This document shows positions 1-64,000 of a DNA stretch of 64,000 bases, one piece after another. Each line of letters begins with the position of its first letter. Position 1 is the first letter of the stretch. The stretch is from Fragilariopsis cylindrus CCMP1102 (taxonomy: Eukaryota > Bacillariophyta > Bacillariophyceae > Bacillariales > Bacillariaceae), in the NCBI GenBank assembly GCA_900095095.1, contig FMBT01000303.1, positions 434,001 through 498,000 of the forward strand. Direction: 5' to 3'. The translations under genes and the position numbers were made by a program. Below the pieces are notes generated by a model. The model saw only the letters and a program-made list of their open reading frames with translations, did no database searches and had not been told where the DNA came from.

Positions 1-3000
1 ACCGCCACCGTCGCCACTTTCACATCATCATCATCATCATCATTAGTAGTAGCAGTAGCAGAAGCAGTGGTAGTATTAAGCTCTAAAATAAAAATTGCAT
101 GTATCAAGAATGGAACGATACATGGATCATTCCGACCACATTCATCAACGTGGCATGATCGTGTTTCTCTTGATGATTCTATACAGTATCGTCCAGTTTC
201 AGTTGTTGGTGTTGGTACAATTTTCGCTTTAGATATAATCCGTGATTGGTGACATGAATTATCACATACACTCCACATCCAATCATTGCATGATAATGCC
301 AATTCTGTATCATCATCATCATCATCATCATCGTCATCGTCGTCATCGTCAGTACCGTCAGCCTCATGGTTGCCTGTCGTTGACGTCTTGTTCTTGATTT
401 TGCTTTTCTTTTTTGTAGTACTCGAATACGAAGAATCGATAATATCGTGAGGAATCGTAACAGTCTCATCATAGTAGTCAGAGTCGCCGTTGTATGTGGT
501 CAATCCCGTCATCGTAGTCCCTGCCTCCGTTTCTCCCCCATTATCTTATCTCTCTTCTCTTGGCTGTATTCTATTGCCTTGATACACGATACATGACACG
601 GTCGATATTCTTGACATAATCCAGCATAACCACTTCCATCATTACAATTTGTTATTACAGATTCATCATCATCGCCACCACCACCACCACCACCACCAAC
701 ATTATCAGATATTGAATTAATTGTATCTTGTGATTCACTCCATTCTTTCATTGCATTTTCGCAATCCTTTAGGTTGAGTGCTTCGTCATCATTATCATTA
801 TCAATGTTATCGAAGCGACCAGTGCCGGTGCCACCACCACCACCAAAATTAGAGTGGAATATTTGTTCGATTTGGAGTGTCCATATTTCATATCCAGATA
901 TTTCAACGTTAGTTGGACTATCCGATGCTTCACATATTGCAATATTGTTATTAAGAATGACACTTTCATAACAACTTTGACTTAATATTGGTGGCTTTTC
1001 ATGATTCAATATACAATTATTATCACTATTATTGTTGTTGATGTTGTTGATGCTATTATTCTCGTCATTATTATTCATAGCAGCAGCAGCAGCAGCAGCA
1101 GAAGTTGCTCCTCCAAATTTTGCTTCATTTTTATTATATTTTGGTATTAAATCATAATTGCATGTACTTTGTGCAAATCCGATCCGACCATGTTGCCAAT
1201 CAAATAATACATTATGTCCCTGCATTGAATTAGCACCCAACACACCACCACGTGTTTCGGTAAAGAATAATCGACTTGTATATACCTTGAGTGTTGGTGA
1301 ATATTCCATATAACTGGTGGCTGGTATTGATAATAACACATCGGACCAATTTTCTATATCTAAATATCCAACTTGACCAACAACAGGTCGAATAATATCA
1401 TCATTATTATTACTATTACCATTACTGTAACCATCTTGTTGGTGTTGTGCTTCTTTCGTACGTTCAGCAGCAGTAGTAGTAGGACTAGTAGGATTAGTAG
1501 TAGGATGAATATGCTGTACCCCTTGTAATTGAATTAATAATGTTGGTAATGATTTTAATTGTTTTTGTGTTAACATCATTGGACTATTGGAATATTCTTT
1601 CCCACCTGTTATTTTTTTCCATATTGTACAAAATTCATCACGGATACTGGATGAGATATAGGTATCAGTTGTACCACTATCCACAATCACACCACGACCT
1701 TTATTCACAGTATCACGATTAAATGTTTTGGTTATTTTATGTATAGTATTATTTTTTTGATTCTTATTCTTATTTTCATCTTCATCATTTGTATTTGATT
1801 CAATTTCATTTATTGGTGTATTAAATAGAAATGATGTACCACCATTGGTACTTAAATAAATATTATTGATATAGACAGTATACCATCCATAGGGTTGTAT
1901 ATTTTTTGCATATACCATTGGACTTGTATCTAATTCAATGGAGGTACCACCAATTGTTAAGGATCCAGCTAACACGCCATGTTTGGAGGTACCTAATTCT
2001 TTCCGAAAACACATACTAAACATATTATATGGAATTTTATCTTTATTATATAATTGTTTTGGTAATGTTAATTCATGTGCCGACATACCCATTATACCAT
2101 CCGCTAATTGTGTAACTTTATGATTGTGTTTTGGTTTTGATTTTGTTTCGTTTAAAAATGCGGAAATGATATTATATATGGAAAGGGGTTGAATAAATTT
2201 GTTAGAAGAAAAGTCAACAATGGACGCAGGAAAACGAAGGAAAACAAACGAGCAAAAGACAACAACAACAACAAAAATCGTTCACTAACTGTTACTTAAT
2301 CATAAGTAATAAATCTTATCTAAATCCTATCTTACTTACCAAATAAACCAGTATTTTTGATTAAACAACCAAAAATAAATTGAATTGAATATTTGGTATC
2401 CGAATTGGATACCGAATCCAAAATTTTTGGATTCCCACAATATATCGTATCACTGCATTGATAGGCGGTCCAGGAGGAACCTTCGGTATAGGCTTGTTTA
2501 AATAGACATCGACTATTTTTACTGTTACTATTACTTCTTGCACTTGCACTTGCACGTAATGATGATGATTGATTATTATTATTTGTTGTAGTTGCTGCAC
2601 TATAGATTTCACAATTATAATTATCTTCCACACATTCATTTGGACATTGCAATGTATAGAATGATTTACTTAAGGTTGGATTAAAATGTGGATCAGTATG
2701 ATAACTTTCACCACAATTATTATTATCATTATTATCACTATTACCATTATTATTTGTAACACCATAATTATTGTTATTACATTCATTTTTGATTGGTAAA
2801 CCGGTAAAATGTGATCCAGTATCGACAATCACTGATTGTCGTTGTGGGATTGGTGAACCAACATAGATATGTACATAATGTGTACCATATCCTTGACTTA
2901 GTGGTATACCTTGATAATTATTATCATATTTTATGTTACCATTTAAGGATTGTAGTAATAATTTTCGATAATGTTGACGTTGACGATGACGAAGTTTATT

Positions 3001-4029
3001 GTTATTGCTACTACTATTCATACTATTCATAGTAGACGACATAGACATAATCTTTTCAACAATAATATTGTCATCAGTTGCATAATCATGAAAGATTAAT
3101 CCATCATCATCGTTTTTGTCGTTGTCGCCATTGCTATTGCTATTATTGCTACTACTACTACTACTACCAACGTTAGTTGCAGTATAATTATGATAATTCC
3201 CATCCCAATACGGATGTAAGTTTAGTTTAAATTTTATACGAAAGTCACGTTCATATTTTGATATATGTCGATATTTTATAAAATCATTATAATGATGATT
3301 GTCATCGTCATCGTCGTCATCGTCATCATCATCGTCGTCGTCGTCATCGTCATTTGTCTCATTATTATTAGAAGAAGAAGAAGAAGAAGTGACAGATTTT
3401 TTTTTACTTAGAGGAGGATGTAATGTAGAATATACACCACGTGCATATGGATGAAACCATTCATTTGGATAATTATACTCGTAATTTTCATCGACGTCGT
3501 CGACGTCGTCGTCATCATCAATATCTTTATCTAATAGTCTCCTTTTTTGTTTTCTTGTTCTACTTTTTCTTTGTCTCCTCCTCCGACGACGTTGTCTTCT
3601 TTCTTCAATTAAAACGGATGTTGGTCGTAATTCCATTTGAATTATTTTATTATTATTATTATTGTTCTCATTATTTCCATTTTCATTATTGTCAATGTCA
3701 CTGTCACTACTGTCATTGCTATCGCTATTCTGGTATTGTTGTTTCTGATTATGTTGCTGTTGCTGTTGTTGTTTTTTGGTCATTGATCTTCTACTACTAC
3801 TACTACTTTCCCTTATTGGTAGTCGTCCCGATGTCGTCGAACCTGAACGCGACATCGAACTTACATCAATAGCAAAAATGAAACCAAAACAGACAACAAA
3901 AAAGAAAAATAGTACAGGCGACGAATGCGACGACGACGACGATGTCGTCCTCCTCGTTATTGTGGGCGATACTTCACCTTGTTTCTTTCTGATTATTGAC
4001 GACCACCACCACGACCACCATCTTATCAT
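1..4029 (-). CDS. pepsin-like (A1) aspartic protease with Cys-rich tail, 3' end beyond window
   Basis: Exon 1 runs 4029 to 2340 (donor G|GTAAGT). Exon 2 starts near 2115; joining them gives the family's TQLADGIMGMS segment across a 224-nt intron (2116-2339). Both catalytic aspartates are visible: VIVDTGSHFTG (Asp about 403) and VIVDSGTTDTY in exon 2, so the two-lobed fold is complete. The N-terminus (residues 1-60) has one hydrophobic stretch, a signal or anchor, so the product is probably secretory or vacuolar. A long Asn/Asp/Ser/Arg low-complexity region precedes the catalytic part. The exon 2 frame stops at 509, but a second frame continues to base 1 with a Cys-rich, thrombospondin-1-like run (WMWSVCDNSCHQSR, then ETRSCHVDECGRNDPC). 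The link is either a short intron (a 70-nt GT-AG candidate lies at about 520-590) or a one-base shift. The family call is firm; the 3' structure is not. Confidence 0.85.
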
Positions 4030-5065
4030 TGTTATAACTATATACGTTATTTTTCAGATAGAACTACTACGTCACGGTCCTCTTCTCTACTTGCTTCTGT
4101 TGTTGTTGTCCATTGTTGTTTCTATTGGATTATATTTTATTTTAAATGAAGTTATAAGTTACTTTCTACAGTACAGTATAACAGGTTTTCACTTGTTTTT
4201 CTAATTATGAAAAAAAATTCAAAAAAATGATGATTTCGTTCAAATCGAGCTAGTCGAGTCAGTCATGAGTCAAAAGGAGTTTCGTTCATGACTGACTGGC
4301 TGACTGATCTGACTGGCTGGCCCTGTAACGATTGATGGGCAAACAAATAAGAAATGAAATAAGAAAAATAGTAATAATAGATAGTACAGTAATAATGATA
4401 ATTGGGATAATGATGATGCGAATTGTGCAATTGTGCAATTGGTAGTGGTAGTGGTGACGATATAATGGATGAGATTTACGATGACGATGGGAAAAAACAG
4501 ATGGTAGGCAGTGCTACCATAATAAAAGAATCAACAACAATAACTACAAACGACGGTTGATAGATACTTCAAGTAGATAGATACTGTATATCGTAAATTT
4601 AATTAATTAATACTAAATGCTTGATATAGTATCATAACTGTTCATTGGGCGTGGCAGTTTTTCCTTCGTTAATAGTATGTATCATTGATACCTTGACGAG
4701 AATAAAAAAATCAGAAGTAGTGTTGTTGAGTTGCGCATTATTTGTCAAAGAAAACGAGAAGTAGTAATCTTCTTTATCCCTTTACAGTATCGTGAAAAAA
4801 TGAGGTCATGTCACTGAAACATACATCTCGTTTTATCCTGCTTCCCCTCCCTAAATCGGATTGACTTGATAGTATTGAGTTACGTACTGTATTGTTGTAC
4901 CAGTAACTGACGGAGCAGCCGAAGGGTTAATCCCGTCTTGTGGGAACTTGTCTACTCTGGATGGCGCATCAATTGCAGGAGGAGATAAAATTTTCAAAGC
5001 TGATGATATTACTATTGATGAATCAGGAATTATCTTTGATAAAATCAATTTCGATTTAATTTAAT
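4030..5065. other. intergenic, no supported gene
   Basis: About 1 kb between the aspartic protease start and the D-lactate dehydrogenase stop. It holds AT-rich low-complexity DNA, poly-A runs and a short two-frame open stretch at 4851-5048 without recognisable homology. It probably contains the protease promoter and the 3' UTR of the dehydrogenase, but no distinct element can be pointed to. Confidence 0.5.
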
Positions 5066-8052
5066 TTAATTAACAACTTTTCCAGGATTCATTATATTAT
5101 TTGGATCAATTGCCTTTTTAATTAATTCCATCATATGGATAGTACCTGGTCCGTATTGTTTCTTTAGATATTTAATTTTTCCATATCCTACACCTACAAT
5201 GCAATGCAATATACAAAAAGAAGTAAAGATGAAAACGAAAAGTATAGTGATTCGATTTGACGAACGGTGCACGCGTTGTCAGGTGATGTTAATAAATGAA
5301 TACATGAATGAATGAAACGAATCGAATCGAATCAAGGGGTACTCGTGCGTGTTTTTGCTTCACAACAATTATGAAACAAAACACCTCAACAGAAACACCA
5401 ACACTAACATAAACATAAACGACTGACTGACTCACCATGTTCACCAGTACATGTCCCACCAGCATCAAGTGTACGTTGGATTATATTTTCATGTATAGTA
5501 AAAACTTTAGACATGTATTCATCTGATTCTTCTCCATCGTCATCATTTGATCCATCGTTTATTGGTAATATACAGTGAAAATTTCCATCACCAGCATGAC
5601 CAAAACAAGGACCAACCACACCTAATGAATTAATATCATTAATAGTATCTTCAATAACATTAGCAAATTTTGATATTGGTACACATGAATCTGTCAATAC
5701 AGCAGTTGTACAACCCTTACGGTATGCAATAGATGCATAGTATAAATTATGTCGTGCTGCCCATAATGCTTTACGTTCATCTTCATTTGATGTAAATTGA
5801 AAATTATTGCCATTAAAATCGTTAACACATATTTCTTGTGTTATTAAAATTTGTTCATCCAGTGCTTGTTTTGATGCTGCTTGAAATTCTAAAAACAATG
5901 TTGGTTTTTCTTCCATTTTTTTAGTAACGTCATCTTTAGCAAGACTTGCATTGAATGCAGCCACACTTGTTTTATCTAATAATTCACATCGTGCAAGTCC
6001 AGATATATCATGTAATTTTAACATTGCGACTGTATTAGCTGCATCAGATATTGTATCAAATACACATACAGCAGCAATTATATGTTGTGGTATTGGATGC
6101 AATTTAACTGTTATTGATGTTATAACACCTAACGTGCCCTGTTTTTTTTTGTTTCGTTTTTTATTTTTAATGCAAGCCAAAAATATTCGAAGGAAACAAA
6201 ACAAAAAGAAGGGCGTGTGTGAGTGATGTGAGTGAGTGAGGACAAGAAATATAAACATGAAACATTCTGATTTCATGCCTTCTGTCTTCACGGCCCTTTT
6301 CTTTTTTTCTTCCTCCTCGTCCTCCACGAGTACTAAATTGACAGGACCTCCCATCAGCATACCCATCCTCCCCACCACCATCACTTGTATACAGCATCAT
6401 CAAAAACGTGTCGATGAGGATGAGAATGAGGATGTACGTCGGGAGATTACACATTGTTATCCCCTGGAATTCCTCACCATCACCATCACCATCACCGTCG
6501 CATCGTTGTTGTTGTTGCTGTTGTTGTTTTTGTCACGGTAATGTTATTAATTATTGCTGCTGGAGGAGTCCCTCCCCCCCCTCCTTTCTCCTGCTAACTT
6601 CGCAGCAAATAAAAAACAAACAAACAACAAACACATAGATTTGCACTTGACACACTTCAACGTCAAACGTCAAACGTCAAAACGTACCTCTGAACCACAC
6701 ATTAAACTAAGTAAATCATATCCAGCACTTGATTTTAAGGCTTTTGTACCTATTTTTTCACATATTGTACCATCTGGTAAAACACATTTCAATTCTAAAA
6801 TATTTTCTCTCATTGTACCATACTTTATCGATGTGGTACCAGAGGCACCAGTTGCCACCATACCCCCAATAGTGGCACTACCTGCACCAGGATCCACTAC
6901 AAATTGCATCCCGGTATGACGCAATGCCTCATTTAATGCTGTACGTGATACACCTGCACCAACTATTGCAATTGGATCAGGTAACAAGCTTTCATCCTCA
7001 TCATTATTATCATTATTGTTATTGTTATTGTTATTGTTATTGTTGTTTTCATAGACATCTATTTCATCCGGTAATATAATTTGTTGAAATTCTTTTCCAT
7101 AGGTCATATCTAATGATATTGTACCATATTGCAATGCACAGACATGACCTTCCACTGATGTTCCTGCACCAAATGGTATGACTGGTATCATGTGTTCATT
7201 ACAATATTTTAGTATTATGGATATATCATTGATTGTGGATGGACGTACAATGACATCAGGTGTTATTATTGATTGTGACGATGACTCTTCTGATTTTTCT
7301 ACTATTGACTCCTCCTCGTTGTTGTTAGTATTACTCCCCTTATCATTATGATTATGATTATCATTATCAAATCCACGATGGTGTGATTCACCACGACCAT
7401 GTCGTTCTAATTCATATGAATTAATAGAAAATTCACATTCATTTGATAATTTATTTGAAAGTTTAAGATCTTCTAGTGATGATAAAATCCTTTCTTGTCG
7501 TAATGATTTACTATTTTTGTTAGTACTATTGTTGGTACTATTGTTAGTACTGTTACTGATACTATTGTTACTGTTATTACTGTTATTACTTGTACTTGTA
7601 CAAAATAAACGATGACGATGACGATGATGAGTGATATCTCTAGATGGCCATCGTCGAATGGCGTCACCACCAGCACCATCACACCCACCACAATAATCAT
7701 AATCATATCGGCGATAATCATTATGATCATTATAATGTCGGCGATTATCTCTTACGGGTGATGCAATCGCTGTCGCTGTTGCAGTCGCTGCTGCTATTGA
7801 TGTTGCTGCTGATGATGTTGCTGTTGCTGGGAACGTACTACTTGGTATCAGTGTATTAGTATTAGTATTAGTAGTCGTAACAAGAGTCGACGTCAGTATC
7901 ATTATCTTCGGTCTTCTGGTGATTCTTAATATATCATTATGTAGTACGTGTACGCGTACACCACCAATCCTTCTCATCCTCATCATCATCGTCGTCGTCG
8001 ACGTCGTCGTCGTCGTGAATTTGTTCCTTGTTTCTTGTTTTTGTTCTAACAA
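5066..8052 (-). CDS. FAD-linked D-lactate dehydrogenase (cytochrome type), three exons
   Basis: Oxidises D-lactate (or a close D-2-hydroxy acid) to the keto acid through FAD, normally in mitochondria. Exons: 8052-6688 (donor GAG|GTACGT), 6138-5436 (acceptor AACAG|GGCACG, donor G|GTGAGT), 5193-5066 (acceptor TTGTAG|GTGTAG). Joined they give 731 residues in one frame; both junctions restore family motifs (MCGSE|GTLGVITS and TGEHG|VGYGK). The PCMH-type FAD-binding domain covers residues about 264-455, with IPFGAGTSVEGH and VDPGAGSATIGGMVATGASG. The C-terminal oxidase domain follows and ends KKAIDPNNIMNPGKVVN. The first 250 residues are a long Arg/Thr/Asn-rich extension, compatible with a mitochondrial presequence plus low-complexity insert; an alternative start is the MMMRMRR cluster at residue 22. 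D-2-hydroxyglutarate or glycolate oxidase-type activity cannot be excluded. Confidence 0.9.
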
Positions 8053-8632
8053 TTAGGCTTGTATTAATGTACAGTATTTATGCATAGTATGTCGTCGTCT
8101 TGTTGTTGTTGTTGTTGTTTGAATGGGAATAATTCCTCCGGTAATCATTATTATTTGTATTTGGTTTCGTGCGTGATTGATTTTTGATTGCTCGTGATTG
8201 GACTTCACTGTGACCTTCCGGTGATATTGTACATTAACAAAACAACGGTATGCAAGAGGGGGAGGGGGGGGGGGGGACGATAAGAAAGTTGTGCTAGCTA
8301 GATGTAGTTCAATTTAGGCTGTTGTAGCTCTATTAAAAGAATATATACGTTTTAGATGAGAATTTATTATTATATATTATATATGTAGAAGTAACTGTAT
8401 TTTCATTTTTGTTTGTCTCACTGGATCCTCTATTTTTGTTGTTATACTGTTATACTGTTATTCGTTCATTTGAGTGGAGTGAATGAGTGATTGAGTGTAT
8501 GCAAAAAGAGTGCGTTGCTTTGTAGTCTTTGTTCATACGTATACGATATATCGTTACAGTTATTGTTAGGATGATGAGTTTTGTATTGTGTTATTGTATT
8601 ACTTGTCTTCGTTTTGTTTTGTTTCGATTTGT
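8053..8632. other. intergenic spacer with G homopolymer
   Basis: Probable promoter region of the D-lactate dehydrogenase and 3' flank of the adhesin-like gene. A G-rich tract (about 8257-8276) and short TTG and AT repeats are visible. No other gene was seen. Confidence 0.5.
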
Positions 8633-11119
8633 TTACTCGTTTTCAATTTCAAGTGCCTCAGCTCGTTCATCAAGGATATCATCAATATCATATTGGATTT
8701 CATTTGTTTCAAGATCAAGTATGTCAACCAAGTTTTCAACATCTTCTAATTCTTTCATTAATGTACGTGCCTCGCTGTCAGCTGCTAATGAACGACGACT
8801 AAGTTGACCAGTTAGTAATAGTTTGAATTTTTTAATATTATCTCCATCCAATTTAAATGATTTAGATCCGATACGTAATTCAATAACCTTCGCACGTACA
8901 ATCCAATCACCGCTTTTGGCTGCAATAACTTTTTTTTTGCTGTCTGGATCTAAACCAATTGCCATAGCATAATTACCTTTAACTAGAGCGTTTTGTCCCA
9001 TTGCTACTGCATAGTCACCTTTAACTACATTATTTTTACCACCTAATATAGTCGACCATTTTTTTTTTACTTGATTTTTTTCACCACCTAAAATAGTATT
9101 GAATCCATTCGAAATTTTGTTTTTAAACCCACCACCAATGAATCCATTTGAACCACTTTTGCCTATTTTATTCTTGAATCCACCACCAATTGCACTACCT
9201 TGACCCTTCACCAGATTTTCTTCACCACCACCAATGAATGATACTTCGCCTGAAACAACATTTCTGGTACCGCCACCAATTGTAGATAAGGTGCTCACTG
9301 CTCCATTCCCATCACCACCACCAACTGATGATCCTGAACCAACTGCTATATTTCCTCTACCACCACCGACAACACTTACTGAGCCAATTGCTTCATTATT
9401 TTGACCACCATTAACAACAGCACCATTACCAACTGCACTATTATTATCTCCGCCAGCATTAGTTGCAGAATCAGGTTCAGGCACCTTTTTCTTCTTAAGT
9501 GCTCGTTCTGGTTGGGATAATTCTTTAATGTCATAACTTGATTCATCATCAACAACAAGTCCACGTTGTTCTTCTTGCTCTTTCACTAATGATGTAAGTT
9601 CCTTTTGAAGTTTCATTTTAGTACCTTGTTGTTCTTCATGTTTATTCTTTTGTTCTTGAATGAGTTCACGAATCATTGCAGGAGTCATCATTTCCTTCTT
9701 TTCTTCACCACGAAGATTACGTCTTTCTGGCTCTAAAATATCTTGTAATATTGAAATACTTTCTTCATTAATAATTGCTTGCTGATTACCAATCTGGAAG
9801 ATATAACGCTTGGCAGCACTTGTCCAGGTTTTCTTGCCAGTAGATGATAATTTACCATCTCCAGTTTGTAAATTAATAACTAATGATTGATCATCGTTAG
9901 CACGAGCATTACGTCCAAAGGCAATAGAAAAATCACCATTTGCCCTATTATTTCGCCCACCAGGAATGGTTGATCCTTTACCTTCTGCTACATTATCTTG
10001 ACCACCACCAATAACGGCATAATCACCACCGACCGTGTTACCTTTACCACCACCAATAACACCATTTTCAGCAAAACATGCATTGTTTTGTCCACCAACA
10101 ATGGTACAAAAGTCTGCTTCAATAAAATTGAAACTTCCGCCACCAATTGTTCCACTTTCACTTCCACCAATTCCATTAGATGCACCACCAACAATTGTTG
10201 AATCTGTACATTCATCACAGATAGAATTTCTACTTCCACCTAAAATTGTTGTTGCACTACCCCTCGCTTCATTGAATTCACCACCTGTAACAGTAGCAAA
10301 ATTATTATCGTCAGCTGCAGTGTTGTTGAAACCACCAGAAACGACATTAAATTTACCTAATGCGGAATTATCTTCACCTCCAGAAATAACTGATCCTTCA
10401 CCGGTAAAACCCACCGTAGGTGATCCTGAAGGTGATCCTGTAGGTGATCCAGTAGGGAATTCCGTAGGGTTTCTCGTAGGCGAATCCGTAGGGAATTCCG
10501 TAGGGAATGCAGTAGTAGGGAATGCAGTAGGCGATGCAGTAGGTGATGCCGTAGGTGATGCCGTAGGTGATCCTGAAGGTGATCCTGTAGGTGATGCAGT
10601 AGGTGATCCTGTAGGTGATCCTGAAGGTGATGCAGTAGGCGATCCAGTAGGGAATTCCGTAGGGTTTCTCGTAGGCGAATCCGTAGGGAATTCCGTAGGG
10701 AATGCAGTAGTAGGGAATGCAGTAGGCGATGCAGTAGGTGATGCCGTAGGTGATGCCGTAGGTGATACTGTAGGCGATACAGTAGGTGATTCAGTAGGTG
10801 ATTCAGTAGGTGATCCTGTAGGTGATCCTGAAGGTGATGCAGTAGGCGATCCAGTAGGGAATTCCGTAGGGTTTCTCGTAGGCGAATCCGTAGGGAAAAA
10901 AGTAGGCGATGCAGTTGGCGAATCAGATGGTGCTGGACTGGCCGTTGGGAATGTACCACCTGATGTTGGTGCTGAAGTTGGGTCTGATTCAATACCACTA
11001 TCAGATCCACTTGAAGTAGCTGATGGTGCATCAGTTGATTGGGCGTTTACTACACCGAATCGAGTGTTACTGCAAGACAAGGCTGCGATTGCTAGGACGG
11101 CATAATAATGAAACTTCAT
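8633..11119 (-). CDS. secreted protein with Ser-Pro-Thr repeats and bacterial adhesin-head-like GGG/N repeats
   Basis: An 828-residue single-exon protein. Residues 1-26 are a signal peptide (MKFHYYAVLAIAALSC, ending VNAQS). Residues about 30-235 are a proline/serine/threonine stalk built of SPTxSPT, FPT and NPT units. Two blocks follow, near 236-390 and 530-690, of about 14-residue repeats of the form S-x-I-x-GG-x-x-N-x-A-x-G. These resemble the left-handed beta-roll heads of bacterial trimeric autotransporters (YadA/Hia type). Between the blocks lies a charged, Glu/Lys/Gln-rich probable coiled coil (about 440-530), and the C-terminus is acidic with no membrane segment. It is likely an extracellular, cell-wall or adhesive protein. 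The repeats and signal are seen; the fold is inferred from the pattern. At DNA level the SPT region contains a higher-order repeat of roughly 200 bp. Confidence 0.8.
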   Translation of the reverse strand: MKFHYYAVLAIAALSCSNTRFGVVNAQSTDAPSATSSGSDSGIESDPTSAPTSGGTFPTASPAPSDSPTASPTFFPTDSPTRNPTEFPTGSPTASPSGSPTGSPTESPTESPTVSPTVSPTASPTASPTASPTAFPTTAFPTEFPTDSPTRNPTEFPTGSPTASPSGSPTGSPTASPTGSPSGSPTASPTASPTASPTAFPTTAFPTEFPTDSPTRNPTEFPTGSPTGSPSGSPTVGFTGEGSVISGGEDNSALGKFNVVSGGFNNTAADDNNFATVTGGEFNEARGSATTILGGSRNSICDECTDSTIVGGASNGIGGSESGTIGGGSFNFIEADFCTIVGGQNNACFAENGVIGGGKGNTVGGDYAVIGGGQDNVAEGKGSTIPGGRNNRANGDFSIAFGRNARANDDQSLVINLQTGDGKLSSTGKKTWTSAAKRYIFQIGNQQAIINEESISILQDILEPERRNLRGEEKKEMMTPAMIRELIQEQKNKHEEQQGTKMKLQKELTSLVKEQEEQRGLVVDDESSYDIKELSQPERALKKKKVPEPDSATNAGGDNNSAVGNGAVVNGGQNNEAIGSVSVVGGGRGNIAVGSGSSVGGGDGNGAVSTLSTIGGGTRNVVSGEVSFIGGGEENLVKGQGSAIGGGFKNKIGKSGSNGFIGGGFKNKISNGFNTILGGEKNQVKKKWSTILGGKNNVVKGDYAVAMGQNALVKGNYAMAIGLDPDSKKKVIAAKSGDWIVRAKVIELRIGSKSFKLDGDNIKKFKLLLTGQLSRRSLAADSEARTLMKELEDVENLVDILDLETNEIQYDIDDILDERAEALEIENE
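10430..10910 (-). repeat. higher-order tandem repeat encoding the Ser-Pro-Thr stalk
   Basis: Short 12-18 bp units such as GTAGGTGATGCC and GTAGGGAATTCC are arranged in a longer block that recurs almost unchanged near 10450, 10645 and, partly, 10855. The repeat lies in frame inside the secreted-protein gene, so unit gain or loss changes stalk length without breaking the frame. The long opposite-strand open frame over this region is a by-product of the repeat. Confidence 0.75.
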
Positions 11120-14037
11120 TGTCTTCCTTCACTTTACTTTACTTTTCTTTACTTTAATTTTTGCAATACAGTTACGTTACGTGATCATACGTTTAGTTCA
11201 GTTTAGTAATAGTTTGTAATATTATCAAACAATGATAGAAAATTTGATTTACTAAGTTACTGTAGCACAACTCAACCCCGAAGCAAAAACAAAACGGATA
11301 ATACATACACACAACGCATACACAAGGCATACAGTACACTGTACGAGAGACAAAAGATTTCGGGCAAGAAATAAGAATGCGACGATCATACGGTAGATAC
11401 AGCACAATGTAAGGTCCAATAGGCTAAGGCCCAAGATCTTCGCAGCGTGCATACGCGAATTAGGCCCATGACGTTCGTTTGAATATATTGGTAATTAACG
11501 GTAAATTTACAAAAACAGATAGGCTGTATTATAATTAAGACGCTCGTGAATATACATTTATGCTAAATTACAAATAGACATTAAAATGTGGAAAATGCCA
11601 TTGTATTGTAATCGAACAAGTCGAATAAGATTTCTATAGCGATGCTCTTGGGCCTTATTGACTAGATCGACTCAGCTCAGCTCAAACCGAAAGATTGATT
11701 ATTGAGCGGGAGAACGTAAAAGCGTAGTATGTATCTCAAATTTCTCATATATTTTTTTGTCTCACACCAGGAATTTCATATTTCTGGTACAAAATCTCCG
11801 TAGAATCCTGTGGTGGAAAAGTTTTTAAAGGGGGTATTCCATGAAATTTCTTCTATTTTTAAGGATGTGATGTTTATGTGTCGTCACTCCGTTCCATCCA
11901 CCATCTCCTGCATCTACTCAACAATTATTGAGGTCATGCCGATGCTAATGGGAAGCGAATTGCGCTCAAAGCAATTGAAATGGTGATTTTTTTCTTCTTT
12001 GGGGGTACCGGTATGTTTGATTTTGCACCTCTCCTCTCCCTCCATCCTATTGCATCCCATCCTAGCCCATCCCATCCTATTATTTCTATCACTAGCAACG
12101 GCAATGATAGCATCACTATCAGCAGCATCCTTTCCACTAACCTTACCACTATCCTTACCATCATCGTCTGCAGCGGCTGCAGCAGGGAAAAAGCAACAAT
12201 TTAACACAAGATACAGCAACAACCGAGGAATAGAACCTACATGTGCAAAGTAGGTAGTCTTTACTATGCTTTTTAAAAAGTAGTATCCATCACAGTTGAA
12301 GAAACAGACATTATAAGGATTGAACAAAAATCTTGTATGGCACAATCAATTCTGTTTCTTTATTTGTTCTTGTTGGCAGAATTAGAACCCTTTCACATGG
12401 ATGAAACATGTATTATCCAACATTACTAGAGCATGCGCATGCGCGCAGGTTATCCTATCCATGATGTCAACAATAATATATCAAATCATCAACAACAAGA
12501 ACTGTTGCTGGGTGAGAATTTGTTGTGCACTTCTTGTAAACTTTTCTATGTTGTAAAGGTTTACCAGTAGTACAAAATTGGCATTTCACCGGTGGATAGA
12601 CTGCATAATGATGCCTTGTTTAATTAAAAACGGTTCTATTCCTCTTTCCTTTTAAGAACCAAACTGAAGCAACAGCAGGAATTACTGTTGATGTGTGGGA
12701 ATTTCATGTGCAACACTATACTATACACTTCCTCTGCATGTAAAGATTACACTAGGGTAAATGAAAAAAATATTGGTGTATATTCCTTCCTGTCAATTGA
12801 GCAATGCAAACAATCAAAAATAACTGATACTGTGTGTTGTGAATTGCTTGGTGTGACTTTCTGTAAACTTCTGTATGCCATATAAAGAGGCAGTACAATA
12901 GTAGAACTATCCATAGCAATGGTCTTGTTTGAATACCAACATGTCAATGCAAAGGCTTTTGACCATATCTCCATTAATATAGTTCCATTATTTACAAGAA
13001 GGTGGAATATTGCTGATGATATAACTCACTGAGTACATTTACACATGCTGGTTTTATTTATTACTGTGACTAACAGTGCGTTCTGGACAAGAAATACATA
13101 CTAGACTTGCAAGGGTGTATTAAGATGTTGGGTGATCCCCCACAACCAGTAAGTGCACCTCACCTAGTGACAGATCTAGTAGCAATTCCATTACAAAGAA
13201 CATAGCAACAAATAAGCCCACCATTTCAAGTACCAGTCAGAAGTTAGCCCAGCTAGTTAGAAAACTGAAAGTGCACCTCCACTAATTGCACTCACCTGCC
13301 ATATGAACTGCATGAGTGATATTTTTATCAAAACAACAGTAGATCTAGAAGGAACTCATAATTTCTTAATGCAAACTTGACAGGATTCCTGTTATGGCGC
13401 GCCACGGAGCGCCACTTTTTGGGTCTATTTTTTGTGGGGGTATATTTCCCTCAGAAATAGGACTTACACCCCCCTATTGAGACACAGCGCGTCTCCGAAT
13501 AAGGGCACGTGTCTTTTTATATACTCAATAGAAGTCCCGTTTGCTTTGTATGGGCCGCACCTACGCTGTAATAAGCCCGTAAAAATTAATTTTGGAAGAG
13601 CCATAGTAGGAAAATTCGCGGTTTGCACTAAGTATCACGTTCAGTGCATGCCTGCGCGATTTTTTAAAATTTAAATACTCAAAATAATTGTGTACTTGTA
13701 GAATCAATCTAACTACATTCAACCACCTACCATAGGAACTCATAGGAAATGACCTACAAGCTTGCTCAACCTGTCACTATCTGACAGTCACTCCAACTTC
13801 TCCAAGATTGGTTCTACTTCTTCAGCCCTGACAAAGACCAACTCTACCTCAAACACAAAAACTCATCAACAAATTTAGTCCTACCATGGAGGCGATGCTA
13901 CAAATTCACAAATCAAATATGCGCAACAAAACTACTATTATTAACTTATTATTTAATAGCTGCAGCTTTGCTCCTTAAGGTCTTAGAAAGACAGAAAGTC
14001 AACAATCTACCCGCCAAATTTATTCTACATTTATTTA
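11120..14037. other. gene-poor stretch, probably old repeats
   Basis: Nearly 3 kb without a supported gene. Short open frames at 11914-12345 and 12688-12974 have low-complexity or unrecognisable products. 11120-11450 probably carries the promoter of the adhesin-like gene. Alternating purine/pyrimidine near 12432 and a short GCGC-rich inverted motif near 13396-13415 (GGCGCGCCACGGAGCGCCAC) are the only distinct sequences. The change of texture from about 12300 on, with fewer trinucleotide tracts, suggests decayed transposon DNA continuing into the block on the right. Confidence 0.4.
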
Positions 14038-14541
14038 TTACTTAGGTTCATCTCCAAATCTGTCATCAATCATCTGCTTTCCCACCTCCAATGCTGTTTG
14101 CTCTCTGCTAGTTGATCTCTTCTTTCCCAGTTTAGTGTACAGTGTTGATATCAAATTGTTCACCTTATGTTTGATTTTCTTCATTACTGGAAGTACTCTG
14201 CTTGATGATCTCTTCTTCTTTAACCTGGTGTACACGTTTGTCAATGGGTTATTAGAGTATTTCTTTGATTTCAATTGCTTTGATAGTTTCCGTGATACCG
14301 TGGTCTTTGCTGGTTTGTTTGCAGTGAAGTGTTGCCATATCGGTTTGCTGTTTTCTTGTGCTAATTCCTTCACTCGTTTCATGCTATGATCTATGACTGG
14401 TCTCCATCTGTTAATCCACTTTTTCAATTGTTGGTTTGTGTCTGCAAGTTTTGATAGTAGTGTTTCATCATATATTTTAATTTCATCTTCTGGCAGTACC
14501 ATTTCTTTCAGCGTATACAGATCAACAAAACTACTAACCAT
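14038..14541 (-). CDS. unknown basic protein, possibly transposon-derived
   Basis: A 167-residue open frame, Lys/Arg-rich (pI clearly basic), with an internal duplication: YTRLKKKRSSSR and, 30 residues later, YTKLGKKRSTSR. There is no signal peptide, membrane segment or family motif that I recognise. It lies 5' to 3' downstream of another unrecognised open frame (14599-15253) in the same orientation, in a region invaded by LTR elements. It may be the remnant of a transposon-encoded or captured gene. Whether it is expressed is unknown. Confidence 0.35.
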   Translation of the reverse strand: MVSSFVDLYTLKEMVLPEDEIKIYDETLLSKLADTNQQLKKWINRWRPVIDHSMKRVKELAQENSKPIWQHFTANKPAKTTVSRKLSKQLKSKKYSNNPLTNVYTRLKKKRSSSRVLPVMKKIKHKVNNLISTLYTKLGKKRSTSREQTALEVGKQMIDDRFGDEPK

Positions 14542-14598
14542 CAGCCACTAATTTGGCATCAGTCAGCACACGCCCAGCCTCTAGAAATATTCTAGAAA

Positions 14599-15253
14599 CT
14601 ATTTTCCCCCCTTGTGCCTTGTGGCACTAGCAAATCTTGGGGGTTTGCTAGAAACTAAATAAGTTTTTTCAGGGTGCACACTTTTCCTAAAAAGTGTATG
14701 GGGATACACACGCTCTACATACCCGGTTTGTAAACAGCATATATGCATACCAACATTGCCAAACCCTGTGTATGCAAACACGCTTGTATCCCTTAGCAGG
14801 TAAAAGCATGCTATAAAATCTGGATACTCGCTTTGCATACACACTTCCCTAAAAAGCATGTAGTGGTACACGCTTAGGGGATACACCCTTTTGAAAGAAA
14901 CTGACCACAATCTTATAGTTCTATCTAGCTTCTTTTGCTTGGTCTGCACTGGTTGGTGGTTAGATATTCTCCATCCTCCTTCTGTGTCCATTACGCCCGT
15001 TGGTGATGCATCTTTTGGCAGTGTTTCCACCATATTTCCATCTGGTTTATAGTTATATGTATCATTGTCTGCTATTTTGTGGTAGTCATAATAAAATTCT
15101 CCATTCTTTTCCCAATTCTTTCTATAACTTCTGTATAGTATGTATGTTTCTTCTGAGTAGTAAAATGGCCTTAGCCATTCTGAATCGTTGGCTAGTATAA
15201 GCCAATTGCCTAGTGGTTTCATCAGTCTCATTCGTTGTCCTATTTCTCCTGTC
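14599..15253 (-). pseudogene. unrecognised open frame cut by the short LTR element
   Basis: The frame of 14599-15231 stays open upstream to the LTR junction at 15253. If the inserted LTR element (15254-17213) and one target copy are removed, it continues without a stop into 17214-17300 (residues ...ELNHTEVVKYEKKNREERR, then MTGEIGQRMRLMKP). Further upstream, in a neighbouring frame (17253-17430), the segment KYWNGVPYRD...YYNLFYEDNK resembles a Tudor/chromo-like module often seen in diatom transposon proteins (inference). The 3' part (14640-14900) has short repeated GTGTATGCAAA-type motifs and may not be coding. I read it as a degraded gene or transposon ORF that was the target of the insertion. 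Confidence 0.4.
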
Positions 15254-15581
15254 TGTTAGATAATATTAACGCGCTAGTCGACTACTTCGACTAACTACTC
15301 CAACTGTGACTCATATGAGGTGAGCGAGAGGTGCAGTTAAATAACTGTTAGCAATACGAATCAACTGATACCACAAGATTCAACTGCCACACCATGGATC
15401 GCCCATTACAGATGGAATATATGAAGATAGCCTTGTACAGAAGAACCACTAACACATGAGATAAGGAACACAGGATGTAAACAACATACTGAGCTCACTT
15501 TAATCTAGAACATCATTGTAACTCTAATATAACATTACCATTAACAACCACTACTATATGTCTTAGTATTTACTTCTAATA
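15254..15581 (+). repeat. 5' LTR of the short element
   Basis: 328 bp, TG...TA termini, identical to 16886-17213. If the self-priming reading is right, the transcript starts at or near 15498, making U3 about 244 bp and R plus U5 about 84 bp. Confidence 0.85.
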
Positions 15582-15595
15582 GTTCTAGATTAAAG
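15582..15595 (+). promoter_or_regulatory. putative self-complementary primer-binding site
   Basis: GTTCTAGATTAAAG follows the left LTR directly. Its exact reverse complement CTTTAATCTAGAAC is at 15498-15511 within the same LTR. The position is that of a retroelement primer-binding site, but the sequence does not start with the usual TGG that pairs with a tRNA CCA end. Confidence 0.6.
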
Positions 15596-16885
15596 TCCGT
15601 CCGTGATGACGATAAACTATAACATCGATCAAACTGATCGAAGAACCACAAGCCAGTATTAACAACAGCGTAATACGAAAATCAATAAATCATGACAAGC
15701 CTCGCAAGTACAAGTACAAGCGATGCGAAATCAATCAAGCGCCCAACCGATACAAAACAACGTCGGCGAAGATTATCAATCTCCAAGGGTGCCGAAAGCA
15801 ACAAGCGAAGCAAATCAACAATGATCTAATCGATCAAGAAGAACTAACAAGTACAAGCGAAGCGACAAGCGAAGCAACGTGCGAAATAAACGATACGGAA
15901 CCGTATCACCTATCAAGCTCCTCAAGTGACGTAAAGTAACTTACGTAAAACACGAAGAACTAATCAAAGAAGAACCAACACCACCGTACTATCTCCAAGG
16001 GTGGTGGAACCGAAATGAACTGTACCAAGAAATAAACAACTGATACAGAACATCAATAAATAAAATAACAACTCGTCGTAACCAACGACAACAAACGTCA
16101 TCATACGCATACCGATCGGTAGTACAATACAGTACTGCCGATTCCATAAGCGTCATATTCAATAATCAACACCAAAATAAACTAATCCGATTGGTAGTAC
16201 GATACAGTGCTGCCGATTCCATAACAAATCGAACGGTAGTACAATACAGTACTGCAAAATAAACAAAAAGTCCAATACCACCGTACAATCTCCAAGGGTG
16301 GTATGAAATACAAAATAAATAATTAAAAATAAATATAACCACCACCGCCACCGTACTATCTCCAAGGGTGATGGTAGATAATAATAAAAATTAAGCTGAT
16401 TAGCAACAGCGTCTAACCAATTATTAGCATAAATAATACAAAAACAAATCAAACAAAAACAAACAAACAAAAACAAACAATCAAAATAAACAAATAACAA
16501 TAAAGACGTAAATACTAAATCTATTGAACTTTATTGGTATATCAAAAAAGAATGAAATTTACGAGTAAACTAATTTTTATAAATGAAACAAAACAGTAAT
16601 AATAACTATAATTCAACGAACGATGAAGAAATAAATTAATCTACAAAGATGAATACACAACACTTCTTTAGAAAATGGATTAGGAATCAAAAAAAATGTT
16701 CTGAAAATGTCCATGGACCATGAATATAAAAATATTCCCAAATGTTCCAAAAAGCAGCCCGTGTAGTAAAAAACTTGAATGATTACCCAACCAAACATCA
16801 CTCTAAGCAACATAGTAATGAATACCGAATACACTTATATATAACAAATAAAAAAAAATGACAGTACGAAGACTATCCAAGGGTG

Positions 16886-17213
16886 TGTTAGATAATATTA
16901 ACGCGCTAGTCGACTACTTCGACTAACTACTCCAACTGTGACTCATATGAGGTGAGCGAGAGGTGCAGTTAAATAACTGTTAGCAATACGAATCAACTGA
17001 TACCACAAGATTCAACTGCCACACCATGGATCGCCCATTACAGATGGAATATATGAAGATAGCCTTGTACAGAAGAACCACTAACACATGAGATAAGGAA
17101 CACAGGATGTAAACAACATACTGAGCTCACTTTAATCTAGAACATCATTGTAACTCTAATATAACATTACCATTAACAACCACTACTATATGTCTTAGTA
17201 TTTACTTCTAATA
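16886..17213 (+). repeat. 3' LTR of the short element
   Basis: 328 bp, identical to the left copy at a constant offset of 1,632 bp. It is followed immediately by the target duplication CTGTC at 17214-17218. Confidence 0.85.
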
Positions 17214-17504
17214 CTGTCATCCTTCTCTCTTCTCTGTTCTTCTTCTCGTATTTTACCACCTCTGTATGATTAAGTTCTTCCTTATTTTGTTGTCTTCGTA
17301 GAATAGGTTATAGTATATGCCGGTATTGCTTGTGATGATGTCTCTATATGGTACTCCATTCCAATACTTGAGTATGAAAATCCTATTACTAACTTTATCT
17401 GTATCTCCCTTTCTCTGACGCAAACAAACAAAACAACCACACAGCCAAGTCCAGTCCGCCTACTACACAAGAATGGGCACTCTATATGAAAGGCATAAAG
17501 CATG

Positions 17505-17683
17505 TGCCATGCCCTAGACTAGTATATAGGGAAGAGGCTTTCTATTGTGAGATAATGTATATTATAAGCATTAGTTCTATTCTAGAGATGCTTCCATTCG
17601 TAATGGAAGCAGTTCAGTTGATTCGTTAGCGATATTAGCGATGAATCACTAGTAACTAATCCCGTGAATAAATGCGCACTGCA
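17505..17683 (-). repeat. 3' LTR of the gypsy element (179 bp)
   Basis: TG...CA ends, preceded by target duplication GCATG. It differs from the other LTR only at 17672. Confidence 0.95.
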
Positions 17684-17726
17684 TTCTCCTCCGATCTATA
17701 TTAAGTATTCAAATAGTCTTCTATTG

Positions 17727-20700
17727 TCATTCACTGTTGTTAATGATAGTAGGAGTTTCAGCTTTGCGATAGTATGGAATAACCCTCCTAACGTTCACAT
17801 TTTTGATGTCTGTTGGGGATTTTTCAATTAATATTGATCCATTGTTGTTATGTTTTATAACTTTATAAGGCCCTTCACGAGGTATTGCTAGCTTGCGAAG
17901 GATGCCTGGTTTCTTCAGGGTGATGAGGTCACCCTTCTGATAGATGTGAGGTACTCTGCTTGAGTTTTCTCTAATATTATTTTTGTTTATTTTTGTTTGT
18001 TTATTATTTTTGATTTCATTCCAGTCAATTTCAGTTGATACTGGTGAAAACATATCTCTTCCAAACACTAGCTGTGCTGGTGAGTGTCCATGTGATTGAT
18101 GATACGATGATCTTATTGCATAAGCCACTGAGGAAAGATATTCATCGAATGGATCTTCATTATCCGGATCGATTGGTGTATTTTCTAAATCAAATGTTGC
18201 TAAACCATCACCTAACACTTGGTGTATACGTTCTAGTATAGCATTTGATTGAGGGTTCCAAGCATTGCTTGGTCTTTGTTTTAAACCCATATTATCACAG
18301 AGTTCAGCAAACTCTGCTTTAAATTCAGTTCCATTATCAAATCCTATTTCTTTTGGGCGTGGGTATCTTGACAACCACACACTGTCAAGGATTTGTTGGC
18401 ATCTGTATGCTGTTGGAGGCCCATATAACTGTTGTTGTTCGAACCACCCAGTGACTGGATCGACCATGGTCATTACATGTACTTCATATGTAAAACCATT
18501 TGTATTCACTACTGACTTTGGTCCCCACAGATCTACATTAACCCTATTCCATCGAATAGATTCTGCAGTCTTGGGTGGTAGTAGTGAGTACTTTTTCTTG
18601 CCAGCTTTCTTGTACATCTGGCATTCATGACAGGTCTTTACGAGCTGTTTTACTTGCTTATTAAGACCACTCCAAGTGAATACTAACTTGATTGTATCAA
18701 TCATTCGTTTTTCACCTGGATGAATTAAGATATTATGGTACCAATCTAACACGACTTGTTGTTTTGCTTGGGGTACTAATATTCTGTTATTCTTGTGTAT
18801 CAGTTCAATTCCTTCCACAGATTTATATGTGTAGGTTGTTGAGCTTGTACTGCTTGTTTTAATGTGGCTGTCGACCATATTTACTAAGCTTTCATCATTC
18901 AGCTGTGCTGTTTGCATTGATTGTAGATCTAATGGATACGATGATTCGATGTTTTCTGATGCAGTCATCAGTATGTTGTTATCACAGTCAAAACCATCTT
19001 CAGTGAAGTTTGATTCTGATAAGAATGTGCAGAGATTCATCATCTTTACATCCACATACTGTAGTCGCTTCTGTTTTTGTTCCCACACTCTTAGGTCATC
19101 AGCCTTGTCATTAAGGTCTAACCTTGATAGAGCATCAGCAGCATCGTTGTCAATGCCTGCAATGTGGACCACTTTAGGATTATATTCTTCTACAAGGTTT
19201 CTCCACCTCATCATCCGTTGACTAGGCAATTTTGCATAGAGGAGATTGAGATGATCCGTGTGAACTGTAAGATCTTGTCCTCTAATAACACCAGCAAAGG
19301 CTTTTAAACCTTCTACTATTCCAAGGAGTTCTTTTTCTCCTACTGTATAGTTTAGCTGTGGATCACTGAGCTTTCTTGTATAGAATCCAAGTGGCTTGCC
19401 ATCTTGTACTAGAGTGGCACCCAGTTGGATGTCACTCGCATCGGTATACAAGTGGAAGGGCTTGTCGAAGTCCGGAAATGATAACAGTTCATCTGTTTTT
19501 ATCATTTCTTTGGCTTTGTTAAAAGCAGTTAGATGCTTTTCCAACATAAGAAATGGAATAGGACGTTTGGTACTGTTCTTTTTCTTTGTTGAGGCTGCTG
19601 CTAATTCATTCAAAGGGGATAGGATATGACTCCTTCCTCTGAAGAGATCTCTGTAGAAATTGATCATTCCTAAGAATCTTCTTAGTTGTTTTCCACTAGT
19701 TGGTGGTAGAATACGGTCCATCGCTTCAATTTTCTTTGGCTGTGGACCTATACCTTCGCTAGTGAGTTGGTATCCAAGATACTCCACACTCTTCTGCATG
19801 AAGAAGCTCTTCCTAAGGTTAGCTTTGAATCCGGCATCTTGTAGACGCTGCAGAACTTGCTCAACCTTTTGTAAGTGATTTTCTGTTGATTCATTCACTC
19901 TTTGAATCACCAGTATATCATCGATGTATACAAGTACATCTAGTCCTCTAAGAGTTTCTGTCATAATAGATTGAAACATAGAAGGTGCACAAGCAACGCC
20001 CATAGGCATTCGTAGATATCTATACTTCCCCCAGGGCAGTATAGTTGCACATAGCTTTTGACTCTCTTCATCAAGTGGAATCGTATAGAAACCAAGAGAT
20101 AGGTCAAGGGCTGTAGCTGACTTGAATTTCTCAAGCTTCTGCAGTGTTTCATTGATTCGGGGTAGTGGAAATGGATCCACTTCGACCCACTTATTCAACT
20201 CTCGGAAGTCTGTTACGATACGAATATCTCCAGTCTTCTTTGATACACCAAAGGATGGGGAAGCCCAAGGGCTATCGTCGTGCCATGGTAACTCTTCTAG
20301 TACACCAATTGACACCATACGTTCCACCTCCTTTTTGGCAATATATTCGTAAGCCTTCGGAAGATTGAAGTATCTTCCTTTATATGGCACCACACCGGGC
20401 TTGAGCTTGATGTGTGCAGGCTTGCAATGTTTGAGCGTACCCAAACCTCCACCAAAGAGACCCTTTTCGAATTTTCGTAGGGTCTTTTTCAGTTTTTCCT
20501 TGTTGGTAGCATCGATATCTAGATCATTTACCATAGCATCTATGTTGACCTTGGAGTAGTTGCATTCCAACATTTTGGTTTGTCTCTCTTCTGCTTCTTG
20601 TAGAAGAGGGCTATCAGTATGCATGCTATAGAGCATGTTACAGGTGGCACGGTTGTGCAGCTGACCAATAGTCTTTAGTGGGATCTTATCTTCATTCCAA

Positions 20701-21185
20701 TGAATCTCTTGTTCCTTGAATAAGACATTGATACCCATGTTCCAGAGGAGATCATTCCCAATAATAACATCATACTGTTGTTTTCTTGGGTTGGATGTTT
20801 CATCCACTTGGAACTTGTATTCGATGGTTTGATTCTTTTGGTTTTCGAATTCAATCATCTTGAAGCCCACGCTAGCTGTCATTGACGAGTGGAAGGTACT
20901 TCCATACGTCTCATACTTGATAGTATTTTCTTTTGACAACTTGGTTCGTCGCTTCTTATCTGTAAACTGTTTCAGTATCATTGACTTGGTACATCCAGTG
21001 TCTAGGAGACATCGCGCCATAGTATCATGTCCATTGACATTGATAGAGAGCAGTATTTCACAGAAGCGTCTTGCTCCGTGTAATGGCTTGGCTCGGCTTG
21101 GATATAGTGTACCATCAACAGTACCAACGAGTACCGGCGTAGGCCTATGAAGGATTCGGCGCGGCTTCTTTGTTGCTGTTGTACT
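17727..21185 (-). CDS. pol: gypsy pol: protease, reverse transcriptase, RNase H, integrase
   Basis: The 1,097-residue frame begins at a Met at 21020, but it is open upstream to 21185, directly after the gag stop and in the same frame. The protease signature is LLDTGCTKSMI. The reverse transcriptase carries VYIDDILV. RNase H carries LYTDASDIQLGATLVQ. The integrase has an HHCC zinc module (HPGEKR...CHECQMYKK) and the D, D, E residues in VNVDLWGP, GFDNGTEF and NAILERIHQ. The C-terminus has the usual KGDLITL and GPYKVIKH segments, ending in NVRRVIPYYRK; no chromodomain is evident. No frame breaks were seen, so the enzyme set looks functional. Expression of pol probably depends on passing the gag UGA. 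Confidence 0.93.
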   Translation of the reverse strand, partial: STTATKKPRRILHRPTPVLVGTVDGTLYPSRAKPLHGARRFCEILLSINVNGHDTMARCLLDTGCTKSMILKQFTDKKRRTKLSKENTIKYETYGSTFHSSMTASVGFKMIEFENQKNQTIEYKFQVDETSNPRKQQYDVIIGNDLLWNMGINVLFKEQEIHWNEDKIPLKTIGQLHNRATCNMLYSMHTDSPLLQEAEERQTKMLECNYSKVNIDAMVNDLDIDATNKEKLKKTLRKFEKGLFGGGLGTLKHCKPAHIKLKPGVVPYKGRYFNLPKAYEYIAKKEVERMVSIGVLEELPWHDDSPWASPSFGVSKKTGDIRIVTDFRELNKWVEVDPFPLPRINETLQKLEKFKSATALDLSLGFYTIPLDEESQKLCATILPWGKYRYLRMPMGVACAPSMFQSIMTETLRGLDVLVYIDDILVIQRVNESTENHLQKVEQVLQRLQDAGFKANLRKSFFMQKSVEYLGYQLTSEGIGPQPKKIEAMDRILPPTSGKQLRRFLGMINFYRDLFRGRSHILSPLNELAAASTKKKNSTKRPIPFLMLEKHLTAFNKAKEMIKTDELLSFPDFDKPFHLYTDASDIQLGATLVQDGKPLGFYTRKLSDPQLNYTVGEKELLGIVEGLKAFAGVIRGQDLTVHTDHLNLLYAKLPSQRMMRWRNLVEEYNPKVVHIAGIDNDAADALSRLDLNDKADDLRVWEQKQKRLQYVDVKMMNLCTFLSESNFTEDGFDCDNNILMTASENIESSYPLDLQSMQTAQLNDESLVNMVDSHIKTSSTSSTTYTYKSVEGIELIHKNNRILVPQAKQQVVLDWYHNILIHPGEKRMIDTIKLVFTWSGLNKQVKQLVKTCHECQMYKKAGKKKYSLLPPKTAESIRWNRVNVDLWGPKSVVNTNGFTYEVHVMTMVDPVTGWFEQQQLYGPPTAYRCQQILDSVWLSRYPRPKEIGFDNGTEFKAEFAELCDNMGLKQRPSNAWNPQSNAILERIHQVLGDGLATFDLENTPIDPDNEDPFDEYLSSVAYAIRSSYHQSHGHSPAQLVFGRDMFSPVSTEIDWNEIKNNKQTKINKNNIRENSSRVPHIYQKGDLITLKKPGILRKLAIPREGPYKVIKHNNNGSILIEKSPTDIKNVNVRRVIPYYRKAETPTIINNSE

Positions 21186-21204
21186 TCAAGTGCGCTTGAA
21201 GTAC
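21181..21204 (-). promoter_or_regulatory. perfect hairpin containing the gag stop codon
   Basis: A 10-bp perfect inverted repeat with a 4-nt loop: GTACTTCAAG, CGCA, CTTGAAGTAC on the coding strand. The gag UGA sits in the 3' arm. It is a candidate signal for readthrough from gag into pol. Confidence 0.6.
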
Positions 21205-22505
21205 TTCTTGGCTTGCTTTTTGTATCTCTTAAGATCTGAAGGATCGAAATTGATATCTCTCTCATTAGGATCGACACCGGCCGATGCTAATACATGCATT
21301 TGCTCAGCTTGGTTCAAGCCTTGCTTCCAATCGTCATCATCGGAATCACTTGAATCAGCGTCACCTGATGCTTGCCTTGCAAACATGGCTTTCATGTATT
21401 GCTTGGCTTCTTTGTTGAAGGTATTATAATTGTTGCCTTTCCGGCCACCATTGTTTCCTCCTCCATTTTGAAGTTTCCAGCATTCACCTGCATGGTTCTT
21501 GCCACATGTTACACACTCGCGTTTTCGCTTCTCTCCACCACTCTTCTGCTTTCTATCTCTAGATGCAGTAGTAGATTTCCCTTTCTGCAGTTCAGCAATA
21601 TCTTTTGCTTGTTGCAGTTGTTCTTTTGCAAATTTCAATTGCTTAAGAATTCCCGGTTCAATCTCCTTGAGTTTGGTGATTGATTGGGCATAGGGTTTGC
21701 TTGATAGACACCATCCGTCATCATGCAATTCTGTTAGGTATACTGGAGATAACGCATATTCCAGTAATTCCCTACATCTTTCTTCATCAAACTTAGTAGG
21801 ATAAAGTCCGCGCTTGGCTCCTGCATCCCATAGGGTCATAGGAAGGTATAACTGGAACGTGTCAAAACGTTTGCTCCAGGCTGCTACTCCCAGTTGCGGT
21901 GAGATCTTCATATTGTTTATAGTGCGCTTTAGTTGAATGAAGCTTGATCTTCCAAGTCGTTCATTACCAAAGATCTTGAGCTTGAGATGATACATACATT
22001 CTTGGATGATATGTGTTATCTTTAGTCTCTTTCTGGCTGCATTTGCATTGTCACCGAAGTAGACTGATATGGCATTGTCTGTAGGACATTCTGCTCTGAT
22101 TTCAGCTCTGATACGTTGATCTTCAATCTTGTTGATATCTTCTGCGTCCGAATAGGATTCGAATGCAGCTTCAACGTTGCTTACGATTGTTTGTGCCTCC
22201 TTATCCACGATTCTTCTAAGGAAGGTTAATCGTGCTGCTGGTGCAAGAGATACATTGATCTTGTCATCGTAGTTCTTGATCCATAACATGAGTTGTTCAG
22301 GTGTTTCATCACCCTGTAGAACATACATCTTGTTGTCAAGTTTGTTTCCATTTTCGGTCGTCTTGAGGTTCTGATATGGTGATGTTGTATCCCATTCTTC
22401 TGCATCGTAGAGGAATGGTTTAAACCCACTAATCGTATGGACTCTCTTTGCCTTGGCTGTATTCTTAACTGGCACTTCGGTGCTGTTACGATTGGATTTT
22501 GCCAT
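21186..22505 (-). CDS. gag: gypsy gag-like capsid/nucleocapsid protein
   Basis: 439 residues starting MAKSNRNSTEVP. The middle is helical capsid-like sequence. One zinc knuckle-like motif, CVTCGKNHAGECW, lies near residue 330, followed by a Gly/Asn-rich basic stretch and an acidic Asp/Ser patch. It forms the particle and packages the RNA. The stop is TGA (minus strand of 21186-21188), and the pol frame continues in phase after it. The family call rests on the zinc knuckle and on its position between the 5' LTR and pol. Confidence 0.85.
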   Translation of the reverse strand: MAKSNRNSTEVPVKNTAKAKRVHTISGFKPFLYDAEEWDTTSPYQNLKTTENGNKLDNKMYVLQGDETPEQLMLWIKNYDDKINVSLAPAARLTFLRRIVDKEAQTIVSNVEAAFESYSDAEDINKIEDQRIRAEIRAECPTDNAISVYFGDNANAARKRLKITHIIQECMYHLKLKIFGNERLGRSSFIQLKRTINNMKISPQLGVAAWSKRFDTFQLYLPMTLWDAGAKRGLYPTKFDEERCRELLEYALSPVYLTELHDDGWCLSSKPYAQSITKLKEIEPGILKQLKFAKEQLQQAKDIAELQKGKSTTASRDRKQKSGGEKRKRECVTCGKNHAGECWKLQNGGGNNGGRKGNNYNTFNKEAKQYMKAMFARQASGDADSSDSDDDDWKQGLNQAEQMHVLASAGVDPNERDINFDPSDLKRYKKQAKKYFKRT

Positions 22506-23214
22506 GGTTGGATCAATATTGTTAATATTAAATCAAACCTGTTGTTGTGTGGTTGTAATATTTCGATTACACTCCTATAATTTTGTCCGATTGAATTTTC
22601 ATTATTGAATATTCAGTGCGTGAGTATTGATCGCTGTATTTAACCCGTTGGGCACCTGTCAGCTTTTGTGTCAGTTCATTTAAACTGACATTTACTTAGT
22701 AGGCTTGTGTAATGGGTACCTTACACATGTTGCTAATCCTCTAATTATTTCTATTATATACATATCATTAAACATGTTTATATAATATTAACTTCAACGA
22801 CTTATATCACTTAAGCGTTTCAGTTAGGCATGTGCCCTATTTGGCTGTCATGCTTTATTGAATGTGTGCTTGCGCGCACGTTGATTCAATTTTGATTTGA
22901 CTCATTCGATTAGAGTTGCTAATTCTATTTCGATATTTCACATCATGTGATTTTCTTCAAAGATGATATCAACGATGGTTGATATCGTCTTTCAAGTGAT
23001 ACGTTGGAGTGCCTGTCTCCTCCATATCTTCACTGTTTCAACATTCTGGTTCAGGAGCTTTCTCTCCACCATGGATGTTGTCATCCAATCGATATCACTC
23101 TTGGTGTTATCGTTGCCTACTTGTTTCGAACAAGAGGTACGTAGTACTTCATTTTAGATAAAATATTACGTCCTATCTTATTGTCAATAACTTATTAGTA
23201 AGATTTTAAAATCA

Positions 23215-23393
23215 TGCCATGCCCTAGACTAGTATATAGGGAAGAGGCTTTCTATTGTGAGATAATGTATATTATAAGCATTAGTTCTATTCTAGAGATG
23301 CTTCCATTCGTAATGGAAGCAGTTCAGTTGATTCGTTAGCGATATTAGCGATGAATCACTAGTAACTAATCCCGTGAATAAGTGCGCACTGCA
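23215..23393 (-). repeat. 5' LTR of the gypsy element (179 bp)
   Basis: The matching copy lies upstream of gag in coding orientation and is followed on the plus strand by the second GCATG target copy. Confidence 0.95.
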
Positions 23394-23398
23394 GCATG

Positions 23399-24876
23399 CC
23401 AAAATAGACAAGAGCTCCCTCTATGCAGGCCTATTTTACTTGCCCCCTACTCCACCACAGCTGGCTGGAACGTCAGCCGTCTAGCCATAGCAAAACTGTC
23501 CCAAAGGCTACAAATGATGGCTAGCCAAGCAATTATCAGATTACTTAGGAGTAGGCCACATGTTAGCTAAGGAGTTAGACTTGTTAGACTACTAACAAGT
23601 ATCTTGACACAATTCAGGGGGTGCAAAGGTAAGCCCCTAAGTTTCAACTGCCTATATATATTTGTCGCATGCGCATTCAATTCACATGATGAGGGGATTC
23701 AATTTTTAATTTTCTGGTAGATTTTTTTCACCTATGAAATGGAAGATGGTCCAGGTTATGAAGGAGTTATACCAGTATTAAAACAGCAGAGTAAGCTCCT
23801 AGACGGAATGGAAGCCATCTTTACGACCTACTGTGCTTCTCCTCATCACGCTCAGAAACAGGTAAAAATTAAACCTTTGTGGCGTGGGTGTTATTTACCT
23901 GTACCATCCTTTTTTGTTAGGATTCAGCTCGTGCTCCACACTAGACTTGATTGGCATAGAACAGGCACAGTACACTACCTCTGGAAGAATTTGGCTGCTA
24001 ACCAAACATTGACTTGGCAACAGGACTCAACAGATATCATATTACCCTCCATTGGCATTCTTGTAAAAACATAAAACAGACACAGAGCAATCAACAACAA
24101 CAGAGCCACCAAGCAAGAAATGAGATGCATCCCCAGCAAAGGAAGAACTAGGTAGGCAAACTACCCCCTGCCCCCATAACAAAGTAACAGAAATGTATGC
24201 TGCAGACTACAAAATCCTCCTCTTCCTCCTCCAGCTCATTCATCACGTCCGTCCACATCATTCTATCAAACTCCTTAAAGATGGATTCTCCAACAGAAAA
24301 GAAGCCGAAGACAAACCGGCTAGGAATCGATCTACTCTTTACTATACTGTGCTGTACCATAAGGAAGGCCGATCTAAGCGATGATGCCAATTGAAGAAAG
24401 GCAAAATAATAATATATATCACTTTTTATTTAACTTTCCTTTGCCTCCTTTCCTCCTAACTACTAGTACCCTCCGCCATTCTCATTTCAATACATACTAC
24501 CATCTGTTAGTTAGTAAAAGAGAAGATGGGGGCAATTTCCTCATGTTCTCCTATCGCATCCTCCTACCTTCATACCGTTCATACATACATATATTATAAT
24601 ACCATACCATACATACATTGGTTTTTACCGTACAGTAGCACAGCCCAGTAGTTACAGTAACCCGTGCCGTCCTGTACAGTACCGTCTGTACGTCGCACAA
24701 AAAACAAACAACAAACACAAACGGAGTATCATAAATAATGAAAACAAACGGAACACGCACCAGCCAACCAACGTCTCACATGCATGTGAAGGAAAACAAC
24801 AAAGAACAATTCAAATTTTCAAATACATAAGAAAAGCAAGCACGCAATTCACCCATCACTTATTGATTGAGATGAG

Positions 24877-24911
<35 letters not shown>

Positions 24912-25027
24912 AACAACAAACAATTCAAATTTCAAATCACACAAAAAGAAAGCAAGCACGCAATCATCCATAATTTGATTGATTGATTGAGAGAAGAGAA
25001 GAGAGAGAGAGATAGATAGCGAGTGTA
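23399..25027. other. intergenic, GA-rich microsatellites, no firm gene
   Basis: Between the gypsy element and the RNase H1 gene. A 111-residue open frame at 23739-24074 starts MEDGPGYEGVIPVLKQQ; it is unrecognised and could be an exon remnant. GA repeats lie at 24868-24912 and 24990-25011 just before the RNase H1 start. Two near-copies of a sequence with AACAATTCAAATTT and GAAAGCAAGCACGCAAT lie at about 24795-24850 and 24915-24965. Confidence 0.45.
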
Positions 25028-25627
25028 ATGGTAGCAGCAGCGTTTATTACAAGCAGCAGAACTATTGTTATGATATTAAAAAGTATATTATTGTGTACAC
25101 AACGACGTAACCGTAACAGTAACAGTATCAGAAGTATTTCATCAAATTGTCATTCAAATTTGATAAATTTAAACAATAATAAACTCCTGTTGCCATCTTC
25201 ATCCTATTCATCAGGTGGTGGTTTTCATCTTCTTGGAAGGTGCAATCAAAATCAAAATCAGAATCAGAACTATCACAAACAGAAATCATCATTATCAACA
25301 TTATCATCATTACCATCATCATCAAGTAGTGATAATAATAATAATAGTAATAGTAATAATCTTATTGACGACGATATTCAAAAATTTAGTAACGAATTCT
25401 TTCAAGAATATAAAAGTAAAACTAAAACTAGAGGAGGAGTAGGAGCAGTAGCACGAAATCGAAATAAAACAGGTAATAATAATCAAAAACAACGTAATAT
25501 TAAAACAGGCAATAATAATAGTAACAATACAGATAATAATAATAGAAGATTATTTTCATCTTCTGCAATACACGAGGAGGAATATATCGCAGCGACAGCA
25601 ACAACAGCAGCAACAATAACATCGTCG

Positions 25628-25670
<43 letters not shown>

Positions 25671-27316
25671 TATTAGAATCATTATCATTAGAATCATTAG
25701 AATCATCCTCAAAATCAAAATCATTAATAATGCCGCCACCTATTATAAAAACAAAATCAAAGTCAAAATCGAAAACAAAATTTTATGCTGTGGCAATTGG
25801 AAGGAATGGATCAAAAATATATAATACCTGGGACGAATGTAAATCACAAGTTATAGGTCATCCGAATTCGAAATATAAAAGTTTTACATCTCCACAAGAT
25901 GCCAATGACTATATAACAAAGTAATTCCAATTCGATACCGATTCTACTACCGATTCTACTACTAACAACGATACGACTCCCGCTATAACTGCTGCTACTT
26001 TTGCTACTGCTGCTGCTACTTCATCGTTTGCATTTACACCTGTATCAACAACGTTTACACCGCTACGCCTACGCCACCTGTATCACAACAAAAACAAAAA
26101 CAACTATACGAATTATCACAACAACCATTAGAACAAATAATGGCAGAAATTATTAGGAATGTAACTACAACAACAACTAATAGTAAACATAATAATAATA
26201 ACGCTACTAATAAACGTCGTCGTATCAACGACGACGACGACGATAATAAACATAACAACAGCGACAGCAGCACCGCATATGATTATGATTTTTATAAAGA
26301 TCATGATGTGATGAAAAGTCGGCAGCGACATTGTCGTCGTCGTCGTCGTCGGAAGCAGTAGAAGGAGGAGGAGGAGTAGAAAACGCCGATGATGATGATG
26401 ACAATCATGGTCCTGATGATCTTCTTCCATCACCATCACCACCACATAAATTATGGTTTCATGTTATGTTTGATGGTGGTTCACGTGGTAATCCAAATGG
26501 ACATGCTGGATCAGGAACTCATATTATAACAAGACGATTTTATAATGATAATAATGACAATGACAAATGACAATGATGAAAAGAAACAAAAATCAAAAAC
26601 TAAAACTACGAAAGATTTTATTCATCGTGATAAATTAAATATACGTTCCTATTTAGGATTTGGTTTATTAACAAATAATCAAGCAGAATATAATGGTTTA
26701 GTAATTGGATTAGAACAAATATTAAAAATATTAAAAAATGATTCATTCATACGACAACAACAACAACAACAACAAAGTAGTAAGTAGTAGTAGTAGTCAA
26801 GAAGATCAAAAAAAACAATGTCGTGATATAACTATTATCATACAAGGTGATTCTGATTTAATTATAAAACAAATGATGGTATATATCAATGTAAAAGTCC
26901 AAAATTAAAATCCTATTTCCAGAAATCATTGAAATTACTGGAGGAAATAAAAAAAGAAATTTTGGTCCTACTACAAATACAAACAACAGTAAAATAGTAG
27001 TAAGAGTAAGAGAAGATATCAAAAAGATGATTATGATATAGTATTTGAACATGTATATCGTGATCATAATACAATTGCTGATGGATTAGCAAATGAAGCA
27101 ATGGATAGTAAAAAAAGTTGGATGACAACGACGTCAACCATCACGTCATCGTCAGCAGCAAAACAAAACAAAACAGTAAAATCAATCAACATCGTCATCG
27201 TCCAAAAAAACGACAACAAAAAAGAAGCAGACGAGTCGTGGTTCAACAAAATCAAAAACAGCAACAACAATAACAACAGTAAAACCCAGCAAGAACAACA
27301 GCAACAGCAACCGTAA
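25028..27316 (+). pseudogene. RNase H1 with N-terminal viroplasmin (hybrid-binding) domain, frame broken several times
   Basis: RNase H1 cuts the RNA strand of RNA:DNA hybrids. The first frame (25028-25924) carries a Ser/Asn-rich leader, then the hybrid-binding (Cauli_VI-type) domain KFYAVAIGRNGSKIYNTWDE...SPQDANDYITK. The RNase H fold follows in pieces in different frames: MFDGGSRGNP (first Asp), NNQAEYNGL (Glu), IIIQGDSDLII (Asp), YRDHNTIADGLANEAM (last Asp). All four catalytic acids survive. Breaks: TAA at 25922-25924 and frame changes near 26070, 26308, 26560, 26775 and 26880. Several fall in CAA, GAC or TCG repeats and no matching splice pairs were found. It is either a recently decayed gene or a real gene with sequencing indels. 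A Ser/Asn/Gln tail ends at 27316. Confidence 0.7.
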
Positions 27317-28126
27317 CAAATCAGAACCAGAATCAGGACTAGAAGTATAGTACTGTAATAATCGTATACTGTGCGTATTTATTTAAAAAAGCAATACTGA
27401 CTGTAGACAACTAACCCGGTCCGGTGGGGAGCTACGTTTGGCTTTTTTTTCCTCCAAAACTTGTATCAATAGTAATATTTAGTACTGCATAAATCTACCC
27501 TACCTCTACTCTGCTCTACTCTACTAGCTAGCTACCTCAGCATTGTAGTAGCTGAAACTGTAGTATTCTATTCAAAAGCGTGCAATGTTATTTTGTAAGG
27601 ATACCACAATTTAGTGTGAAACATTTTTTCAACTTATACAGACTTTATGATATTTTTGATTAACATGGTGTCATCGTTATTAGATAGAGCTAACATAATA
27701 TATTTCTTACTGTAGACCTAACGTAGTACTAAATTGTAATTGGATCTCTCTCGTTCGCTCAGGCTGACAAGAACCAAAAACAACAAAAATGGAAACAAAT
27801 CTACGAGGTACGAGCTAAAATTAAATTAAGATATCGCTCGCGCAACAAAGCGCACGATCCGAGAGCGATACCAAAGGGCCCGATCCGTACTGAATACGGT
27901 ACTGAATACAGCACTGAATGCATCACTACTTAGTCCGTCAAATCGAAGAAAAAGGAACACGAATTACAAATACAATACAATACACTAGATAATGCTAAGA
28001 GTGAAGTACTGTAATTCGGATCAAAAAAAAACAACACTTGTTCTCACAATTCTAGAATCGAATCTACCGGTATATCATCTGCAAAAACAATCATAAATCA
28101 AATCAAATCAAATCAAATCAAACATC
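27317..28126. other. intergenic, likely promoter of the next gene
   Basis: No gene seen. A run of AATCA/AATCAAATC repeats lies just before the start codon at 28127, similar to the runs next to other genes in this window. Confidence 0.5.
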
Positions 28127-29026
28127 ATGAAGTTTACTGCTGCTGCTGCGATCACTGTATTTGGTCTTACTGTGTTCTGTTGCTCCACCGTCAAATTTGT
28201 TGAGGCGAATGAACTGAAGTTACGTGCACGAGAAAAGATGCGCAAAGATAAAGCTGAGCGTCAACTTCAAGCAAATGATGCTGGTCTAGTCTTTTCACGT
28301 GGATATGTTTGTATTACTAGACAACAAGACTTTGCTTTTGTTATTCCTCAACAAAAGAGTCTTGTTTTTGAATCTGGAGTTTTTTCTGATGTTAATTTGT
28401 TAGGTTCATCAACAATCCAATCGGGTGGTATTTATGATCCAGCTGATGTACAAATTGTTGATCGTTTGGGTACATCTGAAGCTGATAGTTTTGATGATCC
28501 TTTTTCTGGAATAAATAAACCCCAACGAGGACAATTTGCTGGGCAACGTCAACCTAAATTTATTCCACAAAAGGATCCAGGATTCTTCTTTAATGGTGAA
28601 TGTGTTGCAACACAAGTTGCAGGAACAGGACCTCTAATTTTAGGACATTCATGTTTACTAAACTTATGTTTAGGTGGTGGTGGATACAATTGTTTAGCTA
28701 TTTATGCTGGATCTAAATTTGTTTTTAATCCATTGGAACAAGTTCTTTTTTCTCCTACTACCTTTAATGAGGGAGTTACAAAAAATAATGCAGGTTCAAT
28801 TGTACCTTCATTGCCTCCAAGCTATCCAGGAACCATCATTGGTGGTACTGGTTTGTTTGTCGGTGCTGTTGGATATGTTGATGTTACAACTATTACGGGT
28901 AGTACTTTAACTCCCGTCAAAACTGGTGTTGATGGTACTTTCATCGACGGCAGATTCCCACAAGCTGGATATATCACCCAAAAGATTAACGTGGTAACAA
29001 ATGTTCCTCTTCCTGTAGCTCCTTAA
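28127..29026 (+). CDS. secreted protein with dirigent/AOC-barrel-like C-terminal motif
   Basis: 299 residues, single exon. Signal peptide: MKFTAAAAITVFGLTVFCC, cleavage near VEA-NELKL. The first mature stretch is basic (REKMRKDKAERQLQA). The C-terminal half has NGECVATQVAGTGPLILGHS, a Cys-rich piece, and IIGGTGLFVGAVGYVDVTT. That last segment resembles the conserved GGTGxFxGAxG strand of dirigent and allene oxide cyclase-type eight-stranded barrels. Fold assignment is inference from this motif; activity is unknown, and it could equally be a structural extracellular protein. Its last 36 codons and 3' flank are duplicated at 31740. Confidence 0.75.
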   Translation: MKFTAAAAITVFGLTVFCCSTVKFVEANELKLRAREKMRKDKAERQLQANDAGLVFSRGYVCITRQQDFAFVIPQQKSLVFESGVFSDVNLLGSSTIQSGGIYDPADVQIVDRLGTSEADSFDDPFSGINKPQRGQFAGQRQPKFIPQKDPGFFFNGECVATQVAGTGPLILGHSCLLNLCLGGGGYNCLAIYAGSKFVFNPLEQVLFSPTTFNEGVTKNNAGSIVPSLPPSYPGTIIGGTGLFVGAVGYVDVTTITGSTLTPVKTGVDGTFIDGRFPQAGYITQKINVVTNVPLPVAP

Positions 29027-29993
29027 GAAAAGAAGAAACTACAAAGATAAAAAAATATAAGACCAACATGCATTATTTATTCACCATCATCACATCACAT
29101 CACATCACATCAGCCAATCAATAAAAGAAAAGAAAAATATACACAAAAAAAGGACTTTATTAACGAAGTGAGAGAGAGAGAGTCAGTCAGTCAGTCAGTC
29201 ACTTTACAATTTACCATTACATATAATAATTCAAATCAGAAATACATGTTATATAATATTTAAATCAAATCAAACTAAATTTAATGACTACTTTATTGTA
29301 CGTATATAACCAGCATATACTATTTTCTACTCAAAAAAAACTACTTGTAGTATTTGTGTATAGGACGGAAATGAACACATAAATAGTAGGCACACTACTA
29401 TGATTGTCATCGTCATCGTCTGATCAATCAATATTCCATTCAATTCTTAGCATTTTGTTTCCTTTTCTTCTCTCGCTACACTACCGTACTCAATCACATA
29501 AATTGACAGACGAGCGTTGCACGAATGAATAGATCAATCAATCAAACAACGTATATATAAAACAATAATACGATCAAAGTTATTTCAGGACATTATCAAA
29601 GATGGTCGCCATATTATGAACAAAAGCAACGGCAACAGCAGAAATTGTTATCAAGCAAATGATTTCCGCAGTAGAATAAGAATTATTGCTTCTTATTCGC
29701 CTTCCGGCACTCTATTCTGGGTTTCATAGTTCTAACAATGAAAATAACTCTCAATGTCGACAGCAACAATAGGCGGAAGAATCTTCTTCGTCGTTATCAC
29801 TATCTGCAAATATCACACAGGCATTTAGCTGTGATGGAACATCATCAGTCTTGTTCTGAAATTGAAATACCAACAGAAAATAATAATACTATTCATCTTA
29901 ATACTGATCCAAACTCGTTAACCCTTTTTCGGTGGTGGTGGTTTTCCACCTGAATCATCATCGTCGTCATCGTCTCGCAAACAATAAATGATA
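28919..29993 (+). repeat. segmental duplication, copy 1 (1,075 bp)
   Basis: Matches 31740-32804 from the last 36 codons of the secreted-protein gene through its 3' flank, at an offset of about 2.82 kb. A GA tract and a few small indels and substitutions differ. I estimate well over 90% identity by eye. Confidence 0.9.
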
Positions 29994-30624
29994 CGTTACA
30001 AATTTCTGTTGCAATACATCATTATCAATTAATTCCTGACATAATATATTTGTAATTTTGTTAGTACATCCTTTCGTTCATCGACAGACTGGAATAACTC
30101 CCTTATATATTCAACATATATGGGTCCATCTAAAAAATGATATGCCTTTTTGTTGGTGGCATGGCATGATCACAATCATCATTCCTACATTTTGATATTG
30201 CCATATCAACAACATGTCCTGCTGGTATGACATTCTGATTAAAATTCCACGATTATTACCATTCACAGTAACTTTTACTTTTTGTCCAATCATACTAGTA
30301 CTAGTACTACTAGTAATGCTACTACTAATTGTAGTATTAGTGTTCTTCTTCTCGTTGGCATCGTCGTTATTGTCGTCATTCTTACTATAATTATCAATAT
30401 ATCCCATGTGTGTTGCAACTCCTGTAGTACGATCCAATATAGAACTTTAGTGATCACTATCTCTGTTCTGCTGCCTGCTGCACCGCCGCTTTCGATATCG
30501 ATATCGTCATCGTTTTTACTATTATTATTATCATTATTATTTTCAGTAACTAAACTTCCAATATCAGTTGGTTGACCTCCATCTTGTGCATGTAGAACTG
30601 TTCGATCTTAACATACATGTATAG

Positions 30625-30677
<53 letters not shown>

Positions 30678-30931
30678 GATTGTTGTTATTCGTTCTTATT
30701 ACTATCGCTGCCGCCATTATCATTCATATCATCATCTTTCTCTTTTATCATCATTAGGATTAAAAATATTATCGGAGCGAGCATTCGTATGCCAAAACGT
30801 AATTTCACAGACCAAAAGAGGGGACTAAAAATCGTTAAATAATTCCCCTTTAAAACAAGTTGATCTGTGATCTGTGATATATCTTCTTCTTCTGCCAGCC
30901 TACAGTTGCGAGTAGATAGAAGATGAAGCAT
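29920..30931 (-). pseudogene. degraded minus-strand gene of unknown family
   Basis: Successive peptides appear in order but in different frames: DISQITDQLVLKGNYLTIF (30900-30840), VLHAQDGGQPTDIGSLVTE (near 30600), RTTGVATHMGYIDNYSKN (near 30420), NVIPAGHVVDMAISKC (near 30230), ELFQSVDERKDVLTKLQI (near 30090), LCQELIDNDVLQQKFV (near 30030). They are followed by an acidic and Pro/Lys-rich end, SGGKPPPPKKG, at about 29925. This is the pattern of a real protein broken by several indels. No family is recognised. Its 3' end lies inside the duplicated segment. Confidence 0.4.
30626..30677. repeat. GTC trinucleotide microsatellite
   Basis: About 17 uninterrupted GTC units, lying in the degraded minus-strand gene where it would encode poly-Asp/Arg/Thr depending on frame. 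Confidence 0.9.
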
Positions 30932-31739
30932 TTTTTATCTCAGTCTATAATAAGGCCATTAGAGTATAACAGCACATGCGCACAGTGAAACCGATATTGA
31001 GTACACACTCGACTGAGGAAACAGCCAGCTAGGGACCAAGTCCGTACCTATAGGTTGCTTAAGTATGTGGCTGGCGACAAGACCAAATGGTAGTTAAAAG
31101 GAGACCCACATACAAGCTAGGCGAACCTATTTTTGACTATCCTTCCCTGAAAGGAACAGAAGTAGTAGCAATACCTAGTAAGTATGACCCTGTCAGCCCT
31201 TCTGCTGAGCCTTCATTCAAATGGGAATGGACCACACACATTTTGTATGTACATAGACAATTGATGCTCCTTATATGCTTAGATCTTTAACTAGTGCTTG
31301 CAGTTGATGCCGTGGTGAGATTCAGGTGTTGCTCGTTATAACTTTTCATAATCAATCAGTGTTGTTAGTTGCAACGGCACAGATTTTGGGGTTCTATATT
31401 CCAACATTGATCATGGAATTCCCCCCCCCCTATAGGTGGGTTTTTTTCTGCCACATCCCTGAGATGATCATTAACTACTGAGTGATAGAGTTCTGTAGGC
31501 TATGCTACTATGTATTGTTTGTATTGCCATTGATACCTAGTCACACTTCCTTCTATAGGATTGGAAGTCCAACTTAAGAGACAATCTTTAATCAATACAG
31601 TGTAGTAGTGTAGCACAGTGGCGGGTCTACTGTTGACTTGCAAGCCTTTCAAAGGCTGTGAGGAGCGAAGAGGCAGCTACATGTTGAGTGGATCAAAGCG
31701 GGAGGGGTAAATTATCACTGGTCGATCCTGTCAAGAATA
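30932..31739. other. unannotated segment between the two duplication copies
   Basis: No firm gene. A 67-residue open frame at 31087-31290 (MVVKRRPTYKLGEPIFDYP) is unrecognised. The texture differs from the flanks, with fewer trinucleotide repeats, so it may be inserted DNA that came with the duplication. No terminal repeats could be defined. Confidence 0.35.
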
Positions 31740-31988
31740 AAAACTGGTGTTGATGGTACTTTCATCGACGGCAGATTCCCACAAGCTGGATATATCACCC
31801 AAAAGATTAACGTGGTAACAAATGTTCCTCTTCCTGTAGCTCCTTAAGAAAAGAAGAAACTACAAAAATAAAAAAATTTAAGACCAACATGCATTATTTA
31901 TTCACCATCATCACATCACATCACATCACATCAGCCAATCAATAAAAGAAAAGAAAAATATACATTAAAAAAAGGACTTTATTAACGA

Positions 31989-32023
<35 letters not shown>

Positions 32024-32804
32024 TTCAGTCAGTCAGTCACTTTACAATTTACCATTACATATAATAATTCAAATCAGAAATACATGTTATATAATATTTA
32101 AATCAAATCAAATCAAATCAAATCAAATTAAAATTAATTACTACTTTATCGTACGTATATAACCAGCATATACTATTTTCTACTAAAAAATAACTACCTG
32201 TAGTACTTGTAGTACTTGTGTATAGGACGGAAATGAACACATAAATAATAGGCACACTACTATGATCGTCATTGTCATCGTCTGATCAATCATTATTCCA
32301 TTCAACTCTTAGCATTTTTCTTCCTTTTCTACCGTACTCAATCACGTTGAATGAATAGATCAATCAATCAAACAACGTATATATAACAATAATACGATCA
32401 ACATTTATTTCAGAACATTATCAAAGATGGTCGCCATATTATGAACAAAAGCAACGGCAACAGCAGAAATTGTTATCAAGCAAATGCTTTCCGCAGTAGA
32501 AGAAGAATTATTGCTTCTTATTCGCCTTTCCGGCACTCTATTCTGGGTTTCATAATATTCTAACAATGAAAATAACTCTCAATGTCGACAGCAACAATAG
32601 GCGGGAGAATCTTCTTCGTCGTTATCACTATCTGCAATTATCACACAGGCATTAGCTGTGATGGAACATCATCAGTCTTGTTCTGAAATTAAAATACCAA
32701 CAGAAAGTAATAATACTGATCCAAACTTATTTCCTCTTTTCGGTGGTGGTGGTTTTCCACCTGAATAATCATCGTCGTCATCGTCTTGCAAACAATAAAT
32801 GATA
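31740..32804 (+). repeat. segmental duplication, copy 2, with truncated gene end
   Basis: 1,065 bp matching 28919-29993. The first 107 bases are the last codons of the secreted-protein gene, ending at the same TAA (about 31846). They have no start or upstream coding part, so this is a 5'-truncated pseudogene fragment. The GA tract is longer here (about 31990-32020). Confidence 0.9.
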
Positions 32805-33527
32805 GAAACAAGCCATAACAATGTTAGCTATCAACCTACAGTTCCCCAGTTTCAGATTTTGATCAATGCTTACATTGATGATATTGATCATTACTTTGAC
32901 TGTAAAGATAATCATCACTATCGTATCCATCAACTAGTCGGTCCTCCTATCACGAATAAAAATGTCATACCTTTTCCGTTGGTAGTCTTACAAAAAGAAA
33001 CACAGGCGTTAAATAATTATTACTGGTCCTTGTCACGAATAAAAATATCATCGCTTTTCTGGTACTCTTTTCTAGGAAACACAGGCGTTACGCACGTGTT
33101 TCAAGATTGGATTCATTCATTCTTCCACTCACATTTAAAATTTTGATTATGCTTCACATTTTTAAGAACAATTACACTTGTCGTTGATTGCTTGCTTGCC
33201 ACACTACATTTATTCTAATACTGAAAGGAATACACAATACATAACTCAACACACCATTAACGTACAAGCTAGCAAAGTCGTGAACACAAAAGTTGTATTA
33301 TACAACGCATCAGTTCCTAGATTTACTACAAACAACCAACAACGCAACAACACAACGACACAACGACATACCACTACTTCTTATGTTCGACTCCCGCTAT
33401 TTTTACTACTAGATCGACACGAGATAGAGGTCAATCTATTTACAATTTAATTCCTCCATTTTTTCTTTTCAACGCATTACACATCCTCCATTCTCCGTAT
33501 CACAAAACATAAACAAAAACAGAAAAG
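32805..33527. other. short open frames with internal near-duplicates, no firm gene
   Basis: A 115-residue frame at 32799-33146 begins MIETSHNNVSYQPTVPQF. It contains two related DNA segments (about 32940-33010 and 33025-33088), both with CACGAATAAAAAT and AAACACAGGCGTTA. A second open frame lies at 33178-33450. Neither product is recognised. The last 60 bases are probably the 5' UTR of the next gene. Confidence 0.35.
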
Positions 33528-34507
33528 ATGAGAACTACTTCCACCACTTTCCTTTCTATTACTGCTTCGATCCTCTTATACGTCGTCGTAGTAGTGGTCG
33601 TCGTAGTGGTACCCGACAATTTTCTTGTTGTTACGGCCACAGAAATCCGAGGATCGTTTTCAGGGTCATCACCATCATCATTATCATCATCATCGTCTTC
33701 TTCTTCTCCATTGTTGAAGGAAGATTATTTCTCAAAAGGAGGAGAAGAAGAGCGAGCGACGGCAATAACTGCGCGAAAATCAACAGTACGAAGACTACAA
33801 AATCCAAAGGCAACGGGGGAGAATAGTGTTTCTTCTGCCCCGTCTTCGATTCCAACCAAGGGAGTAGATTATGATCCGTCCAAGAGGGACAAAAAGGATG
33901 TGGATGAAGACAAAGACAAAGAAATGAGGAATACTAATATAGTAAAGAAAACAAAAGAATTGAAAAATAAGAATGTAGAAATACTTCCAATGACTCTGGT
34001 ATTGGAAGTCGTTATATTAATAATGATACTAATAAATATCCAAAAAAAGGTTTACTGAAACAAGCTGATAGAGGACCAAAGAAATTAACAAAAACATCAA
34101 CAGCATTACCAACAAAGATTGGTGATCGAAGAGAACCTAACACAACTGTATCGAAATTTTCTCGTTCAGAAGGTGATTTCGGTACTTTCAGTCACAAAAA
34201 CAAGTCAACACTACTACCACTACCACTTCCATCTGCAACAATCACACAGACAAGAAGTGTCGGTAATGCAAGGATCGACATTAACAACAAAATTGACAAT
34301 GGAGATAATAAGACGGGAGGAGGAATAATTGAAAAGAGAAAAAAGAAAGCATTTAAGTCTGAAAAAGAGAGTAGAAAGAAATTAGTAAAGAAAGATTATG
34401 AAGAGAAGAAGTATATTAAGAAAAATGATAAGAAAGCAAAAGGTGATGATCGAAAAGAACGATTGAAAGATGAAAAGAAATTAAAAAAATATGAATATGC
34501 AAATTAA
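33528..34507 (+). CDS. secreted Lys/Ser-rich protein, probable frameshift near 33976
   Basis: Starts MRTTSTTFLSITASILLYVV with a very hydrophobic Val-rich signal or anchor. A Ser-rich segment follows, then increasingly charged Lys/Asp/Glu sequence. The first frame ends at 34058, but from about 33976 another frame continues the same composition (GLLKQADRGPKKLTKTSTAL) to a stop at 34505-34507, with KKAFKSEKESRKKLVKKD near the end. A one-base indel explains this best; a 75-nt GT-AG segment (33975-34049) does not restore the frame. The Lys-rich secreted composition is reminiscent of biosilica-associated proteins, but no specific motif supports that. Confidence 0.55.
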
Positions 34508-36722
34508 GACAGAAAATATGAATATAACTATTTATGTGAATATGCATATTATTATTATTATGATCATCATACGCATCCACACGTCCACACCCACGCAGAG
34601 AAATAAGAATGGAAATATGCTTTCGGTGTTTTCTGCTTTTCTTTTCTATCACTTATATTATATCGCATCAGTGCGTATCTCTCCCCCCAACAAGAATGTC
34701 GATTCATTACTACTATAGAAACATCACACATCACACTCTACATTTTTAATCTAATTTAATACTCTTATTATTATTACTATTATTATTATTATTATTACTT
34801 TTACCATATTGTATAATGCTTGTTTTTCTATGACTCTATTAACTAGTATTTAAAGTACCATGGATGTCATATCATCCGCCAAACCATTCAAATAACTTTC
34901 ACTGAATTCACTGCGAATACTACCCACCAATCAGAGCCTGCGCAATCGTGGTAGTCCTTCGTAGCTCCACTATTACGGACACAAAAATCAATAAGAGCGC
35001 ATCTTCTTGCGGACCTCAAATGGAATAGAAAGCTAGTGGACCGAATATGGATCATGGTTATTGTATGTATCCATGTGATAGAGATGAATGCTGTGGTGCT
35101 AAAGCTAAGAGTAATACTGTAGCATTACACAAGAGCATTCAAAGGGAACCAAAACAACAAAGCAAATCATTAAGTAACTCATTAAGCAAATCATTAAGCG
35201 ATCATTAAGCAATCATTAGACAATTATTAAGCATTCACGGTTTATTTATTCCTGGTCCTGCAAAAATACAAAAGCTACATAAATTTCTACACAAACACAT
35301 TCTCTTCTATCAGTGTGTACCCATACTCTGTTGTTATCGCTGTTGCTTGTTTTACATCACTCCTATTCGAACAAGAACAACAACAACAACAACACCGATC
35401 GATCGATTGATCGATCGACCGATCGACAATTGGCTTTAAATTAAAACGAATTAATAACTCAATAACGGTAAAAATTATCGTATTAATAATAAACACTAAT
35501 AGAGACATCTGCATTACTAGTTTATCTCTTAATCCATTTTGATTTTAAATCCTACCCTCTTATGGACCTCTTCTGGCGATTCGAAAATCTGCCTGCCACC
35601 CATCATATACATCCTCATAGCATTTTCCCCAAACGACCAAAATTCAACCGAAACTGTTTGCCGTTTTTTGGGGTAACATTATCTATACTTCGCCAAATAA
35701 GTTTGTACTAAAAATATTGACATTTATGGAGCTTCAAGTAATTATTTTAACATTGTCATAATGATGGGATAATTTTTGTTAATGCATTTGTAATAATTTT
35801 CCTAATTACCTCCCACCGGTATTAGTGTGAATACAGGTGAAAATCCGTTCGAATACAAGTGAAAATTGGTCTCCAGGACCACACACCAGGCAGGAAAAAC
35901 TACTTCTTAATGATTGCTTGAAGACTGCTTAATGAATGCTTAATGATTATTTGCTTAATGATAGCTTAATGATAGCTTAATGATAGCTTAATGATGACCA
36001 ATGCATGCTTAATGATCAGCATTAATGGCCCTTTTTAGCAAAACCGCACGAGAGTTTTTAATAATTTTTTAATTCGCCGAGTTGAAGATGGTCCAGTGTT
36101 CTCCTCCAGGCGAAGGTAACTGGAAGGAGAAACACTGTAGTTCGCATCATATTAATTATCTTTCAAAAACCGTACATAAACTCTCCAGGAGGAATGGAAA
36201 ATAATTCGCTTTATCGCTTACAATAATGCACCCAAACGAAAATAATATCAATCAAAAACCGTATACATGTGAAATAGCTGATGTGGTTGTGAAGAATCAA
36301 GTGAAGCGGAACAATGAAGACGCGTATCACCGGGGCCTAGTACACATTCAATAGCGCTCTTTTGTAACACCATTCGTTCGTGTATATATTATTAATGATC
36401 GGTATTCTTTAGTGCGTAATTTGGAAGTAGAGCACATTAATTAAAAAAGTTCGGATCACATTAATTAACGCACTAGTATACATAGGCTCTCCAGAGTAAG
36501 GCAGCTGATGCTAGGACTTCTAGTTCTAGATTCAGGACCTCTAGTTCTAGATTCAGGACAACGAATGTTGAAGTCTTCTCTCATAATATCCAGATGTCAA
36601 GTACTGTAGTGTTGCTTACTACCGGTACAGTGAAATTGAATCACAATTTTACATCCAGATTTTACATCTTGTCATAAATAGCTGGCTACCCAGTTCTTAT
36701 AAAAAAATGAGAAGAAATCCTG
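34508..36722. other. gene-free stretch with inverted GCTTAATGA clusters
   Basis: No firm gene. It contains ATT microsatellites (34763-34798), a GATC-rich palindromic run (35396-35428) and two opposed clusters of a short repeat (listed separately). 36360-36722 may hold the promoter of the next gene. Confidence 0.5.
35155..36025. mobile_element. candidate MITE-like unit with inverted clusters of TCATTAAGC / GCTTAATGA
   Basis: The left cluster (35166-35233) has five or more copies of CATTAAGC-type units. The right cluster (35908-36025) has nine or so copies of the reverse complement GCTTAATGA. Inside them, TCCTGGTCCTG (35250) and CAGGACC (35873) are also opposed. About 650 bp lie between the clusters, with no convincing ORF. 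Multiple subterminal inverted repeats are typical of DNA transposons and their deletion derivatives; exact ends and a target duplication could not be fixed. Confidence 0.4.
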
Positions 36723-37259
36723 ATGAAAGCAACGAAGAAAGTTAGATTCGAGAAGCAAGTTTCAGTGCTACATATGACAGCAGCAGAGCAAGGATGTGAT
36801 TCGCATTTTGATTCGAATTTCAACCAAGAGTGTCACGAAGTAGAAGAAGATGCCGCAGCAATCAACGATAATTTCTCAACTGAGCTTCCATATATGTCTG
36901 TGCTGCCGACTTCATCAACGGTATTCATCAACTCATTAAACTTCACAAATCGTTCCAGATGGATAATGAGTAATAGCAACATACATGATATACCTCCAGT
37001 CTTACCTGTTGGGCTTCCATATTTTTCTGTGCTGCCGACTTCATCGACGGCATTCGTCAACTCATTAAACTTTATAAATCGTTCCAGATGGATAATGAGT
37101 AATAGCAACATGAATGATATACCTCCACTTATACCATTCCGTCAGAATAGAAATCCAGCGAATACTATCCTCAACTCGGCGCTTTCCATCCTTGAATGGC
37201 CTCAGGATATAATATCACCAGGTATAGAGTATACGGTGAAGCAGGCTCGCGCTGCTTAA
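36723..37259 (+). CDS. small protein with two near-identical 43-residue repeats, function unknown
   Basis: 178 residues. It starts MKATKKVRFEKQVSVLHM, where KKVRFEKQV resembles a KVxF-type protein phosphatase 1 docking motif (inference). The repeats begin LPYMSVLPTSSTVFINSLNF and LPYFSVLPTSSTAFVNSLNF and continue with NRSRWIMSNSNxxDIPP. They are encoded by a 129-bp tandem duplication with few changes. No signal peptide or membrane segment was seen. Divergence between the copies preserves the frame and mostly the residues, which favours a real gene, but no homologue is recognised. Confidence 0.5.
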   Translation: MKATKKVRFEKQVSVLHMTAAEQGCDSHFDSNFNQECHEVEEDAAAINDNFSTELPYMSVLPTSSTVFINSLNFTNRSRWIMSNSNIHDIPPVLPVGLPYFSVLPTSSTAFVNSLNFINRSRWIMSNSNMNDIPPLIPFRQNRNPANTILNSALSILEWPQDIISPGIEYTVKQARAA

Positions 37260-40200
37260 TCTAAACATACAAAACAGAAAGAGGTACAGACGAGAAAAGG
37301 TGGTGCCGTCATTTTCGATCTTTTGAGTAGGATAGTATTTATAAAGTTGCCTTGGAATTTATTTTAGATATGAAACAATAGATTGAAATTTGCTGTAAGA
37401 ATGACATAGAATAGTGTAGTTCGTTCTGATGTGCCACAGTACTTTGTTTAGTTGTTTCTAGTATCATTTTCTCTCCTTCGTCTGCTCCTACTCTTCCTCA
37501 TTCTTCCGCTTCACGTCATTCATTCTACAGTACCACGACGACTCGTAACGTCATACGATTCACCAATTTCCGTGTGGTTCCTATCCCATTTGTTATTTTG
37601 CTATCCGCTTTACACGTACTTGATTCTCCATACCACGGTTTACTAGTATTTAATGTGTGGTTCCTTTCCTATTTCCGCTACATACCTCGACACTTAAGGC
37701 AGTCACTGAGGAGTCACGATGACACGAACTATTTTCGGAGAACCTTATTACTCAAACAGTTTTTGGTTAACATCTTGAATGAATCTTGAACTCAATATCA
37801 TACACTAGGATCATCCACACAACAACTATACTAGGCGTAGCTAGCAACGATCTATTTTCTTTCCAACAGACGAGCTGGCTGAGCAATTCATATAACACAA
37901 ATCGGATACAGTACTACTAAATCAAAGAAACCACAGGCAGAAGTCGATGCAGAAAGAGAGAGAAAACTACAGGAAGAGATAATAATGTTAACGTTTCGTC
38001 GTCAACACCACTACCGCCATCGCCGCCATCGCCGCCATCACCGCCATCACCGCAATAGTTGAATTTCTTCACTTTCAAGCACCTCTTTTTCTGCGATGAG
38101 TTTTTTTTATTTTCCCGACCCTTAAGTTCGAAATTTTGAATCAGAACAGGGCATACGCGATGAGTTTTTTGATTTTTCTGACCCTTAAGTAATTTTCCGA
38201 GCCTGACAGAAGAAATTTTGTATCCAAGGTGCGATTAAAAAGTTCTTCTACAACAATAAGAGCTAAATCATGTCCTATATAGTTATTGTGAGTGTAGTAT
38301 CTATTAGTAACTTAAACATCAAATAGATACACCTAATCAGTCATTTTTGCCGATTATTTTAGTATGGTGTATACTAATGATTTGTTATATTTAGCACTCA
38401 TATATGCCATAGGCACCCGGCATCACGCTGTATGTAGGCTCACACACAGCACCACACCACTAAAACAACATGATTTTCAATCGAAATGAATAACAAAATA
38501 TCTCATATAAAATGGTTGCAGTGGAGAACATCAGATGGGTCAGGTGCAGTAACATCCACATAGTATACTGGAACATTATGTGTGCCTCCTACAATTTTTG
38601 TGGTTGCACAATACAATTCATTTTGCTGTTAAGGTAGGCACAAAAACAACACTGTTCAAATTTTTCTTGTAAAATATGATATATCAATATTATTATTAGA
38701 ACTGCCAAACCTTATGTTGCAAACAGCACTGTTGTCATCGTTGGTATCCAAGGAAGAATCAGAATTGCATAAGTGCTGTTCATTAATTTCTATTGATTTA
38801 TTTATCTTGGTGATTGTAAACTCATTGGTGGTATGCAGTAGTAGTATTTTTTGAAAAGCAGACACTACAAGCATAAATTTTTGTTACATTACATTCTGGA
38901 TTAGTGCATATTGCTACCTAGGAAAAATTTACTATATCTAGGATCTTCTTCACTGGAGGAGGCTGGAATGCAGCAAGTGGGACAAGGAAAGAAGACTGTA
39001 TTCATCTTCAGTATCTATATATCATTATAGATATTAATTTTAGTATTAATATTATTATGAATATTAATAATAATGACAAAGCAAAATAATATAAGATAGA
39101 GAAGAAGATGAATTAATTCTATATTGACACCTTTATATAATAATACTGGTACAATCTCATGTAGTATTATCTCTCTTTCTCTCTTGTTGATCTCTCTCTG
39201 AATTTTTGTAGTATAAGATCTCTCTCACTCTGATAATTAGCTACTACAACAATTTACTAGCTACTGCTGTTAGCTGTGTATTAATATTGTCTCTCTCTCT
39301 CTCTCTCTCTCTCTCTTAGTACTTTTATATTATAAAATCTATCTACATGTCTCTCTCTCTCTTTTTCTTGCTACTAGCTATATTAATTCTCTAATTCTCT
39401 AATTCTACTTAGTGAATACGCATTTCAAACAGATAAACTAGTGTGTAAGCACTATTAGCCCCTACTGTGCCCAAATGTCATCAGTTGTTTCATTGTACCT
39501 GCTAAACATTAGCAACAAGTGCCATTGTTAGGAGGATTTAAAACAGTAAAAATTTGCTGCTCTTTACCCTATTAATAGCAACATAGCTGTTATATGTTAC
39601 ATTTTCAGATTTTGGTGCATACAAGGAAAGGATGCATGCTATGCAGCAAGAATGGGAATAAAAATAGTGTACAGCTATTATATAGTAGTTGTGATGACTA
39701 CAAGTATGCAGTAACTCTTTGTTTTCATCCTCCTGATGTATGATGCACACACAGTGAAATCATAAACTGATAATGTATTTATCTTGATATTCAGCTAAAC
39801 TATAGTGGTGTGTCTATTGAGCATCATGCTTCTGAAAAAAAGTTTGTTTACAGCAGGATTAAAATTCCTTGCACTCATACTATTCTGTGAGTATTATACT
39901 ACCTACTACTAATAGCAGCAGGTCGTCAAGATGTAGTTCGCACCATAATATTGCCTTTGCGGCATAGTACGGGGCACACGCCAAATAATATCATGTATGC
40001 ACGATTTCAGATTTTTGTTGGTTCCATCCAATTACATCGAACAAATTTTCTAAAATGATGTACTCTCAATATATAATACTGCTCCCGTGAACCATTTCAC
40101 GTTGAGAGATGAACAGCTAGTTTTTGTATCGTAGACAAGAATAAAATTAGTCGAATTAAGAATTGTGTGACATAATGACTGCGCGCCAGAACTCATTTTT

Positions 40201-40461
40201 TTGTTTTTGGCACGCGATTTAATTATTTGATTTTGCGGAGACACGCGTCATTAAGCTTAAACACCAAATTTTGAAAAATCTTTGTAGAGTCTTTCAACGA
40301 AGCGAAGAACATACTTTGAAGTTGTTCTTGATCGTTTTACTCACAAAATTCATTGAATTACAGTAGTTGTTACGCACTCGTTCTCTGTTCGTAAGATCCT
40401 AACAAAACACACCTTCTCACAACTCAAAACGATAACCAAAACGAATATATAATATATAACA
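37260..40461. other. 3.2 kb without a supported gene
   Basis: Short open frames at 37452-37789 and 38656-38874 are unrecognised. Visible structure: a (CCGCCAT)-type tract (38008-38055), two near-copies of GATGAGTTTTTT...GACCCTTAAGT (about 38095-38130 and 38159-38192), and CT microsatellites (39171-39235, 39287-39316, 39352-39362). 39420-39900 may be old transposon DNA. The end of the stretch is the promoter of the silaffin-like gene. Confidence 0.5.
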
Positions 40462-41183
40462 ATGAAGCTATCTAGTATCCTAATTGCTGTCATTCTCCCG
40501 TCGGTTGTTACCGCATCCGTCCGTGGTTTCCGTGATTCTCCAGATAGAAAATTGGGCAAAGGAGAAGATTATCCTGAAGATGGCATGGATTCAAAATCTG
40601 CTAAGAGTGCGAAGTCAGTAGGCGGTGAATGGGTTGCAAAGAGTGCGAAGTCAAGTAGTGAGAAGGGAGACAAGGCCGCCGACAAGGAAGGAAAGAGTTC
40701 CAAGTCAGTAGGCGCTGAGAAGGAAGGAAAGAGTGCGAAGTCAGTAGGCGGTGAAAAGGATGGAAAGAGCGCGAAGTCAAGTAGTGAGAAGATGGACAAG
40801 GGCGCCGACAAGGAAGGAAAGAGTGCGAAGTCAGTAGGCGGTGAGAAGACTGGAAAGAGTGCGAAGTCAGTAGGCGGTGAGAAGGAAGGAAAGAGTGAGA
40901 AGTCCGCCGACAAGGAAGGAAAGAGTGCGAAGTCAGTAGGCGGTGAGAAGGATGGAAAGAGCGCGAAGTCAGGTGGTGAGAAGATGGACAAGGGTGCCGA
41001 TAAGAAGGAAAGAGTGCGAAGTCAGGCGGTGAGAAGACTGGAAAGAGTGATAAGGAAGGAAAGAGTGCGAAGGCAGTCGGTGAGAAGAGTGGAAAGAGTG
41101 CCAAGCAAGTAAAATCTGATTCACCAAAGGACACTAACAAGCTCACGAAATCTCTCAAGTCCGAGAAATCTGCAAAAGCCTAA
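40462..41183 (+). CDS. silaffin-like secreted Lys/Ser repeat protein, one-base frameshift near 41005
   Basis: Signal peptide MKLSSILIAVILPSVVTAS, then a short acidic segment, then repeats of the form GKSAKSxGGEK, EGKSAKS and EKxDKGADKEGKS. Alternating Lys and Ser with KSAKS units is the signature of silaffins and related diatom proteins whose modified lysines and phosphoserines guide silica deposition in the cell wall. The frame runs to about residue 180, where GATAAGAAGGAAAG stands in place of the GAnAAGGAAGGAAAG seen in all other repeats (one G missing). In the restored frame the repeat continues to the end (KSLKSEKSAKA) and stops at 41181-41183. It is either a sequencing or allelic indel or a recent truncation. 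Silaffin function is inferred from composition and signal peptide. Confidence 0.7.
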
Positions 41184-42143
41184 AGGATCCTAACTACTTG
41201 AATGAATGAAAAAGGAATTGAATTGAATTCGTGATCATTCGTTCGCTCGATCATTCATTCGTCCGCTTACTACTACAATATACGCACTAAATTGTATTGA
41301 AGCAGTAACACACACACACACAAAAACACACACATGAGATCATCCAATAAATAATACACGCATTGACTATTGACCGTGTACACGTATTGTTTCATTGTGA
41401 AACATTCTCTATTTTTCTAAATGTCATGCTTTGTGTATTATACTATTATTCTTATATAATCAGTCAGTCAGTCAGATCATATTATAAGGCAGTCATCAGT
41501 ATGATATAAATCTAAAATTGAAAAGTTTATTTAACCAATCATTCATCTTTTACGTAGCGTACCGATTGCTGCTGTATCATCAATATTGATAGAGTAGCAG
41601 TAGGACTACGGTAGTAGTTTCTATTTCAATACTGGTAGTACTGTATCGCATACTCCACACTACTGTACGGCGATATGCATACAACGCGATCGGCGATCAT
41701 CAGATATTACTATTGATTTCTTCGTTTATTCTTTGTTGTTCTTTGCTTGGTGTCATGACGCATACGAATGAATATTAAATTTTAGTATGAACGGAAATTT
41801 CGTTTTTTTGTTTACGAAGCACATAAAATGAAGGAAATCTATATTTTATTTTCGGTGAATAAATCAAATTATCAATGAATGAATTAATCGAATGAATCGA
41901 ATCAAAAATACAACTAACTTTTATAGTCCTTTCAAGATGGCGCGCTGGGACTTGTCAGGAGGGTCCTGTCGTTGTCGTCTAACTTATGGCATACTTTGAT
42001 CAAAAAAAGAAAAGAAAAAGCACACAAACCACAAACAGCATCAATCTATTGCCAAATCGAGAGTAAACTTGCATCTGTAACTAGCTAGCTAGTTACTCAG
42101 ATAGGTAGTAGTCTTCATCTTATCACTACCACCATAGCGTACC
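41184..42143. other. intergenic, 3' flank and promoter region
   Basis: AC and CAGT microsatellites (about 41310-41330, 41460-41475) and AATGAATC/AATCGAATG repeats. No gene seen. The last 100 bases are the probable 5' UTR of the RING gene. Confidence 0.5.
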
Positions 42144-44294
42144 ATGGCCAACTTCCAAGACGAATCAACCGACTGTGCGATCTGTCTGGGATCTTTGATT
42201 CTACGATCGGAACAGGAACAGGAACAAGAACAGGAACAGGAACAGGAACAGGAACAGGAACAGGAACAAGAACAAGAACCAGAACAAAAAATTATAACAT
42301 TAAGATGTGGACATAAGTATCATCTTGATTGTATTATTGAACAAATTAAAGTTGGTAGTATGATAGCAAAGAATGATGATCAACGATTATTATTTACTGG
42401 TATTCAATGTGCAAAATGTGCCAAGATTTTCGTCGGTAGCGGCGGTAATAGTGGCAGTAGTACTAGTAATGGCAGTACTAATGAAGACCATCCTGATTTA
42501 CCAAAAGATTTAATCCGATCCACTGATAAACTGCGTACCAAAGTTGATCAATTAATTATTGAACAAAATTTATTATTGCCACCACTACTACTATCACAAA
42601 AAGAAAAAGTCGATGTCGATGACGATAATGATAATGAAGCTCTCTTTAGAGAGGCACGAAGGAAATATGCATTCTATCTGTGTAGTCATTGTGAGGAACC
42701 TTATTTTGGTGGTACAATACGTTGTGCTGATGAAAATCCACTCCCAACTACGACGATGACGTCCTCGTCACCATCATCAACAACAACAACAACACACCCT
42801 GATCAATATCAGCAGCAGATTCCTGTTGAAAAACGATTATGTCCTGGATGTACACCAGAAACACAATTAGTTTGTCAAAATCCTATTGAACATGGTCGAT
42901 ATTTGCTATGGAAATGTCGATATTGTTGTAAACCATCTACTCATGTCTGTTATGGTCAAGTTCATTTTTGTCAGGATTGTCATGATAAGAATTCACAACG
43001 TGTTGCTACTGCTGCTACTGCTACTGCTGCTTCAATAATAGCAGAACAAAGTGGACGACCTACCCTCGAAGCAATTCCGTGTCTCGGTGGTGAATCTTGT
43101 AAATATCCTAAACCACCATCGTCGTCGTTATCTTTTTCTTCAACAACAGCAGCAACAACAACAACAACTGATAGATGTAAATTCCATTCGAATGGACCAA
43201 CAAAGGATTGTGAACAAGTATATTCATGTGCGATTTGTGACTCAGTACCAAATAACGATAATAGTAACATACTTACTATTGAATCGGGATCACATAATTT
43301 CATTTTCAATCCAAATGGTGAATTTGGTGTAAATGGATGGAGACGTACAAATCAATACAGTGGATGGCACGTTGAAGAACGACATCACGAAGAACCTTTA
43401 TTACTACCGATAATTAATGATGGCAATACCAATACCAATAACAACAACAATAACAACAACAACAATATAACCCCTATTACAACCAATTTCGTTTCATCCT
43501 TCCAACAATGTGTGATGATGCAATCGATTGATCTAAGTCGTGTATTACGAATTGGAAAAAAAAGAAGATTAGGAGAAGTAGAAAGAGACAACAATACTAA
43601 TAATAGTATGAATAATGATATGAATAGTCAAGGAGTTATTATTAATGATGCTACGATTATTCCCATTGAGGTATCGGCACGGTATACCGGCCGGAATGAC
43701 TGTCCCAGTGTTTTTATGTTATCGGCTATTTTATCAGATCATCCAGCAGCAGCAGCAGCAGCAGCAGGGCGTAGTAATACACGTCGTCCAGATCAAATCT
43801 TAAATACAGAAGTTTTAGAGGCACCACCTGGTAATTATTGGGAACGTACATCATTAGTATTTAATTTATCCAAAAAAGAATTAGAAACAAGATTGTTGAA
43901 TGGTGGTGGTGGTGCTGTGATAACAGTGATTGTAAAAGGGAAAGATGTACGATTTTGGCAGGGAAATTTTGGTAGTAAAGTAGCAGATATTAGTGTACGG
44001 ATTATAGGAAATTCTGATTTCATAAATGAATTAGTTATTGTACCGCCATCCGCCGCTGAGGACGAGAACGAGAACGACGAGGTACGGAACAATACTGCTA
44101 CTACTTCTAATGCAGCGGGAATTATAACTGATAATAATCCTGATGGTGGTGATGGTGGTGATCGTGCTACTACTACTACTCCTATTAGTGCAATGACTCA
44201 CCGAATAATACTATGGGATATTTTTATCCCGGTTGCATGTTTCCTAATACTAGCTTGGTTAGCAGCGTCTAATAAATTCGAATTGCGGGAGTAA
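42144..44294 (+). CDS. tail-anchored RING-relay (MYCBP2-type) E3 ligase with F-box-associated (FBA) domain
   Basis: 716 residues, one exon. RING: C11, C14, C55, H57, H60, C63, C89, C92, with an EQ-repeat insert between the first two zinc pairs. Residues about 174-366 match the Cys-rich end of MYCBP2/PAM: YAFYLCSHCEEPYFGG, then KCRYCC, then HVCYGQVHFCQDCH. Residues aligning with the MYCBP2 relay cysteines (4520, 4572) and His 4583 are C194, C269 and H280; Glu 229 lies near the catalytic Glu. These enzymes pass ubiquitin between two cysteines and esterify it to Thr/Ser. Residues about 384-620 look like an FBA beta-sandwich (NFIFNPNGEFGVNGWR, GWHVEE, FWQGNFGSK), which in FBXO2-type proteins binds high-mannose glycans. 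One hydrophobic helix near residues 690-708 (DIFIPVACFLILAWLAA) makes it tail-anchored, facing the cytosol. The role in ER quality control is inferred. Confidence 0.88.
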   Translation: MANFQDESTDCAICLGSLILRSEQEQEQEQEQEQEQEQEQEQEQEPEQKIITLRCGHKYHLDCIIEQIKVGSMIAKNDDQRLLFTGIQCAKCAKIFVGSGGNSGSSTSNGSTNEDHPDLPKDLIRSTDKLRTKVDQLIIEQNLLLPPLLLSQKEKVDVDDDNDNEALFREARRKYAFYLCSHCEEPYFGGTIRCADENPLPTTTMTSSSPSSTTTTTHPDQYQQQIPVEKRLCPGCTPETQLVCQNPIEHGRYLLWKCRYCCKPSTHVCYGQVHFCQDCHDKNSQRVATAATATAASIIAEQSGRPTLEAIPCLGGESCKYPKPPSSSLSFSSTTAATTTTTDRCKFHSNGPTKDCEQVYSCAICDSVPNNDNSNILTIESGSHNFIFNPNGEFGVNGWRRTNQYSGWHVEERHHEEPLLLPIINDGNTNTNNNNNNNNNNITPITTNFVSSFQQCVMMQSIDLSRVLRIGKKRRLGEVERDNNTNNSMNNDMNSQGVIINDATIIPIEVSARYTGRNDCPSVFMLSAILSDHPAAAAAAAGRSNTRRPDQILNTEVLEAPPGNYWERTSLVFNLSKKELETRLLNGGGGAVITVIVKGKDVRFWQGNFGSKVADISVRIIGNSDFINELVIVPPSAAEDENENDEVRNNTATTSNAAGIITDNNPDGGDGGDRATTTTPISAMTHRIILWDIFIPVACFLILAWLAASNKFELRE

Positions 44295-44983
44295 GTGGAG
44301 TGGAGTGGAGTGGAATTGAGTTGAGTGGAGTGAAAATGGTATGAATGAATCGAATCCATAAAAGCAAAGCGCAAACAAACAAACAAACAAAGATGAGCAC
44401 GACAGCAGCTTTAGGGGGGGTACCAGTACTATAAAAGCAAACATCTAAATTGGGTGAATTGTACTAGTATCAGTTTTGTTCAAAATCCCTCGAGTCGAGT
44501 CGGCGTATAAATCGTCTTTCAATATAGATTTATAGTACTTTGTTATATATTATTTTTTCTTAGTATAGTTTTTTTAATTAGATATTATGTATTTATTATT
44601 ATATATATATATAAATAGTCTCGAATCAAATCAAATCAAATCAAATCAAATCAAATCTTATAAATTCTAATTTACTTCCTTCCGACATGCCATTTTCCTT
44701 TCTTTTTCTACCTCCCCCCTATCCATATTATTATTTATTTTCCTCCTTTCTCTTCGACACGATGATATAGCGGCATATATAAAGTAAGATATCCGTTTTC
44801 CTTGATATAATATAATTTACAAGAATTCGATTCTTCGATTCAATTCGATTTCGATTTATTTTCTTCAAGTTCAAGTTCACTTTTTGTTATTGTTTGTTTT
44901 TGTTACTATTTCCATCCTTCCTTCCGTTCCAGTAACGTTAGTTTTCCATATAATTCTTCAATTTTTTTTATATATTTGATTTT
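44295..44983. other. convergent 3' flanks
   Basis: Short region between the stop codons of the RING-relay gene and SKP1. It contains AATCA repeats (44626-44656) and AT-rich sequence suitable for polyadenylation in both directions. No gene seen. Confidence 0.6.
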
Positions 44984-46221
44984 TTATGCTTCTTCACACC
45001 ATTTATTTTCTTCACGTACTTGTGCTTCTTCTTCTGGTGAAAAATCATTAGTAATATTAAAGGTAGCACGAATTTCATCGGGTGTTTTACCTTTAATCAT
45101 CGATGCGACCGTCGCACAGGTTAAATCCAACAAGGGTTTAATATCCATATAATTCGCCGCCAATATCAATTCAAATAATAAGACTTGTTCTAAATCAACA
45201 AAGTCGGCATACCATTTTTGGACGACATCAGCCATATTTTGTGACTTTAATGGTTTTTCAATTTCGGTCATCGGTTCCGCTAAATGATGTTCACAAAATT
45301 CAATGACCTTTTTCAAGACTTCGGATTTGACATTTGGTAATGGAATTTCAGTAATCTTCTCCTTTCCATCGTCATCCTCATCATCGTCGTCATCATCATC
45401 ATCATCTTTGTCATCCATCATGGACTTGACAAGTTCGGACATATTCGATACCGTAATAGGAACGGGGAACTTGTCACCTTCCTTCGAGATCTAATGTTTT
45501 TTATTAGAGCGGATGGATGAATGGAGGAATTAATTAATTTAAGATAAAAAGGTGGACAATAATAAAGGTTATGTGAGTTCACGAGAGTGCGGTTGGGTGG
45601 GTTGGTATAAATGAATTGCTTGCCAGAAAAGAAGTCGAAAAAACAAAGGAAAACGAGAAGCGGGGTAGTAGTACGGTGCATGCAGCGAAAGTTAAATTAA
45701 ATCGGGAAAAAATCAAAATTAAATTAAATTAATCGAGAGAGAGAGATGATTTATTATTATTATTGCCATCGTGGGTGACGGAAGAATTAATTACAATAGA
45801 GATCAATGTTCCGATTGGAATTGGAATTGAAATGGCGGAACGAAATGAGCGGAGCGGAAAGAGACAATCAAACTACCCGTGCCTTCTCCGTCCCCCCGCG
45901 CCATCATCATTGTTACCATCATCAAATCAAATCAAATCGAAGGCGGACAAACGACGGTTCAATGGATGGCAAACAAAATAAATACTGTGGAGAGGAGAAG
46001 AAAATTTTCTTCGATACGGTGGTATGATAGATGCTTCTCTCTCTCTCTCGTACTGTAAAAGCAATCATAAAAGGACGAACGACGACAAACGATACGATGA
46101 CTGATTTAATATATATACAGTATATTTAATTCCGTGCGTAACTTACCAATTGAATAGTGACACCACTACTACTAGTATCAGCAGTAGAGGCTGCTGTTTC
46201 TTTGCTATCTTCGACATCCAT
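44984..46221 (-). CDS. SKP1: SKP1, SCF ubiquitin ligase adaptor, two exons
   Basis: Exon 1 46221-46147 (25 codons, starting MDVEDSKETAAS, donor TTG|GTAAGT). Exon 2 45490-44984 (acceptor TTAG|ATC). The joined protein is 193 residues. It has the BTB/POZ-like fold start (VTIQL-ISKEGDKFPV), an Asp-rich insert (residues about 53-68), PLPNVKSEVLKKVIEFCEHH, and the F-box-binding C-terminal helices DLTCATVASMIKGKTPDEIRATFNI...PEEEAQVREENKWCEE. SKP1 links cullin-1 to F-box proteins. The 656-nt intron is large for this window and has a GA/CT-rich tract. It lies tail-to-tail with the FBA-containing ligase. Confidence 0.95.
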
Positions 46222-47649
46222 GGTTGAATCGGGTTTGTTTGTTTTGTGTTGTTATTTTGTTGAGTTGTTATTTTGATGTTGAGTTTACAATCAAAGTATT
46301 TTTTTTATGAGAATGATAATGGACTTGAAGGAATGAAAACAAGAGGCAAAAGGCAAAAGGCAGTCCTGTTTTGTTGGCTATTTGTTTGCGTGTATTCTGC
46401 CGCGCTGTGTTGGTTTTCACGCTATGTTTTCTACACGTTAGACCTCTTATTTTACTTTGCGCGAAGAAAAGCGGAGAGTGTCCACGATATAAACAACAGG
46501 CCAGTGTAGTAAAGTACAGTACACGGTATTGCTGTCAATATTATTTTGGTGCGATATGATTGGTTTATTTATTGAGCTCGAAATGTTGGTTTACAGTAGA
46601 TGTACTGTAACAGCAAAACCTACCTGGTTAGCTGATCCCAACATTTTGGGTGATACATGATAATACCTTTTTGATCTTTACTATGTACACACATAATTAT
46701 TCAATCCTTGGCTTGGTTTTGCTCAACAGTAGTATTTTAATCTATTGTTAATTAATAGGGGATTAATACTGTATGAGTGTTCCCTATCTTTCTGGGATTT
46801 ATATATAGCTCCATGGACAGAGAGCTCACACTATACTATGCTCCCTTGCAATTGCCTTGACCGACCATCCATATCATGAATAACATCACAATATTCTGCG
46901 ATTAATTCATTGTATGGTTAGTCTTTTTGTACCTTCGAGCTCCTCTCAGAGCTATCTATCTTATTGTTGCAAAAATTCATATCCTAACTGAATGATGCAA
47001 TGCTCAAAGCAAAATAAATTAATTTTATAAAGCTGTAGAAGAGTAGAGCACACACATGGCCAATTAATAGAGTTATGTTAGATTATACTTGGGGCATCAT
47101 CCCATCCCATCATAGATGATCTATTATTTGTTTGACAAGTTAGGTAGTATGCTACAGTAGTATTAGTCTGAAAGTAAGTGAATGGCTGTGAAAGCAAGAA
47201 GATGGGGATTTTATTCCTATATATAATATGTTGTGCACATACATACATCATCATTAGGCAGAATCTGCCGATCGAATACTAAGAATTTGCTGAAGTTGCG
47301 TTGCGTGTCATTGTTTTTCTGAAAAACATCTTCTCTAGCCGTCTGCCCTTCGCTCTTTCGTTAGTTCGCGACAACGACGACGACCACAAAAAAGTAATTT
47401 ACGTACAGTAAATAAAACAAGCAAAGATTATTTTTTATTTTGTTTCATTTATTTTATTTTGTCGCCACTTCTTCCTCTACAAAAGTTTTACATTCTTTCT
47501 CACATACCGTAGCCTGGTCGAGTTGAGTTGAAGTTGAGTTGAGGGTAATTGCATTGGATTGGATTTGATTTCACTAGACAAAGCTAAAGAGAGAGAGAGA
47601 GGAAAATATATTCTAATTCTATCGATCTGGGAGATAGAAAAAGAATATA
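46222..47649. other. divergent promoter region between SKP1 and the RNase P gene
   Basis: 1.4 kb. 46273-46560 has two short open frames without recognisable products. The middle is ordinary AT-rich DNA. 47580-47602 is a GA-rich tract close to the start of the RNase P gene. No other gene supported. Confidence 0.5.
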
Positions 47650-50121
47650 ATGGGTGGAATTCTTGGAACGACAGCAACAATGGACGAACCGGAACAGGAA
47701 CAGGATCCGTGTCCGAAGAAGAATGGGCAGAATAGTACCGGTAAGCGAATTCTAACGGCAGCAGCAGCAGCAGAAGAAGAAGAAGAAGTTGTTGATGATG
47801 ATGATACCACAAAAGTAACAAACGAAGAACCATGTTCAAAGAAACAACGTCTAGAAGAAACACCAGCAACGGTAGCAACAGCTGCAGCTCCTGTAAAAGA
47901 ATCGACTACTACTACTACGGCTGCTACTGCTATTGCTACTGTTACGTCTGTTGATCCAGTTGTGAATAGAGGTGGAAAGAGTAGACATAATAATAAAACA
48001 ACATCTAAACAAAATAATAAGAAGAACCAAAAAATCAAAACAAAACATATGGATCCAAGAATATTAAAAGTACGAAAAGATATACAAGAAGGTTGTCGTA
48101 CAAATAATTTATCTATGGCAATGCTATCCTATGAGGAAGCAATCCAAGATAATATACGAATTGAAGCACAATCGTATTACAATTTATTGAATTTATGTGA
48201 TGGATTAGATCGAGAAGAACGTGGATTACATGTGGGATCACCAAAATTGCAATTGCAAATAGAACAACAACAAGAAGAAGAAACGAAAAAGAAGTCCATA
48301 TTATCCTCCTCCTCCGAACAGCAACAACAGGAAGTAGAAAAACCAGCACCATCACCACCACTTAATATTACTGTTGACCTAAAAAAACGACAAGAATATA
48401 TATTTAAAATAAAGGATCGAATGCAATCCAAAGAAATTAATTTACCATTAAATGAAACAGCCTATTCTGCAATACTAAAAATTTTATCCAAAAATAAAGA
48501 ATTTGGAAAAGCAGAAGAAATTTTACAGGAAGCGGAGCTAGTACAACAATGCAAACCAAAATTACGATTGTATTCCTCATTATTATCTGCCTATTGTGAA
48601 TATGACTATAATAATAATAATGAAAACAATAATAATAATGGCAATGACAATGACAATGACAACAAACCATATGAATCAGCAAAATTAGTAGATGCATTAC
48701 TATGTTGGAAACGTTTACGTCAAAGAGCAAAAATAATGAAACAAATTGCCACTAAAAAAGCGACATCGTCTACAACCAGTGTGGATACTGGTATGGAATT
48801 AACAGAACGTGAATATTTATCATTAATGAAATGTTCTATATCCTATAATGATACTTTAGTAATGGAAGATGTATTATCACGATTAGCAGAAGATATACCA
48901 ATACCATGTAAAAATTCGATATCAATTATTATTGAATGGTTTACACAGCAAAATCGAACAATAATGCAAAATGATAATCAAAATCAAGATAATAATGCTA
49001 CAGTACAGAAACTATTAGATGAAATTCGTACGTATGATACCGTATCGGAACCTTCTCCAAGGATGGGTCCAATAGGTGGATGTGATGGTGGTAGTGGATC
49101 GTCATGGAGTATAAGTAATAAATGTTCCATTGATATCAAAACTGGTATATTAACAACTGGTTGTTTAAAGGGTTATACATTACAACCTGTACCATTATCC
49201 GATAGTTCATTTAATGATATGATCAAAATGAATGAATTAATTGTTGTGGAAGGACAAATTTCAGGCCATGCAAGTAAATTTCAAGGTGGTAAGAAAGGTA
49301 AAAAACGGAATAATAATAATAAAGATCAATTTTCACAACAACAACAACAACGACAAAGAGAATGGAACTATTTTAATGATTTTTTAAGTAAAAATTGTTC
49401 AACAACAGATTTAAATTCTAATTATGATGTTGTTATTGATGGTGCAAATATTGGTTATTATAAACAAAATTTCATGAATTCACCCCATCATGTGAATTAT
49501 GAACAAATTGATTGGATTGTACGTTATTTTACATATACATTAAAGAAACGTGTACTATTAGTAATGCACAATCGTCATTTTACAAAACGAATGTTACCAT
49601 CTAAGTATCAGTATATTATAGATTTCTGGATGAACAATAATATATTATATCAAACACCAGCTGGGATGAATGATGATTGGTTTTGGATGCATGCTGCATT
49701 AAAGTATAAATCATTAGTTGTTACAAATGATGAAATGAGAGATCATCATTTTCAAATGCTGGCACCAAAATTCTTTCTACGTTGGAAGGAACGACATCAA
49801 ATACATTTTGATTTTGGTAATCCTTTGAGTAAGATTGATATGATACAACAAATGCAGCAACAACAAATTAGTATTGCTGGACAACAACAACAACAACAAC
49901 CATACATTTGTAGTAACAGTCGCAATTATCGTGAAATTATATTAAAATATCCTAATGTATATTCACGAAGAATCCAACGTGTTGGTGGTGTTGGTGGTGG
50001 TTTAGTTGTACCATTGACAATGGTAGGTGATGAAAATCGTTTCTTAGATGGTTGTCATGTTGCTAGTGATGAGGAACCGGCCGAAGAATTATATCTTTGT
50101 ATCCGTCCTAATATCGTCTAG
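47650..50121 (+). CDS. PRORP: protein-only RNase P (PRORP)
   Basis: An 823-residue single-exon protein that removes 5' leaders from pre-tRNA without an RNA subunit. The N-terminus is acidic/Ala-rich then basic (KNQKIKTKH), with no obvious organelle presequence, so the enzyme is perhaps nuclear. Pentatricopeptide-like helical repeats span about 140-430 (for example LPLNETAYSAILKILSKN). The NYN metallonuclease domain starts near 588: YDVVIDGANIGYYKQNF, then NDDWFWMHAALKYKSLVVTN, then DEMRDHHF and FFLRWKERHQIHF. These give the conserved catalytic aspartates. The structural zinc site seems altered: the plant CxxC is CLKG here, while the C-terminal His (GCHVAS) and Cys (LYLCIRP) remain. A KKGKKRNNNNK insert precedes the nuclease domain. 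Confidence 0.95.
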   Translation: MGGILGTTATMDEPEQEQDPCPKKNGQNSTGKRILTAAAAAEEEEEVVDDDDTTKVTNEEPCSKKQRLEETPATVATAAAPVKESTTTTTAATAIATVTSVDPVVNRGGKSRHNNKTTSKQNNKKNQKIKTKHMDPRILKVRKDIQEGCRTNNLSMAMLSYEEAIQDNIRIEAQSYYNLLNLCDGLDREERGLHVGSPKLQLQIEQQQEEETKKKSILSSSSEQQQQEVEKPAPSPPLNITVDLKKRQEYIFKIKDRMQSKEINLPLNETAYSAILKILSKNKEFGKAEEILQEAELVQQCKPKLRLYSSLLSAYCEYDYNNNNENNNNNGNDNDNDNKPYESAKLVDALLCWKRLRQRAKIMKQIATKKATSSTTSVDTGMELTEREYLSLMKCSISYNDTLVMEDVLSRLAEDIPIPCKNSISIIIEWFTQQNRTIMQNDNQNQDNNATVQKLLDEIRTYDTVSEPSPRMGPIGGCDGGSGSSWSISNKCSIDIKTGILTTGCLKGYTLQPVPLSDSSFNDMIKMNELIVVEGQISGHASKFQGGKKGKKRNNNNKDQFSQQQQQRQREWNYFNDFLSKNCSTTDLNSNYDVVIDGANIGYYKQNFMNSPHHVNYEQIDWIVRYFTYTLKKRVLLVMHNRHFTKRMLPSKYQYIIDFWMNNNILYQTPAGMNDDWFWMHAALKYKSLVVTNDEMRDHHFQMLAPKFFLRWKERHQIHFDFGNPLSKIDMIQQMQQQQISIAGQQQQQQPYICSNSRNYREIILKYPNVYSRRIQRVGGVGGGLVVPLTMVGDENRFLDGCHVASDEEPAEELYLCIRPNIV

Positions 50122-50742
50122 AACTAAGTTAACTGATCTAGTTATATAAAACAGAAAAGAAGATGATGTTCTAGTTTTTTTGGTCTAATTAAAATGCATG
50201 GTTCTTTTCACCCATACCATTCGCAAAGATACGAGGAGGAAAGAAGAATTCTTCGTCACTTAAAAGTAGGTACAACCAATGTTGTTGCTTGCTTTGTTCG
50301 AACGACACTGCATGCGGGACATGCATGGTGAAGGTTGGCTCCCGTACAGTAAGGAGGGTGGGCCTTGAGGTTATGATCGATCGTCGGGAAATCAAGTCCG
50401 GATGGAACATTCCAGCTTAGCTAGGAGTTAAGATGATAGACCTCGATAAAAAAAAATAGAAAAATAATACTTCCTGTAAAGAAAGAAAGAATAATGTTTT
50501 TTTTTTTGTTTAATAGTTTTGTTTATAGAATTCATCTGTTATTTATTTGAAACCTGCCCGAATTGAATTGTATTGGATATACATGCATACATACCTCACT
50601 CGTTGTGCTGTGCTTTACAAACAAGAACAGATAAATCCAGTTTGACTGAGAAGAGTGACACTGTCTGCTCACCTTCTTATCATTATACCGTCTATCTCTT
50701 CATACATAAACCTCCCTCCTTCGATCTCCGACTCCAACTAAC
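50122..50742. other. convergent 3' flanks
   Basis: No firm gene. An open frame at 50189-50410 on the minus strand is unrecognised. A candidate second exon of the next gene may start at 50553 (CGGGCAG|GTTTCA, minus strand), adding only a few codons. Confidence 0.45.
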
Positions 50743-51216
50743 TTAACTTACCGTACTATTTGTATCATCACAACTTAATGAACATGATTCAATAAAATCA
50801 GTTTGATTTTGTGTTAGGAGTGTTTCATCACTTTTTAAAACAATACAATTGACCAAACTTTCAAATTCATCCGCACATACGGAACATGCATCGACAAATG
50901 TACAATATGGTTCATTAATATCCATACAATCGGTGATATTATCCGCAGATGGTATATTCCCAAATTCTTCTACTAATGATATAATACCAGCACATTGTGC
51001 AAGATTTGTAATAGCACACGTCACAGAGGAATCAAATTCAGCATCGGTATTACCACGACATTCTTCCGGTATACCATCTAATATCTCATCTGGTATCAAA
51101 TTCGTTATATTCAATCCATCAACTACTGATACTGATAGTACCGAAAGAATGATAGCAAACAGTGCTGTTGTTGTAGCTGCCATAGTAGCTTGTTGTGAAG
51201 AAGCAAACATCATCAT
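50743..51216 (-). CDS. secreted Cys-rich protein, unknown function
   Basis: 157 residues. Residues 10-35 are a signal peptide (ATTTALFAIILSVLSVSVVDG). The mature part has 11 cysteines, spaced as in CAITNLAQC, DCMDINEPYCTFVDACSVC, LVNCIV and SCSLSC, consistent with disulphide-bonded helices. It is N-glycosylatable (NIT, NQT, NST). The frame stops right after a good donor (ACG|GTAAGT at 50752-50757), so a tiny last exon is possible. The C-terminal cysteine spacing resembles that of the protein at 55551-56771. Probably extracellular; no activity can be assigned. Confidence 0.75.
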   Translation of the reverse strand: MMMFASSQQATMAATTTALFAIILSVLSVSVVDGLNITNLIPDEILDGIPEECRGNTDAEFDSSVTCAITNLAQCAGIISLVEEFGNIPSADNITDCMDINEPYCTFVDACSVCADEFESLVNCIVLKSDETLLTQNQTDFIESCSLSCDDTNSTVS

Positions 51217-52367
51217 TGTTGGATAGTATATAGTAATGGAATGCCGATTGATTCTGATACTGTACCGTGTGGTTTTATGCTATTACGAACAACAACAACA
51301 ACAATCGACAACAACGACAAGAACAACGAGGCGCGACGAAAACAGGTGAGAGGAGAAATGAAAATTCAAAAATAATTATTTCATGGCGAAACGGAGAGGC
51401 GAAAAAGATTCGATTTCTACCAACCGCCAAAATATTAGGCTTATATGAAATGGTGTTTGTATTGTAATTTTGTCGAAAAAAGTTTTCCGTTGCTTTGTTT
51501 AAGTTCACTCGACGAGTATGAAAAAAATACTGTCACGTGATGTGAGAAGAAGGTTCTTTCGTTCCGAGTTGAGGAATTTCTTCCGAATGATATCATGTGA
51601 TGATCTCCTCATCTGGGACTAGCCTTAATCTAACTGACTAGGTAGCTAGCTAGAATACTAGGTGGTTTCATACACATAAAGTAGTAGTAATATCATTTCT
51701 TAGAGGTCCAGTATATTGTTAATAACATCTGCACAATGCATCGCATGCGTTGCAGGCACGAAATGAATTTTACTGTACTGCCCTCTCCACTCCATCATCA
51801 TCAATCAAATACTATACTACTACAGAATAAAAAACAAATAACGGAAGAGTTTTTTATTGTTATGGCAGCACCACAGGTATATCTGTCTGGACAAACGACA
51901 TAGATAATTAGATTCTCACAAACAATACATGTATGTTATAAATCTCATGGAGAAAGAAACATAATAATATGAAAAAGAGGTTGCCACAATACAAAGGAGG
52001 GGGACAGCATATCATAGCATAGCAGGTGCGATGTGGTGCGTTGCAGGCAGTGCTATGCTGGTAACATAATGTATAGAAAACAAAACTAAGAAGATATATA
52101 CTATGAAATTTATATTAGAATCCTATAATGTTGTTCCATGCATACATACTACTGTAGTACAGCACATTATTATTTAACAGCTTTCAAGATTTTGAGGTCC
52201 TTCTTATCCCCTCAGCGCCCCCTTTTCTTTAGAGGGGGACTGGATTTGCCTCATGTGAGTCGTGAGTCGTGAGTCTAAAAAATGCGAACGCACAGAACAA
52301 GAATTATTTGTTTGTTCGAGCGAAGAAAGCAAAAAAAGAAAGAGGGAAGTAGTCGTCGTCCCAGCTG
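51217..52367. other. intergenic region upstream of the trefoil gene
   Basis: No gene supported. ACAACA repeats lie near 51286-51330 and GGTGCG-type repeats near 52026-52045. The promoters of both the Cys-rich gene (left) and the trefoil gene (right) must lie here. Confidence 0.5.
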
Positions 52368-55337
52368 GTGTATGCATTCGTCTCCTCGAACACCAACGAT
52401 GGCACAAACGCTTCAAAAGACATCTTACTACTTTTCGTACAGCAGCGTGAAAGCATTCTAATAGAAATATCATCGAGTGCGACTACCACTCATTCCTCCA
52501 TTCATTCAAAAAAATTTATGATGGGTAGTGAAATAGATAACATCATCAACAACAACAACAACGCCAACAGCAATGATGACTTAAAGTCCTCCTCATCATC
52601 ATCAACAACGCCAACACCAATACCACCGGCATCAGCTTTTATTATTAAAACAAAAGCAAGAGTTCCGCCCAATAATACAGCAACATTCCCCTGCATTGAA
52701 CAACCATTACGTGTTATATTGTATTGCAATGGTTATTATTTATGGTCCACTCGTAATGGTAGTTTAATTGCACGTAAAAAACGTGCATTTGAAAAAGATG
52801 AATGGAGATTAAAGTATGATACTAGCAGTAATAGTGGTGTTGTCATGATTCAAAATCATAAATTTAATAGTACACTATCTGTTGTACAACGCGGAATCAA
52901 AAATGTTGCAATGTGTATTAAAGGAAAAGAAAAAGAAAAGCAGAATACTACTACCAAGGATGAAGGTTTCGAATCAAATGACTATGGTAACAACCGCAAT
53001 GATGAGAATGAAATCAATGACGAATTCAATGATGAGGAAGAAGAAGGTACTATTATGAAAGAAGACAATAATTCCACCATCCCTACTGCTGCTCCGCTAG
53101 ATGTAGAAGTAGAAGTAGAGGAAGAAGATCAACAATGGTGTTTTATTAAAAGCACCGCCGGAAAAGCTATGATCAAGTCATTAAAGACGGGTGAAAATCT
53201 ATCAATTACAACGGACGGTCAAATTGTCTTTATTTCTGATAATGATTGTACTACTACTACTACTAATCAAACTTATAGTAGTATGTGGGATATTGAATGT
53301 GTCACAGGTGAATTATGTTTTATATCTAATATGGCGAATACAATTACTGCGAATACTGATAATGGACGTAGAATTCGTTGTGATATAGCAGGTATGATAA
53401 GCTTATCATCAAATTGGAAAGGATGGGAAATTTTTCGTTTCATGGAATGTAGTGGTAGTGGTGGAGATGGTGGTGGTGGTGATGGTGATAGTGGATATGT
53501 TAAAATATCAAGTTGGATGCATAGTCAATGGATATTATGTAGTGACGTCTATGGGAATGTGACAACTTGTACCCATTCGGAATCATTATTATCAACATTA
53601 TCAGTAGTAGTTCAGGACAATGACAATGATGACAATGATGACAATGAGAATAATCTTGATGAGAAGAAGAAGAATTATCGTTGTTCTAAATGGGCTATTG
53701 AAAAAAAGAATAATGGTCTTATCATACGATCTAAAACGTATGGTCGACTATTATTCATTACTAAGGATGGTATGTTAAGAACAACAACCAACAGTAATAA
53801 TAATAACAATACGAATCACGACGATTGTGACAACAGCAACAACAACAACGGCAACAAAATCAGCAATAGCGTTGATGTGGACGAAGAAGAAGTAAACGAA
53901 ATTGTTAACAACAGCAACAACAACAACAACAACAAACCTACTACTATTCGTAGAATGAGTAGTAGTACTAGAAGTATCAATAATAGTAGTAGTAATGTCA
54001 ATAATTGGTGGAATAGTAGTATGAAGAATATGCAAAACAAATTTAACAACAACAATACTACTACTACTTCTACTACTGCTTCAACAACAACAACAGTAAC
54101 AACTAAATCGGTAGTACAAGAACGACATGAAGAAGAACAAGAACAAGAAGAAACAACAACAATTCTATGGGACTTGCAAGCAGCACATTCACAATGTTAT
54201 TATTTTTTATCATCATCAGTAGCATCGTCACCACCATCGTCCTTGAAAGTTGCCACTACTGCCACTGCCACTGCCACTGCCACTACTAAATCAATTGGTC
54301 CATTTCCTAATGTAACACAATATTTACGAAAATCAGATAAAATTCAATTGTTGCAACGACAACAACAACAATGTGACAATGACAGTGACAATGACAATAA
54401 AGACGATGACGACAATGACAATGACAATGATGCAATAATTGTAATCACAAAATTATATCTTATAGAAAAACAACAATACATATCTTGCTCGTCTGATGGA
54501 TGTATTACTGCTACATCTAATAGTGAAAATGATGGTACCGATTGGTATATGGAAAAAGGATCAACATCAACATCAACTACATCAGACCAAGATAGTGGTA
54601 ATGATTGTAATGATGATGATGATGGTGCTGGTGCTGGTGGTAGCGTATTCAAATCGAAAGCGCACAATTATTATCTATCATACAAGGAAGGAGAAGGTGT
54701 AAAAATAGAAAAAGCTACTACTGCTACGGGAGAAGTAGAAGTAGAAGGACAAGAAACGACTGGTATCATGAAAGATGATAATTCTAATCGGGCTAGTTCT
54801 AATTCTAATACAAGTAGTAGACGATCAACGACTACTATAGAAGGACGTTTCAAGAATGCATTCAATAGTATGAAGGGAGAAAATTTGCCGCTACCCATAT
54901 TGATTGGTTCTAAAACAATAATGATGGATGACGACGACGACGATGACGAGCAATCGAATAATGTACATATGGTATGGAATTTAGAACCATGTATGCCACG
55001 TGCGGTAAGTTCTGAAAAAATTAAAACATTTGCAATTGGTACATCCATTGCGGTAGGTACAACAATTGCTATGCCATTTGCATTGGCAGGTGTTGCTGCT
55101 ATAATGGGTGCGGTCGGTGCAGAAGCAGGTATTGGTTTTGGTATTCTTGCTGTTGGATTATCTGGTGCGGAAGCACTTGCATCAGTGGGTGCTATTGGTG
55201 CAACTGCATATATTGTATTTAAACCAGCTAATAATTCATTAACAGATGATCATAAAAAAAAGAAAGGCGAAGAAGAAGGAGAGGTGGAAGAAAAACCATG
55301 GTCAAAACGTCCATTTAGTAATTGGAGAAATTGGTAA
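52368..55337 (+). CDS. large protein with fascin-like beta-trefoil repeats and glycine-rich hydrophobic C-terminus
   Basis: 989 residues, one exon. A second start (MMGSEIDN, 52518) is at least as likely, since the first 50 residues carry no motif. From about residue 105 come hairpin units typical of fascin/actin-crosslinking trefoils, such as LRVILYCNGYYLWSTRNGSL followed by EWRLKYD, and ISCSSDGCITATSN followed by DWYMEKG. At least eight units are spread over 105-880, separated by Asn, Asp and Ser tracts. The end (about 905-960) is hydrophobic and glycine-zipper-like: AIGTSIAVGTTIAMPFALAG and then IGFGILAVGLSGAEALAS. This resembles interferon-inducible ISG12/IFI6-family membrane segments. A membrane-linked carbohydrate- or actin-binding role is possible but inferred. 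Confidence 0.75.
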   Translation: MYAFVSSNTNDGTNASKDILLLFVQQRESILIEISSSATTTHSSIHSKKFMMGSEIDNIINNNNNANSNDDLKSSSSSSTTPTPIPPASAFIIKTKARVPPNNTATFPCIEQPLRVILYCNGYYLWSTRNGSLIARKKRAFEKDEWRLKYDTSSNSGVVMIQNHKFNSTLSVVQRGIKNVAMCIKGKEKEKQNTTTKDEGFESNDYGNNRNDENEINDEFNDEEEEGTIMKEDNNSTIPTAAPLDVEVEVEEEDQQWCFIKSTAGKAMIKSLKTGENLSITTDGQIVFISDNDCTTTTTNQTYSSMWDIECVTGELCFISNMANTITANTDNGRRIRCDIAGMISLSSNWKGWEIFRFMECSGSGGDGGGGDGDSGYVKISSWMHSQWILCSDVYGNVTTCTHSESLLSTLSVVVQDNDNDDNDDNENNLDEKKKNYRCSKWAIEKKNNGLIIRSKTYGRLLFITKDGMLRTTTNSNNNNNTNHDDCDNSNNNNGNKISNSVDVDEEEVNEIVNNSNNNNNNKPTTIRRMSSSTRSINNSSSNVNNWWNSSMKNMQNKFNNNNTTTTSTTASTTTTVTTKSVVQERHEEEQEQEETTTILWDLQAAHSQCYYFLSSSVASSPPSSLKVATTATATATATTKSIGPFPNVTQYLRKSDKIQLLQRQQQQCDNDSDNDNKDDDDNDNDNDAIIVITKLYLIEKQQYISCSSDGCITATSNSENDGTDWYMEKGSTSTSTTSDQDSGNDCNDDDDGAGAGGSVFKSKAHNYYLSYKEGEGVKIEKATTATGEVEVEGQETTGIMKDDNSNRASSNSNTSSRRSTTTIEGRFKNAFNSMKGENLPLPILIGSKTIMMDDDDDDDEQSNNVHMVWNLEPCMPRAVSSEKIKTFAIGTSIAVGTTIAMPFALAGVAAIMGAVGAEAGIGFGILAVGLSGAEALASVGAIGATAYIVFKPANNSLTDDHKKKKGEEEGEVEEKPWSKRPFSNWRNW

Positions 55338-55550
55338 TACAAACTAAGATATTAAATAATGTAAAACTAGGCATGAGACAGACAGAAATTGTGTGCCGTT
55401 CGCTAATTTTCTTTTTTGTACTAGTAGTTTGATTTGTTTAGAAAGTACTATTACCTAATATACAATACGACATAAGTTTAAACCTTGTCTTCTCTCTAAT
55501 TCAATATGCAAATGTATGTGTAGTTTATCATCATCCAATCGTTGTTCCTT

Positions 55551-56771
55551 TTAAGGAATATCATTGGCGACAGACCCGATCTTGACCTTTTCTGATGTTG
55601 TAAAATTTGAGGATGTAGTTATTTCCTCCACAATAACCTCTTCAACAACCACATCATCTTCACCATCTACAATAAGTTCACCGAAATCAAGATATGTTGT
55701 TGAATTGGATGTATCTGGATCAACAAGTCCAATTTCCGATGTTGTAATGTTTGATTCCTCGACAACCTCTTCCATAACCACATCATCTTCACCATCTACA
55801 ATAAGTTCACCGAAACCAAGGTATGTTGTTGAATTGGATGTATCTGGATCAACAAGTCCAATTTCCGATGTTGTAATGGTTGATTCCTCCACAACCTCTT
55901 CCATAACCACATCATCTTCACCATCTACAATAAGTTCACCGAAACCAAGGTATGTTGTTGAATTGGATGTATCTGGATCAACAAGTCCAATTGTATAGAA
56001 AGGAGCAGCAGTGACAACAGGGACAGGTGCAATTGTAGTAGCGACTGGGACAGGGATAGGTACAATTGTAGTGAGAACAGGGACAGGTGCAGTTGTAGTG
56101 GCAACTGGGACAGAGACAGGTGCAATTGTAGTGACAGGAACAGGGACAGGTGCAGTAGTAGTGACAGGAACAGGGACAGGTGCAATCGTAGTGACAGGAA
56201 CAGGAGCAGGAACAATAGGAACAGGTCCATTTCCAGATGATTCACTTCCACTTTCATAACCAATACAATCTAATGGACATGTACTTGCTAAATAATCTAA
56301 ATAATTTAAACCAACAGTTTCCATAATAAAACATTTATATAGTTCATTTAATTCAACTTGACATTCTGGACAACACGTTGTTGATGGACATATTGGATCT
56401 TCAAATTGTTCACAATCAACAGCATCCACTGGAACATAAAATCCATCTATATCAAGTGAAAATCGATTTGTATTTGCTGTTGTTGACGTTGGTTGTCTAA
56501 CATTACTTGATTCAAAACATCCACGTGTAGTTGTACACTCATGTGTCAATACACAAAATCCTGCTTTATTTAATGCTGGATTTACACACTTTGTTGGCAT
56601 AATTTCTGAAAATATTGTATCCGCATTCACAAAAGCATTATTACTATTTACTGCTAGAGTAGAAAGAAGTACTGCGAATAGCAGAGTAAAGCTACATCTA
56701 CTATGGATGGTTGTAGTAGATCGGAACGAAGACGTAGTAGTAGTAGTAGTAGTAGTATATAATGCCATCAT
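55551..56771 (-). CDS. secreted Cys-rich protein with PVPVTT linker and three 43-residue repeats
   Basis: 406 residues. A Thr-rich leader plus hydrophobic signal (SFTLLFAVLLSTLAVNS) is followed by a Cys-rich domain (about 58-180; CVNPALNKAGFC, DPICPSTTCCPECQVELNEL, STCPLDC). Next comes a Pro/Val/Thr linker of PVPVTT(I/T)AP units. Last are three copies of a 43-residue acidic repeat beginning GLVDPDTSNSTTYLGFGELI, encoded by near-identical 129-bp DNA repeats (55630-55995). The C-terminus is short and polar, with no anchor. Probably a modular extracellular or frustule-associated protein. Its Cys block resembles the protein at 50743-51216. Confidence 0.8.
   Translation of the reverse strand: MMALYTTTTTTTTSSFRSTTTIHSRCSFTLLFAVLLSTLAVNSNNAFVNADTIFSEIMPTKCVNPALNKAGFCVLTHECTTTRGCFESSNVRQPTSTTANTNRFSLDIDGFYVPVDAVDCEQFEDPICPSTTCCPECQVELNELYKCFIMETVGLNYLDYLASTCPLDCIGYESGSESSGNGPVPIVPAPVPVTTIAPVPVPVTTTAPVPVPVTTIAPVSVPVATTTAPVPVLTTIVPIPVPVATTIAPVPVVTAAPFYTIGLVDPDTSNSTTYLGFGELIVDGEDDVVMEEVVEESTITTSEIGLVDPDTSNSTTYLGFGELIVDGEDDVVMEEVVEESNITTSEIGLVDPDTSNSTTYLDFGELIVDGEDDVVVEEVIVEEITTSSNFTTSEKVKIGSVANDIP
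55620..55995 (-). repeat. three tandem 129-bp coding repeats
   Basis: Units start near 55990, 55861 and 55732 (minus direction) and share GGTATGTTGTTGAATTGGAT-type sequence with only a few substitutions. The third is the most diverged. They encode the acidic repeats of the secreted protein. Confidence 0.85.
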
Positions 56772-58517
56772 TATTGTTTTTTGTTGCTAGTATTCGTATT
56801 CGTATTCGTATTCTTTTTTCTTGGAATTATTTATCTGGTGTAAATGAAGTTGTAAGGTGTGGAAAGGAAAGGTTTGTGTTGCTTGTGTTGGCAAAAGAAA
56901 TATAGAAAGAAAAGTATTTTGCACGCATTGATCGAGACGACGACACTAGAAAAAGCATAATGGCGAAACAAGGTCTGATGCAGAGTTTTAAAAGAAATTA
57001 AATATTACGGGCATAATCTTCATAAACTTGGTGCGAAACAAACTTCCTGCCTTGGTTAAAGATTTTTATTGGCTGTTACGTGGACAATTTAGAGCACTGC
57101 TTCAACTCCGAAGAAAAAGATTCAAAGGATCAATACCGGTACATACCATCACGACTAAACAGGCCAACCTAAACTGTTAAAACAACGGAAAAAAATAATT
57201 ATTATATTACACTATTGCCCTTTTTTGTCATGCCAGAATTCTATCTATGTGTTCGAAGGACGGACTGGCTGGACGGCACATCAAAAAAATTATATCTACT
57301 ACGTGTAGTACTACCGTAGTACTTTATTAGAGTACAGTGTATGTTGTGAAGAAATGGATGATCCCTATTGCTCATATGCAGTATATTTAATGGTAGCACC
57401 TCTAACATTTGGACAATGCTAATGATGGTCAAGTTGGTTAATGATTCCACCGCACCAAGGGCGGGGCATTATTGTTTATCATTCACCTTAATAAAAGTGA
57501 AGAAATCTAATCTAGTAATATTACTACATTATATAATTATAATATAGATAATAGACATACATGTCAAAGCAGTTTGTTAAGTAAGACACATATAGCACTG
57601 TAGCAGATCTGGGTGACTTCTAAAATGGATAATACTTTATCCCATCAATCATCTACTCTTTAATAAGAATTTTATTAAGCATCAAACAATCATCAAATAA
57701 TAGTAGTGTCGAGATAGACTAAAGATATTGGTTATTAAAAGAATTCAAAACAAGTTATGAAGATGTGAGCTATTACTTTTATTCTAGCTATTCAAGCTGC
57801 TTTAGGTTCATTCAAGAATGTAGTGAGCAAAGGTTGCACCTCTATAGGTGATCTTGCTCACTCTAGTTCAGCTTGGGGAGTATTGTATTTAGTGGCGCTC
57901 ATCAGACAGGTAATTGAGCCGACTATTAGTGAGGATCTCATCAAGTAGGCCACAGATTATACTAATGAAAGCAACACGGAAAAAGTACGGAAGAAATCTT
58001 CTGCATCTGTTTTCCTAGAATGAATTAATCTAGATATCATGTTCTATAAATCTCAGAATTGTTTCATTTTAGTATTTTTGCTATAATTTACTTAGAAGAT
58101 TTGACACTTTTTGTAATGCAATAGCCGCACCTCCCCAGAGTTTGCTATGATTATGTAGAGCTTAAAGTGACTATAGCACATGCGTGTAATCTATATATTG
58201 TATAGTTAGTTAACTTGTTATATTATTATTTCCCTATTGCATAGATTCTATAATAAATAATGAGCGGTATGGTGATGCTATACCATTTCGCCTCTCATCA
58301 CTTGTCCTTCACTCGTTAACTTCACATAATATCTTTTACTGATGTAAGGAAGCGACGTACGTCAGCATGCCATTCTATTCATGACACGACGCTTACCACA
58401 AAAACCTCACATATTGGACCCAGTATAAATTGAAGCCCCAACAACACGTGCCCTAAATTACCACAATTTTCTCCTGCTTTTCTCCTGCCGTTACTTCTAC
58501 TTTTATTTCTGCGTAGT
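56772..58517. other. 1.7 kb without a supported gene
   Basis: The promoter side of the Cys-rich gene is on the left. The rest is AT-rich DNA with no convincing frame; the open frame at 57241-57450 is unrecognised. Its texture (57480-58330) suggests decayed transposon DNA, but no repeats could be paired. Confidence 0.4.
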
Positions 58518-59285
58518 CTAGCTTTCATCCTCGAGTAATAAATTGAGCGGTTCTACGCAGACTGTTTTAGTGTCTGTATGGGATTTACCTGTTGCTGTTG
58601 CAGTTGCTGTTGCGGTTGCTGTTACGCATGTTGCTGTGGTCTCTGATGTGGGTACCCTTGCGGTCGCTGTTGCCTTCGCAAATGCGCTACCTGTTGCTGT
58701 TGCGGTTGCTACTCCGGACGCTAGTGAGGTTGGTGAATCTGTGGTTGCTGTTGCTTCTGCAGTCGCATCTGGGGATGTTGTTCCTGTTGCTATTGCTTCG
58801 GCAGTTGCTGATAAGGTCGCATATGCAATTGCGGCCGATGTTCCGATCGACATAGCGGTCGCTTTTGTGGTGACTGCTTTGGTGGCTGTAGATGTTGCGG
58901 CCGATTTTCCGGTCGCTGTTGCGGTCGCTCTTGTAACGCCTGATGAGCACGCTGTCGCTGCACCGGGTGCCGATGCTGTTGCAGTCGATGTCAAGGCTTC
59001 TGTTGCGGTCGCTGTCGCGTCTTCACTCGATGTTGCGGTCGCTGTAGCTGCTCTGGTGCTGATGCGAACGCTGTTTCGCTTGCTACTGCGTTCGCAGAGT
59101 TGTCCCCCTTTGCGCAAGCTCTCTCCCTATTTGCTGTCGCTGTTTCTCCTATTCCACTATGTCACCATCCAATGTGCACATTGCCGGGCACGTTGCAATT
59201 GTAATTGCTTGCGGTCCAAAAATTGCACAGCATTAATGGCGACGGGCGTAAGTACTAAGCTGATACAAGCAAAAGAAAACTTCAT
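58518..59285 (-). pseudogene. secreted Ala/Thr-repeat protein, frame broken twice near the 5' end
   Basis: Starts at 59285 with MKFSFACISLVLTPVAINA, nearly the same signal peptide as the paralogue at 61847 (MKFSLALISLLLTPVAITA). Then the reading moves between frames: CPAMCTLDGDIVE (about 59170), ACAKGDNSANAVASETAFAS (about 59125), and a long open repeat region from about 59060 to 58518 made of ATATATA, EATATA and KAVTTKATA units. It ends GKSHTDTKTVCVEPLNLLLE. The order of segments matches the intact paralogue, so at least two indels have broken this copy, unless they are sequencing errors. Confidence 0.65.
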
Positions 59286-60941
59286 GATGATCGATGATGA
59301 TATATCTGCTAATTAGAAAAGACAAGAAGGCGAGAAATAACAAGGGAAATAGTATTATATATTATTGTGGTTGTATCGAATTGGTTACATACATTTTTGG
59401 GATTTCGTTTCCTTGTTTTTCAACTTGATTGCAATCGAATGTATTTTATAATGTCCAATAAGTCATTGTACATCATATCTGTTCGCTGTTACTACTCTGC
59501 CGTGAATCTCTTACTGTAGACATTTAATTACATATATGATACTATTTATGCATGTAATCGTATTATATATATATTATTATACCATATATAATATATTATG
59601 AAGTACGTAAAAAGTTGCTTTGACATGGTTTGAAGTGGTTGGGGAGTAAATGATCATTATCTATTTAGCGAACCGGGAACTTTCGCGGGCATTGTTTGCT
59701 CTTCGTGACTTTTCGATTGCTATATGTATTGGATTGAATCACGTGAAATCGAAAATACAAAATATTTATCACACTTCTAAAATACCCTTCTTGATTGATA
59801 ATATTATTAATCTTCGTAATACGACTACGTATAACTCCTACCTTACAATTTACCATTATGCCCTATTATTGGTATGCTCTATTGAAGTTAAGAAGTACGT
59901 TATTTGATTGATATTTTCGTGATACTGTAAGACGAAGAATACCACGAGGACGTCGACTGGTATTGAGGAGATTTCAATCCAATCCCCAGTTACCTATGCC
60001 CCTTGAGAATTTACAGTAGTCTGTTTTTCGCGCGCGTGGTACAAATATGCCTTTTCGAATAATAAAAAAAGAAAAAATCCAAGTCAAAGAAAAGATCAAC
60101 GACGACGCCAAAATGGCAGCGAAAGAGTAGAAGTAACAGTAACAGTAACAGTTACAGCGTAAGCAACAAAATTAGTAGCGGCATCCGTACCAGTACCAGT
60201 AACGGTAACAATAACAATACGAACATGACACCGGTTGGTGAAGAAGAAGAAGAAGAAGAAGACGGCGTTCAATAACAACGAAAGAGCAATAGAAGTAAAG
60301 ATAAGAGTAAACTATCGTCATCGTCGTCGTCATGAGCTGAAGCTGAAGCTGAAGCAGTAGTAGTAGTAGTAGTATCGTTTCTTTCGGAACCTTATATACG
60401 TTTCGCATTCATATTATGCATATCGTTGCTTTTTTGTTATCCAGCATACATCATGTCTCACTATTGTTCTGTATCGTATCCGTATCTATGTCCCCTTCTT
60501 CGTTTCTGTTTGTATATCCCTCTATCGTATCGTATCGTATCGAATACTGTCCTATTGTCCTTATTGTCCGTCCCATAACCGTTTGCTCTTGCTGTTCGAT
60601 CGGTCCAGTATCGCATCCATTTCACGTTCCAATAATAATATTTGTTTTCCGTGTACATTGTACGGCCTGTGGGTATTAATTGTGGTAATAACCTGGAAGG
60701 AATCTGAATTTACCGTGGGTTAACGTCTTAATTTCAAATGATATAAGAAAGAAAAATGTGAAATGTTTATTATTACGTTGTACTTCAAGTACTACAACAT
60801 TTCCTAAATTTCTACTGACAGTAGTAGCTTATTAGGTATAAGTGATATACATTATAATTATTTATTTATTTATTTTTCAATCTTTTTCGGTTTATCAAAA
60901 CAAACGACAGGGATTATACATTGATTCTCATAAAGTTGTTT
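59286..60941. other. spacer between the two Ala/Thr-repeat genes
   Basis: No firm gene. 59650-59907 has short frames in both directions. 60096-60400 has GTAACA, CAGTACC, GAAGAA and AGT microsatellites, with repeats open in several frames. AT-rich palindromic sequence lies near 59560-59600. 60840-60941 is the 3' flank of the intact paralogue. Confidence 0.45.
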
Positions 60942-61847
60942 TTAAGCTGAAGGAGCACCAGGATCTAACCCTGCTGTTACAGTTAATGCGACGGTCATTG
61001 TTGTTCCTCCGGTGACAGATCCACCTGAAACACCACCAACATCGGGAATCAAATCACCGAATTTGATGCATAGGGATTTTGTGTTGGTTTTGCTCACTCC
61101 AGTTCCTGATGCGGTCGCTGTTGCGGTCACTGTTGCACACACAGTTTTGTTTTCTAATGCGGTCACTGTTGCGGTCGCCGTTGCAATTGCATATGCAGTC
61201 CCTGTTGCAGTCGCCGTTGCGACAGAAGTCACTGAAGTTTGTGTTGCTGCAGTTGCAGTTGCTGTTGCGGTTGCTTCGGTGGTCACTGTCGCAGTTGCTT
61301 CTGCAGTAGCAGCATCAGTTGCTTCGGCAATTGCTTCCGATGTTCCGGACGATGTTGCGGTTGCTTTTGAGGTAACTGCTTTGGTTGCTGTTGATATTGC
61401 TACACGTGCTCCAGTTGACGTTGCGGTCGCTGTTATTCCTGCACCTGCAAACGATGTTGCAGTCTGAGCCGATGTGGATGTTGCAGTAGATATTCCGCCC
61501 GATGATTCTGCGGCTGCTGTCGCGGGAGCGCCTGATGATGCTGTCGATGTAGCTATAGTGCCTCCTGATGCGTATGCATTATTGCTTGATGTTGCGGTCG
61601 CCCAATTGTTTGCCCTTGCGCATGCGGGTGCTGATGTTTTGGTATCTGTATCATCTAGTGTAGCAGGGATTACGCAACTTGTGCTGTCGTACGTTTGCCA
61701 CCCGATTGTTGCGGGAGTAATATCATATGATACTACTGCTTCTGCTGGTTCAAGATGACGGCCATCAAGTTCTTGTGGGACCCCTACCCTAGCAGTAATG
61801 GCGACGGGAGTTAGTAACAAACTGATAAGAGCAAGAGAAAACTTCAT
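60942..61847 (-). CDS. secreted Ala/Thr-repeat protein
   Basis: 301 residues. Signal peptide MKFSLALISLLLTPVAITA. A short N-terminal domain has two cysteines (SCVIPATLDDTDTK, PACARANN). About 180 residues of Ala/Thr/Ser repeats follow (EATATVTTEATATATATAA and similar), probably O-glycosylated and extended. A conserved end has two cysteines (ENKTVCATVTA, TKSLCIKFGDLIP) and a Gly/Thr-rich tail. No anchor. Likely cell-wall, mucilage or secreted structural protein; no enzyme motif. It is the intact partner of the broken copy at 58518-59285, in the same orientation, 1.7 kb apart. Confidence 0.75.
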   Translation of the reverse strand: MKFSLALISLLLTPVAITARVGVPQELDGRHLEPAEAVVSYDITPATIGWQTYDSTSCVIPATLDDTDTKTSAPACARANNWATATSSNNAYASGGTIATSTASSGAPATAAAESSGGISTATSTSAQTATSFAGAGITATATSTGARVAISTATKAVTSKATATSSGTSEAIAEATDAATAEATATVTTEATATATATAATQTSVTSVATATATGTAYAIATATATVTALENKTVCATVTATATASGTGVSKTNTKSLCIKFGDLIPDVGGVSGGSVTGGTTMTVALTVTAGLDPGAPSA

Positions 61848-62050
61848 GATGATTGATGATGATTGATGTTTTAGGTTTAGATTTAGGTTTTGTACTTGAT
61901 CAGATTGTAAATTGTGTGATAAGCAATGAGGAAATCGAATTTAGTTTTATTCGATAATCATCAACAATACTTCGAAGCACAACTCTCTCTCTGTGTGTTT
62001 TACGCCTAAAATTACTGTACCCGGCAAACACATTTCACTCCGACTCAGGC
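61848..62050. other. promoter region of the Ala/Thr-repeat gene
   Basis: A GATGATTGATGATGATTGATG repeat lies just upstream of the start codon, then AT-rich sequence. No distinct factor site can be named. Confidence 0.4.
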
Positions 62051-62170
62051 ACTTTTTTCAATCATATTGAATGCTCAGGAACTATTTTCAATCATATTAA
62101 ATGCTCAGGAACTATTTTCAATCATATTAAATGCTCAGGAACTATTTTCAATCATATTAAATGCTCAGGA
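62051..62170. repeat. 30-bp tandem repeat, four copies
   Basis: Units of ACTATTTTCA, ATCATATTAA, ATGCTCAGGA at 62051, 62081, 62111 and 62141. The first has two or three changes. A partial fifth starts at 62171. Confidence 0.95.
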
Positions 62171-62429
62171 ACTTTTTTGAATTTTTTCGTGATACTCAGA
62201 CTAAACACGGTTTTGACATTTAAGTGCATACATGATACACCATCGCTTACGATTGAAAGTTCAACAGCATAATTAGCGAGGTGTTCTGCAGTAAATAAAT
62301 ATCACTTACTGTACGGAACCAAAACTTCGTGTGCAATATCTGACTCACTCATTTTTATTAGCTCATCATGCAATTTCGATCGACGACGCGACTACCGCGA
62401 TGGTTGTAACGGCGTGCGAGATTTCCGCA

Positions 62430-62990
62430 TCCTTAATACTACTCAAGCTACTTAATTCGTCTTCGATTCAGTGGCCTGAGCTTCTTTTGTTGCACTACTG
62501 TACTAATGATTACTACTTTTAACTTATGCTACTCACGCCGTTTTTGAATAAATTAAAATAGCCTGAGCTACTTCTATTATGTGAAGCACGACTTACTACT
62601 ACTAAGCTAATTAATTCGTTTTCGATTCACAGTGGCCTGAGCTTTTTTTGTTGCACTATTACTTATTACTACTTTAACGTATGTGACTCAAGCAGTTTTC
62701 GACTAAATTGAAATAGCCCGAGCTATTATGTTGAAGCACTTAATACTACTCAAGCTAATTAAAAAAAATTCGATTCAATTACCTGAGCTTTTTTCGTTGC
62801 ACTACTTTAACGTACAATGCTACTCAAGCCGTTTTCGACTAAATAAAAATAGCCCGAGCTATTATGTTGAAGCGCTTAATACTACTCAATGTAATTTTAA
62901 AAAAATCGATTCAATGGCCTGGGCTTTTTCCGTTGCACAACTACTTAATACTACTCAAACTAATTAAGTTAAGCTAAACCAATACTACAT
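62430..62990. repeat. imperfect tandem array of about 140-160 bp units, four copies, upstream of the ice-binding gene
   Basis: Each unit contains AATACTACTCAAGCTAATTA, then TTCGATTCA, GGCCTGAGCTTTTTT, GTTGCACTACT and (in the first three) AAATAGCCCGAGCTA, with AGCTTNNNTTGTTGCAC as the most constant part. Units start near 62437, 62593, 62741 and 62877. The array ends about 170 bp before the ice-binding gene start. Confidence 0.75.
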
Positions 62991-63160
62991 AAGCTAAATA
63001 AATCGTTTTCTATTAGTAAAAATTTAAAAAGGAACATTTATTTGCATAAACCTCAGTATTTCATTACTGTACAAAGCTCACAAAAACATCCACCTCACAA
63101 AACAAAACACGAAAAACGATTCATTCATTCTATCCATCCATTCCATCCATCCAATCTAAC

Positions 63161-63955
63161 ATGAATTTGAATCTATTTTTGCTCGCTGCGATCGCCATGG
63201 TTAATGTTACCAATGGCACCACCACCAAGGTCAATCTTGGAACAACTGCCAGCAACTTCGTCATCCTTGCCAAGACTGGTATCTCCACGGTACCCAGCTC
63301 GATTATTACCGGTAACATCGCCGTCTCGCCCATCGCTTCGACCGCCATTACTGGTTTTAGCTTGATCATCGACAGTTCGAACGAATTTTCGACGTCTTCC
63401 CAAGTCGCGGATACATATACTGTGAAAGCATCGGACTACACTTATGGCTCTGAATTGATCACCGCAGTCAACGAAATGGAGGCTGCCTATAACGATGCCG
63501 CCGCACGTCCCACCAGTGATGACGATGACGCTTTCCTCAATCTTGGAGGAGGCGAAATCGGTGGTGAAACATTGAAAACTGGTGTTTACACTTTCGATAG
63601 AGATGTTACCATCACCGGTGGTGACCTCACCTTCGACGGCGAAGGCAATTCAGACGCCGTCTTCATCATTCAAACATCAAAGAGTGTTTCGCAAGCTGGG
63701 AATACCAGAGTGATTCTTGCTGGCGGTGCGAAGGCAGAGAATATCTTCTGGTCGGTAGCTGGAGCAGTTAGTGTTGCCGCAGGTTCGCATTCGGAGGGCA
63801 TTTTCTTGGTCAAGAACGGTGTTACATTCATTACTGGTTCCAGTTTGAACGGCCGTATTTTCTCACAGACGGCGGTCACCCTCCAGATGGCGACCATCAC
63901 TGAGACACCATACACGCAAATTCGTCGGGGACTACGGGGATTACAGGTAGTATAA
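63161..63955 (+). CDS. DUF3494-type ice-binding (antifreeze) protein
   Basis: 264 residues, no intron. Signal peptide MNLNLFLLAAIAMVNVTNG. The mature part has the whole family pattern: LGTTASNFVILAKTGISTVP, SSIITGNIAVSPIASTAITG, DAAARP, GGGEIGGETLKTGVYTF, VFIIQTSKSVSQAGNTRVIL, KAENIFWSVAGAV, SEGIFLVKN and SLNGRIFSQTAVTLQMATIT. The family folds as a discontinuous beta-solenoid beside a helix; secreted forms bind ice and stop recrystallisation, which keeps brine channels open. Family length (about 220-260) fits. Diatom copies are generally held to come from bacteria by horizontal transfer. The base use here (many C/G third positions) is visibly richer in GC than neighbouring genes. The C-terminus adds RRGLRGLQVV. 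Confidence 0.95.
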   Translation: MNLNLFLLAAIAMVNVTNGTTTKVNLGTTASNFVILAKTGISTVPSSIITGNIAVSPIASTAITGFSLIIDSSNEFSTSSQVADTYTVKASDYTYGSELITAVNEMEAAYNDAAARPTSDDDDAFLNLGGGEIGGETLKTGVYTFDRDVTITGGDLTFDGEGNSDAVFIIQTSKSVSQAGNTRVILAGGAKAENIFWSVAGAVSVAAGSHSEGIFLVKNGVTFITGSSLNGRIFSQTAVTLQMATITETPYTQIRRGLRGLQVV

Positions 63956-64000
63956 AATCTAAATTTGCAATAACTATTAAATTGTACCGTCTTTAGTATA
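63956..64000. other. 3' flank of the ice-binding gene
   Basis: AT-rich sequence after the stop codon, cut by the window edge. Confidence 0.5.

Follow-up and report, generated by a model that had tools for sequence, protein, structure and literature searches.

MYCBP2 is a human ubiquitin ligase that attaches ubiquitin to threonine. To our knowledge, its catalytic cysteines, C4520 and C4572, bind no zinc; we take its triad glutamate to be E4534 and its threonine pocket to consist of F4573, F4578 and F4586. FBA domains, in mammals, grip the sugar chains of misfolded proteins. In the parts of the literature considered here, reviews introduce RING-Cys-relay (RCR) chemistry, for which a triad glutamate is named, through one animal protein, MYCBP2 (PMC9527308), and PHR proteins are described as carrying RCC1-like, PHR and further scaffold domains (PMC4806438). 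The tryptophan W280 of FBXO2 stacks on GlcNAc-GlcNAc, and FBXO44 keeps the pocket residues, yet is described in the same source, as far as it was considered, as not binding sugar (PMC4603797). In mammals, SCF-FBS2 together with ARIH1 ubiquitinates sequon Ser/Thr residues as well as GlcNAc through ester linkages, an activity that the portions of the two reports considered here characterise largely in vitro (PMC12203941, PMC13270118).

We analysed a stretch of 64,000 nucleotides from the diatom Fragilariopsis cylindrus CCMP1102 (hereafter the window), in which one open reading frame encodes a 716-residue protein. From the N- to the C-terminus, the protein consists of a RING, a linker helix, a tandem-cysteine (TC) domain, an FBA beta-sandwich, a low-complexity stretch and a C-terminal hydrophobic helix:

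42144..44294, + strand: ORF of the putative RCR-FBA ligase, single and intact, 716 aa, homologues found
42174..42419, + strand: RING-H2, aa 11-92, ligands C11, C14, C55, H57, H60, C63, C89 and C92, by profile alignment to 5o6c
42504..42563, + strand: RING-TC linker helix, aa 121-140, a helix in the model, profile-aligned with the RING-TC linker stretch of MYCBP2
42657..43238, + strand: TC domain, aa 172-365
42723..42725, + strand: codon of C194, aligned with the upstream relay cysteine C4520 of MYCBP2, conserved in 151/152
42948..42950, + strand: codon of C269, equivalent to the downstream catalytic cysteine C4572 of MYCBP2, conserved in 151/152
42981..42983, + strand: codon of H280, equivalent to the catalytic histidine H4583 of MYCBP2, conserved in 151/152
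43290..44009, + strand: FBA lectin-like beta-sandwich, aa 383-622, by Pfam, profile alignment and predicted fold
43956..43958, + strand: codon of W605, equivalent to FBXO2 W280 by profile alignment to 2e33, W in 147/152
44205..44264, + strand: C-terminal hydrophobic helix, candidate tail anchor, aa 688-707, with a family motif that reads D-I-F-I-P here

An assembly artefact was rejected, as the domain order is identical in transcriptome- and genome-derived proteins.

A preliminary description of this locus had read in it a RING with complete C3H2C3 ligands, followed by a domain in which C194, C269 and H280 match C4520, C4572 and H4583 of MYCBP2. Profile alignment bore out both assignments. All eight RING ligands were located, the second and third being separated by an inserted EQ repeat (about aa 23-48), and the RING-H2, linker helix and TC arrangement of the RCR E3 module is present. 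C194 and C269 pair with both catalytic cysteines of MYCBP2, and 14 of the 15 Cys/His columns of the TC domain are paired with MYCBP2 in the alignment. C194, C269 and H280, each conserved in 151 of the 152 aligned sequences, occur together in 150. A chance match between Cys-rich sequences was rejected on the basis of the conservation over 152 sequences and the profile E-values. At the candidate positions for the triad glutamate, between which the alignment shifts by one, residue 229 is E in 93/152 and residue 230 is D in 59 and E in 45. The equivalents of F4573, F4578 and F4586 are Y in 143, F in 141 and N in 127 of 152 sequences, respectively, so that two are aromatic and the third is changed; an asparagine at the F4586 position would fit a changed acceptor. 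A Foldseek search with the predicted structure returned MYCBP2 at ranks 11 and 12; in the structure comparison with the full-length model, the best 50 rows listed were filled by FBA structures, and MYCBP2 was not among them.

The diatom protein thus shares with MYCBP2/PAM/Highwire/RPM-1 the RING-linker-TC order, both relay cysteines and the catalytic histidine. Unlike MYCBP2, which is a giant scaffold, it has 716 residues, carries a fused FBA domain and tail, has F4586 replaced, and would presumably not need the FBXO45 adaptor. No PHR, RCC1-type or other scaffold domain was found in the window protein by Pfam (E up to 1), and its identification as a PHR protein, that is, as a MYCBP2 orthologue, was rejected on this ground.

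The region assigned to the FBA domain was examined in the same way. Of the Pfam models proposed as a check in the preliminary description, FBA scored 34.7 bits against a cut-off of 32.4, and a number of RING models matched, all of them below threshold. The TC domain is covered by none of the listed Pfam families, so annotation based on Pfam misses it. Precomputed Pfam assignments place FBA in 85 of the 86 matches of a direct database search (P0082 being the exception) and in 67 of the 68 matches of a search from the divergent member P0086 (the exception being P0151). In the predicted structure, residues from about 383 to 622 fold as an FBA sandwich, the point on which the preliminary description had let its FBA assignment depend. 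The pocket residues F177, Y279 and W280 of FBXO2 correspond to F453, F604 and W605, with Y279 replaced by F; in the family, the three columns are F in 90 and Y in 49, F in 132, and W in 147 of 152, and the K281 position is variable across the alignment. Because FBXO44 keeps such residues without binding sugar, the pocket residues by themselves are no proof of Man3GlcNAc2 binding. The proposed absence of an F-box also held: none was found in the window protein (Pfam, E up to 1) or among the 13 Pfam families matched by 82 members (cut-off 0.01), and an F-box protein identity was rejected accordingly. The protein is therefore like FBXO2/Fbs1, FBXO6/Fbs2, FBXO27/Fbs3 and FBXO44 in its FBA fold and, FBXO27 itself left out, in its pocket aromatics; it differs from them in having no F-box and in joining the lectin domain to a catalytic E3 rather than to an SCF adaptor. 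Two members stand out. The divergent P0139 (711 aa, metagenome) has about 200 extra residues past the FBA domain; an FBA-like start recurs in them (LVANGSGRYGLRGW), which may mark another FBA domain in tandem with the first. In P0150 (MMETSP transcriptome), the upstream relay cysteine, some other TC Cys/His residues and the FBA tryptophan are all lost, making a pseudo-enzyme or a protein with a different function possible.

The window protein has no hydrophobic N-terminus and a single C-terminal hydrophobic helix. The latter, noted in the preliminary description, has a mean hydropathy of 2.58 with 12 residues after the hydrophobic segment, lies within a helix in the model (aa 684-715) and carries the family motif. 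To count tails, we required a hydrophobic 17-mer with a mean hydropathy of 1.6 or more after the FBA domain, and used the 145 proteins with a locatable FBA end, 7 of the 152 being dropped. A tail was present in 71, absent in 68 and unclear in 6. At most 22 residues followed it in 70 of the 71 (median 4), the exception being a fused gene model, and the motif [DE]xx[LIVFMA]P occurred in 47 of the 71 tails, whereas 200 shuffles gave 2.8 on average and never more than 8. The tail is thus a conserved element where it is present. On the family tree, its presence and absence require at least 20 changes, and some close pairs differ; these differences may reflect real loss or 3' exons missed in metagenome gene calls. 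A hydrophobic N-terminus was found in only 1 of the 152 sequences, and the catalytic part is therefore expected on the cytosolic side. The tail is a candidate anchor in a membrane that is probably the ER.

The direct search of a large protein database yielded 86 relatives, down to E 1.5e-40, the weakest of which was P0086. A profile search gave 160 matches, 120 of them listed, so that the other 40 may include divergent members from outside the diatoms, and the search from P0086 gave 68; combined, the three identified at least 151 distinct family proteins, and conservation was counted over 152 sequences. Each search scored the 8,000 candidates (7,999 in the profile search) that shared most words with the query and were 0.55-1.75 times its length; because of this range, RCR modules inside very long proteins were outside its reach. 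The nearest row to the window protein on the tree was P0001, with 61% identity over 458 columns. All 13 members with a readable organism or taxid are diatoms, of pennate and centric classes; the preliminary description had proposed looking for the protein in other diatoms. Taxonomy was checked for Pseudo-nitzschia heimii, Bacillariaceae sp., Thalassiosira minuscula, Stephanocyclus meneghinianus and Epithemia clementina; we take Seminavis robusta, Skeletonema dohrnii, Thalassiosira exigua, Thalassiosira profunda, Fragilaria crotonensis, Cylindrotheca fusiformis, Cyclotella cryptica and Cyclotella atomus to be diatoms as well. Scans with two short peptide patterns per collection gave 19 stretches in viral contigs and 144 in prokaryote genomes, none of which was confirmed.

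Module homology, residue conservation, predicted folds and a tail in about half of the family are the evidence that the locus encodes a one-chain E3. We consider it reasonably probable that this diatom enzyme combines an RCR core, an FBA domain aimed at the N-glycan core and a tail anchor, probably in the ER, and ubiquitinates hydroxyls. From homology we infer that it would work by a ubiquitin relay, prefer hydroxyls, bind sugar, reside at the ER and take part in glycoprotein quality control. The RING would bind E2~Ub; C194 would accept ubiquitin and hand it to C269, and H280 would serve as the general base when ubiquitin moves on to a hydroxyl acceptor. The FBA domain would select N-glycoproteins that expose the inner GlcNAc-GlcNAc core in the cytosol, the acceptors being hydroxyls near the glycan, most simply Thr/Ser, for example of N-X-T sequons, and the tail would hold the enzyme at the membrane, probably the ER, where such glycoproteins emerge. 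A more specific version, in which a one-chain lectin-E3 at a membrane grips Man3GlcNAc2 and esterifies the adjoining sequon Thr/Ser, or conceivably GlcNAc itself at its C6 hydroxyl, is a tentative proposal that we rate as rather doubtful. Like SCF-FBS2/ARIH1, the diatom protein would join N-glycan recognition to hydroxyl ubiquitination (PMC12203941, PMC13270118, as far as considered here); unlike that multi-subunit cullin complex with its RBR, it is one polypeptide with an RCR core.

Other explanations must be weighed against this one. The FBA domain might read a protein degron, as that of FBXO44 does, with the tail only placing an enzyme whose MYCBP2-like ester chemistry is unrelated to glycoproteins; FBXO44 itself, with its conserved residues and no sugar binding in the part of the source considered (PMC4603797), the variable K281 position and the 68 of 145 proteins without a tail speak for this reading, which we nevertheless consider unlikely. 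The protein might also be an ordinary lysine-directed RING E3, its TC domain being a zinc domain with a structural or regulatory role, and C194 and C269 extra ligands or remnants. A RING alone is able to bind an E2, and the equivalents of F4586 and E4534 are not strictly kept; however, C194, C269 and H280 match the remaining TC Cys/His residues in conservation, to a degree that a merely structural function would not clearly demand, and we regard this explanation as improbable. Diatom complex plastids have an ERAD-like import system, SELMA, with its own ubiquitin enzymes, to which the protein could belong instead of to host ER quality control. Periplastid targeting requires a bipartite presequence, whereas a hydrophobic N-terminus was found in a single member and about 10 of the 152 sequences are N-terminally short; a SELMA function is thus very improbable.

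Returning to the glycoprotein-directed relay ligase, the sections of the literature considered here describe diatom N-glycans as mostly high-mannose on GlcNAc2, with N-X-T making up 57.9% of motifs in a Phaeodactylum study (PMC8678454), and Hrd1, Cdc48 and Png1 are among the ERAD parts discussed for Phaeodactylum (PMC9585838). Some members had already been named by their sources, as 'protein ligase MYCBP2' (Seminavis robusta) or 'F-box associated region/RING-like zinc finger' (JGI); automatic annotation had recognised the parts, as names only. In the open-licence literature searched, we found no description of an RCR-FBA fusion and no treatment of MYCBP2 together with diatoms. Judged from the sequences, these appear to be known modules in an arrangement for which that literature yielded no description. 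A compact relay enzyme in many diatoms, if confirmed, would extend hydroxyl-directed relay ligases beyond giant neuronal scaffolds, and the FBA fusion, if real, would unite recognition of the N-glycan-reading type with non-lysine ubiquitination within one small protein. Whether glycoproteins are deliberately ubiquitinated on hydroxyls could then be addressed directly, both in vitro and in an alga that can be transformed.

Several other genes lie in the window:

44984-45442, - strand: SKP1, first gene identified beyond the ligase, in convergent orientation (Pfam Skp1 5.9e-28)
47650-50121, + strand: protein-only RNase P, with Pfam PRORP and PPR_long matches
17727-21020, - strand: retrotransposon-like polyprotein, with reverse transcriptase, RNase H and integrase domains
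40462-41112, + strand: secreted-looking protein of 216 aa with KSAKSVGGEK-type Lys/Ser repeats

In animals, SKP1 cooperates both with FBA proteins and with MYCBP2-FBXO45, and the neighbouring gene product was considered as a possible partner of the ligase; the adjacency of the two genes may be due to chance. An upstream exon of the SKP1 gene is apparent when read by eye. The KSAKSVGGEK-type repeat protein presumably resembles the silica-associated repeat proteins of diatoms.
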